From positions 1 through 55,430 of the forward strand of contig JAJFKK010000092.1 in the NCBI GenBank assembly GCA_021773245.1: DNA of 55,430 bases. The letters run 5' to 3'. Position numbers and translations under genes: made by a program. Numbering within the stretch: position 1 is the first letter of the stretch; every line of letters begins with the position of its first letter. The notes beneath the pieces were generated by a model that was given only the letters and a program-made list of their open reading frames with translations, was not told the DNA's origin and did no database searches. Origin of the DNA: Gammaproteobacteria bacterium (GTDB lineage: Bacteria; Pseudomonadota; Gammaproteobacteria; Eutrophobiales; Eutrophobiaceae). Of this stretch, positions 1 through 55,430 are shown one piece after another.

Positions 1-244
1 GCATGGTTTTTTCTTTAGCCCAACTTGCATTACCTAAAGAAACACCTTCAATAGCAATGGTCGGGATTAGGGAGGGGGCTAACTTAAGATCACCACTAAT
101 TTCAAAATCTCTGCCTGTATTATCTTTAACCGCCTGAACGATTTGTTCTTTATACTGATTGATGTCTGTTGTAAAAATAACAACTGCAATACCAGCAACG
201 ACAAGCAGAACAAGAACGACCAAAATCTTAATTAGCTTTCCCAT
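1..244 (-). CDS. AsmA family protein, N-terminal 81 residues (cut by window edge)
   Basis: The visible part begins MGKLIKILVVLVLLVVAG: two lysines and then one hydrophobic helix (about residues 6-25), the inner-membrane anchor typical of AsmA-like proteins. Next comes the family's usual opening of the periplasmic part, with INQYKEQI at about residues 30-37, then TGRDFEISGDLKL and the proline-rich stretch leading to IEGVSLGNASW. AsmA-like proteins are large bridge-type envelope proteins linked to outer-membrane lipid homeostasis. The ATG at 244 has an AAGGA Shine-Dalgarno about 7 bases upstream. The rest of the gene lies left of the window, so length and subfamily cannot be judged. Confidence 0.85.
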   Translation of the reverse strand, partial: MGKLIKILVVLVLLVVAGIAVVIFTTDINQYKEQIVQAVKDNTGRDFEISGDLKLAPSLIPTIAIEGVSLGNASWAKEKTM

Positions 245-403
245 GAGTATATCCTTAAAAATTAGGTTTTTATTAGGCTTAGCTTATTACAATTTGAGTT
301 AAAATTCAGTATCGATGGACGAATTAGATTGCTCTGCCCGATCTTTTTTTTAACTCCTCTTCTTTATCAGAAAGATAAATGACTAGGGAGATTAAATTTG
401 TTT

Positions 404-1072
404 CTAATCCTTTTTATCTAAACGCTTTTCTATCTTATCCAACCGTTCAAATATGGATGCAATTGCTGATTCAAGTTTGATAAATTTACGAGTATTGTCG
501 TGTTCATAGGAGACAATCGCCTTTTTACGACGTAGTAAATTTAGTGTGTCTCCCAGATTAACATCTGGGTCATCAAGTTTATCCAGAATATCCTCATCTG
601 TATGAGGTGTGTGCAATATATCAAGTACTTTTGTTTCTACTGGAATAATAGATTGCCTAATGAATTCATCTACATGACGTTGTGTGAATTTTTCGAATTT
701 CTTGAACCTTGCGCCAAAGGCAACAACATCAGTATCAATCAGAGTGAAGTAAAATATTTTTGATTGAACAATAACATCTTTTTTTTTGCCGTCTATCGGT
801 AAAGCAAATTTTAAAATAATTTCGGGCGCTGTTTTTTCAGTAATAAACTTACCGGTAGGATGAATTAAATAAGCTGTTTTCCTGTTGCACCTTAACTGTA
901 CACCGTCAGGTGAGATATCATATAAAATTAAGTTTACATCATATTTATCTTTTTTATGTACGACTGCAATGGAGTTAACGCTAACTCTTGGGTAGTCGCG
1001 TTTTTCCTCATACATATCGTATAAGTTGATTATTTTCTTTTTTTTTGGGCTCGTTTTCTTTTCTCGGCTCAT
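404..1072 (-). CDS. PilZ-domain protein with C-terminal coiled coil
   Basis: This is a 222-residue soluble protein. The N-terminus is lysine-rich (residues 4-15) and is followed by KRDYPRVSVN at about 24-33, which resembles the RxxxR c-di-GMP contact at the start of PilZ domains. The segment ILYDISPDGVQL at about 49-60 matches the second PilZ signature, (D/N)xSxxG. PilZ proteins of this kind usually respond to cyclic di-GMP. Residues about 145-222 lie outside PilZ: an acidic helical stretch (DEDILDKLDDPD) and a charged C-terminal helix (IFERLDKIEKRLDKKD) likely to form a coiled coil. The target is not predictable. The ATG at 1072 is the only good start. The gene stands alone on this strand, with about 125-160 bp gaps on each side in which I see no further gene. 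Confidence 0.75.
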   Translation of the reverse strand: MSREKKTSPKKKKIINLYDMYEEKRDYPRVSVNSIAVVHKKDKYDVNLILYDISPDGVQLRCNRKTAYLIHPTGKFITEKTAPEIILKFALPIDGKKKDVIVQSKIFYFTLIDTDVVAFGARFKKFEKFTQRHVDEFIRQSIIPVETKVLDILHTPHTDEDILDKLDDPDVNLGDTLNLLRRKKAIVSYEHDNTRKFIKLESAIASIFERLDKIEKRLDKKD

Positions 1073-1197
1073 TATTTTAATTATAACTTAATATCCGTAT
1101 ATAACAGGGAGTAAGACAAATATACAATACAATAACGAGCTCTGATTAGCCTAGAAAATAAAGTTAATATAATCAATAAGGTAGTTTGTTTTCTATT

Positions 1198-2688
1198 TTA
1201 TCGTTTAGTAATTGACCAAATTCGCCACATGCTTGTACGAGAAGTCCAATTATTGATATTTATCTTTAGTATCCAACTAGGTAATGCTTGGCAAATTAAT
1301 TCATGAGACAGACCAGCATCATTAAGTTCCTGACTGCGATTTTTCTTTCGAGAAGCAAAAAGCAATTGTTTGTCAGGATATTGAATAAAAACTTCTGTAA
1401 TTTGATATTCATCTTTAACTGAAATAATTTTTAACTTATTCCAATTATAAAAATCCATATTTAATTCTGCTGGATCTGAATAAGAGCCATCTTGATCTAA
1501 AATCATTAATACCGATTCGTTATTTGATGTGAACGGTACTAAACAGTTTTGCCAAAGTGCGACTTCTTTGCTGGCGGGTAAAGAAAGTATCAATATTACT
1601 AGTACTGCATTCACAAATATTGAAAACCAGAAAATAAAGAACCAGCCATATTTAAAGAAATTTCTTTTTAATAAAAGGAATTTTGTATCCAGACTTACCG
1701 CGACCATTGCAAACATGACGGGAGCAAAAGGTAAAAGCGGAAACAGATAGCGCATTTCCTTATGACCAAAAACAGTATGAAATAAAACAAAAGGCACAGT
1801 AAGCCACGTCATTGGGTGTTTTGGAAACATAAACCAAAAAGCAGCTACAAAAAATGGTAATAACAAGGTTATCGGCGGGATGGTTTGTACTGCTGAATAA
1901 TAGGCATAAAACCACCATGGTTCAGGTAACGCATCGCTTATACCACCACCAAGTCCATTATAGTGCCATACGAAATAATTCCATGAACTTACGGTTCGCT
2001 CTCCATACAACCACCAATCAAAACCAGCTCCCATGAGTAATGTTAATAATCCGGCAATCAGAATTAGAAATATATTGAGTGGCTTTTGCTTGTTAATGAA
2101 AATCATCCACAAGCCAAACCCTAACAACATAAAACCCATTTGATAACGGGCTAAAAATGCAAGTCCGAAACATAAACCCACTAATAAAAAGCGTTTTGCT
2201 GTTGCTGGTGAAGGATAACGATATAAACCGAGTGCTAATAAGAAGAATGAACAAGCCCAGCCTTCTGAAGAAAAACGAACATTGGTAAAAATGAGTAACC
2301 ATGAAAATAAAAGAAAATAGGCCGTCCATTTAAATACATTTTTTGAATATATATCGTTAGTAATCGAACGTATAAAGACCACCGTCGCCAATAATGAAAT
2401 CGCAGCGCTAATCAGACGATAGATAAACGCAATAATAAAAGGGGAGTCGATACCTGCGAAATTCGACACCTTTGATAATGCAAACGCCACAAAAGGCTGA
2501 AAACCACTGCGAACTCCTGCTTCGAATTCCCACATCAATTGGCTTTGCATATCCACGCCAATCTTGGATGTTGCGAAGTTTAGAATTTGTGCGTATTCAT
2601 CATCGTGATAATGGCCTACGCTAAACCAGGCGGCCAATAGGTGTAGGATTATGGCTGCAATAAGCCAATATTTAGGTAATGAAGTCAT
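1198..2688 (-). CDS. GT22-type (Alg9-like) mannosyltransferase
   Basis: This is a 496-residue integral membrane protein with about ten hydrophobic helices. Near the N-terminus, after the first membrane helix, is the acidic lumenal/periplasmic motif GHYHDDEYAQILNFA (about residues 25-39), which corresponds to the H-D/P-D-E-x-Q motif of family GT22 (Alg9/PIG-B/SMP3) dolichol-phosphate-mannose-dependent enzymes. A polyprenyl-phosphate sugar is the likely donor. The motif FEAGVRSGFQPFVAFALSKV follows, as in the family. Bacterial members are scattered and their acceptors are mostly unknown, so envelope glycan or glycolipid modification is an inference. The neighbours (PilZ protein and permease) give no pathway context. 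The ATG at 2688 begins a short hydrophilic segment before the first helix. Confidence 0.7.
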   Translation of the reverse strand: MTSLPKYWLIAAIILHLLAAWFSVGHYHDDEYAQILNFATSKIGVDMQSQLMWEFEAGVRSGFQPFVAFALSKVSNFAGIDSPFIIAFIYRLISAAISLLATVVFIRSITNDIYSKNVFKWTAYFLLFSWLLIFTNVRFSSEGWACSFFLLALGLYRYPSPATAKRFLLVGLCFGLAFLARYQMGFMLLGFGLWMIFINKQKPLNIFLILIAGLLTLLMGAGFDWWLYGERTVSSWNYFVWHYNGLGGGISDALPEPWWFYAYYSAVQTIPPITLLLPFFVAAFWFMFPKHPMTWLTVPFVLFHTVFGHKEMRYLFPLLPFAPVMFAMVAVSLDTKFLLLKRNFFKYGWFFIFWFSIFVNAVLVILILSLPASKEVALWQNCLVPFTSNNESVLMILDQDGSYSDPAELNMDFYNWNKLKIISVKDEYQITEVFIQYPDKQLLFASRKKNRSQELNDAGLSHELICQALPSWILKININNWTSRTSMWRIWSITKR

Positions 2689-2759
2689 TTTGGAAATGTT
2701 ATTATTGTTATATGAATAAAACTGATTATATAGCTTGGAAATAAATTTGTTTGATCAAT

Positions 2760-3824
2760 ATGAGTGATTGTTGCCATAAAGAAGCGCCAAAGAATTCCTG
2801 CCACGAAACAGGGAATAAACGTGATTATTTATTGATTATTACATCAACAATAATCGTAGTGTCATATCTCATCTATTTGTTACCTGATGCAATTTCTGCT
2901 TCATCTACACATTTACATAGCTTTGTTTCTTCAAGTTTCTCTCTAGTAAACACGATGTACTGGGGAATTCTCATAGGCATCGTTTTTATAGGTCTTCTAG
3001 GACAAGTACCCAGAGAATTTATCATTGCATTATTAGGTAGTAAAAATGGAATAGGCGGCGTCTTTCGAGCAACATTAGCAGGCGTTTTACTCGATTTATG
3101 TAGTCATGGAATATTAATGGTTGGCTCGAAACTCTATGAAAGAGGGGCTAGTTTAGGTCAAGTTATGGCCTTTTTAATAGCGAGTCCCTGGAATTCAGTC
3201 TCACTAACTTTAATTTTATGGGCATTGATCGGTTTTAAATGGATGATGACATTCCTCTTAGCTTCCATGTTAATCGGCATCATTTCAGGGTTAATCTTTG
3301 AAACATTAGTTAAAACCAAGAAATTGCCGGGTAACCCAAATCGCATATCATTGCCCGATGGTTTCAAACTTATACCTGAAACTAAATCAGCTTTAAAAAA
3401 CTTTAATTTTTCATTTTCCTGGCTCTCTAAGATGCTTATACAGGGACTAAAAGATTCTCGTATGGTGCTTCGTTGGGTTTTCCTGGGAATCATATTAGCG
3501 TCACTGATTAGAACTTTTGTTTCACTGGATATTTTTCAAACTTATTTTGGTCCGACATTATTAGGATTAGGCTTAACATTATTAGTCGCGACTATTGTAG
3601 AAGTCTGTTCAGAAGGGACTGTCCCGATTGCAGCTGACTTACTTACTCGTGGAAATGCACCAGGTAATAGTTTTACATTTCTTATGGCTGGCGTATCGAC
3701 TGACTACACAGAGATAATGGTACTTAGAGAGGTCACAGGCCGCTGGATAATTCCTTTATTCCTGCCTTTAGTGACTTTGCCGCAAATATTGCTGTTGGGA
3801 TACATCTTTAACCACATCAATTAG
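2760..3824 (+). CDS. PF03773-type permease with Cys/His-rich N-terminus
   Basis: This is a 354-residue polytopic membrane protein with about eight to nine hydrophobic segments. Two internally similar halves carry the family motifs: LLDLCSHGILMVGSKLYERG followed by ASLGQVMAFLIASPWNS (about residues 115-145), and EVCSEGTVPIAADLLTRG followed by NAPGNSFTFLMAGVSTD (about 280-320). These correspond to the PLCSCG / RRGAS-AFLIATP pattern of the DUF318/ArsP/YraQ/SO_0444 permeases, some of which export organoarsenicals or metals. The cytosolic start MSDCCHKEAPKNSCHE is rich in Cys and His and could bind metal. I chose ATG at 2760; an in-frame TTG nine bases upstream (2751) is the alternative. The substrate is unknown, and heavy metal or metalloid export is only suggested by family. 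Confidence 0.7.
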   Translation: MSDCCHKEAPKNSCHETGNKRDYLLIITSTIIVVSYLIYLLPDAISASSTHLHSFVSSSFSLVNTMYWGILIGIVFIGLLGQVPREFIIALLGSKNGIGGVFRATLAGVLLDLCSHGILMVGSKLYERGASLGQVMAFLIASPWNSVSLTLILWALIGFKWMMTFLLASMLIGIISGLIFETLVKTKKLPGNPNRISLPDGFKLIPETKSALKNFNFSFSWLSKMLIQGLKDSRMVLRWVFLGIILASLIRTFVSLDIFQTYFGPTLLGLGLTLLVATIVEVCSEGTVPIAADLLTRGNAPGNSFTFLMAGVSTDYTEIMVLREVTGRWIIPLFLPLVTLPQILLLGYIFNHIN

Positions 3825-3886
3825 CTATTTAACATAATATACATTATGCGCAGTTATAAATGGTGTGTTTGTGCCAAGTATTAAGA

Positions 3887-4342
3887 TTATTCTTGGTCGA
3901 TAATAGTCTGTATGCCCTTTGCACGACCTCTCATAGCTCTTGTAAATGCATCATCACGATCTTCAGTCGTTGTCATAAGTTCTTCAAGGGCTTTATCAGG
4001 ATTTAAAATATCCTGGACTTTGCTTTTTACTGTCTCAACAGAAAGATCAACATCTCTCAAATCAAACGGTTTTGAATCCTTACTTGTAACAGATTCAGGT
4101 TCCTCAAACAGAACTATATCTTCTTCACTAATCTCATACTTTTCATGTTCAACTGATAAGTTTTGATAATCATTATTAAGCATTAAGGCATAATGATCTT
4201 TGGGAGAACAATTTGAATCTAGGCTATATTTTGGCAGATTAGTAAAATGTTTTTGGCCATTATTGTCGATACAACTGTGAAACTCGACAGCAAAAGATGA
4301 AATGCTAATAAGTAATAGTGCAGTAAAAGATAGTAATTTCAT
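3887..4342 (-). CDS. small exported protein with DUF4124-like N-terminus
   Basis: This is a 151-residue protein beginning MKLLSFTALLLISISSFAVE, a clear signal peptide with probable cleavage after SSFA. The mature start FHSCIDNNGQKHFTNLP resembles the DUF4124 pattern (YxC-DxxGxxxFT-xP) seen in many short gammaproteobacterial periplasmic proteins, with a second Cys at about residue 44 that could form a disulfide. The remainder is acidic and charged (EEDIVLFEEPE, then KALEELMTTTEDRDDAFTRAMRGRAKG) with no recognisable catalytic motif. I chose the ATG at 4342 because it directly precedes the signal peptide; a longer in-frame start at 4378 would hide it behind a hydrophilic leader. The function is unknown. 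It is divergent from the aminotransferase gene, with about 70 bp between the starts. Confidence 0.6.
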   Translation of the reverse strand: MKLLSFTALLLISISSFAVEFHSCIDNNGQKHFTNLPKYSLDSNCSPKDHYALMLNNDYQNLSVEHEKYEISEEDIVLFEEPESVTSKDSKPFDLRDVDLSVETVKSKVQDILNPDKALEELMTTTEDRDDAFTRAMRGRAKGIQTIIDQE

Positions 4343-4413
4343 ATATTTAGAGTTTACTTCTATATAATATATAATCAATCATTACACTATAAATCAGACT
4401 TAAAACCAATACT

Positions 4414-5553
4414 ATGCTCACAGATGATTTAATTTCTAAGGAATTCCCCTTAAATGATGAAATCATCTATTTAAATCATGCGGCTGTATCTCCTTGGCCG
4501 TTACGAACAGCTAATGCGGTCAAAGCTTTTGCAGAAGAAAATTCTCACTATGGCGCTCAAAATTATCTTACCTGGTTAGAAACAGAAACCAAGCTGCGTG
4601 GACAATTACAGCGTCTTATAAATGCACCGTCTAGAGATGATATTGCTTTATTAAAGAATACCTCTGAAGCGCTTTCTGTGGTTGCCACAGGCATAAATTG
4701 GCAATCAGGTGATAACATTGTTAGTAGTAATGAGGAATTTCCTTCAAACCGATTGCCCTGGCTAGCTCAAGCTAAACACGGCGTTGAATTCCGCGAAACA
4801 GAAATATCTTCTAATAACTCTGCAGAACAAGCATTAATTGATGCCTGTGATGGTAAAACTCGATTATTAACAATAAGTTCTGTCCAATATGGCACAGGAC
4901 GATGCATAGATTTAAAGAAGTTAGGTGAGTTTTGTCATGCCAATGATATTTTGTTTTGTGTTGATGCTATTCAGAGTTTAGGCGTCCTGCCTTTTGATGC
5001 TCAGACCATTCATGCTGATTTTGTAATGGCTGACGCGCATAAATGGATGTTAGGACCAGAAGGCATCGCCCTTTTCTACTGTAATCCTAAAGTTAGAGAT
5101 TTATTGGAATTACATCAGTTTGGCTGGCATATGGTTAAAGATGTAGGTAATTATGGTTCTAAAGATTGGCAAATAGCTGAGTCAGCACAACGTTTTGAAT
5201 GTGGTAGCCCCAATATGCTGGGAATACATGCCTTATCTGCAAGTTTGTCCTTAATTGAAGAGGCTGGAATCGAAAATATATCTAGAAATATAATTAATAA
5301 TAGCCTATATATTATTGATAATATTAAAAATATAGATGGACTAAATTTTATATCTCCGACTGTTCAACCACATTTTGCAGGAATCGTAACGTTTAATATT
5401 AATGCTAAGAATATGAGTCAGCTATATTCTAAGTTAATGAAATATAAAGTTATTTGTGCAAATCGGGCTGGAGGTATTCGGTTCTCACCTCACTTCTATA
5501 CTAGCAAAAAAACAATAGATAAAGGACTTGAAGTATTAGCTTCAAATATTTGA
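4414..5553 (+). CDS. PLP-dependent aminotransferase, class V family
   Basis: This is a 379-residue fold-type I PLP enzyme. The Schiff-base lysine is K210 in ADAHKWMLGPEG, and D184 in CVDAIQSLG is the aspartate that contacts the pyridine nitrogen. The N-terminal YLNHAAVSPWP (about residues 19-29) is the substrate-loop motif typical of class V members (IscS/SufS/kynureninase/isopenicillin N epimerase-like). There is no SufS-type catalytic Cys loop of the RxGxHCA kind; the corresponding region reads NRAGGIRFSPHFYTS, so a cysteine desulfurase role is unlikely. Substrate cannot be told from sequence. The stop is followed one base later by the convergent tatD stop. Confidence 0.75.
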   Translation: MLTDDLISKEFPLNDEIIYLNHAAVSPWPLRTANAVKAFAEENSHYGAQNYLTWLETETKLRGQLQRLINAPSRDDIALLKNTSEALSVVATGINWQSGDNIVSSNEEFPSNRLPWLAQAKHGVEFRETEISSNNSAEQALIDACDGKTRLLTISSVQYGTGRCIDLKKLGEFCHANDILFCVDAIQSLGVLPFDAQTIHADFVMADAHKWMLGPEGIALFYCNPKVRDLLELHQFGWHMVKDVGNYGSKDWQIAESAQRFECGSPNMLGIHALSASLSLIEEAGIENISRNIINNSLYIIDNIKNIDGLNFISPTVQPHFAGIVTFNINAKNMSQLYSKLMKYKVICANRAGGIRFSPHFYTSKKTIDKGLEVLASNI

Positions 5554-5554
5554 T

Positions 5555-6319
5555 TTAATTAAATAAATTATTGTAATTGTTTGTAGTCTGCTTTGCTACT
5601 TCATCAAACTCTACTTCTTTCAGCTTAGCAACGAATTCGGCCACATGACGAACATAGGCTGGCTGATTAGTTTTGCCTCTATATGGCATTGGTGCCAGAT
5701 AAGGAGAATCTGTTTCAACCAACATTTTTTCTAAAGGGACCTGTTTAGCCACTTCATGTAATTCCTTGGCATTTTTAAATGTGACGATTCCTGAGAAGGA
5801 AATAAGGAAATTAAGGTCCATTGCTGCTTGCGCTGTCTCCCAATCTTCAACAAAACAGTGCATAACACCGCCTACAGAATCAGCACCCTCTTCTTTTAGG
5901 ATCTTGATAACGTCGTCTTTTGCTTCTCTGGTATGAATGATGAGTGGTTTTTTGAGCTCTTTAGCAACAGTGATATGTGTGCGGAATCGGTCTCGTTGCC
6001 ATTCAAGATCACCTTCGCTACGAAAATAATCCAAACCTGTCTCACCTATTCCCACGACTTCATCTAAATTGGCTAAAGCTATAATTTCATCAGCGCTAGC
6101 TTCTTTTTCAAGCTCTGTATTTGGGTGAATTCCAACTGAAGCAGACACCATCTCGTGTTGTTTAGCTAATTCGATAATATTTGGTGAGCCTTCAAGATCA
6201 ATAGCAACACAAAGCATGTGTGATATATCGTTCTCTTTGGCATTATTAAGTATGTCATCAACAGCCATGTCTTCGCTGAGCAACGGAATATGACAATGAG
6301 AATCTATCAGAGATGACAC
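5555..6319 (-). CDS. tatD: TatD family metal-dependent DNase/hydrolase
   Basis: This 254-residue amidohydrolase-fold protein starts SSLIDSHCHIPLL, with the metal-binding HxH. Further ligands expected in the family are visible: E in GIGETGLDYF (about residue 92), H in PLIIHTREA, H in GVMHCFVE and D in VETDSPYLAPMPYRGKTNQP. Family members are 3'-5' exonucleases acting on DNA or RNA, and this is the YcfH-like type that usually closes the holB-pilZ operon. The start codon is GTG (6319), the only good one before SSLIDSHCH. It lies downstream of pilZ on the same strand and is probably co-transcribed. Confidence 0.88.
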   Translation of the reverse strand: MSSLIDSHCHIPLLSEDMAVDDILNNAKENDISHMLCVAIDLEGSPNIIELAKQHEMVSASVGIHPNTELEKEASADEIIALANLDEVVGIGETGLDYFRSEGDLEWQRDRFRTHITVAKELKKPLIIHTREAKDDVIKILKEEGADSVGGVMHCFVEDWETAQAAMDLNFLISFSGIVTFKNAKELHEVAKQVPLEKMLVETDSPYLAPMPYRGKTNQPAYVRHVAEFVAKLKEVEFDEVAKQTTNNYNNLFN

Positions 6320-6358
6320 AGAAGAATAATTTCTATTAATTCAGTGAGTTAAAAACAC

Positions 6359-6712
6359 TCACATGGTGTGAGTAGGACGATCAGACTTTAATGCACCAGC
6401 AAGTGATTTTTCAATTTTACTTTTAGTAGCACCTTTATCGAGCTCACTAAATTGAACACCTATTCCCGCAGTTTTATTGCCCTGAGCGCCTTTTGGTGTA
6501 ATCCAGACTACTTTACCGGCTACAGGTAACTTATCTTTGCTATCTGTTAGTGTTAACAGCATAAATACTTCGTCACCTAACTTATAATCTTTTGCTGTTG
6601 GGATAAAAAGTCCGCCATTCTTCACAAATGGCATATAAGCAGCATAAAGTGCACTCTTATCTCGAATTGTTAAAGATAAAATACCTTGTCTAGCGTCACG
6701 GCCTGCAGCCAT
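6359..6712 (-). CDS. pilZ: PilZ protein (type IV pilus assembly), compact 117-residue form
   Basis: This is a 117-residue single-domain protein with ILSLTIRDKSALYAAYMPFVKNGGLFIPTAKDY and then a beta-rich PilZ barrel ending GIGVQFSELDKG. It lacks the N-terminal RxxxR arginines that bind c-di-GMP, as does canonical PilZ of the type IV pilus system, which works through the FimX/PilB proteins rather than by binding the nucleotide itself. Its place directly downstream of holB is the conserved gammaproteobacterial location of pilZ. No pilus genes lie in this window. Confidence 0.85.
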   Translation of the reverse strand: MAAGRDARQGILSLTIRDKSALYAAYMPFVKNGGLFIPTAKDYKLGDEVFMLLTLTDSKDKLPVAGKVVWITPKGAQGNKTAGIGVQFSELDKGATKSKIEKSLAGALKSDRPTHTM

Positions 6713-6732
6713 TTATGTTACTCCTACAACGA

Positions 6733-7731
6733 TTAATATGCTGTTTTAGGTTTATTCCAGTTCACAACGATTTCTTCAAATAGGCTCAAAACATTGTAAT
6801 TCATTGGCCCAGTCGATTGTTGGTATTTAAATAATACAAAATCGTAATTCCTGGCTAACGCGACCAAGTCTAATGAATTTACAAGGTCTTGCAAGTCTTC
6901 TTTCAAGTCAAGATTCACCAGATTTGCGCGTTCCTGTAGCAATTTAAGACGAATGAGATCCTGAATTATCCGCATTAAACTGACAAAAATATTTTCAACA
7001 CCTAAAGCTTGCCAGTTAGAAGCTATCTGAACCGGATCACAACCTTTTTTAGTTAACGATTTCAAATCATTAACTAAGTTATGACGAAATGCTAATTGTT
7101 CATTTTCAACTAAACTCAGTGCTTTTAAAGGGCCTCCACCAGATAAACGTAATAATAATTCGGCAGATAAATCTGAATCAATAGACTGAGCATTGAGCCA
7201 ATTTACTGCTGTCTGGTCAAATACAGGATCAAAGTCGATACGTTGGCAACGACTTCTGATGGTAATCGGTAAGTTTGATGGACGATGACTTAATAAAAAC
7301 AACATTGATTGAGAAGGCGGCTCTTCCAAGGTCTTTAATAAGGCATTTGCTGTAGCACGGTTCATTGCATCAGCTGATTTAATAATGGCTATTTTCGAAT
7401 GTCCGGAAAAACTCTTTAATGTCACATACTCAATCAGTTCTCTAATTTGCGCAATTTTGACTTGCTTGCCCTCTTCTTCAGGTTCAATAATGAATAAATC
7501 AGGATGTGAACCAGCTGTGAATAACTGGCAACTTTGACAAGTACCACACGCATTTTCAGAGTCTATTCCTTTAGATAAACATAACATTTGCATCGCAAAT
7601 GTTTGAGCAAATTGATCTAATCCAATTCCGTCAGGACCGCACAACAATAAAGCATGAGGAAATCGCTCTTGCTGTTGCATTTCCAGCAGGCGTTGCCTTT
7701 GCTTTTCTTGCCAAGGGTAAATTTCTAACAT
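6733..7731 (-). CDS. holB: DNA polymerase III delta' subunit
   Basis: This is a 332-residue clamp-loader subunit of the AAA+ family. The nucleotide site is degenerate (CGPDGIGLDQFAQ at about residues 31-43 in place of GxxGxGKT), as expected for delta', which does not hydrolyse ATP. The zinc site is present: C51, then C62, C65 and C68 in ACGTCQSC. The SRC-type arginine finger appears in TIRSRCQRIDF. The C-terminal third is the helical collar domain. It overlaps the end of tmk by 7 bases, so the two are translationally linked, as in E. coli and Pseudomonas. Confidence 0.93.
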   Translation of the reverse strand: MLEIYPWQEKQRQRLLEMQQQERFPHALLLCGPDGIGLDQFAQTFAMQMLCLSKGIDSENACGTCQSCQLFTAGSHPDLFIIEPEEEGKQVKIAQIRELIEYVTLKSFSGHSKIAIIKSADAMNRATANALLKTLEEPPSQSMLFLLSHRPSNLPITIRSRCQRIDFDPVFDQTAVNWLNAQSIDSDLSAELLLRLSGGGPLKALSLVENEQLAFRHNLVNDLKSLTKKGCDPVQIASNWQALGVENIFVSLMRIIQDLIRLKLLQERANLVNLDLKEDLQDLVNSLDLVALARNYDFVLFKYQQSTGPMNYNVLSLFEEIVVNWNKPKTAY

Positions 7732-8348
7732 AAAAACTCTTTCAAAATATCCTGAATCTGCTGCTTAACGTTATCAACCGATTGTGAAGAATCGATAATC
7801 CGGAAACGTTCTGGTTCGTTTTCTGCTCTTTGTAGATAACATGAACGTATTTGCTCAAAAAAGCTAATTTCTTCTTGTTCAAATCGATCGGCTTCGCTGC
7901 GATTGCTGGCACGTCGTAAACCGGTTTCTACATCGAGATCGAATAACAAAGTAAGGTTCGGTTTTAATCCCTGTTGCACCCAATCTTCTAATATTTGTAT
8001 ACGCGAAGACTCAATTCCTCGGCCACCTCCCTGATAGGCATAACTCGCATCTGTAAACCGATCACAGAGCACGACTTTATCTAAAGATAATGCAGGATTA
8101 ATGATTTCATCGATATGCTGAGATCTAGCCGCGAACATTAGTAATAATTCAGTATCATCAGTAACACCAACATTTTTACTGTCTAGAAGTATGCTTCTAA
8201 TTTGCTCGCCTGTTTTTGTGCCGCCAGGTTCCCGCGTTTGAACAACTTCTTTTCCTGCTTCGGAAAATATTTCTGCAATATAAGACATTAAGGTGCTTTT
8301 ACCTGCGCCTTCAACACCTTCTAATGTAATGAACATACCATGTTGCAT
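7725..8348 (-). CDS. tmk: thymidylate kinase
   Basis: This 207-residue enzyme makes dTDP from dTMP and ATP. The P-loop is LEGVEGAGKST (about residues 8-18), the DR(F/Y/H) motif is CDRFTDASYAYQGGGRG (about 97-113), and TREPGGTKTGEQIR (about 38-51) is the substrate-binding segment. The lid EADRFEQEE is the E. coli-like (type II) kind, with the basic residue in the lid. The ATG at 8348 lies one base after the mltG stop, so translation is probably coupled. Confidence 0.95.
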   Translation of the reverse strand: MQHGMFITLEGVEGAGKSTLMSYIAEIFSEAGKEVVQTREPGGTKTGEQIRSILLDSKNVGVTDDTELLLMFAARSQHIDEIINPALSLDKVVLCDRFTDASYAYQGGGRGIESSRIQILEDWVQQGLKPNLTLLFDLDVETGLRRASNRSEADRFEQEEISFFEQIRSCYLQRAENEPERFRIIDSSQSVDNVKQQIQDILKEFLC

Positions 8349-8349
8349 A

Positions 8350-9360
8350 CTACTTACCCTTTTTTAACTGGTATTTTACGACAGCGCGATTATGTTCAGC
8401 CAAGGTTTCAGAGAAATAATGAGAACCATCGCCCTTGGCAACAAAGTATAACGACTTTCCATCCTCAGGGTGTAATGCAGCATTAATTGCTTCTCGCCCA
8501 ACTAATGATATCGGACTTGGTGGCAAACCTTTGTATCGATAAGTGTTGTAGGGAGAGTCAATATCAAGATCCTTTTTCCTAATGTTTCCATTAAATTGTC
8601 TGCCCATCGCATAAATCACCGTCGGATCGGTTTGCAATTTCATATTTTTATTTAAACGGCGTACAAACACCCCCGCAATTGTTGATCGCTCACTTGCCAG
8701 TCCTGTTTCCTTTTCAATAATAGACGCCATGATTAAGGCTTCGTAAGGATTTTTATAAGGTAAGTTAGAATCACGTTTTTGCCATTCTTCCTCTAATATA
8801 ATTTGAAGTCGTTGATAAGAACGTTTTAGAAAATCAATATCACTGGTACCTTTTGGAAAGTGATATGTATCGGGAAAGAAGAGTCCTTCTGCTATCGGTT
8901 CTGAATATCCTAATTCGATCATTAAGTTATCAGGATTATAGCTATTCATTTTTTTCTCTATAAGATCATTTAATCTCATTGCTTCCAACATTTCATGAAT
9001 TTGCCAACCTTCGACTAAGGTCATTGAATACTGAACGACTTTTCCAGAAACAAAAATATTTAAAAGGTCTTCGGGAAAGATTCCAGGACTTAAATTATAT
9101 TCGCCCGATTTTATTTTGCTGGCACGCTTTGAAAAACGAGCTAAGACTTTTAGATAGTTGTTCTTTTCAATGATATTTTTTTCTTGAAGTTTTGTGTTTA
9201 AGTCAGAAAAACTCATTCCTGCTTCAACACTAAAAATAAAATCGCGTTCAATATTTAAAGGTGTTTTCAGAAATTTTTGATAATCCAGATAAAGCAGACC
9301 GCTTGTAACGAAAGAAAATAATAATATCAGTGATGTAAGTCGAAATGCTCGTTTTAACAT
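8350..9360 (-). CDS. mltG: endolytic murein transglycosylase
   Basis: This is a 336-residue inner-membrane protein with one N-terminal membrane helix (about residues 8-26), a LysM-like segment (VEAGMSFSDLNTKLQEKNII, about 45-64) and the YceG catalytic domain. The catalytic glutamate is E218 in SIIEKETGLASE, followed by VFVRRLNKNMKLQTDPTV and YNTYRYKGLPPSPI, all family signatures. MltG cleaves nascent glycan strands and so acts as a terminase during peptidoglycan synthesis. Its start overlaps the end of pabC by 7 bases, the order seen in E. coli. Confidence 0.94.
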   Translation of the reverse strand: MLKRAFRLTSLILLFSFVTSGLLYLDYQKFLKTPLNIERDFIFSVEAGMSFSDLNTKLQEKNIIEKNNYLKVLARFSKRASKIKSGEYNLSPGIFPEDLLNIFVSGKVVQYSMTLVEGWQIHEMLEAMRLNDLIEKKMNSYNPDNLMIELGYSEPIAEGLFFPDTYHFPKGTSDIDFLKRSYQRLQIILEEEWQKRDSNLPYKNPYEALIMASIIEKETGLASERSTIAGVFVRRLNKNMKLQTDPTVIYAMGRQFNGNIRKKDLDIDSPYNTYRYKGLPPSPISLVGREAINAALHPEDGKSLYFVAKGDGSHYFSETLAEHNRAVVKYQLKKGK

Positions 9361-10187
9361 GATGATATACAGTCTCGCTCCTGCAAGGCCTTTTTAATGT
9401 GTTGCGTTTTTTCTCCGACAGAAAAAGACTTTTCATCTATGTTTTTTACAGGCCATACACCGATAATGCTATTGCAGATAAAAACTTCATCTGCAATCTT
9501 TAATGCTTCAAGCGACAACTTTTTAATTTCAAGCTTGATATTCAATTCTGAGGCTAGGTTTATGATTGTATTTCTAATAATGCCATCAACCCCGCATTCG
9601 GTTAATTCAGGTGTGCTTAGATGATTATTGCTAACGCAAAAAATATTACTCATTGTACCTTCTATAACATTATCTTCTTGGTCTAAAACTATTCCTTCAG
9701 CGATAGAATCGTCAGTCCATTCTGAGCGGGCTAATATTTGCTCAAGACGATTTAAATGTTTAATTCCAGCTAAGCTTGCATTTTTGGCATAACGATAATC
9801 ACAGACACGAACATTAATGCCGTTACTATAATTTTGTTTTGGATGTTCTGGCCAAGGATAAAGAGAAATTATTCGATTCGAATTTGTTTTTTCAGGTAGG
9901 GCATAACCTCTTCCACCCTGACCTCGAGTGATAATGATTTTTATGACGCCATGATCGATAGCGTTGATTAGAGAAGAGGCTTCTTCTTTAAGAAGAGTTT
10001 TCTCTGGAAATGAAATATTTAATCGTTTACAGCCCTGTTCTAAACGTATCAGATGTTCATCCCAACAAAGTAAACTTCCATTTTCAACAGCAATTGTTTC
10101 AAATAAGCCATCGCCATATTGTAAGCCACGGTCAAGAATTGATATCTCATCCGTAGCTACTCCATTTATTAAGGTTTTATTTGCCAT
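9354..10187 (-). CDS. pabC: aminodeoxychorismate lyase
   Basis: This is a 277-residue class IV (fold-type IV) PLP enzyme that releases p-aminobenzoate and pyruvate from 4-amino-4-deoxychorismate, in folate synthesis. The PLP lysine is K143 in LAGIKHLNRLEQ. RGLQYGDGLFETI (about 20-32), the EGIVLDQEDNVIEGTMSNIF substrate/PLP region and the GIIRNTI motif are present. The location between fabF and mltG is diagnostic for pabC rather than a branched-chain or D-amino-acid transaminase of the same fold. The start ATG lies 23 bases after the fabF stop. Confidence 0.9.
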   Translation of the reverse strand: MANKTLINGVATDEISILDRGLQYGDGLFETIAVENGSLLCWDEHLIRLEQGCKRLNISFPEKTLLKEEASSLINAIDHGVIKIIITRGQGGRGYALPEKTNSNRIISLYPWPEHPKQNYSNGINVRVCDYRYAKNASLAGIKHLNRLEQILARSEWTDDSIAEGIVLDQEDNVIEGTMSNIFCVSNNHLSTPELTECGVDGIIRNTIINLASELNIKLEIKKLSLEALKIADEVFICNSIIGVWPVKNIDEKSFSVGEKTQHIKKALQERDCISSC

Positions 10188-10210
10188 AGCGTTAAAATGG
10201 CATGTGCATT

Positions 10211-11452
10211 TTACGATACTTTCTTAAAGATAAGAGAGCCATTGGTGCCACCAAATCCAAATGAGTTTGAAAGAGCCGCTTCTATTTTCATCTCACGCGC
10301 CGTATGTGGTACATAATCTAGATCACATTCAGGATCGGGCTCATCAAGATTGATAGTAGGTGGAGCTACTTGATCTCGTATAGCTAGCACTGAAAATATG
10401 GCTTCAACACCACCCGCTGCACCTAATAAATGACCTATCATTGATTTAGTCGAACTTACAGCTAATGATTTTGTATCTTCATTGAAAACACGTTTTAACG
10501 CGACAGTCTCTGCTACGTCACCTGCTGGCGTCGATGTCCCATGTGCATTGATATAATCAATCTCGTTTGTATTCACGCCACCATTTCTCAATGCATTTGT
10601 CATGCATAATGCTGCGCCTGCACCATTTTCTGAAGGTGCCGTCATATGAAAGGCATCACCACTCATGCCGTAACCTGAAACTTCGGCAAGAATATTGGCG
10701 CCACGTTTTTTTGCATGTTCATATTCTTCTAAAACCATAACACCGGCACCGTCACTTAAGACAAAACCATCTCTTCCTTTATCCCAAGGGCGGCTGGCAC
10801 GTTCTGGTTCGTCATTTCTACTTGAAAGTGCTTTAGCTGAAGCAAAACCTGCTAAACCAGTAGTAGAAGTTGCCATTTCTGCTCCGCCAGCAATCATCAC
10901 ATCGGCATCACCATATTCAATTAAGCGTGCAGCATCGCCTATATTATGCGTTCCAGTTGTACAGGCAGTAACAATGGCGAAATTAGGCCCTTTTAAGCCA
11001 TACATAATCGATAAATGACCTGAGATCATGTTAATGATGTTACTTGGTATAAAGAAAGGGGATATTTTTCTAGGTCCTCCTCTTTCATAAGCACGAGTGC
11101 CTTTTTCAATACCTGGTAAGCCACCAATACCGGAGCCTATTGCGACACCAATTCGTGTTGCATTTTCTTCGGTTATTTCTATACCTGAGTCTTTTATAGC
11201 TTGAATTCCAGCAGTAAGACCGTAATGGATAAAGGGATCCATCTTTTTTTGTTCTTTTCTTGGAATGTAATCATCCAATTCCAAATCACGAATAGAACCA
11301 CCAATACGAGTACTAAATTCTGTCGTATCAAAATGGTCAAGTAGAGCAATACCACTTTTACCGGCAAGGATATTCTTCCATGTTTCATCAACACTATTTC
11401 CTACAGGCGTTACCATGCCTAAACCGGTGACTACTACACGTCGCTTACTCAC
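10211..11452 (-). CDS. fabF: beta-ketoacyl-ACP synthase II
   Basis: This 413-residue condensing enzyme elongates acyl-ACP with malonyl-ACP. The nucleophile is C164 in [14 protein letters not shown], and the two catalytic histidines lie in [11 protein letters not shown] and [12 protein letters not shown]. The length and the GSGIGG and [12 protein letters not shown] segments fit KAS II rather than FabB. The start codon is GTG at 11452. It is separated from acpP by 152 bp that contain a strong hairpin terminator or attenuator, so it is probably expressed at a lower level than acpP. Confidence 0.95.
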
Positions 11453-11541
11453 TTTAAAATAATCCTATAATCATAATTTGAATAAATTTTCTGAATTCTC
11501 TCGTTGAACCATCGTACATATTGAAGTGCCTGATTATGACC

Positions 11542-11580
11542 AAAAAAGGCCGCGCCAGATAAAAAATCATGACGCGGCCT
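11542..11580 (-). terminator. Rho-independent terminator/attenuator between acpP and fabF
   Basis: On the minus strand an 8-bp perfect stem, AGGCCGCG (11580-11573) with CGCGGCCT (11554-11547), closes an 18-base loop and is followed directly by a run of U (11547-11542). It lies 25 bases past the acpP stop. In this position it would let most transcripts end after acpP, fitting the high demand for acyl carrier protein, with read-through feeding fabF. Confidence 0.8.
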
Positions 11581-11604
11581 CAGGTGTTCTTAAGAAATTA
11601 TGAC

Positions 11605-11841
11605 TTATTCAAGATTTGCATTGATGTAACTAACGGCTTGGTTAACCGTAGTAATATTTTCAGCCTCTTCATCTGGAATTTCAGTTTTGAACTCTTCTTC
11701 CAAAGCCATAACCAACTCAACGGTATCTAGAGAGTCTGCCCCTAAATCATCAACAAATGATGCTTCATTTGTGACCTCATCTTCTTTAACGCCTAGTTGT
11801 TCTATAACGATTTTTTTTACGCGTTCTTCAACACTACTCAT
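11605..11841 (-). CDS. acpP: acyl carrier protein
   Basis: This 78-residue acidic carrier protein has the phosphopantetheine attachment serine S37 in [20 protein letters not shown]. The length and sequence are those of housekeeping AcpP. I chose the ATG at 11841 because it gives the canonical N-terminus [11 protein letters not shown] and has a strong Shine-Dalgarno (GGGAGGAAT) just upstream; an in-frame start 12 codons earlier would add a non-conserved leader. It lies between fabG and fabF. A terminator hairpin follows, and a palindrome lies in the upstream gap. Confidence 0.97.
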
Positions 11842-11902
11842 GATGGATAATTCCTCCCTTGTGACCCTATGGGCCAATTTGCGTGTGCTAAGTTTAGTGA
11901 AA

Positions 11903-11929
11903 TGTAATCTTCTTGCAAGTCAGATTACA
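11903..11929. repeat. inverted repeat upstream of acpP
   Basis: TGTAATCT (11903-11910) and AGATTACA (11922-11929) form a perfect 8-bp inverted repeat around an 11-base centre that itself contains the palindrome CTTGCAAG. It lies about 60 bases upstream of the acpP start, in the 151-bp fabG-acpP gap. No U-run follows the hairpin on the minus strand, so it is a poor terminator. An operator or a leader hairpin near an acpP promoter is possible but unproven. Confidence 0.4.
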
Positions 11930-11992
11930 CATTGTTTTAAATATTATTATTATTCAATAGTTTAATGGTGGTATTAAAAGTAAATTATAGGA

Positions 11993-12739
11993 CTATCCCA
12001 TGTACATTCCACCATTTACACTGAGTGTTTGCCCTGTTATGTAGGCAGCATTATCTGATGCCAAAAACTCAGTAACGGAAGCAACCTCTCCAGCTTGTCC
12101 TAAACGGCCAAGCGTAATTTGCTTTAATATTGAATCACGAATTTCATCTGTTAATTCATTTGTCATGTCAGTTTCAATAAAGCCAGGTGCGACTGCATTA
12201 ACAGTAATACCTCTAGAACCGACTTCTCTTGCCAAAGAGCGTGTAAAACCAATCATGCCGGCTTTAGTTGCTGAATAATTAGTTTGTCCAGGGTTACCAG
12301 ATAAACCAACGACAGAAGAAATATTTATTATTCGGCCATAACGTGCTTTCATCATTGCTCGTAAGCACAATTTTGTAACACGATACATACCCGTTAAATT
12401 AGTATTAATAACGTCTTCCCATTCATCATCTTTCATACGCATTAATAAATTATCACGTGTAATACCGGCGTTATTAACCAGTATGTTTGGCGCATTAAGC
12501 TCTTTAAGTTTGTTTTCGAATTCCTCAACAGAGGATTTATCTGAAATATCTAAAACTAGGCCTGTACCTAAATATTTACTGTCATTAATATAATTTGATA
12601 TCTGTTCTGCGGAGTTTTCCGTTGTGGCTGTACCTATGACAAAAGCACCTTGTTCAGCAAATTTAGTTGCTATCGCTTTACCGATACCTCGACTAGCACC
12701 AGTTACTAAAACAACTTTATCTTTATAGTTATCAGTCAT
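11993..12739 (-). CDS. fabG: 3-oxoacyl-ACP reductase
   Basis: This 248-residue short-chain dehydrogenase reduces beta-ketoacyl-ACP with NADPH. The cofactor loop is TGASRGIG (13-20), NNAG is at 89-92, and the catalytic residues are S142, Y155 and K159 in the SSVVG and YSATK motifs. The C-terminus ITGQTLSVNGGMYMG is the usual FabG ending. It lies 20 bases after fabD in the same operon. Confidence 0.95.
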   Translation of the reverse strand: MTDNYKDKVVLVTGASRGIGKAIATKFAEQGAFVIGTATTENSAEQISNYINDSKYLGTGLVLDISDKSSVEEFENKLKELNAPNILVNNAGITRDNLLMRMKDDEWEDVINTNLTGMYRVTKLCLRAMMKARYGRIINISSVVGLSGNPGQTNYSATKAGMIGFTRSLAREVGSRGITVNAVAPGFIETDMTNELTDEIRDSILKQITLGRLGQAGEVASVTEFLASDNAAYITGQTLSVNGGMYMG

Positions 12740-12759
12740 AATAATTTACTCTTTTATAA

Positions 12760-13695
12760 TTACTCTATTGCATTTTTTAATGATGTTTCATCTTGAATAG
12801 AAAATAATTCAAATGAACGTTCAATACGCTTAATCAAACCCGAAAGCACTTTGCCAGGGCCGCATTCTATAATTCTAGTAACACCCATACTTCTTATGTT
12901 GTTTACACTATCAACCCAGCGCACTGGTTTATATAACTGTTCAAGAAGTGCCGTTTTAATCTCAGCTGACGATGATTTGGTTTTAGCATCAACGTTCTGT
13001 AACACCGGTATATCTGCATCGTTAAAATTGACTTTATTCAATGAAATTTTAAATTCATCAGCGGCCTCTTTCATTAACATACAATGAGATGGAACACTGA
13101 CTGGCAATAACATTGCTCGTTTAGCGCCGGCCTCTTTTGCCCCATCAATAGCCCGATCAACAGCCTGTTTGTGACCTGCGATTACAATTTGTCCTGGAGA
13201 ATTAAAATTCGCAGCAGAAACAATTTCATCTCCCGAAACATCTTTACAAACTTGCGTTACTATTTCGTCATCTAGACCTAATATTGCAGCCATAGCGCCA
13301 ACACCAGAAGGTACCGCTTGTTGCATACATTTTCCTCGTTCAGAGACCAAGGCAACAGCATCCTCAAAAGTAATAACATTCGCACATAATAAAGCCGTAT
13401 ATTCTCCCAAACTATGACCAGCCAAAACTGTAGGCGTTAATTCAGATTGTTCTTTTAATATTAACCATGTTGCGTAAGCAGTGCTAAGTAATGCAGGTTG
13501 TGTTATTTCAGTTTGGTTTAATTTATCTTCTGGGCCAGAGGTGATAATTTCCAAGAGATCATAAGATAGTATTTCTGATGCTGTATCGAATATATTTTTT
13601 ATATCCGGTTTTATTTCTAACAAACCATTCATCATGCCGATTGATTGCGAACCTTGGCCAGGAAAAACGACTGCTATTTTAGAATCACTGCTCAT
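12760..13695 (-). CDS. fabD: malonyl-CoA:ACP transacylase
   Basis: This 311-residue enzyme moves malonyl groups from CoA to ACP. The nucleophile is S95 in AGHSLGEYTALL and the catalytic histidine is H204 in VSVPSHCMLM. FPGQGSQSIGM at 11-21 is the family's opening motif. It lies between fabH and fabG, in the standard operon order. Confidence 0.95.
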   Translation of the reverse strand: MSSDSKIAVVFPGQGSQSIGMMNGLLEIKPDIKNIFDTASEILSYDLLEIITSGPEDKLNQTEITQPALLSTAYATWLILKEQSELTPTVLAGHSLGEYTALLCANVITFEDAVALVSERGKCMQQAVPSGVGAMAAILGLDDEIVTQVCKDVSGDEIVSAANFNSPGQIVIAGHKQAVDRAIDGAKEAGAKRAMLLPVSVPSHCMLMKEAADEFKISLNKVNFNDADIPVLQNVDAKTKSSSAEIKTALLEQLYKPVRWVDSVNNIRSMGVTRIIECGPGKVLSGLIKRIERSFELFSIQDETSLKNAIE

Positions 13696-13720
13696 TTAAC
13701 TAATTAAAATAAATTAAAAA

Positions 13721-14686
13721 TTAATAACGTAATAACACCGAGCCCCAGGTAAAACCGCCACCAAAAGCCTCTAATAATAAAGTATCATTTTCTTTTATGC
13801 GTCCATCTCTAACAGCAACATCCAGTGCCAAAGGAACCGAAGCCGCAGAAGTATTGCCGTGTTCCCCGACAGTTAATACAACGTGATCCATCGACATATT
13901 TAATTTTTTTGCTGTCGCAGCAATAATTCTTGTATTGGCCTGATGTGGTACTAACCAATCTATATCTGATTTTTTCATCGAATTAGCAGCAAGTGTTTCA
14001 TCGACGATTCGACCTAAAGTATTAACCGCTACCTTAAACACTTCATTACCTTGCATTTTTATAAATGCATTTTCTGTTTTAAGCTGATGATGATTGGCCG
14101 AAATTCCTGCAGGCACTTTTAATAAATGTTGATAGTTTCCATCTGCGTGAATATGTGTTGATAAAATACCTTCTTTTTCACTTGCTTCTATAATTACTGC
14201 GCCGGCACCGTCACCAAATAGTACACAGGTATCTCTATCTTTCCAGTCAACAATACGTGACAAGGTTTCTGCTCCAACAACTAATACACATTTCGCATTG
14301 TTATTTCGAATGAATTGATCAGCGACGCTTACTGCGTAGATAAAACCAGTACAAACAGCTTGGATATCAAATGCAGGGCAGCCATGAATATCTAAACGCT
14401 GCTGCAAAAGACAGGCTGTGCTTGGAAAAATAAGATCGGGGGTAGTTGTAGCAACAATTATAAGATCTATGTCGCCATTTTTTTTCCCTGATGCTTCGAT
14501 TGCTTTTAACGCCGCTTTTTCTGCAAGGTCGCAAGTCGTCTCGTCATCTGCCGCTATATGTCTTTTCTCGATTCCAGTACGTGATCGTATCCATTCATCT
14601 GATGTATCAACCATCGATTCAAGCTCAGTATTAGTTAATACGCGTTCAGGTAAATATGAACCTGTGCCGGAAATTTTTGAATACAT
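13721..14686 (-). CDS. fabH: beta-ketoacyl-ACP synthase III
   Basis: This 321-residue enzyme condenses acetyl-CoA with malonyl-ACP to start fatty-acid synthesis. The Cys-His-Asn triad is visible: C112 in [10 protein letters not shown] in [11 protein letters not shown] and N in [10 protein letters not shown]. Its ATG (14686-14684) shares one base with the plsX stop (TAATG arrangement), so translation is coupled. Confidence 0.96.
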
Positions 14687-15714
14687 TAAAGACTTTGCCT
14701 ATCTAACAACAATTGTTCTAATTTCGCATTAATTCTTTCAGGTATATTTTTTTCAACTTCCACTAACGCCTCTTCAATTGCAGTTTCAAAAGAGACTCTA
14801 TTTGCGCTGCCATGACTTTTTATAACAATGCCTCGAAGTCCAAGTAAAGAAGCGCCATTATAATTTTTTGGGTCAATCTTACGTTTCAATGTTTTTAATA
14901 CAGGCATTGCTACCAATGCAGCAAATTTTGAATATAAACTGCTTTTAAACTGCTCGGTCGCGTGATGACGAAGAAATTCAGCAAGACCTTCGCTTGCTTT
15001 CAATGCAATATTACCAACAAAACCATCGCAAACAATGACATCGACTTCGCCAGTGTATAGATCCGTGCCTTCAACAAAACCAATATAGTTTAAATGGCTT
15101 TCTTCAAGTAAAGTTGCCGCCTGCTTAACTCTGTCATTACCTTTGATATCTTCTTCGCCAACATTCAAAAGTGCAATAGTTGGATTTTCTTTATTTTCCA
15201 CAGCACTGGTCAACTGTGCTCCCATAATAGCAAACTGAAACAACTGCTCAGAACTTGAATCAACATTAGCACCTAAATCAAGTACATGTGTATGGCCTTT
15301 TGTACCGGGTAAAATTGTGCATATAGCAGGTCGATCCATGCCAGGAAGCATTTTCAAAACGAACCTTGATGTTGCCATTAGAGCACCAGTATTACCCGCG
15401 CTTACGCAGGCTGCAGCATGACCATCACGAACTTGCTCAATTGCAATTCGCATTGATGATAGTTTCTTGTTACGTAATGCATGTGAAGGTGCTTCATGCA
15501 TTTCAACAACTTCAGGAGCATGAACTAACTTAATACGATCATGCCCTGCTGCATTATGGTTATTTAGTTCTGCTTGAACCATGTCCTCTTTTCCAACGAG
15601 GACAATAGTAAGGTCAGCATGTTTCTTAAGAATTGAAAGTGCAGCAGGCACTATCTCGGATGGGCCAAAATCTCCACCCATTGCGTCAAGTGCTATTATT
15701 GATTTCAAAGGCAT
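14686..15714 (-). CDS. plsX: phosphate acyltransferase PlsX
   Basis: This 342-residue enzyme makes acyl-phosphate from acyl-ACP, the first step of the PlsX/PlsY route to phosphatidic acid. The start [20 protein letters not shown] and the later [27 protein letters not shown] and [16 protein letters not shown] motifs are those of PlsX. It lies between rpmF and fabH, as in most gammaproteobacteria. Confidence 0.95.
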
Positions 15715-15766
15715 AGACTATCCAGAGTGATTTGTTCTAGCTCTGAATAAATATGATTTAGTTTGA

Positions 15767-15952
15767 TTATTCTTGATCGTTTTTAACAGAGACTACTTTT
15801 TTGCCTCGATAGTACCCATCTGCGCTAACATTATGACGAAGATGTACTTCGCCTGAAGTTGGCTCAATAGAGAGTGTAGATGAAGTCAAAGCATCATGTG
15901 AACGACGCATATCCCGTCTTGAACGTGACTTTTTAGTTTTTTGAACAGCCAT
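15767..15952 (-). CDS. rpmF: 50S ribosomal protein L32
   Basis: This 61-residue basic protein reads [21 protein letters not shown] at the start, with [20 protein letters not shown] in the C-terminal half, the usual bL32 sequence. The second half lacks the CxxC zinc pairs found in some bL32 forms, so this is the zinc-independent type. It is preceded by yceD in the conserved yceD-rpmF-plsX order. Confidence 0.95.
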
Positions 15953-15990
15953 GAAGCTAGTCTCCTAATAATAAACTTAAGTATAAATCT

Positions 15991-16494
15991 TTATTTCTTT
16001 TTCAATGCTGCTAAAACCGCAAACGGTTGTGGTTTTGCATCAGCATTTATTTGATCCAGTGTTGTTTTACCAGAACATTCATTCTCTGCGTGCAATGGCG
16101 AAAGAGGAATTGCTAAAAGTAATTCATCCTCAATCAGCGATTCGACAAAAATAGTTTCTTCGTCCAATTGCAACGGCTCATATTCTTTAGCCAAATTATC
16201 AATCCCATCTTTGTCCTTAACAATCCCAAGTAATGAGTTTTTATGTATCTCAATTACGACTGGGTTAAGGCAGCGCTGACATTCGAGCATTAATTGGCAA
16301 TCAATTAATGACTCAATAACGCAAGTGCCCGCTTCATCAAAATCAAAGGTTAAGCTATATTCTAACGTACCCGATTCTTCTAACAAATTACCTTTTAAGC
16401 GTTCAAAAGAATCTAATCGCAAGCTACCTTCGATCCGTTCTCTGGATTTAGCTAAACGCAATGGATTAATGGATTGCGACAGGTCAGATGGCAT
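15991..16494 (-). CDS. yceD: YceD family protein (DUF177)
   Basis: This is a 167-residue acidic protein. It carries the family's C-x2-C motif in LECQRCLNPV (about residues 90-99) and the C-terminal block PLSPLHAENEC. YceD proteins are nearly always encoded upstream of rpmF and have been linked to 23S rRNA accumulation and ribosome assembly; the biochemical role is uncertain. It is the first gene of the fatty-acid operon here and is divergent from maf, with about 135 bp between the starts that should hold both promoters. Confidence 0.88.
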   Translation of the reverse strand: MPSDLSQSINPLRLAKSRERIEGSLRLDSFERLKGNLLEESGTLEYSLTFDFDEAGTCVIESLIDCQLMLECQRCLNPVVIEIHKNSLLGIVKDKDGIDNLAKEYEPLQLDEETIFVESLIEDELLLAIPLSPLHAENECSGKTTLDQINADAKPQPFAVLAALKKK

Positions 16495-16630
16495 CAGGCG
16501 GCGAATTTTATCGATAGACCCCTAGACTGTCAAAATAATATCAGTGATATTTGGTTAAATAGCTGACTTATTTGATATTTATGTAGATTTAGCCAAAATA
16601 ACGCGCTAATCACCTATTGGAGACTTAAAA

Positions 16631-17212
16631 ATTAAGCCAAAAATTATACTCGCTTCATCTTCACCTTATCGGAAAATGCTCCTAGAACGACTTGAACTAG
16701 AATTTACCATTGAATCTCCAGATATTGATGAACAGCAAAACCAGGGTGAATCAGTCCATAATTATGTTATTCGTCTAGCAGAAGAAAAAGCGAAACATGT
16801 CGCCCAAAATCATCCTCAATCAATAATAATTGGTTCAGACCAATCTTTAGAGTGTGATGGCATTATTTTAGGAAAATCCGGAAACCACGAAAATGCCAAA
16901 AAACAACTTAGAATGATGAGTGGTAAATCATTGATTTTTTATACCGGCTTGTGTGTGGTTAATACAGAAAACCAGTCTATCGAGAAAGATGTCATCACAT
17001 ATCAAGTTTGTTTTCGTGATCTCAGCGATTCTGAAATTGAAAATTATTTAATCAAGGAACAACCTTTTCAATGCGCGGGCAGCTTTATGTCTGAAAAATT
17101 AGGAGTAAGTCTGCTCTCGAAAATGCAGGGAGATGACCCAACAGCTTTAATTGGATTACCGCTTATTCGGCTTTGTGAAATGCTTCGAAATCAAAAATTA
17201 ATAATTCCTTAA
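16631..17212 (+). CDS. maf: Maf family nucleotide pyrophosphatase, apparent ATT start
   Basis: This is a 193-residue protein. The conserved N-terminus KPKIILASSSPYRKMLLERL is encoded from 16634, but the frame, open only from a TAA at 16607-16609, has no ATG, GTG, TTG or CTG before the ATG at 16676. That ATG would remove the SSSPYR substrate-binding motif. The ATT at 16631 is placed 8 bases after GGAG (16619-16622) and gives exactly the usual Maf start. Other motifs: IIIGSDQSLECDG, and the nucleobase region CAGSFMSEKLGVSLL with DPTALIGLPL. Maf proteins hydrolyse non-canonical or pyrimidine nucleoside triphosphates. The YceF-like subfamily is likely, given the position next to yceD. Confidence 0.85.
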   Translation: MKPKIILASSSPYRKMLLERLELEFTIESPDIDEQQNQGESVHNYVIRLAEEKAKHVAQNHPQSIIIGSDQSLECDGIILGKSGNHENAKKQLRMMSGKSLIFYTGLCVVNTENQSIEKDVITYQVCFRDLSDSEIENYLIKEQPFQCAGSFMSEKLGVSLLSKMQGDDPTALIGLPLIRLCEMLRNQKLIIP

Positions 17213-17214
17213 AT

Positions 17215-18162
17215 TTATTCAAGCTTAAACCCTTCTGTCATGCTTTGGTAAAGCACCGCTCCCATTTGTTTGGCAAATTGATCGAGATAACTTTCTCTCT
17301 TTGTGAAATCAACGATATCTTCTGCGCCAATAACATCTCTGGCAACTTGACCGGCACTAGCTAATTCATCAACTAGACCGAGTTTAATTCCTTCTGTTCC
17401 TGACCATATTAATCCGGAAAATAGCTTTTCATCATCAATAAGCTTGTCACCTCGTCCATCTTTAACGACGTCGATAAATTGTTGATGAATTTCATCGAGA
17501 AGCCCTTGTATATGAATTTCTTCATCCTGTTTTAAAGGTTGAAAAGGATCCAAAAGTCCTTTGCTATTGCCTGCATGCAATAATCGTCGCTCAACACCTA
17601 ACTTTTCAATTGCATCAACAAAACCAAAACCAGACATAACAACGCCAATTGAGCCGACAATACTGGCTTGATTTGCATAAATCTTATCTGCGGCGACAGC
17701 AATATAATATCCGCCAGAGGCACATACATCAGTAATAACGGCATAAAGTGGAATATCAGGATATTTTTCACGAAGCCTTTTAACTTCGGTGTTTATGTAA
17801 CCTGCTTGAACAGGACTGCCGCCAGGGCTATTAATTCGTAAAATAACACCTTGTGTATTTTCATCCTCAAACGCATTTCTCAAGCCGGTTACGACATAAT
17901 CTGCTCTAGCTTCGGTATTAGCTGCAATGACACCACTAATCTCAACTATTGCAGTGTGCTTATCTGTACTAAAACTGCCCATTTCAGTGTTCTTAACAAG
18001 ATAGACAACAAAAAATGACAGTAAATAAAGTGCGAATAAACCTTTAAAAAATACTCCCCAACGTCTATTTCGCCGTTGTTCACTTAAAACTTCTTTTGCT
18101 AGATCATTTACAAGAGATTGCTCAAAACTTTCTGAGTTAGTCGTTTTATTTGTTTCAGTCAT
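17215..18162 (-). CDS. sppA: signal peptide peptidase SppA, short (36K) type
   Basis: This 315-residue S49 peptidase has a cytosolic N-terminal segment, one membrane helix (about residues 37-57) and a single peptidase domain. The nucleophile S149 lies in DVCASGGYYIA and the general base K201 in HAGNSKGLLDPF; ILRINSPGGSPVQ (about 108-120) is the oxyanion region. This single-domain form assembles as an oligomer, unlike the double-length E. coli SppA. It degrades leftover signal peptides in the membrane. It lies downstream of rluC on the same strand and converges with maf, with two bases between the stops. Confidence 0.9.
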   Translation of the reverse strand: MTETNKTTNSESFEQSLVNDLAKEVLSEQRRNRRWGVFFKGLFALYLLSFFVVYLVKNTEMGSFSTDKHTAIVEISGVIAANTEARADYVVTGLRNAFEDENTQGVILRINSPGGSPVQAGYINTEVKRLREKYPDIPLYAVITDVCASGGYYIAVAADKIYANQASIVGSIGVVMSGFGFVDAIEKLGVERRLLHAGNSKGLLDPFQPLKQDEEIHIQGLLDEIHQQFIDVVKDGRGDKLIDDEKLFSGLIWSGTEGIKLGLVDELASAGQVARDVIGAEDIVDFTKRESYLDQFAKQMGAVLYQSMTEGFKLE

Positions 18163-18256
18163 ATTTCTTTTTAATTTGTGTTTGGCTTTTCATGTATATC
18201 AGTTTAACAAACTGATATTGAATTAGAATCAGATAAATTTCACTGGTTCCATACTT

Positions 18257-19210
18257 CTATATAGTTTTAATATTCATTTTTTCAAGAAAATTTAATAAAT
18301 TTGGCTCTAAAGAGGCTTTTATAGTCAATTTTTCCTGTGTTACAGGAGAAATGAAACTTAACTTTCTAGCATGAAGGAACATTCGTTTTAATCCTTGCTT
18401 CTTAAATTCACGGTTTACTTTACGATCACCATATTTTGAATCTCCTAATACAGGATGTCCTATTGAAGCACTATGAACTCTAATCTGATGAGTGCGGCCA
18501 GTAATTAATTCAATATTAACTAAAGAAGCTTTATCTGAAGGGTTTTCACAATAAATTATTGTTTCAGCAGCCTTCCCTCCTTCTTTGACCGTAATGATTT
18601 TTTCATTTTCAGGGTTTTTACTTAATGAACTATTAACAATAATTTTCTTCTTTTCTAGTCGTCCAGCTAACAAGGCAGTATATGACTTTTTTATTTCATT
18701 CTTATTTATAATGTTATGTAACTCTCTTAGTATCTTTATATTTTTAGCTAATATTAGACAGCCCGATGTGTCTTTATCTAGACGATGTACAAGTTCCAGT
18801 TTTTTATATGCTTCATTTATTTCCCGAAAAGCTTCAATAACGCCGTAATCCTGACCACTACCGCTATGGACAACAATACCCGCCGGTTTATTAATGATTA
18901 ATATACCTTCGTCTTCAAAAATAATGGATTCGAGCATTTTTTGTTGTAGAAAACGCGGTGGTTTCCTTGATTCTTCTTCATCAAGATAAACAGGAGGGAT
19001 TCTAATTACATCGCCCGTTTTCAATTTATACGTTTGTTTTATACGTCCTTTGTTTGCTCTGACTTCGCCTTTTCGTAACATTTGGTACACCCGTGATTTA
19101 GGCATTTTTCCAAAATATCGCATAAGAAAATTATCAATTCGTTGCCCTTCATAGTCATTTGAGATAACTATTTGTTTTGAATTGATTTTTTTTATCTGAT
19201 TTTGCTTCAT
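18257..19210 (-). CDS. rluC: 23S rRNA pseudouridine synthase RluC-type
   Basis: This is a 317-residue protein from the ATG at 19210, which has GAG six bases upstream. An in-frame TTG at 19234 would add eight residues. An S4 RNA-binding domain at the N-terminus (GQRIDNFLMRYFGKMPKSRVYQ and later KGEVRANKGRIKQ) is followed by the RluA-family catalytic domain, with the catalytic aspartate in ELVHRLDKDTSGCL and the GRTHQIRVHSASIGHPVLGD block. It is divergent from rne across a 450-bp gap, the same arrangement as E. coli rluC-rne, which supports RluC over RluD. Confidence 0.9.
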   Translation of the reverse strand: MKQNQIKKINSKQIVISNDYEGQRIDNFLMRYFGKMPKSRVYQMLRKGEVRANKGRIKQTYKLKTGDVIRIPPVYLDEEESRKPPRFLQQKMLESIIFEDEGILIINKPAGIVVHSGSGQDYGVIEAFREINEAYKKLELVHRLDKDTSGCLILAKNIKILRELHNIINKNEIKKSYTALLAGRLEKKKIIVNSSLSKNPENEKIITVKEGGKAAETIIYCENPSDKASLVNIELITGRTHQIRVHSASIGHPVLGDSKYGDRKVNREFKKQGLKRMFLHARKLSFISPVTQEKLTIKASLEPNLLNFLEKMNIKTI

Positions 19211-19234
19211 TTCTTTCTCATTTGATTGCTGCAA

Positions 19235-19664
19235 GCGGTCAAGATTGTTATATTAGGCGCGACAAACCGAGCATTCAGGTTCAAGGCCTGTCACAGTTGT
19301 TGAGCATGAGTTCATGCACAAAGCTAGTGCAACGCGATTATTAAGGTTTGGTCACCTATTGGCTAGGATGATAAGACTAAAAATATCATTCAAAAGAAAA
19401 TATTTTAAGACCCAGTTAAGTCCTGATTTTTAATAATCAGTATATTTTATCCAATAGTGACACAGGAGATGTTCTGTGAATATAACAAAGTAACGTATTC
19501 CGTAATACTGGACACATGAAATGTGTAACGCAGACACAGGGTTGAAATATTGCTCCACCCAAAGAAAATGAGCAAAAAATAATATGGTTGCGCTCCCAGC
19601 GCTCGACAACAAACTATAACGTCGTGCAGCAAAAGGTAGAGCGAAGCTTAAGGAATTACAAATA
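19235..19664 (+). promoter_or_regulatory. rluC-rne intergenic region and presumed rne leader
   Basis: This 430-bp region has no convincing gene. On the plus strand it should hold the rne promoter and a long 5' leader. Visible hairpins are ACACAT / ATGTGT with loop GAA (19512-19526), GCGCT / AGCGC with loop CCC (19590-19602) extended by GTT / AAC (to about 19587-19610), and GCATGA / TCATGC near 19308-19321. In E. coli the long rne leader lets RNase E cleave and autoregulate its own mRNA. The same role here is an inference from position and structure only. An AAGGAAT Shine-Dalgarno precedes the rne ATG. Confidence 0.5.
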
Positions 19665-22016
19665 ATGAAACGTATGCTGATCAACGCAACTCAGCCGGAA
19701 GAGGTGCGTGTAGCACTTGTCGATGGACAACGATTATACGATCTCGATATAGAATCAACTGCTCGAGAACAAAAAAAATCCAATATCTATAAAGCACGCG
19801 TCATTCGCATAGAGCCAAGCCTGGAAGCTGCTTTTGTCGATTATGGTGCTGAACGTCATGGTTTTTTACCTTTTAAAGAAATAGCACGTTCTCTATTCAA
19901 ATCAGAACAATCTGATAAACCTCGCACTGGTCGCTTAAGCATTGCTGATGCAATAAGTGAAGGACAAGAATTCATTGTTCAGATTGAAAAGGAAGAACGC
20001 GGAAATAAAGGCGCGGCATTAAGTACTTTTATTAGTCTTGCCGGCCGCTATCTCGTTCTAATGCCTAATAATCCTCGAGCAGGTGGCGTTTCTCGTCAAA
20101 TTGAAGGCAGTGACCGTTCTGAAGCTAAAGATGCAATGAGTGGTTTAGAAGTACCTGAAGGTATGGGCTTAATCTTAAGAACAGCAGGCATAGGCAAATC
20201 TTCTGAAGAACTACAATGGGATTTAAATTACTTATCTCAGCTTTGGGGTGCAATTAGCACTGCAGCTCAAGAACGCCCTTCTCCTTTTCTCGTTTATCAA
20301 GAAAGTGATGTCATTATTCGTGCGATTCGAGATTACTTAAGAAAAGACATCAACGAAATATGGATTGATGATGAGGAAGTTCATAAGCGAAGTCATGACT
20401 TTATGACTCAGGTTATGCCGCATAATTTAGACAAGTTAAAGCTATACAAAGATAACGATCCTCTTTTTACAAGATATCAAATTGAATATCAGATTGAGTC
20501 TGCTTTTTCCCGTGAAGTTCGTTTACCTTCAGGTGGCGCACTTATTATTGATCATACTGAAGCACTGATCTCAATTGACATCAACTCAGCTAGAGCAACA
20601 AAGGGTAGTGACATAGAAGAAACTGCGTTAAACACCAATAGAGAAGCGGCTGAAGAAATAGGCAGACAACTTCGTTTACGTGATCTTGGTGGACTCATCG
20701 TTATTGATTTTATTGACATGCTCAATACACGAAATCAACGTGAAGTCGAAAACACCATGCGTGAAAGTTTACGCATGGATAGAGCTCGCGTACAGGTAGG
20801 TAGAATTTCGCGATTCGGTCTTCTTGAAATGTCTCGACAACGACTAAGGCCCTCATTAGGTGAATCCAGCCATATCCCATGCCCACGTTGTGATGGTCAG
20901 GGCACTATTCGTGACGTAGAGTCATTAGCTCTTTCTGTATTGCGTATCATCGAAGAAGAAGCGATGAAAGATATGACCGCTAAAATTGTTACCCGTGTTC
21001 CAGTTGATGCGGCAACATTTTTACTTAATGAAAAACGTCAGCCAATAAGCGAAATTCAACATCGTCTCGATGTGGAAATATTAGTAATTCCTGATCCAGT
21101 AATGGTAACTCCACAGTATTCGGTACAGCGTGTACGTTTAACTGATGCGAAGCAAGATGAACATCAACAAGCAAGCTATTTATTAAAAGCAGAGGAAACT
21201 GACAACCTAAACAACAACTTAATAAATACTCATAAAAAACCCCCGGTAGAAAGACCTGCGGTTAAACAGTTTTCACCTGAAGCGCCAGTCCCTGCAACTA
21301 ACAAAATAAGTTTATTAGCACGTCTGTTGAAAATTTTTAGTAGTTTATTCGCTGTTACTGAAGAAAAGAAAACCGAAACTAAAAATTCAGACAACAAGCG
21401 TCGACCTAATAATAGACGGCCTAACAATCGACGACCTAATAATCGTAACAACAACGCTAATCGTGAAAAACAAGGTCAAGGCCGAAACCAACAAAGACGC
21501 AATAATAATAATTCAAATAGTCAACAAAGACCTAACAATCAAAAAAACGGAGAAGGCAAGGAACAGTCTGAAAATTCTGCAAATGCTAATCCAAATTCGT
21601 CTAATCGTAACAACAATTCTAGACGCGGTAGACGTGGTGGTCGTAGACGTAAACCAGAAAATGCTAATGTAAATCCTAACGCAACTAAAGAGCCGAATGA
21701 TAATGCTTCTGTAGAACAAACTTCTGTGCAAGGCACAGTTGAAAAGTCTATGCCAAACAATGTACCAGCAAGTAGCTCAGAGAATAATCCTCAGCAGAGT
21801 AATATAACTACGCCAACGCCTACTCCTGTTAGTAACGCGCCAGAAAAGAATAATGATATTACTCAGATTAATCCTAATACGGCTTCAGTAAGACCAATGC
21901 AGAACAGTCAAGATGACGAAGATAAAACAGATATTAATCGTAATATTCCTAGTCAACTTGCTAATAAAGAGCGCCAGGAAAGTGTAGTCGAGCTTGGTTC
22001 TGATAATAAAGAATAA
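19665..22016 (+). CDS. rne: ribonuclease E
   Basis: This 783-residue endoribonuclease is the scaffold of the RNA degradosome. The catalytic half follows E. coli closely: the S1 domain at about 36-125, the sensor and DNase I-like regions, the Mg-binding aspartates D305 (ISIDINSA) and D348 (IDFIDM), and the zinc-link CPRCDGQG with C406 and C409. From about residue 515 it is disordered and low in complexity: an amphipathic [14 protein letters not shown]-type stretch likely to be the membrane-targeting helix (about 555-570), an Arg/Asn-rich RNA-binding region (RRPNN repeats, [13 protein letters not shown]), and a Ser/Thr/Asn/Pro tail. The tail separates it from the shorter RNase G. It is convergent with prfC, with 7 bases between the stops. 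Confidence 0.95.
21399..21443 (+). repeat. three tandem 15-bp repeats in rne
   Basis: Three consecutive 15-bp units encode Arg-Arg-Pro-Asn-Asn three times. The copies differ at synonymous positions (CGT/CGA/AGA and AAT/AAC), so the peptide repeat is older or under more constraint than the DNA repeat. It is part of the arginine-rich RNA-binding region of RNase E. Confidence 0.85.
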
Positions 22017-22023
22017 AATCGAA

Positions 22024-23598
22024 TTAATGTTCACGTGTTGCGTGAAAAGTAATCTCAGGCCAACGTTCGATTGTTAAATTTAGATTCACCATGGATGGTG
22101 CTAAGTAAGTTAAATGTTCACCGCCATCAAGAGCGATGTTATCGCTGACTTTTTTGCGAAATTCTTCAAGGATTTTATTGTCGTCACATTCGACCCAACG
22201 AGCAACGGCAACTGAAATACTGTCATACGAACATTCAACGCCGTATTCTTCTTTTAAGCGCCATGCAACAACATCAAATTGTAATATGCCGACTGCTCCC
22301 AAAATCCAGTCATTACTATTAACTGGTCTAAATACTTGTGTAGCGCCCTCTTCGCCTAATTGAATCAGGCCTTTCTGTAGCGCTTTTAATTTTAACGGGT
22401 CTCGTAATTGAACGCGTTTGAATAGTTCTGGGGCAAAATGAGGAATACCGGTAAAGTTTAATTTCTCTCCCTGCGTGAATGTGTCTCCAACCTGAATTGT
22501 TCCATGGTTATGTAGTCCTATTACATCACCAGACCATGCTTCTTCTGCTTGCTCTCTATTGCCAGCCATAAAAGTAACAGCATTTGAGATCTGAACGTCA
22601 CGACCTAATCTTACATGACGCATCTTCATGCCTCTTTCATATTTTCCTGAACATATTCTAAGGAACGCTATTCTATCTCGATGCGCAGGATCCATATTGG
22701 CTTGTATTTTAAAAACAAAACCACTCAATTTATCTTCAGTTGCTTCTACTTCACGTTCTTCAGCAATACGTGCTTGTGGCGGTGGCGCATGTTCTATCAA
22801 GCAATCCATAAATTCAGCAATACCAAAATTATGTAATGCTGTTCCAAAAAATACCGGGGTCAGTTTACTCGACAAAAAACCTTCTTTACTAAAATCGTCA
22901 TAAACACCTTGGATTAATTCTATTTCTTCATTTATATGGGCTAATTGGTCACCCAATATACTTTTAGCTTCTTCGCTATGTAATCCTTTTATAATTTTTC
23001 CATGAATACTTTTATCTTGTTTGTCATAAAGACGGATAGAATCATTAAGTAAGTTATATACGCCTATTAATCTTGAACCCATACCTATTGGCCAGGTAAA
23101 AGGAACACATTTAATTCCTAATTCTGTTTCAATTTCATCTAATAGGTCTATTGGTTCTTTGCCTTCGCGGTCGAGTTTATTAATGAAAGTAATAATAGGC
23201 GTGTCTCGTAAGCGGCAAACGTCCATCAATTTTACGGTACGCTGTTCAACACCTTTAGCTACGTCTATCACCATTAATGCAGAGTCAACAGCCGTTAAAG
23301 TACGATAAGTATCTTCAGAAAAGTCAGCGTGACCTGGCGTATCTAATAAATTAATAATGCTATCATTGTATTCAAATTGCATTACCGAGCTAGTTACAGA
23401 TATACCTCTATCTTTTTCCATTTGCATCCAATCAGATGTTGCATGACGATCAGATTTCCTGGACTTAACTGTCCCCGCTGTTTGTATCACACCGCCGTAT
23501 AACAACAATTGTTCAGTTACCGTTGTCTTACCAGCATCTGGGTGAGAAATAATAGCGAAAGTACGTCGCTTTTCTGTTTGGGATATTTGTTCTGACAT
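22024..23598 (-). CDS. prfC: peptide chain release factor 3
   Basis: This is a 524-residue translational GTPase that removes RF1 and RF2 from the ribosome after termination. GTP-binding motifs: G1 [10 protein letters not shown]3 [14 protein letters not shown] and G4 NKLD in [10 protein letters not shown]. The [31 protein letters not shown] segment (quoted in part: [16 protein letters not shown]) separates RF3 from EF-G. It is downstream of pdxJ on the same strand with a 32-base gap and is probably in the same transcript, occupying the place where E. coli has acpS. Confidence 0.95.
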
Positions 23599-23630
23599 AT
23601 GAGTATGAAAAAATAAGAAAGTATTGCCAA

Positions 23631-24362
23631 TTAATCAGAAAATGATATTGATTCGGAAATCAACTTTTTCATTTCTCTGACAGCTTCAGGCAAACCGGAT
23701 AAAACAGCGCGAGAGATAATACTATGACCTATGTTTAATTCCAATATTTGTGGAATAGCTGCGATCTGTTTCACATTGGTATAGCTTAAACCATGACCGG
23801 CATTCACTTTAACACCAGCGTTTGTGGCAAATTCCACAGACTTGATTATCTTGTTTAATTCATCATTCATACTCTTTTCATTAATAGCATCAGCATAATG
23901 CCCTGTGTGAATTTCAATATAAGGAGCAGTAGATTCTACAGCAGCTTGAATTTGATCTTGATCAGCATCAATAAATAACGAAACTCTGATGCCCGCTTCT
24001 TTTAAACGATGGCAACTTTCTTTAATCCGAGAAAATTGACCTACCACATCCAAACCACCTTCTGTTGTCAGCTCTTCCCTTTTTTCAGGAACTAAACAAC
24101 AAAACTTTGGTTTTATAGATTCAGCTATGGTTAGCATTTCATCAGTTAAAGCCATTTCAAGATTCATCGGAGTTAATAATGTTTCTTTTAACAAACGAAC
24201 ATCTCGTTCCTGTATATGACGACGATCTTCTCGCAAATGAATTGTGATTGAATCAGCGCCGGCTTGTTCTGCTATATGTGCAGCATTTACTGGATCTGGA
24301 TAACGGGTGCCGCGTGCCTGACGAAGAGTTGCGATATGGTCTATATTTACACCGAGTAACAT
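23631..24362 (-). CDS. pdxJ: pyridoxine 5'-phosphate synthase
   Basis: This 243-residue TIM-barrel enzyme condenses 1-deoxyxylulose 5-phosphate with 3-amino-2-oxopropyl phosphate, the last ring-closing step of de novo vitamin B6 synthesis. It opens [20 protein letters not shown], with [14 protein letters not shown], a glutamate-containing [10 protein letters not shown], and the phosphate-binding [13 protein letters not shown]. It lies directly downstream of recO, as in E. coli. Confidence 0.95.
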
Positions 24363-24421
24363 TTATATTATTTCTATAATTAAAAAAGGTCTATTCTATC
24401 GATATTTTATATACAGGTATA

Positions 24422-25144
24422 TCAAACTGTTTTTCTATTTTTTACATATGCCCGATATAATTCACGACTAGCTAAAGGTTTATCACCCAAATGTTGATTT
24501 AAAATTGCTCTCAACAATAGCTTCGCTTCATTAATATTTTTAGTGTCATTCAATGATTCAGAATCTAGTTCCAACAATGTTTTTCCTGAAACACTTATAC
24601 CTGTATCATCTTTATTAAAATCGATTGATGGGCCTAGGTTTAATTTATAATAATAATTATTTTCAGCATTTAAAATATCGCCTGTCTCTACTTCGCGGTC
24701 AAAAATCACACCATAACCTAACGACTGCAGCAATGTTTTCTCATAATAACGCAACACAATTTGTTCGGACATTTCATTTTTCAAGCTACTGATAGATGCA
24801 TCATAAGAATCAAATATCTCAGGATGGGGTTCGTGTTTATGAAGCAGTCTTAATAATATTTCATTCATATAAAATCCAGCCATCATGGAGGCAGGTTTTA
24901 ATGATTCAGGAGAGGAGTGTAATTCAATATCCGTTAAGGTCCCCAGCTCAGACTTTGATACCCATGATATTTGATATTTTTGATACAAATTATGGCTGAT
25001 TCCTTGTCGTTTTTTGTTACGTTTAGCTCCTTTAGCGACAAGATTTATCCGGCCATATTCTCTGGAAAAAATCTCAAGAATTAAACTGCTTTCGCTATAA
25101 TCTCTGCGATGCAATATATAGCATGGTGTTAATTCAACTTTCAT
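24422..25144 (-). CDS. recO: DNA repair protein RecO
   Basis: This 240-residue protein anneals single strands and helps load RecA in RecFOR repair. The N-terminal OB fold starts TPCYILHRRDYSESSLILEIFSR (quoted in part: ILHRRDYSESSLIL) with GRINLVAKGAKR. The central helical part contains FYMNEILLRLLHKHEPHPEIF and the C-terminus LLRAILNQHLGDKPLASREL, all family motifs. The zinc-binding cysteines of some RecO proteins are absent, as in E. coli. It lies between era and pdxJ. Confidence 0.92.
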   Translation of the reverse strand: MKVELTPCYILHRRDYSESSLILEIFSREYGRINLVAKGAKRNKKRQGISHNLYQKYQISWVSKSELGTLTDIELHSSPESLKPASMMAGFYMNEILLRLLHKHEPHPEIFDSYDASISSLKNEMSEQIVLRYYEKTLLQSLGYGVIFDREVETGDILNAENNYYYKLNLGPSIDFNKDDTGISVSGKTLLELDSESLNDTKNINEAKLLLRAILNQHLGDKPLASRELYRAYVKNRKTV

Positions 25145-25180
25145 TTATTAAAAACAATAATTGGAAGAGTTAAATATCAC

Positions 25181-26074
25181 TCAATCATAATAACCAAATT
25201 GTTTTAAGGCTTGCTCTGAATCAGTCCATTTCTTTTTAACTTTGACCCATGTTTTTAAATTAACTTTTTTATCAAACATTTCCTCAAGGTCTTTTCTTGC
25301 TTCTTTGCCAACTGATTTTAATACACTACCCTCTTTTCCAATTACAATTGATTTCTGTCCTTTTCTTTCGACCCAAATACACGCATGAATATGAAGAACA
25401 TTATTTTTTTCCTTAAATTCTTCAATGGTAATAGATAAATTGTAAGGCAATTCATCACTTAATCGTGTCATTAACTTCTCTCTCACAAATTCTGCTGCAA
25501 AAAACCGTTCACTTCGATCAGTAATTTGGTCTTCCGGAAACAAGGCTGGCCCTAGTGGAAGTTTTTTTAATATAGCTAACTCCAGATCGTCAACTCCTGT
25601 TCCTTTAATAGCTGAGATAGGAATCACTTCATCAAAATCAACTTCTTTTGATAGCTTACTAATAAATGTCAATAAATCATTTTTATTAGATACTTTATCC
25701 ACTTTATTAAGAACAAGGAATATTTTTGCATCCGATGCTTTTTTTAATAATTCAATGACGTTTTCATCTAGCTCATTCCACTTAGATGCTTCTACAACAA
25801 ATAAAATAATATCAATATAATTTAACGTATTTGATACTTCTTTATTCATATGTTGATTCAAAGCTATCTTGGGTTCTTTTTGCAACCCAGGTGTATCAAT
25901 AAAAATAATTTGGGATTCAGAAGTTGTTTTTATACCAAGTAAATTCCAACGTGTTGTTTGTGGCTTCCTCGATACAATGCTTAATTTTTGTTCAAGAAAA
26001 TAATTAAGCAATGTTGACTTGCCTACATTCGGTCTTCCAATAATACTTACATAGCCAGTTCGAAATTTTTCCAT
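25181..26074 (-). CDS. era: GTPase Era
   Basis: This 297-residue GTPase assists 16S rRNA maturation and 30S assembly. The G domain shows G1 GRPNVGKSTLLN, G3 DTPGLQ and G4 NKVDK. The C-terminal KH domain carries the RNA-binding IVIGKEGSVLKSVGKEARKD, followed by NLKTWVKVKKKW. It is 21 bases downstream of rnc; the rnc-era-recO-pdxJ order is the standard one. Confidence 0.95.
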   Translation of the reverse strand: MEKFRTGYVSIIGRPNVGKSTLLNYFLEQKLSIVSRKPQTTRWNLLGIKTTSESQIIFIDTPGLQKEPKIALNQHMNKEVSNTLNYIDIILFVVEASKWNELDENVIELLKKASDAKIFLVLNKVDKVSNKNDLLTFISKLSKEVDFDEVIPISAIKGTGVDDLELAILKKLPLGPALFPEDQITDRSERFFAAEFVREKLMTRLSDELPYNLSITIEEFKEKNNVLHIHACIWVERKGQKSIVIGKEGSVLKSVGKEARKDLEEMFDKKVNLKTWVKVKKKWTDSEQALKQFGYYD

Positions 26075-26095
26075 ATTAGATATTAATAGCCATTT

Positions 26096-26761
26096 TTATT
26101 TATGTTTTACATCCAATATGGACATCGCTTTTTCTGCTGCCGCTTGTTCCGCTTTACGCTTACTCGTTCCTTTTGCAATAACAAGTTCATTTAAAGAACT
26201 AATTGCACATGTCACTGTGAATTCTGGCTGATGAGACGAACCTGATTCATTAATGATCTCATAAACAGGCACATCTTGTTTTCGCGATTGAAGGTACTCT
26301 TGCAATTGTGTCTTTGCATCTTTCTTGATATCAGCCGAATTAATGCCAGCAAGATGTGTTTCATACATACCCATAATAAATTCACGACATGATTCAAGAT
26401 TAGAGTCCAGGTAGACTGCACCAATTATTGCTTCAAGTGTATTAGCTAATATAGAGTCACGGCGCCAACCACCACTTTTTAATTCGCCTGCGCCAAGCTT
26501 TATCTTATTGGAAAGCTCAAGTTCCTTTCCAATTTCTGCCAGTTTTTCTCCTTTGACTAAGGATGCTCGAAGTCTGGTTAGCTCACCTTCAGATGCATCA
26601 GGAAACTTATCATAGATATAATCTGCAATAATAAACCCTAGTATTGCATCACCTAAATATTCCAGACGTTCGTTATTATTGCTTCCAAGGCTTCGATGAG
26701 TTAGAGCTTGTGTTAACAAGCTCTTATTTTTGAATTGATAATCAACTATATGAGTAGTTAT
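26096..26761 (-). CDS. rnc: ribonuclease III, apparent ATA start
   Basis: This is a 221-residue double-strand-specific endonuclease. The catalytic core is NERLEYLGDAILGFIIADY with the acidic metal ligands, and the second acidic site is in LANTLEAIIGAVYLDS. The dsRNA-binding domain runs from about 150 to the end (DAKTQLQEYLQSRKQ and GTSKRKAEQAAAEKAM). The frame is closed by a TAA just upstream. The only candidates are ATA at 26761, ATA at 26749 and TTG at 26719. The TTG would remove the first helix (VDYQFKNKSLL). The ATA at 26761 lies seven bases after GGAG and overlaps the upstream DUF4845 stop as ATAA, so it is the preferred start. Confidence 0.85.
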   Translation of the reverse strand: MTTHIVDYQFKNKSLLTQALTHRSLGSNNNERLEYLGDAILGFIIADYIYDKFPDASEGELTRLRASLVKGEKLAEIGKELELSNKIKLGAGELKSGGWRRDSILANTLEAIIGAVYLDSNLESCREFIMGMYETHLAGINSADIKKDAKTQLQEYLQSRKQDVPVYEIINESGSSHQPEFTVTCAISSLNELVIAKGTSKRKAEQAAAEKAMSILDVKHK

Positions 26762-27156
26762 TTTTTAGCTCCAGGGATCTCTAACGACTCTTCAATATCT
26801 ATTAATAGATAAAAGTTCTTAAATAGAGGTTTTCTGTTTTCATAAGTGAAAGTCAAATATTTTTTGCCGTCTTTTGATTTTTTTACTTTCAAATAGTTTT
26901 TTACATTTAATATGTCGAAATCATAGAGACCATTTATCTTCGCATTCTTAACAAAAAGTTCTCTCAACATTTTTGTTGTTTTTCTCCTTTCGGCTGGTTG
27001 ATTAAGAACCGATGTCATAGTGCTTTTTATACTCATATGCTCATTGTAGAGAGGAAAAACTCTGATGCCGAAAGCGATGAAACACCCAATCATGGCTAAA
27101 ATAATGAAAATACCTAATGCAGTCATGCCTCCTTGGCGTTGTGATATATGCTTCAT
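26758..27156 (-). CDS. DUF4845 family membrane protein
   Basis: This is a 132-residue protein with a short Gly/Gln-containing N-terminus (SQRQGGMTALGIF) and one membrane helix (about residues 10-30), then a predicted extracytoplasmic domain ending LLIDIEESLEIPGAKK. The N-terminus resembles a pilin-like, cleaved membrane start. DUF4845 genes typically lie between lepB and rnc in Pseudomonas and relatives, as here. The function is unknown. Its stop codon TAA shares two bases with the proposed ATA start of rnc, and its last codons carry the GGAG that would serve rnc. Confidence 0.8.
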   Translation of the reverse strand: MKHISQRQGGMTALGIFIILAMIGCFIAFGIRVFPLYNEHMSIKSTMTSVLNQPAERRKTTKMLRELFVKNAKINGLYDFDILNVKNYLKVKKSKDGKKYLTFTYENRKPLFKNFYLLIDIEESLEIPGAKK

Positions 27157-27177
27157 AATATGTCCTCTATTTATATA

Positions 27178-27990
27178 TTATTTTAATATTGTACCAATTC
27201 TTTTGAAATCTATGCCACCATTCTCGCCGTCCCAATTCATCCAGATCATAAAAGCACGGCCGACAAGGTTTTCATCCGGTACAAAGCCCCAATAACGACT
27301 GTCTTTACTATTATCTCTATTGTCACCTAAAACAAAATATTGTCCTTCAGGAACGACAGTTTCAAGCTCTTGAGAACTTCTATTAGGTGAAACCAATATC
27401 TCATGCTTAACATCTTCCAAATTCTCTACTCTCAACGATGCACCATCCATCATAAAGCCAGAGCCGTAGGCATTATACCGTCCATTTAATACTTGAGTCA
27501 CTGATACATCATTGATATATAGTGTTTTATTATAATAAGAAACTTTATCTCCCGGTAAACCAACAATACGTTTTATAAAAGGAATACTAGGATCTTCAGG
27601 ATATCTAAAAACAACGATATCCCCTCTTGCAGGAGTTTTATTTTTGATGATTTTATAATGCACAACGGGCAATCGAAGACCATAATCATATTTATTAACT
27701 AATATAAAATCGCCTATTAACAGGGTTGGCATCATTGAACCAGAGGGAATTTTAAATGGTTCGAAGATAAAAGAACGTAGTATTAATACAATAAAAAAAA
27801 CAGGAAAAAATGATTTTGCATATTCAACAATAAGCGGAAGCTTTAACTCTTCACTTCCTTCAGCATCATCTTTTACAGCAGTTTTCTTTTGATTATTACG
27901 TTTTGCAGCAAAAAATAAACTATCGAGCAACCAGATTATTCCGCTCAAAAAAGTTAAAAATACTAATAATGCTGAAAAATCAAAATTCAT
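27178..27990 (-). CDS. lepB: signal peptidase I
   Basis: This is a 270-residue inner-membrane protease that removes signal peptides. Two N-terminal membrane helices (about 5-27 and 57-76) flank a charged cytosolic loop. The catalytic serine is S85 in PSGSMMPTL and the general base is K140 in [28 protein letters not shown] is the third signature. Its ATG overlaps the lepA stop as ATGA, giving translational coupling, the same order as E. coli lepA-lepB. Confidence 0.96.
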
Positions 27991-29783
27991 TTATCTTTCC
28001 CTACATGAAGAATTGCCATGAACGCAGCTTGAGGTATTTCTACCGAACCAAATTGCTTCATTCTTTTTTTACCGGCTTTTTGTTTTTCGAGTAATTTACG
28101 TTTACGAGAAATATCGCCACCATAACATTTTGCCGTTACATTCTTTCTCATCGCTTTTACAGTTTGTCTTGCTAGAATTTTTGAACCAATTGCTGCTTGT
28201 ATCGCTACTTCGTACATCTGCCGAGGAATAAACTCTTTCATTTTTTCAGTTAAATCCCGACCTCTCGATTGCGATTGATCCTGATGAACAATGCATGAAA
28301 GCGCATCTACTTTTTCATTATTGATAAGGATATCGAGTTTAACCAATTTAGCAGCTTCATAGCGATTAAAGCTATAATCAAACGATGCGAAACCTCGGCT
28401 GACTGACTTAAGTCGATCAAAGAAATCTAAAACAACTTCACTCATTGGCATTTCAAAGGTAAGCGATATTTGATTGCCTGAATAATGTAGTTTTTTCTGA
28501 ACGCCCCTTTTCTCAATACACAATCCAATAACATTTCCAAGATATTCCTGCGGTACAAGTATATCTGCAGTAATTATTGGTTCACGAATTTCAGAAACCT
28601 TATTAAGTGCGGGAAGTTTAGCTGGGTTATCAATCTTAATAACTTCATTATTTGTGGTTAATACTTCATAAATTACGGTCGGTGCAGTCGTAATCAATCC
28701 CAGATCATATTCACGTTCTAGCCGTTCCTGGATAATTTCCATGTGTAGCATGCCGAGAAAGCCGCATCGAAAGCCAAAACCAAGTGCTTGCGATGTTTCT
28801 GGTTCATAATGTAATGCCGCATCATTCAAACGTAGTTTGCCCAAAGCTTCCCGAAAAGATTCGTAATCAGCAGAGTCGACTGGAAACAAACCTGAAAAAA
28901 CGCGAGGCTGAACCATTTTAAATCCAGGCAGTGGTTCTGTAGAAGGATCATCAACTAGGGTTAAAGTGTCACCGACAGGTGCACCATCGATTTCTTTTAT
29001 GCCAGCAACAACATAACCGACTTCCCCTGTAACTAATGATTTTGCAGGAGTACGTTTAGGCGTAAAAGTACCGACTTGGTCAACAAGAAAACTTCTACCT
29101 GTCGACATGATTTTAATTTTCTTACCAACATCAAGCTGTCCATCAACAATTCTTACCAGAGAAACAACACCAAGATAATTATCAAACCACGAGTCAATAA
29201 TAAGGGCTTTCAGTGGCGCCTTAGTATCGCCTTTGGGTGAAGGAATAACTTTAACGATTTCCTCTAATAAGTCCTTTACCCCAACACCTGTTTTGGCACT
29301 TACACGTAGTGCTTGATCAGCTTCAATACCAATAATATCTTCAATCTCCTGAACAACACGTTCAGGTTCAGCTGAAGGTAAATCAATTTTATTTAATACC
29401 GGTAGCACTTCAAGATCATAATTAATAGCGGTGAGACAGTTCGCCACGCTTTGAGCTTCTACTCCTTGTGCCGCATCAACAATAAGTAAAGCTCCTTCAC
29501 AAGCTGATAATGAGCGTGATACTTCATAACTAAAATCAACATGTCCAGGCGTGTCAATGATGTTTAATTGGTAGCGTTCGCCATCATCCGCATCATAATA
29601 AAGAGTGACACTTTGTGACTTAATAGTAATGCCTCGCTCGCGTTCAATATCCATAGAGTCAAGCACCTGATCTGCCATTTCACGATCAGTTAAGGCTCCG
29701 CACATTTGTATAAAACGGTCAGCCAAAGTCGATTTCCCATGATCAATATGGGCAATAATTGAAAAATTACGTATATGTTGCAT
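27987..29783 (-). CDS. lepA: elongation factor 4 (LepA)
   Basis: This 598-residue ribosomal GTPase starts [20 protein letters not shown] with G1, and then shows G3 [15 protein letters not shown] and G4 NKIDLP. The C-terminal LepA-specific domain carries [20 protein letters not shown] (about 555-575) and ends [18 protein letters not shown], both diagnostic. LepA is thought to act in translation initiation or ribosome assembly and in stress. It overlaps lepB by four bases. Confidence 0.97.
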
Positions 29784-29879
29784 TACTAGAATTTATAGGT
29801 GTTTTCGCAAAAGCCGCGATTCTATATGATATTGGCGTTGCTATAAATCAAATATGGGGATTAATAGGGAAATTGAAGA

Positions 29880-30134
29880 TTATTTCCTATTTTCAAAATA
29901 TTCTAATAGAGCAGTCTCGTTTAAATGATATTCACAAATTTCAACATCATCCACAGCCAGTAACGGTATACGAGCAGCAAAGCGTGATACTAAGGATGAA
30001 TCCTGATCAATATTGATTACTTTTATTTGAAAATTAAACTGATTTTGCCACTTTTTAAGAGCATGAATCATTTCTTCACATAAATGGCATTCGGGTCTCG
30101 AATAAATTGATAATATTAATTCAGAATCATTCAT
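29880..30134 (-). CDS. glutaredoxin-like thioredoxin-fold protein (DUF836)
   Basis: This is an 84-residue thioredoxin-fold protein. The redox motif is CHLC in YSRPECHLCEEMI (about residues 10-22), followed by VINIDQDSSL and the cis-proline in AARIPLLAVDD. Small DUF836 proteins of this type often follow mucD in Pseudomonas-like gene order. Their partner is not known. I chose the ATG at 30134, which overlaps the mucD stop (30127) by eight bases and suggests coupling; an upstream in-frame start at 30164 would overlap more and adds nothing conserved. Confidence 0.78.
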   Translation of the reverse strand: MNDSELILSIYSRPECHLCEEMIHALKKWQNQFNFQIKVINIDQDSSLVSRFAARIPLLAVDDVEICEYHLNETALLEYFENRK

Positions 30135-31551
30135 CAATTTTAAGTGCGAGGAATATGGGGCCACCTTGTCGTTGAATTAAAATTGGTATAGATCGTCCTT
30201 TAGAGAGACCTTTCGTTAATTCATTAAAATGAGCAGCATCCATAACTTTAATATTGTTTAATAGCAAAATGACATCGCCCTGTCGTATTCCTGCTTTTTG
30301 AGCAGGGCCAGCATTAATTTCCTCGACTAAAACACCATTACCATCAATTTCACGTTCTTCTATCTGTTCTTTTGTTAAATCCTTAACTATTACATTCAAT
30401 ACATTTGCGTTGGAATTAGCATTATCAACTTCATTATTAGCAAGGACTTTATCATCAGTTGGTAACTCAGAAATTTTAATCTGTATAGTTTTAGGCTTCG
30501 ATCGACGAATTATTTCTACAGGAACAACACTACCAACTGGAGTGCTACCTACTAAAGGAGGCAAATCAGAAGAAAAACTTACTTTCTTACCATTAAACTT
30601 TACAACTATATCTCCAACTTCTATTCCCGATTTTTCTGCAGGCCCGTCAGACAACACCTTTGCTATCAATGCACCATGGGGATGATCCATATCAAAAGAC
30701 TCAGCTAATTCACGTGTAACATCTTGAATCAAAACACCCAGCCAACCTCTTGCTACATGTCCATTTTCTTTTAATTGTTTATAGACATTTTTTACAACAT
30801 TAACTGGCACAGCAAAAGACAGTCCCATGAATCCACCAGTACGACTATATATTTGAGAATTTACCCCGATTACTTCACCATCAAGATTAAATAAAGGTCC
30901 TCCAGAATTACCTGGATTTATAGCTGCATCGGTTTGTATGAAGGGGACATAATTTTCGTTTGGCAAACTACGACCGATCGCGCTGATAATTCCTGCTGTT
31001 ACTGAATAGTCAAAACCAAATGGCGAGCCTATTGCCAATATCCATTCTCCTACACTTAATTTTGATGAGTCCCCAAACTTTAATGTTGGTAAATTTGTTG
31101 CTTCTATTTTTAAGACTGCTATATCACTACGTTTATCTGTTCCTATTAATTCGGCAGTAAACTCACGACGATCATTCAGTCGAACAACAATTTCTTCTGC
31201 ATTACTAACAACATGGTTGTTAGTAATGACATATCCATCTTTAGAAATTATAAACCCAGAACCTAAAGAGGAACGTTCTTGAGGAGAGCCGTACCCTTTT
31301 GGAAGTTCGTCAAAATATTTTTTAAAAAAATCATGAAATGGACTGTTCTCAGGAATATCCGGCATATTAAAACCGGGAGGTAGTTCACCTGTACCTAACT
31401 CAGCTTTTTTTATACTCGTACTTATGTTTACAACAGCAGGTGAATTTCTATCAACAAGTTTTGTGAAATCAGGTAGATCTCGAGCTGTTACAGCATTTAA
31501 ATAAAAAGTTACAGATAAAATAACAATCGCTTTAATTATATTTTGATACAT
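30127..31551 (-). CDS. mucD: Do-like periplasmic serine protease (MucD/DegP)
   Basis: This is a 474-residue HtrA protease with an N-terminal signal peptide (about residues 1-23). The catalytic triad is H113 in ITNNHVV, D143 in RSDIAVLKI and S216 in NPGNSGGPLF. Two PDZ domains follow: about 260-360 with HVARGWLGVLIQ, and about 385-470. It degrades misfolded envelope proteins and restrains the AlgU response. The location downstream of mucB fits MucD of the algU operon; there is no separate mucC gene. Confidence 0.93.
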   Translation of the reverse strand: MYQNIIKAIVILSVTFYLNAVTARDLPDFTKLVDRNSPAVVNISTSIKKAELGTGELPPGFNMPDIPENSPFHDFFKKYFDELPKGYGSPQERSSLGSGFIISKDGYVITNNHVVSNAEEIVVRLNDRREFTAELIGTDKRSDIAVLKIEATNLPTLKFGDSSKLSVGEWILAIGSPFGFDYSVTAGIISAIGRSLPNENYVPFIQTDAAINPGNSGGPLFNLDGEVIGVNSQIYSRTGGFMGLSFAVPVNVVKNVYKQLKENGHVARGWLGVLIQDVTRELAESFDMDHPHGALIAKVLSDGPAEKSGIEVGDIVVKFNGKKVSFSSDLPPLVGSTPVGSVVPVEIIRRSKPKTIQIKISELPTDDKVLANNEVDNANSNANVLNVIVKDLTKEQIEEREIDGNGVLVEEINAGPAQKAGIRQGDVILLLNNIKVMDAAHFNELTKGLSKGRSIPILIQRQGGPIFLALKIDE

Positions 31552-31602
31552 TTATTTTATATTCCGTCACAGATAGCCATATAAAGATGGCGATTAGAAA
31601 CA

Positions 31603-32574
31603 TTAATGAAATGATTTTACTGAATTAGCTATTAACTGAACAGTGGCTTTAGGTACTTCACCTACAGCGGTAACTTGATAGCCTTCAACATGTGTTGAAT
31701 ACGTGTTTACCCCGCCAAAACTGTACAAACCTGCTTTTGAGCTTGGTTGTTGATTTAATTTTTCAACATAAATAGATACCATTGCTAAACCGTCAGTATA
31801 AACAAAATGATCTACTGGCATTTGACTGGTTATCATGGCTTCTTTTTCTTGCTCACTCATAGAAAAACCAACAGGCAGTGATGTGATTTGCCATTTTATT
31901 TCGTTTTCAATTTTCATCTTGTCGTTATTTACGTTTTTGTACCATGTAAAATCCTTGCCTGATACAGACGGCTGCAATAAAGAATCATCTATATTTTCAA
32001 GCACATTCAATTGCGTAAACATAATTTGCTCAAGCGTGACGCCTAACTGATTTTTTAATTCAGATTTAAGCATTAAACGAGATTTTTTTTCAATCCAAAG
32101 CTGATAACCATATCTATATTTATCATTAGGTCTGATATTAACAATCCATGCATCCATGCCAGCAACACGATCTTCACCAGCAAGTTCAAAATTGTAGAAA
32201 TCAGATATTGAGTTTATTGGGTTGGGTAAATAAGCTGAAACTAATTTACCTAAACGACTTTTTTCAACAATGACTTTTTTATCTTCAGGGAAGAAACACT
32301 TCACCTGATCTTTATCTCTAATGACTTCCCTTGCATTACCCGTTAATGAAATCAAACGTTCATAAATTCCATCTCCACCAGATTTATGAATAATTCTCAT
32401 CGTATCCATCTGTTTATCAAGCCGATAAATAAATACACCGTCATAGTTTAAGTTACGACTGGCTTTGGACATTTCATCAATTAATACCTGAGGATCAGGC
32501 ATATTACTTTCAGCATAACTACTAATGTTAGCTAAAAAGAATAAAGCAAAAACAAAGTGAAAACGAAGTTTCAA
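31603..32574 (-). CDS. mucB: sigma factor AlgU regulatory protein MucB/RseB
   Basis: This is a 323-residue periplasmic protein that shields the anti-sigma factor from proteolysis and senses lipids or LPS. The signal peptide is LRFHFVFALFFLANISSYAE (start codon TTG at 32574). NLNYDGVFIYRLDKQMDTMRI is the family's lipoprotein-localisation-like fold opening. The smaller C-terminal domain includes FVYTDGLAMVSIYVE and ends VTAVGEVPKATVQLIANSVK. It lies between mucA and mucD. Confidence 0.9.
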   Translation of the reverse strand: MKLRFHFVFALFFLANISSYAESNMPDPQVLIDEMSKASRNLNYDGVFIYRLDKQMDTMRIIHKSGGDGIYERLISLTGNAREVIRDKDQVKCFFPEDKKVIVEKSRLGKLVSAYLPNPINSISDFYNFELAGEDRVAGMDAWIVNIRPNDKYRYGYQLWIEKKSRLMLKSELKNQLGVTLEQIMFTQLNVLENIDDSLLQPSVSGKDFTWYKNVNNDKMKIENEIKWQITSLPVGFSMSEQEKEAMITSQMPVDHFVYTDGLAMVSIYVEKLNQQPSSKAGLYSFGGVNTYSTHVEGYQVTAVGEVPKATVQLIANSVKSFH

Positions 32575-32595
32575 TTAATTATCTCGTATTTATTA

Positions 32596-33162
32596 CTATT
32601 CTTGAGTTTCAATCGTTACCATTCTGACATAAGGCAAGATACCATTCATCCCATTACTGCTGCGATACTCATTATGATTCATTAAATAGTTATTAAGACG
32701 TTGATCTGCAATTGACTCAGGTGTATCCGACATTTTTACCGAAGCTGGTAAAATTTGAGGTGCTGAAAAATCAAATGTTTCAGGTTGAGCCGTTGTCGTT
32801 GCGGCAATTGGTAAGCCGCCATTAACAGCGGGCGATATTTGATTATTACTTTGAAGACTAAATACCGCTACCATTGCAACAGAAGCGGCAATAGCAAAGC
32901 CTGCGAGTGGTTTAATATTAAATCGTTTTGTTGTTTGTGGAGCAAGAATAGTTGGTTCGTCGCGAAGTGCTTGGCTAACTTCAGTATAGACTTGGTTAGA
33001 AATTCCTTCTGGCAGGTTATCGCGTAGACAATCACCAATAAGATGATATCGAGACCAAGTCTCTTTCATTTCTTGGTCATGAATCAGCTTATCTATTGTC
33101 TGATTGCTATCATGCTCACCATCGATAAGAGCCGAAAGCTGTTCATTGTTTGATTCATTCAT
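32596..33162 (-). CDS. mucA: anti-sigma factor MucA/RseA
   Basis: This is a 188-residue single-pass inner-membrane protein. The cytosolic N-terminal domain binds the sigma factor: LSALIDGEHD and TWSRYHLIGDCLRDNLP at about residues 9-50. One membrane helix (about 90-106, LAGFAIAASVAMVAVFSL) precedes the periplasmic part that MucB would bind. Like RseA, it is expected to be cleaved by DegS- and RseP-type proteases under envelope stress. It lies directly downstream of the sigma-factor gene, 18 bases after its stop. Confidence 0.9.
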   Translation of the reverse strand: MNESNNEQLSALIDGEHDSNQTIDKLIHDQEMKETWSRYHLIGDCLRDNLPEGISNQVYTEVSQALRDEPTILAPQTTKRFNIKPLAGFAIAASVAMVAVFSLQSNNQISPAVNGGLPIAATTTAQPETFDFSAPQILPASVKMSDTPESIADQRLNNYLMNHNEYRSSNGMNGILPYVRMVTIETQE

Positions 33163-33180
33163 AATATTTGGCCTGTAATT

Positions 33181-33759
33181 TCAATTTTCCAATAATGGTT
33201 TCATTTCATTATCAATAGCTTCACGTGCTCGAAATATCCTCGACCTTACTGTGCCGATAGGACATTCCATAACACCTGCTATCTCTTCATAACTTAAACC
33301 TTCAATTTCTCTCAACATTATCGCTGTCTTTAAGTCTTCAGGTAAATCTTCTATTGCTTTTAACACTGTCGCTTGTAATTCATCTTTCATTAATAAACTT
33401 TCAGGTGATGCATGTTCTTTTAGAGCATCCGCACCTTCAATTTGTTCAATTTCAGAGACATCATAGTTATTGCCTGATGGTCTACGATTTTGTACCGCAA
33501 GGTGGTTTTTTGCTGTATTAACCGCGATCCGGTACAACCATGTATAAAAAGCGCTATCACCACGAAAATTAGGTAAAGCCCGATACGCTTTTATAAATGC
33601 TTCTTGTGTGACATCCAAAGCATCACTTTGGTTCCTGACAAAACGAGAAACAAGATTAATAATTCGCTGCTGATACTTAAGCACGAGCAAGTCATAGGCT
33701 GCCTTTTCGCCATTTTTAACGCGCTCTATTAATTGCTTATCTGTAACCTTGTCGGCCAT
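33181..33759 (-). CDS. algU: ECF sigma factor AlgU/RpoE
   Basis: This is a 192-residue sigma-E type factor. Region 2 contains RFVRNQSDALDVTQEAFIKAYRAL and YTWLYRIAVNTAKNHL, and region 4 contains LPEDLKTAIMLREIEGLSYEEIAGVMECP and GTVRSRIFRAREAI (both quoted as motifs with breaks). I chose the ATG at 33759 because AAGGGG ends nine bases before it; the in-frame ATG at 33768 directly abuts that Shine-Dalgarno. It is the first gene of the algU-mucA-mucB-mucD operon and is divergent from nadB. I could not identify a convincing GAACTT/TCTGA self-promoter by eye in the 140-bp gap. Confidence 0.95.
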   Translation of the reverse strand: MADKVTDKQLIERVKNGEKAAYDLLVLKYQQRIINLVSRFVRNQSDALDVTQEAFIKAYRALPNFRGDSAFYTWLYRIAVNTAKNHLAVQNRRPSGNNYDVSEIEQIEGADALKEHASPESLLMKDELQATVLKAIEDLPEDLKTAIMLREIEGLSYEEIAGVMECPIGTVRSRIFRAREAIDNEMKPLLEN

Positions 33760-33900
33760 TTGGGCCATCCCCTTGTGCTATTATTTGTATACCGCAGTGT
33801 GTAATTAAACTTAGAATTGCATGTAGAGGTACTAAGAAATAGTTTAATATTCTACAATCAAAGACTTAGATAAAAAAAACGCTATATTACCTTAAGCACG

Positions 33901-35532
33901 ATGCATGACCAACAACAACATGACGTATTAATTATTGGCAGTGGCGCTGCAGGACTGAGCCTAGCCATAAAACTTGCTGATCATGCCAATGTCGCCGTTT
34001 TGTCAAAGGAAGCTTTGACTGAGGGAGCAACCCTCTATGCACAAGGTGGGGTTTCAGCTGTGCTTGACGAACATGATTCAATTGAATCTCACCTTGAAGA
34101 CACTTTAATCACAGGCGCTGGTCTATGTGATAGCAATATCGTTCGTTTTGTCGTCGAACGTGCTCATAAAAGTATCGATTGGCTTGTAGATCAAGGTGTT
34201 GACTTCACTCGTGCACATGAAGATGGAGGAACAGATTCTCCCTTTCATCTACATAAAGAAGGTGGGCATAGTCACAGACGTATAATTCATGCTGCTGATG
34301 CAACCGGTAAAGAAATTGCCACAACACTTGAATCACGAGTTCGCTCTCATCCAAACATTGATTTATTCGAGCATCATATCGCTGTTGATTTAATTACAAG
34401 GCAAAAACTTGGTAAACCGGGAAACAAATGTCTTGGTGCCTATGTACTTGATGTTATTAATAATAAAGTGAATGTGTTCAGTGCCCATCATGTCATTCTT
34501 GCTACTGGTGGTGCTGGAAAGGCCTACCTTTACACAAGTAATCCTGATAGTTGTACTGGTGATGGCATAGCAATGGCTTGGCGTGCCGGTTGTCGTATTG
34601 CAAATATGGAGTTCATCCAATTTCACCCAACTTGCCTTTATCACCCAATGGCAAAATCTTTTCTTATATCAGAAGCTTTAAGAGGAGAAGGTGCGAAATT
34701 GATCCTGGAAAACGGCGAAAGCTTTATGCACAGATACGATTCGCGTGAAGAACTTGCACCTAGAGACGTTGTCGCACGTGCTATTGACTACGAAATGAAG
34801 CGTTTAGGTCATGACTGCGTATATCTCGATATTTCGCACAAATCTAAGGAATTTATTAAACAACACTTCCCAACGATTAATAAACGTTGTTTGGATCTAG
34901 GCATCGATATGGCCTCAGAACCAATTCCTGTTGTACCTGCTGCACACTATACATGCGGCGGAGTAATGATTGATAAAAAAGGACAGACCGATATAAGCAG
35001 CTTATATGCTATTGGTGAAGTTAGTTGTTCCGGATTACATGGAGCAAATCGCATGGCAAGCAATTCTCTACTTGAATGCATTGTCTTTGCTCATGCCGCT
35101 TTTAAAGATATCCGGCAATCTTTGTCCGCAAAAGAAACAATTGAAAAACTCCCTGAATGGGATGAAAGCCGCGTCACCGATTCTGATGAAGAAGTTGTAG
35201 TCAGTCACAACTGGGATGAAATACGGCGCTTTATGTGGGATTACGTTGGTATCGTTAGAACGACAAAGCGATTGCAACGCGCTCAACGTAGAATAAAGTT
35301 ATTAAAGTCAGAAGTTACTGATTACTATGGAAATTTTAGGATAAGTAAAGACTTAGTCGAGTTACGAAACTTACTCGTTGTTGCTGATTTAATTGTAGAA
35401 TCGGCATTAAAACGAAAAGAAAGCCGTGGGTTACATTATACGGTTGATTTTCCCGTAGCAGACACGGCAGATAAGGCTGTAAACACGATTATTGAATCAA
35501 AAGACTCAAAAAATGGGAATGCTGCAGCATGA
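33901..35532 (+). CDS. nadB: L-aspartate oxidase
   Basis: This is a 543-residue flavoprotein that oxidises L-aspartate to iminoaspartate, the first step of NAD synthesis with quinolinate synthase. The FAD-binding start is [19 protein letters not shown]. Catalytic-region motifs include [51 protein letters not shown] and [21 protein letters not shown]. The C-terminal helical domain includes [20 protein letters not shown]. Length and the divergent position next to algU match E. coli and Pseudomonas. The ATG at 33901 is directly followed by a His/Gln-rich stretch. Confidence 0.95.
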
Positions 35533-35634
35533 ATAACATTATATTTTTCAAATATTTATAATATATTCTTGATAATTTAGAAAAACATTCCTATATATAT
35601 ATCTGAAGGAATAACGGATTTACTGTAGTTTTGA

Positions 35635-35652
35635 TTGGCACCTTTATTGCAT
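35635..35652 (+). promoter_or_regulatory. sigma-54 (RpoN) promoter upstream of the GGDEF gene
   Basis: TTGGCACCTTTATTGCAT matches the sigma-54 consensus. GG at 35637-35638 and GC at 35649-35650 are separated by exactly ten bases, the required -24/-12 spacing, and the flanking TTGGCAC and TTGCA are near-perfect. Transcription would start about 35662, some 25 bases before the ATG at 35688. The 100 bp upstream is very AT-rich and could hold an enhancer-binding site, which I cannot identify. Confidence 0.75.
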
Positions 35653-35687
35653 GTTTGATATCCAATTAAACTAATTAGCATCAATTT

Positions 35688-36617
35688 ATGACAACTTTAA
35701 ACGAGCCTATGGCAGAAATAACAGACATTAGCGAGTCACCAGGCGTTCAGAACTCACGCATGATGGTTTCCTATCCTGAAAATATGACAGACGTGACCAA
35801 CATGTCTATTCATGTAATGGGGGTTCTACAAAGTACACTTGAGTTAGAGAAATTAATTGAACTGTTCGGTGATGAAATGGCTGCGATCCTCCCCCATGAG
35901 CATCTTAGCTATGAAAACAAGGAAGAAAACATTAAATATGATATTGGCAAGCCAGCAAGACATAGCTCATCTTACAGCTTGGTTCTATTTGGAAAAAATA
36001 TAGGCGAGTTGACTATTTCCAGAAATAGTAAATTTGTTGATGTCGAAATAAATAAAATAGAGAGTTTAATTTCTGCACTAATTTATCCTCTGAGAAATGC
36101 CTTGTTATATAAGCAAGCAGTAGAAAAGGCCTATAGCGATCCACTAACGGGTTTAAACAATCGCGCTGCATTTGAGAAATCAATCGAACAGGAAATTGAT
36201 CTGGCAACACGTCATAACCATACGCTTTCATTAATGATGTTGGATATCGATAGATTTAAACAGATTAATGATAACTACGGTCACATTGTCGGTGATGCAG
36301 TTTTAAAAAGTTTTGCTGACTGCATTGTAGAATGTATGCGTAGCAGTGATATCGTTTTTCGTTATGGCGGCGAAGAATTTGTTATTTTGCTTCGTAATAC
36401 TAAAATTGCAGGGGCACAATTATTAGCTGAACGTATGAGAAAAAATGTTGAAGAAATGAAATTTGATTACAACAAGATAAAACTCAATATTTCAGTCTCA
36501 ATTGGTCTGGCAGAATTACAAGAAGGCGAAGATAGGCTCAAATTAGTCGAGCGTGCTGATGCCTTACTTTATAAAGCCAAAGAAGGCGGTCGTAATCGAG
36601 TTGAAATAGACAGTTAA
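35688..36617 (+). CDS. diguanylate cyclase (GGDEF domain)
   Basis: This is a 309-residue cytosolic protein without membrane helices. Residues about 35-145 form a poorly conserved N-terminal sensor-like region (possibly GAF-like) that ends in a helix. The GGDEF domain starts at about 150 (DPLTGLNNRAAFE) and carries the active-site GGEEF at 227-231, with the substrate and metal residues LDIDRFKQINDNYGH. The product-inhibition I-site RSSD is at 218-221, five residues before GGEEF, so the enzyme should make c-di-GMP and be feedback-inhibited. There is no EAL or HD-GYP domain. It sits behind a sigma-54 promoter. The window has two PilZ proteins (404-1072 and 6359-6712), one a possible receptor. 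Confidence 0.88.
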   Translation: MTTLNEPMAEITDISESPGVQNSRMMVSYPENMTDVTNMSIHVMGVLQSTLELEKLIELFGDEMAAILPHEHLSYENKEENIKYDIGKPARHSSSYSLVLFGKNIGELTISRNSKFVDVEINKIESLISALIYPLRNALLYKQAVEKAYSDPLTGLNNRAAFEKSIEQEIDLATRHNHTLSLMMLDIDRFKQINDNYGHIVGDAVLKSFADCIVECMRSSDIVFRYGGEEFVILLRNTKIAGAQLLAERMRKNVEEMKFDYNKIKLNISVSIGLAELQEGEDRLKLVERADALLYKAKEGGRNRVEIDS

Positions 36618-36662
36618 AGTTTATCTTACAGTCCTTAAATAAAACAATATTTTAATGACTAG

Positions 36663-38687
<2,025 letters not shown>

Positions 38688-39614
38688 TTAATAATTAGCT
38701 GAAAGGGATTCGGCTTTTTCTCGAAGAGAATTGATAGAGACATTATTTAATTCTTCGTTATCACTTGTTCTTACAGTCCCGCCAAGCAATTCAGCAAGGC
38801 GTTGTGTTGTATTCAAAAATAATTCAAATACAATGCTGGCATCAATAGATGCAGGAGAATACATAAATACTGCCAGACCTTTTGTTTTTAAGTCTGCCAT
38901 GCGACCAAGATCGAATGAACCTGGTTCATGCATGTTTGCCAGACTAAACAGAGGTTGCCCCGAATGTAATTTACCTGGTCCGAAATGATGAAATATATTC
39001 ATATGTCCATAAATCATACCTACTTCATCAGCTGCTTTGCTTATTAACAATCCATTAAACGAAATATGCGATGGACTCGTAATGTAAAGAACTAATATAT
39101 CATCACTGGCTTTATTGCTTTCTGGAATATCAATTTCTTCGATTTCTTCATTCTCACTAGAAGATAATTCTTCTTCGGCAGCAAGAAGATCTTCTTCAAT
39201 CGCAGAAAAAACATCTGAATGATCATCATCAGACATTGTCGCTTCATAGTCTTTAACACTCATTTCAAGTGGTAACGGCCCATCAGATTCGTCTAAATCA
39301 TTATTTATACTAGGCGTTGTTTCAGAAATCGGATTAGAGACATTAAAAGACTCTGGTACATTATTTTCCTCATTGATCTGAGTTCGTGATGGAGCTAATA
39401 AACTGCCAAGATCAGCTAATGTGTCAGTAGAGTAATTATCGAAAGCAACCTCATTGCTTGGGGCTGGAGAAAGCGGACTATCCGGAGTCTCATCGACAGC
39501 GTTGAGAATATCGGTGCGTTTTTTTGGTGATCCGTTATTAAATACTTCCCATAAATAGATACCTAAAACAACTAGGCATCCAATAATCAATAATATGAGG
39601 CGCAAATTATCCAT
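38688..39614 (-). CDS. zipA: cell division protein ZipA
   Basis: This is a 308-residue bitopic protein that tethers FtsZ to the membrane. One N-terminal helix (about residues 4-22) is followed by an acidic, Ser/Asn/Pro-rich linker (about 30-170). The C-terminal FtsZ-binding domain begins about 172 with ILVLYITSPSHISFNGLLI and includes MNIFHHFGP, SLANMHEPGSFDL and GLAVFMYSPA, all family motifs. It is adjacent to ligA and downstream of smc, as in Pseudomonas. Confidence 0.92.
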   Translation of the reverse strand: MDNLRLILLIIGCLVVLGIYLWEVFNNGSPKKRTDILNAVDETPDSPLSPAPSNEVAFDNYSTDTLADLGSLLAPSRTQINEENNVPESFNVSNPISETTPSINNDLDESDGPLPLEMSVKDYEATMSDDDHSDVFSAIEEDLLAAEEELSSSENEEIEEIDIPESNKASDDILVLYITSPSHISFNGLLISKAADEVGMIYGHMNIFHHFGPGKLHSGQPLFSLANMHEPGSFDLGRMADLKTKGLAVFMYSPASIDASIVFELFLNTTQRLAELLGGTVRTSDNEELNNVSINSLREKAESLSANY

Positions 39615-39624
39615 GGCGCTTAAA

Positions 39625-39780
39625 TACCCATGATACCTAAAAATAGAATATCCATAGCACGTTTGTTTTCATCCATGACAGTGTTGCTCCTCTTTGCAGG
39701 ATGACCATGCTGCATCGTAGCGCCTTGTCCTGAATGAAAACAAACGCACTTTGAATACACATTTCCAAGCATCATGGGTA
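39625..39780. repeat. 156-bp imperfect palindrome between smc and zipA (MITE-like or structured RNA)
   Basis: Two nested perfect inverted repeats share one centre (about 39703): TACCCATGAT (39625-39634) with ATCATGGGTA (39771-39780), and the 13-bp CGTTTGTTTTCAT (39660-39672) with ATGAAAACAAACG (39734-39746). The inner part pairs further: TGCAG (39695-39699) with CTGCA (39710-39714), and scattered pairs at 39674-39684 with 39722-39732. The arms between the blocks are partly complementary. The whole could fold as one long hairpin. The outer ends read TA-CCCATGAT ... ATCATGGG-TA, compatible with a TA target duplication as in IS630-type miniature elements. No reading frame is present, and no second copy was noticed here. 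Confidence 0.6.
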
Positions 39781-39863
39781 TGTAGCTCGTGATATTTATA
39801 TTAAAGTATAAAATAACAACACTATAACAGACAAAGAAAGTCTGAAAAAAATATTAATAATGC

Positions 39864-42800
39864 TTAGGCAGTCGCAGCCATTTCTACAGCTTCATCCATA
39901 TCGACTGATACAAGCCGAGAAACTCCAGCTTCATGCATAGTGACACCCAATAGTTGATTCGCAATTTCCATGGTAATTTTATTATGTGTAATGAAGATAA
40001 ACTGAACTTCATCAGACATAGAACGTACCAATTCACTAAAACGACCAACATTGGTGTCATCAAGAGGTGCGTCAACTTCGTCTAATATACAAAAAGGAGC
40101 TGGGTTCAATTTAAAAATTGAAAAGACCAGTGACACTGCTGTTAGTGCTTTTTCACCACCAGATAACAAATGTATATTACTGTTTTTCTTACCTGGTGGG
40201 CGAGCCATGATAGCAACACCCGTCTGCAATAAGTCATCACCAGTTAACTCAAGGTAAGCATGACCTCCACCAAATAATATTGGAAACATTTCTTTAATGT
40301 TCGTATTAAGTTTGTCGAATGTTTCTTTGAAACGAGTACGTGTTTCTTTATCGATTTTGCTAATCGCATTCTCAAGTGTGCTTAATGCATCAATTAAATC
40401 ATTATGTTGACTGTCAAGATATGTCTTACGTTCTGAGTTTTGTGTGAACTCATCGATTGCCGCTAAATTAATAGGTCCAAGCCGCGTTATTTTGCGGTCC
40501 ATCGCTTCCAACTGGTTCGTCCATTCTTCCTGATTCGCGCCCTCTTCTATTGTCTCGAGTATTTCCTTGGCATTGTGTTCCTCAGCTGCCAACTGTTCTT
40601 CAACAGTCTCAAGCCTGACCTGACAACTATTTACACCTAACCGTGCTTTTTCTAGTTCAGATCGCAAGCCTTCAAGTTCTTGTTCATAGTTATGTCTGTT
40701 TTGCTCAAGCTGCCTCATATTAGCTTCAATTGCTTGAACATTGGCACGAGCATCACCAAGATTTTTTTCTGCATGAACTTTATCTTTTAAGCACGCTTCA
40801 ATTTTTTCCTGAATTTCTGTAACGGGTGTTTTGTTCTCTAATAAGTTCTTTTCAAGTTCGGATAATCTTGTTGATAGATGAGAAACCTGGATGTCATTTC
40901 GTTTAATCGCTTGTTCATATGAGGCACGTCGTGAACTATAAGATTCAAGTTGCAAGGCAATACCATGACTTTCATTATGTGTTTCCTGCCATGAGTTTCT
41001 TGCTAAATTTAATGACTCACGATGCTTTTCTTTAACATTCGACAATTCTTCTCGTTGTTGTTGAAACTGTTTATTATCTTCTTCAAGAGACGCTATACGC
41101 TGTTTAATCGAAGCAATTTCAGACTTATCTGTCTCAGTTTGCCCCTGATTTTCACTTAATTCATCCAAGTACTCCCGATGTCGTATAGATAATTGCTCAG
41201 ACTCCGTTTGAGTAGAAGCTAATTTTGCGCGAATATCAGCGATACCTTGTTGCTGTTGGGTAGTTTGAGACTGTTGCTCATTTAAAGTCGTTTCAACTTG
41301 TTCAAGGTTATTTTCTGTAGATTCTAACTCTGCTTCTATAGCTTGAATATTATCTTCTCTTTTTGCTATATCTGATTTAAGAGAACTAATTTCTTCTTCT
41401 CTATTTAAAACACTATCACTTGCGTCACTGGCATTATTAACAATAACCCAATCATGACTAATCCAGACCCCTTTATCAGTGACAACACTTTGTCCAACGG
41501 AGAGATTCTTTAACATTGAAATGGCATCTTCACTCGAATCCGCTAAGAAAATATTTTCCAATAGTGAAGGCACTCGTAATTCTGTTGTGATTTGCTCAAT
41601 TAATCGTGGAAATGATTTTGTTTCTAGATTGTTTCCTGAACTTTTTGTATTTATTAAACCAATTTTACCAGGCACATTTTCTAACTTATCTATAAAACGA
41701 CTAAGGTCATCAATACAAATGTCATGTAGATGAGCTCCGAGAACTGTTTCCAAAGCATGCGTCCATTTTGGATTAACTTTTATTGATTGAGAAAGACGTT
41801 GCTGCTCATCTAAATTATTTTCTTTCAACCATTCAGTCAATTCTTGATTATCTTCGATAACAGATTGTTGTAATGTTTCTAACGAAGCTAAACGACCTTT
41901 TAAACTTTGGTATTCTTGTCTGGCAGAATCAAGTTGAGAAGATAATGCTCTTACCTTCTCTCTATATTCTTTAACAATGTTTTGTTTATCAGTATATTCT
42001 TTTGCCAATATGTTTTGTTTTTGTTCTTCACTAGTTAGAGACTGAGACAAAGTTTCTATTGTTTTATTAAGATCAGATTGCTCGAATTTAGTTATTTCTT
42101 GTTCTAAGGTAATGCGACGTTCAGCAAGCTCGTCTAAGCCAAACTCAAGATGTTCTAAACGAGTTTTATCAACTTGCCCTTGGCGAGAGAACTCGGAGTA
42201 AGATTCGTTAAATGTATCCCATTCAGACTGCCAACTTTGCATTGCCTCTTCGGCATGATTCAATATTTCGTAAGCTTTATTACTTTCATCTCTGGAACCA
42301 CTCAATTTTGGCTCCAGATTAGTCATCTCATTTAAAAGTTTTTCGTATTCAACTTTGTCTTGTTCATGCTGTTTTACAGTACCCGCATGTGTTTGACGTA
42401 CTTTTCCAAGTTCTGATTCAATCGTCATGATTTTTTCGCGTGTATGCTGGAGCTTTTGTTCATAAGTGGAGATATCACTACCCACTTTATAAAACTCTGA
42501 CTGCATATTATTAAAATGTTGATTGGCTTCACTTAATCCATCACGCTGTTTTTCGATTTCCGCTTCTGTCTCACGAACTTTAGCAATTGCCGCCTCAACT
42601 ACATTCTCACGTTTACCAGCACCTTCTCTTAGCTCGCTCATTTCCTTATTTAAATCACGCCAATTTAACGCCAACAATTCTGAGCTAAGTTTTCTCTGTT
42701 CTTGTTTTAAGTTCTTATAGCGTTCAGCTGCTTTTGCTTGACGCTGCAAATGATTTAATTGCTTTTCAAGTTCTTCACGAATATCTGTCAGTCTTTCAAT

Positions 42801-43370
42801 ATTCTCTTTCGTATGTTTAATGCGAGTTTCTGTTTCACGGCGACGCTCACGATATTTTGAAATCCCGGCAGCTTCTTCAATATAAGTCCTTAATTCTTCA
42901 GGCTTAGCATCGATCAATCTGGAAATCATACCTTGTTCAATGATGGCATAACTGCGTGGCCCTAAGCCGGTACCAAGAAAAATAGCAGTGATATCACGAC
43001 GACGACAACGCGTGCCATTTAAGAAATATGTGGAAACAGCATCACGATTAATCTGACGTTTTATAGAAATTTCATTATAACTGGCATATTGACCGCCGAG
43101 TTTTTTCTCGGAATTATCAAAAACCAACTCAACTGAAGCTTGTCCGACAGGCTGACGTGCACTCGATCCACTGAAAATAACGTCAGTTAGAGATTCACCG
43201 CGGAGGTGTTTTGCAGAGCTTTCCCCCATTACCCAAGTAACGGCATCGATAATGTTAGATTTGCCACAACCATTCGGTCCGACGATGCCTACTAGGCTGC
43301 CAGGAATAATGAGATTAGTTGGATCTACGAACGATTTAAAGCCTGAAAGTTTTATATTGCATAAACGCAT
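39864..43370 (-). CDS. smc: chromosome segregation ATPase SMC
   Basis: This is a 1168-residue condensin-type protein. The N-terminal ATPase half has Walker A GPNGCGKS at residues 31-38. It is followed by long coiled coils (about 170-500 and 660-1000), a hinge at about 515-640 (HALETVLGAHLHDICIDDL) and a C-terminal half with the ABC signature HLLSGGEKALTAVSLVF and Walker B FCILDEVDAPLDDTN. I chose the ATG at 43370 (RLCNIKLSGFKSFVD, the usual start); a TTG at 43382 is an in-frame alternative. Gammaproteobacteria have either MukB or SMC, and this one uses SMC. No scpA or scpB lies here. Confidence 0.95.
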   Translation of the reverse strand: MRLCNIKLSGFKSFVDPTNLIIPGSLVGIVGPNGCGKSNIIDAVTWVMGESSAKHLRGESLTDVIFSGSSARQPVGQASVELVFDNSEKKLGGQYASYNEISIKRQINRDAVSTYFLNGTRCRRRDITAIFLGTGLGPRSYAIIEQGMISRLIDAKPEELRTYIEEAAGISKYRERRRETETRIKHTKENIERLTDIREELEKQLNHLQRQAKAAERYKNLKQEQRKLSSELLALNWRDLNKEMSELREGAGKRENVVEAAIAKVRETEAEIEKQRDGLSEANQHFNNMQSEFYKVGSDISTYEQKLQHTREKIMTIESELGKVRQTHAGTVKQHEQDKVEYEKLLNEMTNLEPKLSGSRDESNKAYEILNHAEEAMQSWQSEWDTFNESYSEFSRQGQVDKTRLEHLEFGLDELAERRITLEQEITKFEQSDLNKTIETLSQSLTSEEQKQNILAKEYTDKQNIVKEYREKVRALSSQLDSARQEYQSLKGRLASLETLQQSVIEDNQELTEWLKENNLDEQQRLSQSIKVNPKWTHALETVLGAHLHDICIDDLSRFIDKLENVPGKIGLINTKSSGNNLETKSFPRLIEQITTELRVPSLLENIFLADSSEDAISMLKNLSVGQSVVTDKGVWISHDWVIVNNASDASDSVLNREEEISSLKSDIAKREDNIQAIEAELESTENNLEQVETTLNEQQSQTTQQQQGIADIRAKLASTQTESEQLSIRHREYLDELSENQGQTETDKSEIASIKQRIASLEEDNKQFQQQREELSNVKEKHRESLNLARNSWQETHNESHGIALQLESYSSRRASYEQAIKRNDIQVSHLSTRLSELEKNLLENKTPVTEIQEKIEACLKDKVHAEKNLGDARANVQAIEANMRQLEQNRHNYEQELEGLRSELEKARLGVNSCQVRLETVEEQLAAEEHNAKEILETIEEGANQEEWTNQLEAMDRKITRLGPINLAAIDEFTQNSERKTYLDSQHNDLIDALSTLENAISKIDKETRTRFKETFDKLNTNIKEMFPILFGGGHAYLELTGDDLLQTGVAIMARPPGKKNSNIHLLSGGEKALTAVSLVFSIFKLNPAPFCILDEVDAPLDDTNVGRFSELVRSMSDEVQFIFITHNKITMEIANQLLGVTMHEAGVSRLVSVDMDEAVEMAATA

Positions 43371-43455
43371 GGGGCGTAACAATACTAGAGATTAAGTCCT
43401 CTGTCCAAGCGTAAATAAATACTATAATTTACATTAATATTTGCACCTATATCTT

Positions 43456-43526
43456 TGATATAATAGTAATTTACAAATACTAAAAAAAATAAGGATATCT
43501 CTTGCTAGAACATTACCAATGTTCTA
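43456..43526 (+). promoter_or_regulatory. queF promoter (extended -10) and 21-bp palindrome
   Basis: TGATATAAT (43456-43464) is an extended -10 element with a perfect TATAAT; no good -35 is visible. Some 40 bases downstream lies a perfect 9-bp inverted repeat, TAGAACATT (43506-43514) and AATGTTCTA (43518-43526), with a 3-base centre ACC. It is in the presumed 5' leader, 40 bases before the queF ATG. It may be a repressor operator or a leader hairpin; no U-run follows closely enough for a strong terminator. The remaining part of the 196-bp smc-queF gap shows nothing else. Confidence 0.5.
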
Positions 43527-43566
43527 TCTTATCGCAACTTTAAGCTCCGAAAATCGAGAAACACGA

Positions 43567-43956
43567 ATGCCAAGTCAAGCTACAGAAACACTAGAAACCT
43601 TTTCAAATCCTACACCTGGGCGTGACTATACGATTAAGATAGATGTCCCTGAATTTACCTGTTTATGTCCAAAAACAGGACAACCTGACTTCGCAATCCT
43701 TGAAATTGAGTATGTTCCTGACCAGCTTTGTGTCGAATTAAAGGCTCTAAAACTTTATGTTGTATCTTATCGTGATCAAGGTGCTTTTCATGAAGCCGTT
43801 ACTAACAAAATATTAGACGATTTAGTTGCTGCTACTTCACCACGTTTTATGCGATTAACGGCAATTTTCAATGTCCGAGGCGGTGTTTATACTACTGTTG
43901 TAGCAGAACATAAAATGGATGATTGGAGCCCTGCTCCTGTCATTTCCTTGCCATAA
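43567..43956 (+). CDS. queF: preQ0 reductase, unimodular type
   Basis: This 129-residue enzyme reduces 7-cyano-7-deazaguanine (preQ0) to preQ1 with NADPH, for queuosine in tRNA. The catalytic cysteine lies in [14 protein letters not shown], and the QueF motif E-x-K-S/A-L-K appears as [20 protein letters not shown], with the substrate-binding residues. The length is that of the short, YkvM-like form rather than the 280-residue two-domain E. coli QueF. I chose the ATG at 43567 because conserved sequence begins soon after; a start at 43519 would begin inside the palindrome. The gene is followed 12 bases later by cysZ. Confidence 0.92.
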
Positions 43957-43968
43957 TATTGACAGCTA

Positions 43969-44697
43969 ATGAAACAATATACTCAAGGCTTTAAATACCT
44001 CTTATCAGGATTTAAATTAATCTTAAAGCCTGGTGTCCGACTTTATGTCTTGATGCCATTACTGATCAATTCACTATTATTCGCTACGGCGATTATTTAT
44101 GGCGCAAGTGAGCTGAATAGTTTAATAGATAAACTTTTAGTTCAGTGGGCATGGTTGGAATGGCTAACTTGGCTACTTTGGCCAATTTTTGTCATTATCG
44201 CACTAACAATCGTTTTCTTTTGTTTTTCAATTCTGGCGAATTTAATTGGCGCGCCTTTTAATGGTTTTCTTGCTGAAGCTGTTGAAAGAAATATCACGGG
44301 TCAAAATATAGAATTAAACAGTGGCCAAACATTAATCCAGATAATTATCACCTCAGTTAAATCAGAGTTTCAAAAATTACTCTATTTCGCGATACGAGCA
44401 CTACCATTGCTAGTATTATTCCTTATTCCAATGGTAAATATTGCTGCACCTTTTGTCTGGTTCCTATTTACAGCATGGATGTTAACATTAGAATATGGCG
44501 ATTATCCTATGGGAAATCACGAAGTATTATTCAAACAACAACGTGAAATATTTGCTTCAAACCGTCAACTTGCCTTTGGTTTTGGTTCTGGTGTTATGCT
44601 ATTAACGATGATTCCCGTTGTAAATTTTTTAGCTATGCCAGTGGCTGTCGCAGGAGCAACTAAAATGTATAATGATCATCCAGGACTAAAATCATGA
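43969..44697 (+). CDS. cysZ: CysZ/EI24-family membrane protein
   Basis: This is a 242-residue inner-membrane protein with several hydrophobic helices (about 20-50, 65-100, 140-180 and 205-232). The family pattern is visible in GFKYLLSGFKLILKPGVRLY, in LIGAPFNGFLAEAVE and in LEYGDYPMGNH. CysZ proteins carry sulfate into the cytosol for cysteine synthesis in E. coli; other EI24 proteins have unknown cargo. No sulfate-assimilation genes are nearby, so function is by homology only. Probably co-transcribed with queF. Confidence 0.82.
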   Translation: MKQYTQGFKYLLSGFKLILKPGVRLYVLMPLLINSLLFATAIIYGASELNSLIDKLLVQWAWLEWLTWLLWPIFVIIALTIVFFCFSILANLIGAPFNGFLAEAVERNITGQNIELNSGQTLIQIIITSVKSEFQKLLYFAIRALPLLVLFLIPMVNIAAPFVWFLFTAWMLTLEYGDYPMGNHEVLFKQQREIFASNRQLAFGFGSGVMLLTMIPVVNFLAMPVAVAGATKMYNDHPGLKS

Positions 44698-44779
44698 CAC
44701 CCAAAATTAATTCAGAATTGCTTCAGTTAAAGCTTTCTGGTATAGATGCACGCTGATTTTTAAAGGGCGGAGACTAGCA

Positions 44780-45514
44780 ATGGCTGCCAAGAAGAAAACG
44801 ACAAAGAAAAAAGCAAAAAAGAAAGCGACTACAAAGAAAGCACCTTTAAAGAAAAAGGTCGCTAAAAAGAAAGTCGCCTCGAAAAAAGTATCCAAGAAAA
44901 AAGCGACGACGAAAAAGAAAGTCGTTAAAAAGAAAGTCATAAAGAAGAAAGTATCCAAGAAAAAAGCTGCCAAAAAGAAAACAACTATTAAGAAGACTGT
45001 TGCAAAAAAGAAAGCTACAAAGCAAACAACTACTAAGAAGAACAAAGAAATAATGACGAAAGTAACAAACATCAAAGCCAAAGATTCAAGTACCAAGAAA
45101 AAAGCGAAAAAAGAAAAAGTCGCGCCTTACAAAGAAAAGAAAGGTGAAGATTACATGGGAGAAGAACAAACGGAACATTTCCGTGGCTTACTCAATTCTT
45201 GGAAAAGTGACTTAATGGCAGAAGTCGATCGCACTGTGCATCACATGCAAGATGAAGCCTCAAATTTTCCTGACCCCAATGACAGAGCGACACAAGAAGA
45301 AGAGTTTTCTCTTGAACTGCGGACGCGTGATCGCGAAAGAAAGTTAATCAGAAAAATTGATGAAGCTATATTATCTTTAGATACTGGAGACTATGGCTAT
45401 TGTGAAGTCTGTGGCATAGAAATAGGTGTTCGTCGATTAGAAGCAAGACCAACAGCTACACTATGCATCGATTGTAAAACATTAGATGAAATTAAAGAAC
45501 GCCAACTCGGTTAA
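44780..45514 (+). CDS. dksA: RNA polymerase-binding factor DksA with H1-like lysine-rich extension
   Basis: This is a 244-residue protein. Residues 4-116 are almost entirely Lys, Ala, Thr, Val and Ser (repeats of the KKKVSKKKA kind), like histone H1 tails. From about 115 (APYKEKKGEDYMGEEQTEHF) the sequence is ordinary DksA: two coiled-coil helices with the tip residues D165, D168 and A170 (FPDPNDRATQEEE), and a zinc finger with C208, C211, C229 and C232. The core should bind in the RNA polymerase secondary channel and act with ppGpp. The ATG at 44780 has a good GGCGGAG Shine-Dalgarno. An internal ATG at 45053 would yield a 153-residue, normal-length DksA. The gluQ frame follows in phase. Confidence 0.92.
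   Translation: MAAKKKTTKKKAKKKATTKKAPLKKKVAKKKVASKKVSKKKATTKKKVVKKKVIKKKVSKKKAAKKKTTIKKTVAKKKATKQTTTKKNKEIMTKVTNIKAKDSSTKKKAKKEKVAPYKEKKGEDYMGEEQTEHFRGLLNSWKSDLMAEVDRTVHHMQDEASNFPDPNDRATQEEEFSLELRTRDRERKLIRKIDEAILSLDTGDYGYCEVCGIEIGVRRLEARPTATLCIDCKTLDEIKERQLG
44789..45043 (+). repeat. lysine-codon-rich low-complexity tract in dksA
   Basis: This is about 255 bp of degenerate A/G-rich repeats built from AAG/AAA triplets with interspersed GTC, GCG, ACG and TCC codons, encoding residues 4-88 of the DksA extension. The strong purine bias on the plus strand creates a spurious Phe/Val-rich open frame on the other strand. Such tracts can expand or shrink by slippage. Confidence 0.8.
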
Positions 45515-45523
45515 ACTACTTTA

Positions 45524-46411
45524 ATTAACAAAACAAGTACTAATACAAAATATCGAGGCCGCTTTGCTCCAACGCCAAGCGGCCCTCTTCACTTTGGTTC
45601 CATCATTGCTGCTCTCGGCAGCTATCTTCAGGCAAAAAGTAACCAAGGAATATGGATAGTACGTATTGACGATATTGATCAGTCACGCGCTATCACTAAT
45701 GCTGATAAACTTATACTTAAACAACTTGAAACATTGGGTTTGCATTGGGATGAAGATGTCGTTTATCAAAGCCAACGACATGAACTTTATCAAGATGCTC
45801 TCGAAGAGCTACAAGAACTAAACTTAATCTTTTCTTGTTCTTGTAGCCGCAAGGATTTATCCAGTAAGCCTTACCCAGGCACTTGCCGAAATGGAGTCAA
45901 GAGTAACAAAAAAGTACATTCATTACGTGTAAAAACAGATAACAATAAAATTATTATTAACGATCAATTGCAAGGAAGTTACAGTCAAAACTTAATGCAC
46001 GAAGTTGGCGATTTTATTATTAAGCGTGCAGATGGATTCTTTGCTTATCATCTTGTTGCTGTTGTCGATGATGCAAAACAAAATATAACGGATGTAGTGA
46101 GGGGTATAGATTTACTTGATTCAACTCCTAAACAGATTTACCTTCAACAAAAATTAGGTCTTCCTACTCCTACTTACTTACATCTTCCTGTTGCAATAGA
46201 TAGTAAAGGTAAAAAAATCAGTAAATCATTGGAAGCAAGCGTCATAAACATGGAACAACCTAATCAAATATTATTTAACGCACTATGTTTCCTTGAACAA
46301 GCCCCTCCAACAGAAATAAAAACTTATGACATTCAAACAATACTGGAATGGGCCATTAAAAATTGGAGCGTCAGTTTATTACCAAAGAAAAAAGAAATAG
46401 TAATAAATTAA
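45524..46411 (+). CDS. gluQ: glutamyl-Q tRNA(Asp) synthetase, apparent ATT start
   Basis: This 295-residue GluRS-like enzyme attaches glutamate to queuosine in tRNA(Asp) and lacks the anticodon-binding domain. The class I signature is complete: YRGRFAPTPSGPLHFGSIIA with the HFGS version of HIGH, WIVRIDDIDQSRA, the zinc cysteines in FSCSCSRKDL and GTCRNG, and the KMSKS equivalent GKKISKS. Between the in-frame dksA TAA (45512-45514) and YRGRF no ATG, GTG, TTG or CTG occurs. ATT at 45524, nine bases after that stop, is the most likely start. The TTG at 45734 would delete the active site. dksA-gluQ is a conserved pair, and queF nearby supplies the queuosine precursor pathway. Confidence 0.82.
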   Translation: MNKTSTNTKYRGRFAPTPSGPLHFGSIIAALGSYLQAKSNQGIWIVRIDDIDQSRAITNADKLILKQLETLGLHWDEDVVYQSQRHELYQDALEELQELNLIFSCSCSRKDLSSKPYPGTCRNGVKSNKKVHSLRVKTDNNKIIINDQLQGSYSQNLMHEVGDFIIKRADGFFAYHLVAVVDDAKQNITDVVRGIDLLDSTPKQIYLQQKLGLPTPTYLHLPVAIDSKGKKISKSLEASVINMEQPNQILFNALCFLEQAPPTEIKTYDIQTILEWAIKNWSVSLLPKKKEIVIN

Positions 46412-46481
46412 CCAAGGCTTTTTTTGAAACTTCCTTATTCTTCTATACTCTGAGTAAAAATAGGTTAATATTTAAAATAAT

Positions 46482-47141
46482 ATGAGAAAGGATAATAATA
46501 TTATATTTTTCGTAAGCGTTATTCTCTTGCTTGCCAATCATTCCTCTTATGCAATAGATAAAATCGTAATTAACGGTTTATTTAAAAATAAAGCAATTGT
46601 CACAATTGACGGCAAACAACGCATTTTAAAAACTGGCAAAGCAAGCCCCGAAGGTGCTTTATTAATTGAATCAAACAGTAAAAAAGCAATCATTGAAGTT
46701 AACGGCAAGCAAGAAACTTATCTATTAGGTGACCATATCGGAGGATCATTCACACCACCGACAGAAGGCAAAAAAATAATTATCACGCCTGATTCAGGCA
46801 ACATGTATAACATTAGTGGAACCATAAACGGTTCTCATGTTGATTTCGTAGTCGATACTGGCGCGACTTTAATATCCATGAATAGCAATGTAGCTAAAAG
46901 ACTAGGAATAGATTACAAGCTGAAGGGCAAAAAAGGTTTATCAAATACCGCATCAGGAACTAGTGAAATTTATATTATCAAATTAAAAAAAGTTCGAATC
47001 GGTGATATTGAATTACATAATGTTGAAGGTGCAGTTCATGAAGGGAATTTTCCCCTCACTACACTTTTAGGCATGTCATTCTTGAGTAAGCTTAATATGA
47101 GTCGAGAAGGAAGAATCATGGAGTTGCAAAAAAAATATTGA
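46482..47141 (+). CDS. retropepsin-like aspartic protease (clan AA, TIGR02281-like)
   Basis: This is a 219-residue exported protein. The signal peptide or N-terminal anchor is IIFFVSVILLLANHSSYA (about residues 7-24). After a beta-rich region (24-100), the retropepsin domain has its catalytic aspartate D125 in DFVVDTGATLISM, the VAKRLGIDY helix, the flap-like SNTASGTSEIY and the LLGMSFLSKLNMS closing segment. One aspartate per chain means activity needs a dimer. Substrates of bacterial members are largely unknown. It stands alone, with a 70-bp gap after gluQ, and converges with the adenosyltransferase gene (one base between the stops). Confidence 0.82.
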   Translation: MRKDNNIIFFVSVILLLANHSSYAIDKIVINGLFKNKAIVTIDGKQRILKTGKASPEGALLIESNSKKAIIEVNGKQETYLLGDHIGGSFTPPTEGKKIIITPDSGNMYNISGTINGSHVDFVVDTGATLISMNSNVAKRLGIDYKLKGKKGLSNTASGTSEIYIIKLKKVRIGDIELHNVEGAVHEGNFPLTTLLGMSFLSKLNMSREGRIMELQKKY

Positions 47142-47142
47142 A

Positions 47143-47703
47143 TTAGACTGAACGTTTTAATCTTTCACTATCCCAAAGAATTTCTTTGCCACCCTTTTCT
47201 TGATTTAAAGTTCTTGCAAAAACAAATAATAAGTCTGACAAACGATTAATATATTTTAATGATTCTGGATTTATATATTCAGTATGACTTAATTCAACAA
47301 GACTACGCTCAGATCGTCGACAGACACTTCTGGCAAGATGACAAATAGAAGCTGAAAGAGAACCGCCTGGTAAGACAAACTCTTTCAACGCAGGTAGATC
47401 GCTGTTATAGGTCTCGATTAATTCTTCAAGTCGTTCAACACTAGTTGGTGAATTAGTGGCATTGCCAGGTGTTGCAACCTCTCCACCAATATCAAACAAT
47501 CTATGTTGAATATTTAATAAATAGCCTGAAATATCATCGGGTATATCGCTCGCTTCAATAACACCAATTAAGCTATTTAGCTCATCAAGATTTCCCATAG
47601 TTTCAACTCGAATACTCGACTTATCAACACGTTCTCCATTAGCAAGTCCAGTCGTGCCATCATCACCTGTTTTTGTATAAATTGAACTTAATCGATTACC
47701 CAT
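47143..47703 (-). CDS. pduO: cob(I)alamin adenosyltransferase, PduO type
   Basis: This 186-residue enzyme makes adenosylcobalamin from cob(I)alamin and ATP. The ATP-binding start is YTKTGDDGTTGLANGERVDK, ETMGNLDELNSLIG follows, and the active-site helix is RSVCRRSERSLVEL with YINRLSDLLFVFAR. The start at 47703 overlaps the btuF-like stop by eight bases; a longer in-frame extension upstream would run through the neighbour and is not real. It is the last gene of the B12 cluster. Adenosylcobalamin is not needed by MetH, so another user enzyme should exist elsewhere. Confidence 0.92.
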   Translation of the reverse strand: MGNRLSSIYTKTGDDGTTGLANGERVDKSSIRVETMGNLDELNSLIGVIEASDIPDDISGYLLNIQHRLFDIGGEVATPGNATNSPTSVERLEELIETYNSDLPALKEFVLPGGSLSASICHLARSVCRRSERSLVELSHTEYINPESLKYINRLSDLLFVFARTLNQEKGGKEILWDSERLKRSV

Positions 47704-48631
47704 AGAAAAACTCCTGATACTTTGTTGCAGCAATAAGATTACTTGGTAGCGCATGAATATCTGGATGTAAGGCATGTGCCATAATTTCCAGACCATCGAC
47801 CAAGCGTGGACCAGGACGACTAAAATAAGCGTTACCATCGGTGACGTAAATATTATTCTGTTTGACAGATTTCATATTAGACCAAGCTTTTTTATTAGTC
47901 ATAATTGGCATGTCCTGAAGTGTTCTTTCTAAATTAAAGCCACAGCATGCAACAAATAAAATATCCGGATCGACATCAACAACACTTTCCCATGTTATGG
48001 TTGTTGAAGGCTTATGTTTATTGCTTAATAAGCTGATAGCACCTGCATACTCAATCAACTCTGGTGTCCAGTGACCTGCATTGAATGTAGGATCTAGCCA
48101 TTCCAGAAAAACCATGTTTGGCCTAGAATCAAGTGGAATATTTTTTTCTGTAAGTTCTATTACTTTATTAACACGATCTTTCAATTGCGTTACAGCATTG
48201 ATGGCTTGTCTTTTAAAACCAGTTTCTTCACCTACTAATAGTAAAGTATCAAATACATCTTCGAGAGTCATAGGCTCAAGGTTAATTATTTTGGCATCAC
48301 CAGGTAGTTCACAAACGGCGTCTAGCACTTCATCTTCAGCGACAGCGCAAACCTCACATAGAGATTGAGTAATTATAAAATCGGGCTTTAAATCTTTAAG
48401 CACATCCATATCAAGATGATAAATTGCTTTTTCAGTACTGAGTTGTTGTCGTACAGCAACATCTATTTCAGCACTGCTGGCATTTTTAGGAATTAAACTT
48501 TCAGTAACATTAGGTATTTCTTTAACAAAAGAAGGATAGTCGCATTCATGACTCACGCCAACAATGTACTCTCCCAATCCTACCTGACAGATTATTTCTG
48601 TGGCGCTTGGTAATAAAGATACAATTCTCAT
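47696..48631 (-). CDS. BtuF-like cobalamin-binding protein without signal peptide
   Basis: This is a 311-residue protein of the class III (FepB/BtuF-like) binding-protein fold. It starts MRIVSLLPSATEIICQVGLG, the typical mature-BtuF sequence, but with no signal peptide before it; upstream there are only seven bases to the neighbouring stop. GVSHECDYP, KPDFIITQSLCEVCAV and WESVVDVDPDILFVACCGF are further family segments. The subfamily is widespread in B12 clusters and is annotated as cobalamin-binding. Whether it is cytosolic or exported some other way is unclear. No BtuC or BtuD permease and ATPase genes are in the cluster. Confidence 0.78.
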   Translation of the reverse strand: MRIVSLLPSATEIICQVGLGEYIVGVSHECDYPSFVKEIPNVTESLIPKNASSAEIDVAVRQQLSTEKAIYHLDMDVLKDLKPDFIITQSLCEVCAVAEDEVLDAVCELPGDAKIINLEPMTLEDVFDTLLLVGEETGFKRQAINAVTQLKDRVNKVIELTEKNIPLDSRPNMVFLEWLDPTFNAGHWTPELIEYAGAISLLSNKHKPSTTITWESVVDVDPDILFVACCGFNLERTLQDMPIMTNKKAWSNMKSVKQNNIYVTDGNAYFSRPGPRLVDGLEIMAHALHPDIHALPSNLIAATKYQEFFYG

Positions 48632-48638
48632 GTGTTAT

Positions 48639-49307
48639 TTAATTCGCTAATGCTAGATCAGTAAAAACAAAACCGTCTCTATTTACTGTTTCACCAATAG
48701 TAATGGGTACATTCGATTTAAACATTGGCCCTGAATAAACAAAGGTATGAAACTCACCGTTTTCGCCGCAGGGATCTACGCTGTTATCTAATTGTGATAA
48801 AAAATTATTATCGAACTTATGTCCCGCAAAACTTTCCGGGAGTTGCTTTGGATCTACGCATGTTAAGTAAGCAGACAAACCACTTGATAACATATCATCT
48901 GCAAGTGTTGTGGTACTCAACCCCCATAGCGGGAATAAGGGTGTTAATTTTGATTTTTTCATCAAATCAATTCGATATTGCCGTACGTCTTCAAGGAATA
49001 AATCCCCATAAGCGATATGCGTTACATCATGCTCAAGCCTTAGTTCATCAAATGCAGTTTTAATGGCGCTTTCATAATCAGCATTTGAACACGGCCACGG
49101 AAGTGGCACTTTAAAAAGTGGCAAGCCGGCTGCTTCAGCTTGTGCATCTAACAATTCTTCTCGAACTGCATGCATAGCAACGCGGTTAAATTCGGAATTA
49201 ATTGTTGTTAACAAGCTAACAATTTCAACATCTTCTGTTTGTTGTAATTGAAAAAGAGCCCAGGCAGAGTCTTTTCCTGAACTCCAGGAAAGCACAACAC
49301 GCTTCAT
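48639..49307 (-). CDS. Dph6-like (DUF71) ATP-binding protein of the B12 cluster
   Basis: This is a 222-residue PP-loop (adenine nucleotide alpha-hydrolase) protein. The ATP motif is LSWSSGKDSAWALF (about residues 7-20, SSGKDS in place of SGGKDS). Characteristic segments are HAVREELLDAQAEAAGLPL, HIAYGDLFLEDVR and FPLWGLSTTTLADDML. The eukaryotic relative amidates diphthine on EF-2. Bacteria have no diphthamide, and bacterial members often lie with B12 genes, where an amidation or salvage role has been suggested but not shown. It overlaps the DUF6580 gene by four bases (ATGA) and is followed by btuF-like. Confidence 0.75.
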   Translation of the reverse strand: MKRVVLSWSSGKDSAWALFQLQQTEDVEIVSLLTTINSEFNRVAMHAVREELLDAQAEAAGLPLFKVPLPWPCSNADYESAIKTAFDELRLEHDVTHIAYGDLFLEDVRQYRIDLMKKSKLTPLFPLWGLSTTTLADDMLSSGLSAYLTCVDPKQLPESFAGHKFDNNFLSQLDNSVDPCGENGEFHTFVYSGPMFKSNVPITIGETVNRDGFVFTDLALAN

Positions 49308-49840
49308 GCGATAGTTGGATCAGCCTCTTTATCAAACCACTGCTTCACAGCTTCATAGGTGCCAAATAAAACAGCAGCATAGATTAAGTCACCCAAAAAT
49401 GAATGGCCATAAAATGGGATTGCTCTTACAAAACATAAGGTTAATCCTTCCATCGTTAGAGGATAATACAAACCTGTAGCCCACAATGTAAAATTGGATA
49501 ATACAAACAAGATCGTGGCAGAACCTAGAGCTGAACCACCGATTCTAAGAACGCTACGCTTTTTAGATAAAACATAACGCCCTAATACTGCACTTAATGC
49601 AAAACTCGCATAAACAGAAAGCATGATGACAGGGTTGTAAAAACCAATAAAAATATCGCTGATGAATAATACAGCAATGGGAATTAACCAAGCGCGACGA
49701 TTCATCACATAGGCGCCAGCAAATAAACCTAAAGCACCAACAGGAGTAAAGCCCATAGGATGAGGCAATAAGCGCGTCACCACGACCATGATTATCAATA
49801 AATAAAACAGGCCGTGTTTTTCGGTTAAAAACTTATTCAT
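49304..49840 (-). CDS. DUF6580-type membrane protein, candidate cobalamin/corrinoid transporter
   Basis: This is a 178-residue protein with five or six hydrophobic helices. The pattern RLLPHPMGFTPVGALGLFAG near the N-terminus, FISDIFIGFYNP in the middle and GHSFLGDLIYAAVLFG near the C-terminus matches DUF6580. The size and helix count resemble ECF-transporter S components. Its position between btuB (outer membrane) and the cytosolic B12 genes, with no BtuCD, suggests it carries corrinoid across the inner membrane. That is an inference. Translation is coupled to the next gene by an ATGA overlap. Confidence 0.65.
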   Translation of the reverse strand: MNKFLTEKHGLFYLLIIMVVVTRLLPHPMGFTPVGALGLFAGAYVMNRRAWLIPIAVLFISDIFIGFYNPVIMLSVYASFALSAVLGRYVLSKKRSVLRIGGSALGSATILFVLSNFTLWATGLYYPLTMEGLTLCFVRAIPFYGHSFLGDLIYAAVLFGTYEAVKQWFDKEADPTIA

Positions 49841-49883
49841 AGAAATACTCCAATTAAAAGACCATTTTTAATGTTCAACATTA

Positions 49884-51785
49884 TTACGGATTTAGGTTCA
49901 AATTGATACCCGCATTAGCGGCAATACCACTAGAGAAAAAACCGATAGGTGATTGATAAACCTGGTTGGTCAGATTGTCTATTTTGGCATATAGGTTAAC
50001 GTATTTTGTAGCATCGAAGGATGTAGCCAAATTAATCAATGTGTATGATTTTATTATTTTACTACCTGAATCTAGATCATCACCATTATGAAAAACGCCA
50101 ATATTAAAATTGGCTCGGTCTTCATAAAACCGATGGTTCAAATTAACACTAGTAATGAGAGGAGGCCTTCTTACCTCACGTGTAAATGTACCAGTCCCGT
50201 TTTGATCTTGAGTAGAATCTGTATAGGTGTAGGAAGCATTTAGATCTGTCTTATCAGTCAGGTTGGCAGACAAAGAGAGTTCATAGCCTCTACGTTTACT
50301 AATGCCTGCCAAGTTATTGGTTTCTGCAGGAGTAACTGCAAAGTCTGCAGATATTTCATCTTCAAGCTTCTCTTGAAAATAAGTCGCATCAAAAACAATA
50401 CGATCGCTAAAGAAAGTCTGTTCAATCCCAATATCCCAGCTTCTTGATTGTTCCGGAATCAAATTTGGATTACCTATAAATTCTGTTCCAAAAACACTAC
50501 TTGTATCGCCAAGTGTCGGATTTTTAAAACCGGTGCCGTAACTAGCATGGAGACGTGAATTAGTTTCAGGAATGACTACCGCGGCAGTTGCTCTGTAAGT
50601 AGTGAACTCATCATACAGACTTTGATCGTCATGCCGGCCACTGCCGGAAAGATGCAAACGATCTAATAAAGAGATTCGGTATTCTCCAATAAAACTGTGA
50701 ACAATATTATCTTGATCTACGCCCGCCGTAGTACCAAATGTACCAAAGTTAATCGTATTGGTATCGGTTGATTCAAGCTCATAAGCCAGTGTAAAAGCAT
50801 GGTTTGCATCTAGAAATGTAGCCGTCTCAAAGAACGCCGAACTTTGTAAGGCTATATTATATTCTTTTGATGACTGAGCTCCTGACTGCGTATTGTTTGC
50901 AAAATTTTCATGGTCAATCAGTTTGAAGGTTGTTTTCAAACTGTTTTGCCAACGATAATCAAACGAGTTATGCGTGGCTTTTAAATATCCATAAGTGAAA
51001 GCATTTGAAGACTCACAAACATCCGTGCTGGTATTAATAAGCGTACAATTATCAAATTCAATGACTGAATTGGTATGATTTAATGATGAATTAATCTCAA
51101 GATTGTCGTTAGGTCTAAAGCTGCCATTAAATGCCAAACGGTTATTATCATAACCATCCTTATCGCTGGTCAATTCAATGTCTGTACCTTCAGTGTTGAA
51201 TTTACTTGCACTTAATTTGTAGTCATAACGTGACGTGCCTCCTGAAATGCTTCCGCCAACTCTTTTACTATTGAACGAACCACCTTCTAAGTTTACCGTA
51301 ATAGCTGTTTTACCGGAGCCTTTTTTAGTAATGATATTGATTACACCGGAAAGCGCTTCACTACCCCATAAGGCACTTTGTGCCCCACGTATGACTTCGA
51401 TGCGTTCAATATCTGTTGTCATCAGATCGGCAAAATTAAAGATACTTCCTTGTGATTCATCATTTACAACAACACCATCGATAACTACCAAGGTATGATT
51501 ACTTTCCCCACCACGCATTCGCACAACGGTTTGTGTTCCAACCGGTCCACTTCGATCAATTTCAATGCCAGGTACTGTACGTAATAAATCCGATACTGTT
51601 AGTGCTTGCCTGTTTTCAATCTCTTCAGCAGTAAGGATTGTATAAGCACTACCAATAGCATCGAGTTGTGTTGGTGTTCTGAACGCCGTCACAACCAGCT
51701 CATCAGAACTATCAATATCTTCTGCTGATGCCTGATGCGAAAGTGAAATAACAAAACAACTTAATAAAATACTAAAACGTAACAT
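49884..51785 (-). CDS. btuB: TonB-dependent cobalamin receptor
   Basis: This is a 633-residue outer-membrane receptor. The signal peptide is LRFSILLSCFVISLSHQASA. The TonB box follows (DELVVTAFRTP), then the plug domain (EIENRQALTVSDLLRTVPGIE, VRMRGGESNHTLVVIDGVVVN, IERIEVIRGAQSALWGSEALSGVINII quoted only as markers of order) and a 22-strand barrel ending in the hydrophobic NAGINLNLNP. I chose the ATG at 51785, ten bases after GGGGAG (51796-51801); an ATG at 51803 would put the Shine-Dalgarno inside the gene. It is first in the B12 cluster and is preceded by a cobalamin riboswitch. Confidence 0.93.
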   Translation of the reverse strand: MLRFSILLSCFVISLSHQASAEDIDSSDELVVTAFRTPTQLDAIGSAYTILTAEEIENRQALTVSDLLRTVPGIEIDRSGPVGTQTVVRMRGGESNHTLVVIDGVVVNDESQGSIFNFADLMTTDIERIEVIRGAQSALWGSEALSGVINIITKKGSGKTAITVNLEGGSFNSKRVGGSISGGTSRYDYKLSASKFNTEGTDIELTSDKDGYDNNRLAFNGSFRPNDNLEINSSLNHTNSVIEFDNCTLINTSTDVCESSNAFTYGYLKATHNSFDYRWQNSLKTTFKLIDHENFANNTQSGAQSSKEYNIALQSSAFFETATFLDANHAFTLAYELESTDTNTINFGTFGTTAGVDQDNIVHSFIGEYRISLLDRLHLSGSGRHDDQSLYDEFTTYRATAAVVIPETNSRLHASYGTGFKNPTLGDTSSVFGTEFIGNPNLIPEQSRSWDIGIEQTFFSDRIVFDATYFQEKLEDEISADFAVTPAETNNLAGISKRRGYELSLSANLTDKTDLNASYTYTDSTQDQNGTGTFTREVRRPPLITSVNLNHRFYEDRANFNIGVFHNGDDLDSGSKIIKSYTLINLATSFDATKYVNLYAKIDNLTNQVYQSPIGFFSSGIAANAGINLNLNP

Positions 51786-51795
51786 ATAGATAAAA

Positions 51796-51929
51796 CTCCC
51801 CATGGTGCCCGCCGCACCGACTGATTTTTATATACTGGGGAAACAAGAAAAGGAGCAATAGAGACACAGGAAGAATTTCCTGCATCCTTAGATTTTCCTT
51901 CACAGCATCCCGCAGTGTGGTTTAATAAA
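51796..51929 (-). promoter_or_regulatory. expression platform between cobalamin riboswitch and btuB
   Basis: Between the B12 box and btuB lie a hairpin CAGGAA / TTCCTG and a hairpin GGTGC / GCACC (51818-51814 with 51808-51804) just before the Shine-Dalgarno GGGGAG (51801-51796). The segment CUCCUU (51855-51850) can pair with GGGGAG over six positions (two G-U pairs), making it a candidate anti-Shine-Dalgarno. No terminator with a U-run is visible, so control of translation is more likely than of transcription. Confidence 0.5.
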
Positions 51930-52127
51930 TATCAGGCCGGTCTCCGGGCTTATGAGTGATGAAATCATCGGCTTGTCCGCCTTCCCATGTCTATAAACAC
52001 TTTTGACACAGTGACTTAATGAACAAACTTAAACTCACTTACCGTTGCGGGGGCAGCGTCGGCATTGTTAAAAAACGCACCGACTTCCCGTTTAACACAA
52101 CTATTTAAAAAAACAGTTGGCACCTAA
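51930..52127 (-). promoter_or_regulatory. cobalamin riboswitch (aptamer) upstream of btuB
   Basis: On the minus strand the conserved elements appear in order: AGGTGCC (about 52126-52119), GGGAAGTCGGTG, GACGCTGCCCCCGCAACGG with the invariant GCCCCCGCAACGGTAA core, GTCACTG, TGGGAAGGC and the B12 box AAGCCCGGAGACCGGCCTG (51951-51933). This is a complete adenosylcobalamin-type element, and it would lower btuB and downstream B12-gene expression when cobalamin is plentiful. The rest of the 475-bp btuB to OFA-transporter gap contains the expression platform and, at 52128-52260, the presumed promoter of the plus-strand transporter. Confidence 0.96.
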
Positions 52128-52260
52128 TACTTTCAATCGCGGAGAATACTGATTATCCTGTCTATGTCAAACCAAGATTTTCCAAAGTTCATTAAATGTA
52201 ACAATAAAAATAATTAATAAAACAACAATCATTTAAATTATTCAGGGAATCATCATTAGC

Positions 52261-53949
52261 ATGTTCGAAATACTATCTAAACAACACATAGTTGCGAAAG
52301 AAGGCTTTAATCGTTGGTTAATTGCTCCCGCAGCATTAGGAATTCATCTCTGTATAGGCTCAGTTTACGCATGGAGCTTATTTAACCCGTCTTTGATTAA
52401 ACGATTAGGTGTTGTTACTAGCGCTGCTGATGACTGGACATTAAAAAGTGTCGTTTGGGTATTTACCGTAGCAATTGTTTTTCTTGGATTATCTGCTGCA
52501 GTTGCAGGTAAATGGTTAGAAAAAGTTGGTCCTCGAATGGTTGGCACAGTCGCCGCTTTTTGTTGGGGTGGCGGTTTCATGGTTGGTGGTGTCGGTATAC
52601 TCACGGGACAGCTTTGGTTACTTTATCTCGGTTACGGTGTTATCGGTGGTTGCGGTTTAGGTTTAGGTTACGTTTCTCCCGTTAGTACATTAATACGTTG
52701 GTTCCCTGATCGGCGGGGAATGGCAACCGGTATAGCCATTATGGGATTTGGCGGCGGTGCTATGATCGCCAAATTTATGATCGAACCCTTTATCAAAATA
52801 TTTTATAAAGCACCTGATTATCTCGGCTCAGTTGAAAGCGTGACATTAACAACTGATGAAACGGGTCGAAGACTCGCAGAAATCGCCGGTAACTTACAAG
52901 AAGTCGTTATTGTTGGTGCAAATGATATTTCTAATATGCTGGTCCCCGGTGATGCGGGTGTTTATGTTGTTGGTACTGGAACAGTCGGTGTGGCCGAAGC
53001 CTTCTTTACTTTAGGCGCAATCTATTTTGTCATTATGATGTGTGCCGCATTTGGATATCGTGTACCACGTGAAGGTTGGAAACCTGAAGGTTGGCAACCA
53101 CCACCGGAAGACGAGCAACATGCAATGGTCTCTCAACATAGTGTACATATTGATGAAGCTCTTAAAACTCCTCAGTTTTATCAACTCTGGATCGTTCTAT
53201 GTTTTAACGTAACAGCAGGGATTGGTGTGCTGGCAGTTGCCAAAACCATGATAAATGAAATCTTTGGCAGCAGCCTTCCTGATATTGTCGACTTTGGTTT
53301 TGCTTCAACTTATGTCCTTATGATTAGCGTCTTTAACATGTGTGGACGTATAGTATGGGCTAGTGCGTCTGATTATCTCGGGCGTCGTAATACTTATTGG
53401 GTCTTTTTTACTCTTGGTATTATTCTCTATTGTTCGATTCCTTACACTGCTCATCAAGCCAGTGTAAATCCTTCTATTGTTTGGCTGATCTACTTTTATG
53501 CCGCAACGATGATTATTTTCACTATGTATGGTGGTGGATTTGCAACAATACCAGCTTATCTGGCAGATATTTTTGGTACTAAATACGTGGGTGGTATACA
53601 TGGCCGTTTACTAACCGCTTGGGCTAGCGCGGGTGTGTTTGGTCCACTGGCTATTACCTCATTACGCGAAATATCCGTAAAAAATGCAATCAATGACCTG
53701 GTTCAAAAAATTGATCCTTCTCTCTTTCAATCCACATTTGGTGCAGGTTTAGAACAACTCGATCAGCTTATTGCCGCAAAAACAGTCACCATTAGTAAGT
53801 TGATGGAAATTGCACCAGCAGGTACGGTTGATCCTACATCAAGTCTTTATAATACAACGATGTATCTGATGGCAGCGATCCTATTTGTTGCATTGATTGC
53901 AAACGCAACAATGCGACCAGTCAATCCTAAACATCACATGAAAGATTAG
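52261..53949 (+). CDS. MFS transporter, OFA (oxalate/formate antiporter-like) family
   Basis: This is a 562-residue protein with 12 predicted helices. The OFA start NRWLIAPAALGIHLCIGSVYAWSLFNPSL, LGYGVIGGCGLGLGYVSPVSTLIRWFPDRRGMATGIAIMG and YLADIFGTKYVGGIHGRLLTAWASAGVFGP (motifs in order) identify the family. It is longer than typical OxlT (about 420 residues) because of an extra loop at about 175-250 between two helices, and a C-terminal loop at about 475-530 before the last helix. The transported acid is unknown; oxalate/formate exchange is only one possibility. Followed nine bases later by a small membrane protein gene. Confidence 0.85.
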   Translation: MFEILSKQHIVAKEGFNRWLIAPAALGIHLCIGSVYAWSLFNPSLIKRLGVVTSAADDWTLKSVVWVFTVAIVFLGLSAAVAGKWLEKVGPRMVGTVAAFCWGGGFMVGGVGILTGQLWLLYLGYGVIGGCGLGLGYVSPVSTLIRWFPDRRGMATGIAIMGFGGGAMIAKFMIEPFIKIFYKAPDYLGSVESVTLTTDETGRRLAEIAGNLQEVVIVGANDISNMLVPGDAGVYVVGTGTVGVAEAFFTLGAIYFVIMMCAAFGYRVPREGWKPEGWQPPPEDEQHAMVSQHSVHIDEALKTPQFYQLWIVLCFNVTAGIGVLAVAKTMINEIFGSSLPDIVDFGFASTYVLMISVFNMCGRIVWASASDYLGRRNTYWVFFTLGIILYCSIPYTAHQASVNPSIVWLIYFYAATMIIFTMYGGGFATIPAYLADIFGTKYVGGIHGRLLTAWASAGVFGPLAITSLREISVKNAINDLVQKIDPSLFQSTFGAGLEQLDQLIAAKTVTISKLMEIAPAGTVDPTSSLYNTTMYLMAAILFVALIANATMRPVNPKHHMKD

Positions 53950-53958
53950 GGGAAACAC

Positions 53959-54222
53959 ATGTCTTTTTCATTTAGCAACTCGACAGAAGTATTTATATTC
54001 ATCATTCTCTGCTCAGTCTATGTCTGCAGCATACTCTGGATATATGGTGATGCCGCTACACGTGACATGGGTATTAAAGGCGCCATATTACCGTTAATTT
54101 TTGTTATCGCAGCAGCATTAGCATTAACCAAAGGAATGACCTTAGCATTAATTGCTTGGCCAATAGGCTATGTGGCCTGGTTTGTTTTACGTCCAGCTAC
54201 ATCGCACGTCATTACAGAATAG
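53959..54222 (+). CDS. small membrane protein next to the OFA transporter
   Basis: This is an 87-residue protein with three predicted hydrophobic segments (about 10-28, 40-57 and 60-77) and a conserved-looking short loop IYGDAATRDMGIKGAI between the first two. I do not recognise the family. The tight spacing, with a GGGGAAACAC Shine-Dalgarno region overlapping the end of the preceding gene, indicates co-expression. A small subunit or stabiliser of the MFS transporter is a reasonable guess. There is no enzymatic motif. Confidence 0.7.
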   Translation: MSFSFSNSTEVFIFIILCSVYVCSILWIYGDAATRDMGIKGAILPLIFVIAAALALTKGMTLALIAWPIGYVAWFVLRPATSHVITE

Positions 54223-54310
54223 ATTATTTTATTTATCTAAGCTGAATATATTCAATTATCATATTGAATTATCGCAGATCGATAGACTATAATCGCCACC
54301 TTCAATACGT

Positions 54311-54378
54311 TCTGAGGAGCGCTGCGACAACACACACTGTTGCCAGGCTCAGTCGTAACCATTTAAAACCGCGCTCGC
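54311..54378 (+). promoter_or_regulatory. S-adenosylhomocysteine (SAH) riboswitch upstream of metH
   Basis: The sequence carries the SAH-element core in order: CTGAGGAGCGCTGC (54312-54325), then CCAGGCTCAG (about 54343-54352) and AACCGCGCTCGC (54367-54378). P1 pairs CTGAG with CTCAG, and the pseudoknot pairs GAGCGC with GCGCTC. SAH riboswitches switch on downstream genes when SAH builds up, here methionine synthase, which uses up homocysteine made from SAH. The gap between the small membrane protein gene and this element (54223-54310) holds the presumed promoter. Confidence 0.93.
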
Positions 54379-54402
54379 TTAATTGAAACTAGACTAAGCG
54401 AC

Positions 54403-55430
54403 ATGACGGATAAAACAGAACAACTTAAATCACTACTTAAAGAACGCATACTTGTTCTTGATGGCGGCATGGGCACGATGATCCAGTCTTATAAACTGGA
54501 AGAAGAAGACTATCGTGGCGAGCGTTTTGCCAACCACTCCTGTGATGTGAAAGGTAATAACGACCTACTAACATTAACTCGCCCTGATATTATCAAAGCC
54601 ATTCATGGCGCCTATTTCGAGGCTGGCGCAGATATTGTTGAGACAAATACCTTCAACGGTACCTCAATCGCTATGGCCGATTATGAGATGGAAGATCTTG
54701 TTTATGAGTTAAATGAACAAGGGGCTGCTATCGCTCGCGAAGTCGCAGATGAATTAACTGCTAAAAACCCGGATAAGCCACGTTTTGTTGCTGGTGTGCT
54801 TGGTCCTACAAATCGAACTTGTTCTATTTCACCTGATGTGAATAACCCTGGTTTTCGAAACATTACGTATATGGAACTGGTAGAAGCTTATACAGAAGCC
54901 ATTCGAGGTTTAGTCGATGGCGGAGCTGACTTACTTTTGGTTGAAACCATCTTTGATACGCTTAATGCAAAAGCCGCCTTATTCGCGATTGACCAATATT
55001 TCGACGGTCATAATGTAAAACTGCCCATTATGATCTCAGGCACAATTACAGATGCTTCAGGACGCACTCTAACCGGGCAAACTGCTGAGGCCTTCTGGAA
55101 TTCGGTCAGACATGCAAACCCATTAACTATTGGTCTAAATTGTGCCTTAGGCCCCAATGACTTACGTCAATATATTGAAGAACTTTCTAGCTTTTCTCAG
55201 AGCTATATTTCAGCTCATCCTAATGCAGGATTACCGAATGAATTCGGTGAATATGACCTAGATGCTGAACCTATGTCAGAACACATCAAAGAATGGGCAG
55301 AATCAGGATTATTAAACATTGTTGGTGGATGTTGCGGTACAACGCCAGATCATATTCGGGAAATGGCTAAAGTTGTCGAAGGCGTTAAACCAAGAAGAAT
55401 TCCAGAACTCCCCGTTATTCAACGATTAAG
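54403..55430 (+). CDS. metH: cobalamin-dependent methionine synthase, N-terminal 342 residues (cut by window edge)
   Basis: The visible part is the homocysteine-binding TIM barrel of MetH, which transfers the methyl group of methylcobalamin to homocysteine. It starts [20 protein letters not shown], with [10 protein letters not shown], and the zinc-binding cysteines C247 (GLNCALG), C310 and C311 (GGCCGTTP) fall at the same numbers as in E. coli. Domains for methyltetrahydrofolate, B12 and AdoMet reactivation would follow to the right. The ATG at 54403 is the only start consistent with this N-terminus. It lies 24 bases after an SAH riboswitch and near the B12 uptake cluster. Confidence 0.97.

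Follow-up and report, generated by a model that had tools for sequence, protein, structure and literature searches.

We propose, with a high degree of confidence, that the ribonuclease III gene (rnc) of a gammaproteobacterial clade starts at an AUA codon (position 26761 in the window) as an inherited trait, the coupling of this start to the upstream gene and the origin of the junction being part of the explanation. The window, i.e. the whole stretch of DNA that was analyzed, comprises 55,430 nucleotides (contig JAJFKK010000092.1 of assembly GCA_021773245.1). Sequence comparisons indicate that a non-canonical rnc start is real and conserved in the clade, most likely as an AUA that overlaps, as AUAA, the stop of a DUF4845 gene. 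Use of this AUA, translational coupling and a low level of RNase III are what we infer from the arrangement. The features concerned are the following.

26096..26761, minus strand: rnc (RNase III), 221 aa counted from the ATA at 26761, stop codon TAA at 26098-26096
26759..26761, minus strand: proposed rnc start ATA, the sole start-like codon with a Shine-Dalgarno (SD) sequence at the right distance
26758..26760, minus strand: DUF4845 stop codon TAA, overlapping the ATA as ATAA
26769..26772, minus strand: GGAG, SD-like, 7 nt before the ATA and within the DUF4845 coding end
26765..26767, minus strand: in-frame TAA bounding the rnc frame on its upstream side
26747..26749, minus strand: second ATA, rejected as a start (unconserved and 19 nt from the SD)
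26717..26719, minus strand: TTG, taken to encode an internal Leu of the first helix
26758..27156, minus strand: DUF4845 protein gene (PF16137, 55.4 bits), the upstream partner in the proposed coupling
25181..26074, minus strand: era, downstream of rnc, with an ordinary ATG
27178..27990, minus strand: lepB, overlapping lepA by an ordinary ATGA (27990-27987), used as an in-genome control

The rnc product carries a catalytic domain and a dsRNA-binding domain, as expected of an RNase III, with Pfam matches to PF14622 (120.9 bits), PF00636 and dsrm PF00035, all above cut-off. Its top match among solved structures is 7r97_A (4e-66), and the signature NERLEYLGD is intact. The gene is alive and under purifying selection, because dN/dS is 0.08-0.13 (about 0.1) in close species pairs and the catalytic signature is preserved. 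Position 114 of E. coli RNase III is an Asp, a metal-site residue, and the corresponding residue in the window is Asn (N107 of the 221-aa product). Asn is found at this position in 18 of the 19 clade species, in most of the order and in 7/107 of a class-wide sample. It thus seems to be an order-wide variant that is not peculiar to the ATA clade, for which reason membership in the RNase III family is not in doubt.

On the minus strand, the start region (26775-26717) reads CTGGAG (26774-26769), CTAAAAA, ATA (26761-26759), ACT ACT CAT, ATA (26749-26747), then GTT GAT TAT CAA TTC AAA AAT AAG AGC and TTG (26719-26717). The DUF4845 gene ends in GCT AAA AAA TAA, and rnc lies in the -1 frame relative to it; the proposed start and the DUF4845 stop have two bases in common (ATAA, 26761-26758), giving a 4-nt stop/start overlap. 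An earlier note on this DNA had stated that the TAA at 26767-26765 closes the rnc frame and that the early candidates are limited to two ATA codons and a TTG, and both statements are correct to the base (ATA 26761, ATA 26749 and TTG 26719 before the conserved core). Its placement of ATA 26761 seven nt past GGAG, in an ATAA overlap with the DUF4845 stop, can likewise be read directly from the sequence. Non-canonical codons further upstream, at -24 (GTT/GCT/ACT/ATT), were discarded as candidates; they are inconsistent among species and lie within the DUF4845 end.

The same junction was read in 58 relatives and then in 53 genomes of the family, which also constitute the order sample, the order search having added none. 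The clade is monophyletic in the rnc tree and comprises genera g1, g7, g17 and g6, with 19 species. In 18 of these, rnc is without ATG, GTG or TTG at its start. An ATA overlapping the DUF4845 stop is present in 13/19 (ATAA in 11; ATAG in G001 and G007). Among the others, G005 and G008 have GTA(A) at the overlap followed by ATC, G016 has GTA(G) with an ATA two codons further, G030 has ATC directly after TAA with no overlap, and G068 has an ATA without overlap. With these five species deviating, strict conservation applies neither to ATA nor to the overlap; lack of NTG is kept more strictly than ATA identity. The sole canonical rnc start in the clade is the GTG(A) of G027 (L015). Its SD is poor (-0.9 kcal/mol), which would fit a trade-off between start and SD strength. 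A close relative, the marine-type MAG Thiotrichaceae bacterium UWMA-0311 (L032), has a junction identical to that of G004. The earlier note had asked whether relatives carry ATGA here: congeners have ATAA or ATAG, two have GTAA, and none has ATGA, a result that does not refute its reading. It had also questioned base 26759, which is A in the window and in the overlap-bearing relatives of the clade (ATAA, ATAG, GTAA, GTAG); G027 (GTGA) is the sole one with a G.

The deviating species bear on the possibility that a re-initiating ribosome loosely picks some other non-canonical codon near the stop, such as ATA 26749 in the window or ATC/GTA in G005/G008. As such loose choice would predict, three species have GTA as the overlap codon and an ATC or ATA shortly after it; but ATA 26749, at 19 nt from the SD, is not matched in the relatives, and 26761 alone combines SD, overlap and conservation, so that we consider loose choice unlikely. 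A start at TTG 26719 or an equivalent Leu codon would shorten the protein by 14 residues and is the choice expected of gene finders, TTG being a canonical start codon. We judge it very unlikely. The codon is not TTG in 13/19 clade species, and its presence in the window is accounted for by the protein, as a Leu codon of the conserved LLxxALTHRS motif. It would be residue 15, within the first helix (residues 13-20) of the AlphaFold model (pLDDT 90.8), which bears out the earlier claim that a TTG start would cut this helix. In G016, the first canonical codon lies past the conserved part of the first helix. Ten clade species have their first downstream canonical codon at or past the catalytic ERLEYLGD motif, and canonical initiation in these species would therefore yield a dead enzyme.

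A -1 ribosomal shift at the DUF4845 end, producing a fusion protein, deserves very little credence. It is invited by the A-rich end in the window (GCT AAA AAA TAA) and by the -1 position of the rnc frame, but the last DUF4845 codon varies among relatives (CAA, GAA, CAG or AAA), which have no slippery sequence in common; no conserved RNA structure was found at the DUF4845-rnc junction, and outgroups carry separate NTG starts. An error in an ATGA junction, conceivable in one of the 183 contigs of a draft genome, has a negligible probability and is refuted for the clade, as junctions of this kind are found in 18/19 related species, represented by separate genomes.

The preferred start, AUA at 26761, is also set apart by the SD upstream of it. 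Across 20 species, the SD duplex before the proposed codon has a mean of -7.4 kcal/mol, compared with -3.1 for 6803 internal AUH codons (p ~1e-8, the species being related and the value not tree-corrected). Five neighboring ATG genes have a mean of -2.3; a comparison with the first ATG of long ORFs was left unused, being polluted by spurious frames. In the window species itself (G000) the GGAG duplex reaches -5.6 kcal/mol, only within the best 16%. The spacing of 7 nt after GGAG falls in the 5-9 nt range of a usable SD of the infC type. The initiator tRNA (GGGCTCATAACCC) has the anticodon CAU in 14/14 genomes tested, and its pairing with AUA would therefore be mismatched at the third position; no special initiator tRNA was seen among these 14 genomes. 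At the level of tRNA genes, the predicted decoding is thus by the ordinary CAU initiator. In vitro, IF3 has little tolerance for such third-position mismatches (PMC10158994). The infC gene of the same genomes starts with ATC or ATT after GGAGG, or with ATA in G013 (loci L086-L103), which implies that the lineage already initiates on codons disfavored by IF3.

Conservation of ATA by itself would be weak evidence, because A precedes 42% of stops and an A followed by a TAA stop often arises by chance. The lack of a canonical start was compared with a class sample of 107 other gammaproteobacterial families or genera, with one species for nearly every one of them. A canonical rnc candidate upstream of the core is present in 106/107, with G047, counted apart, as a further exception; the contrast with the clade gives a Fisher value of 1e-19, not corrected for relatedness. 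Within the same genomes, 16 neighboring genes lack a canonical start in 3 of ~275 cases, versus 18/20 for rnc, and all three exceptions are trivial (two genes shortened by a nearby stop or divergence, one with an ATG just outside the tested span). A genome-wide loss of canonical starts is rejected for the neighborhood on this count. The lepA-lepB overlap remains ATGA in most genomes, the lepA stop being TGA in 15/18, and lepB has a canonical start in all genomes compared. Weak starts and overlaps appear to be common for rnc across the class: in 70 species with a single candidate in the usual window, assigned by position only, the codon is TTG in 27, ATG in 24 and GTG in 19, and 44 of these starts, on the same positional assignment, are NTGA. 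In many of the sampled Gammaproteobacteria the start of rnc seems to be a TTG that overlaps the upstream stop as TTGA; such a proportion of weak starts is unusually high for a housekeeping gene.

Similar starts were encountered elsewhere. In G013, outside the clade, an ATA(G) follows GGGGGAGG, and genus g10 has ATG(A). A concatenated tree (lepA, lepB, era, recO, pdxJ) groups G013 with G020 of g10 (support 100); it was drawn rooted on G013 and does not by itself place the root. Because the two group together, either ATA would have arisen at least twice or g10 would have regained ATG. In another family, G047 (L031/L184) is without an obvious canonical rnc start and has ATC 7 nt after TGGAG, and its congener G202 (L185) has ATT at the same codon, plus a TTG upstream. 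In G026 (L024) and G034 (L039), rnc has no ATG, GTG or TTG near the start and an ATT overlaps the DUF4845 stop as ATTGA; G034 holds another rnc besides the copy matching G026, which suggests contamination of that genome.

Several known systems resemble this arrangement in part. Non-canonical starts are established for infC (AUU, AUC or AUA, serving IF3 autoregulation) and pcnB (AUU). The rnc start described here resembles both in being a conserved AUH codon of a housekeeping gene at which IF3 discrimination would be expected, and differs in that only the rnc codon overlaps an upstream stop. As for infC, no N-terminal AUG, GUG or UUG is conserved over the species (absent in 18/19). To our knowledge, rnc is not known to have an AUH start, nor RNase III a link to IF3. 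In E. coli, the rnc-era-recO operon is autoregulated through RNase III cutting its own leader; the enzyme is the same and era and recO lie downstream in both, whereas rnc here follows lepA-lepB-DUF4845, and no conserved structure was detected at its junction. In Staphylococcus aureus, infC and ccpN start with AUA and cvfC1 with AUU; non-canonical starts there yield ~10-30% of AUG, and those of ccpN and cvfC1 are conserved weak codons helped by the SD (PMC13009471). In these Gram-positive cases (ccpN, cvfC1) an extended SD carries the start and no stop/start overlap is described (PMC13009471), unlike rnc here. NTGA (-4 nt) overlaps with termination-reinitiation (PMC6728339, PMC12548453) have the same geometry, with two common bases and the SD within the upstream coding end, but rnc here has an NTA start and a TAA or TAG stop in place of NTG and TGA. 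The earlier likening of the junction to ATGA coupling is supported by NTGA at the same place in more distant relatives. No report of an AUA start for rnc or of an ATAA overlap was found in the literature consulted. As far as that literature shows, the ingredients are known and their combination is apparently unreported.

We hypothesize that the SD retains a ribosome that has finished DUF4845 at the UAA, and that this ribosome then re-initiates at the overlapping AUA using fMet-tRNA. Termination on DUF4845 would thereby feed rnc translation, as the geometry suggests (PMC12548453). IF3 would disfavor the third-position mismatch, and the arrangement would probably keep RNase III scarce and tied to translation of its neighbor. 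With regard to origin, the DUF4845 stop outside the clade is TGA in 16/23 junctions with a detectable DUF4845, mostly in or beside an NTG start, compared with 1/19 in the clade. The outgroups suggest that a single G-to-A change, at the base common to stop and start, is likely the simplest path from an NTGA overlap to NTAA. Such a change would be synonymous for the stop (TGA to TAA), and so harmless upstream, and costly for the start (NTG to NTA); the canonical overlap would have been restored solely in one of the species sampled, as GTGA. The DUF4845 end has roughly the same position in the clade and in the outgroups, and the clade rnc N-terminus is ~7 codons shorter than in most relatives. 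A single GTGA-to-GTTA change extending DUF4845 was dropped as a candidate for this reason, rnc having been shortened instead.

The weak start is either selected or merely tolerated. The rarity of TGA at the DUF4845 stop (1/19 versus ~21% elsewhere) is not significant (binomial ~0.07, hand calculation), i.e. the 19 clade stops give no significant signal of selection against TGA/ATG at the junction. It is possible, but rather doubtful, that the lineage keeps RNase III low through a selected AUA in AUAA, its output reading both DUF4845 translation and IF3 stringency. If true, this would be an infC-like control acting on an RNA-processing enzyme.

Clade-conserved AUA starts are known in bacteria for very few genes, and rnc would add a global RNA-processing enzyme to them. 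Its junction offers a clean evolutionary route, through a single base that the stop of one gene has in common with the start of the next, and suggests that an NTGA coupling junction can turn into NTAA or NTAG and last through many speciations. It also provides a testable case in which re-initiating ribosomes may be more tolerant of poor start codons than de novo initiation. Gene finders restricted to ATG, GTG and TTG will miss or truncate rnc in this lineage.
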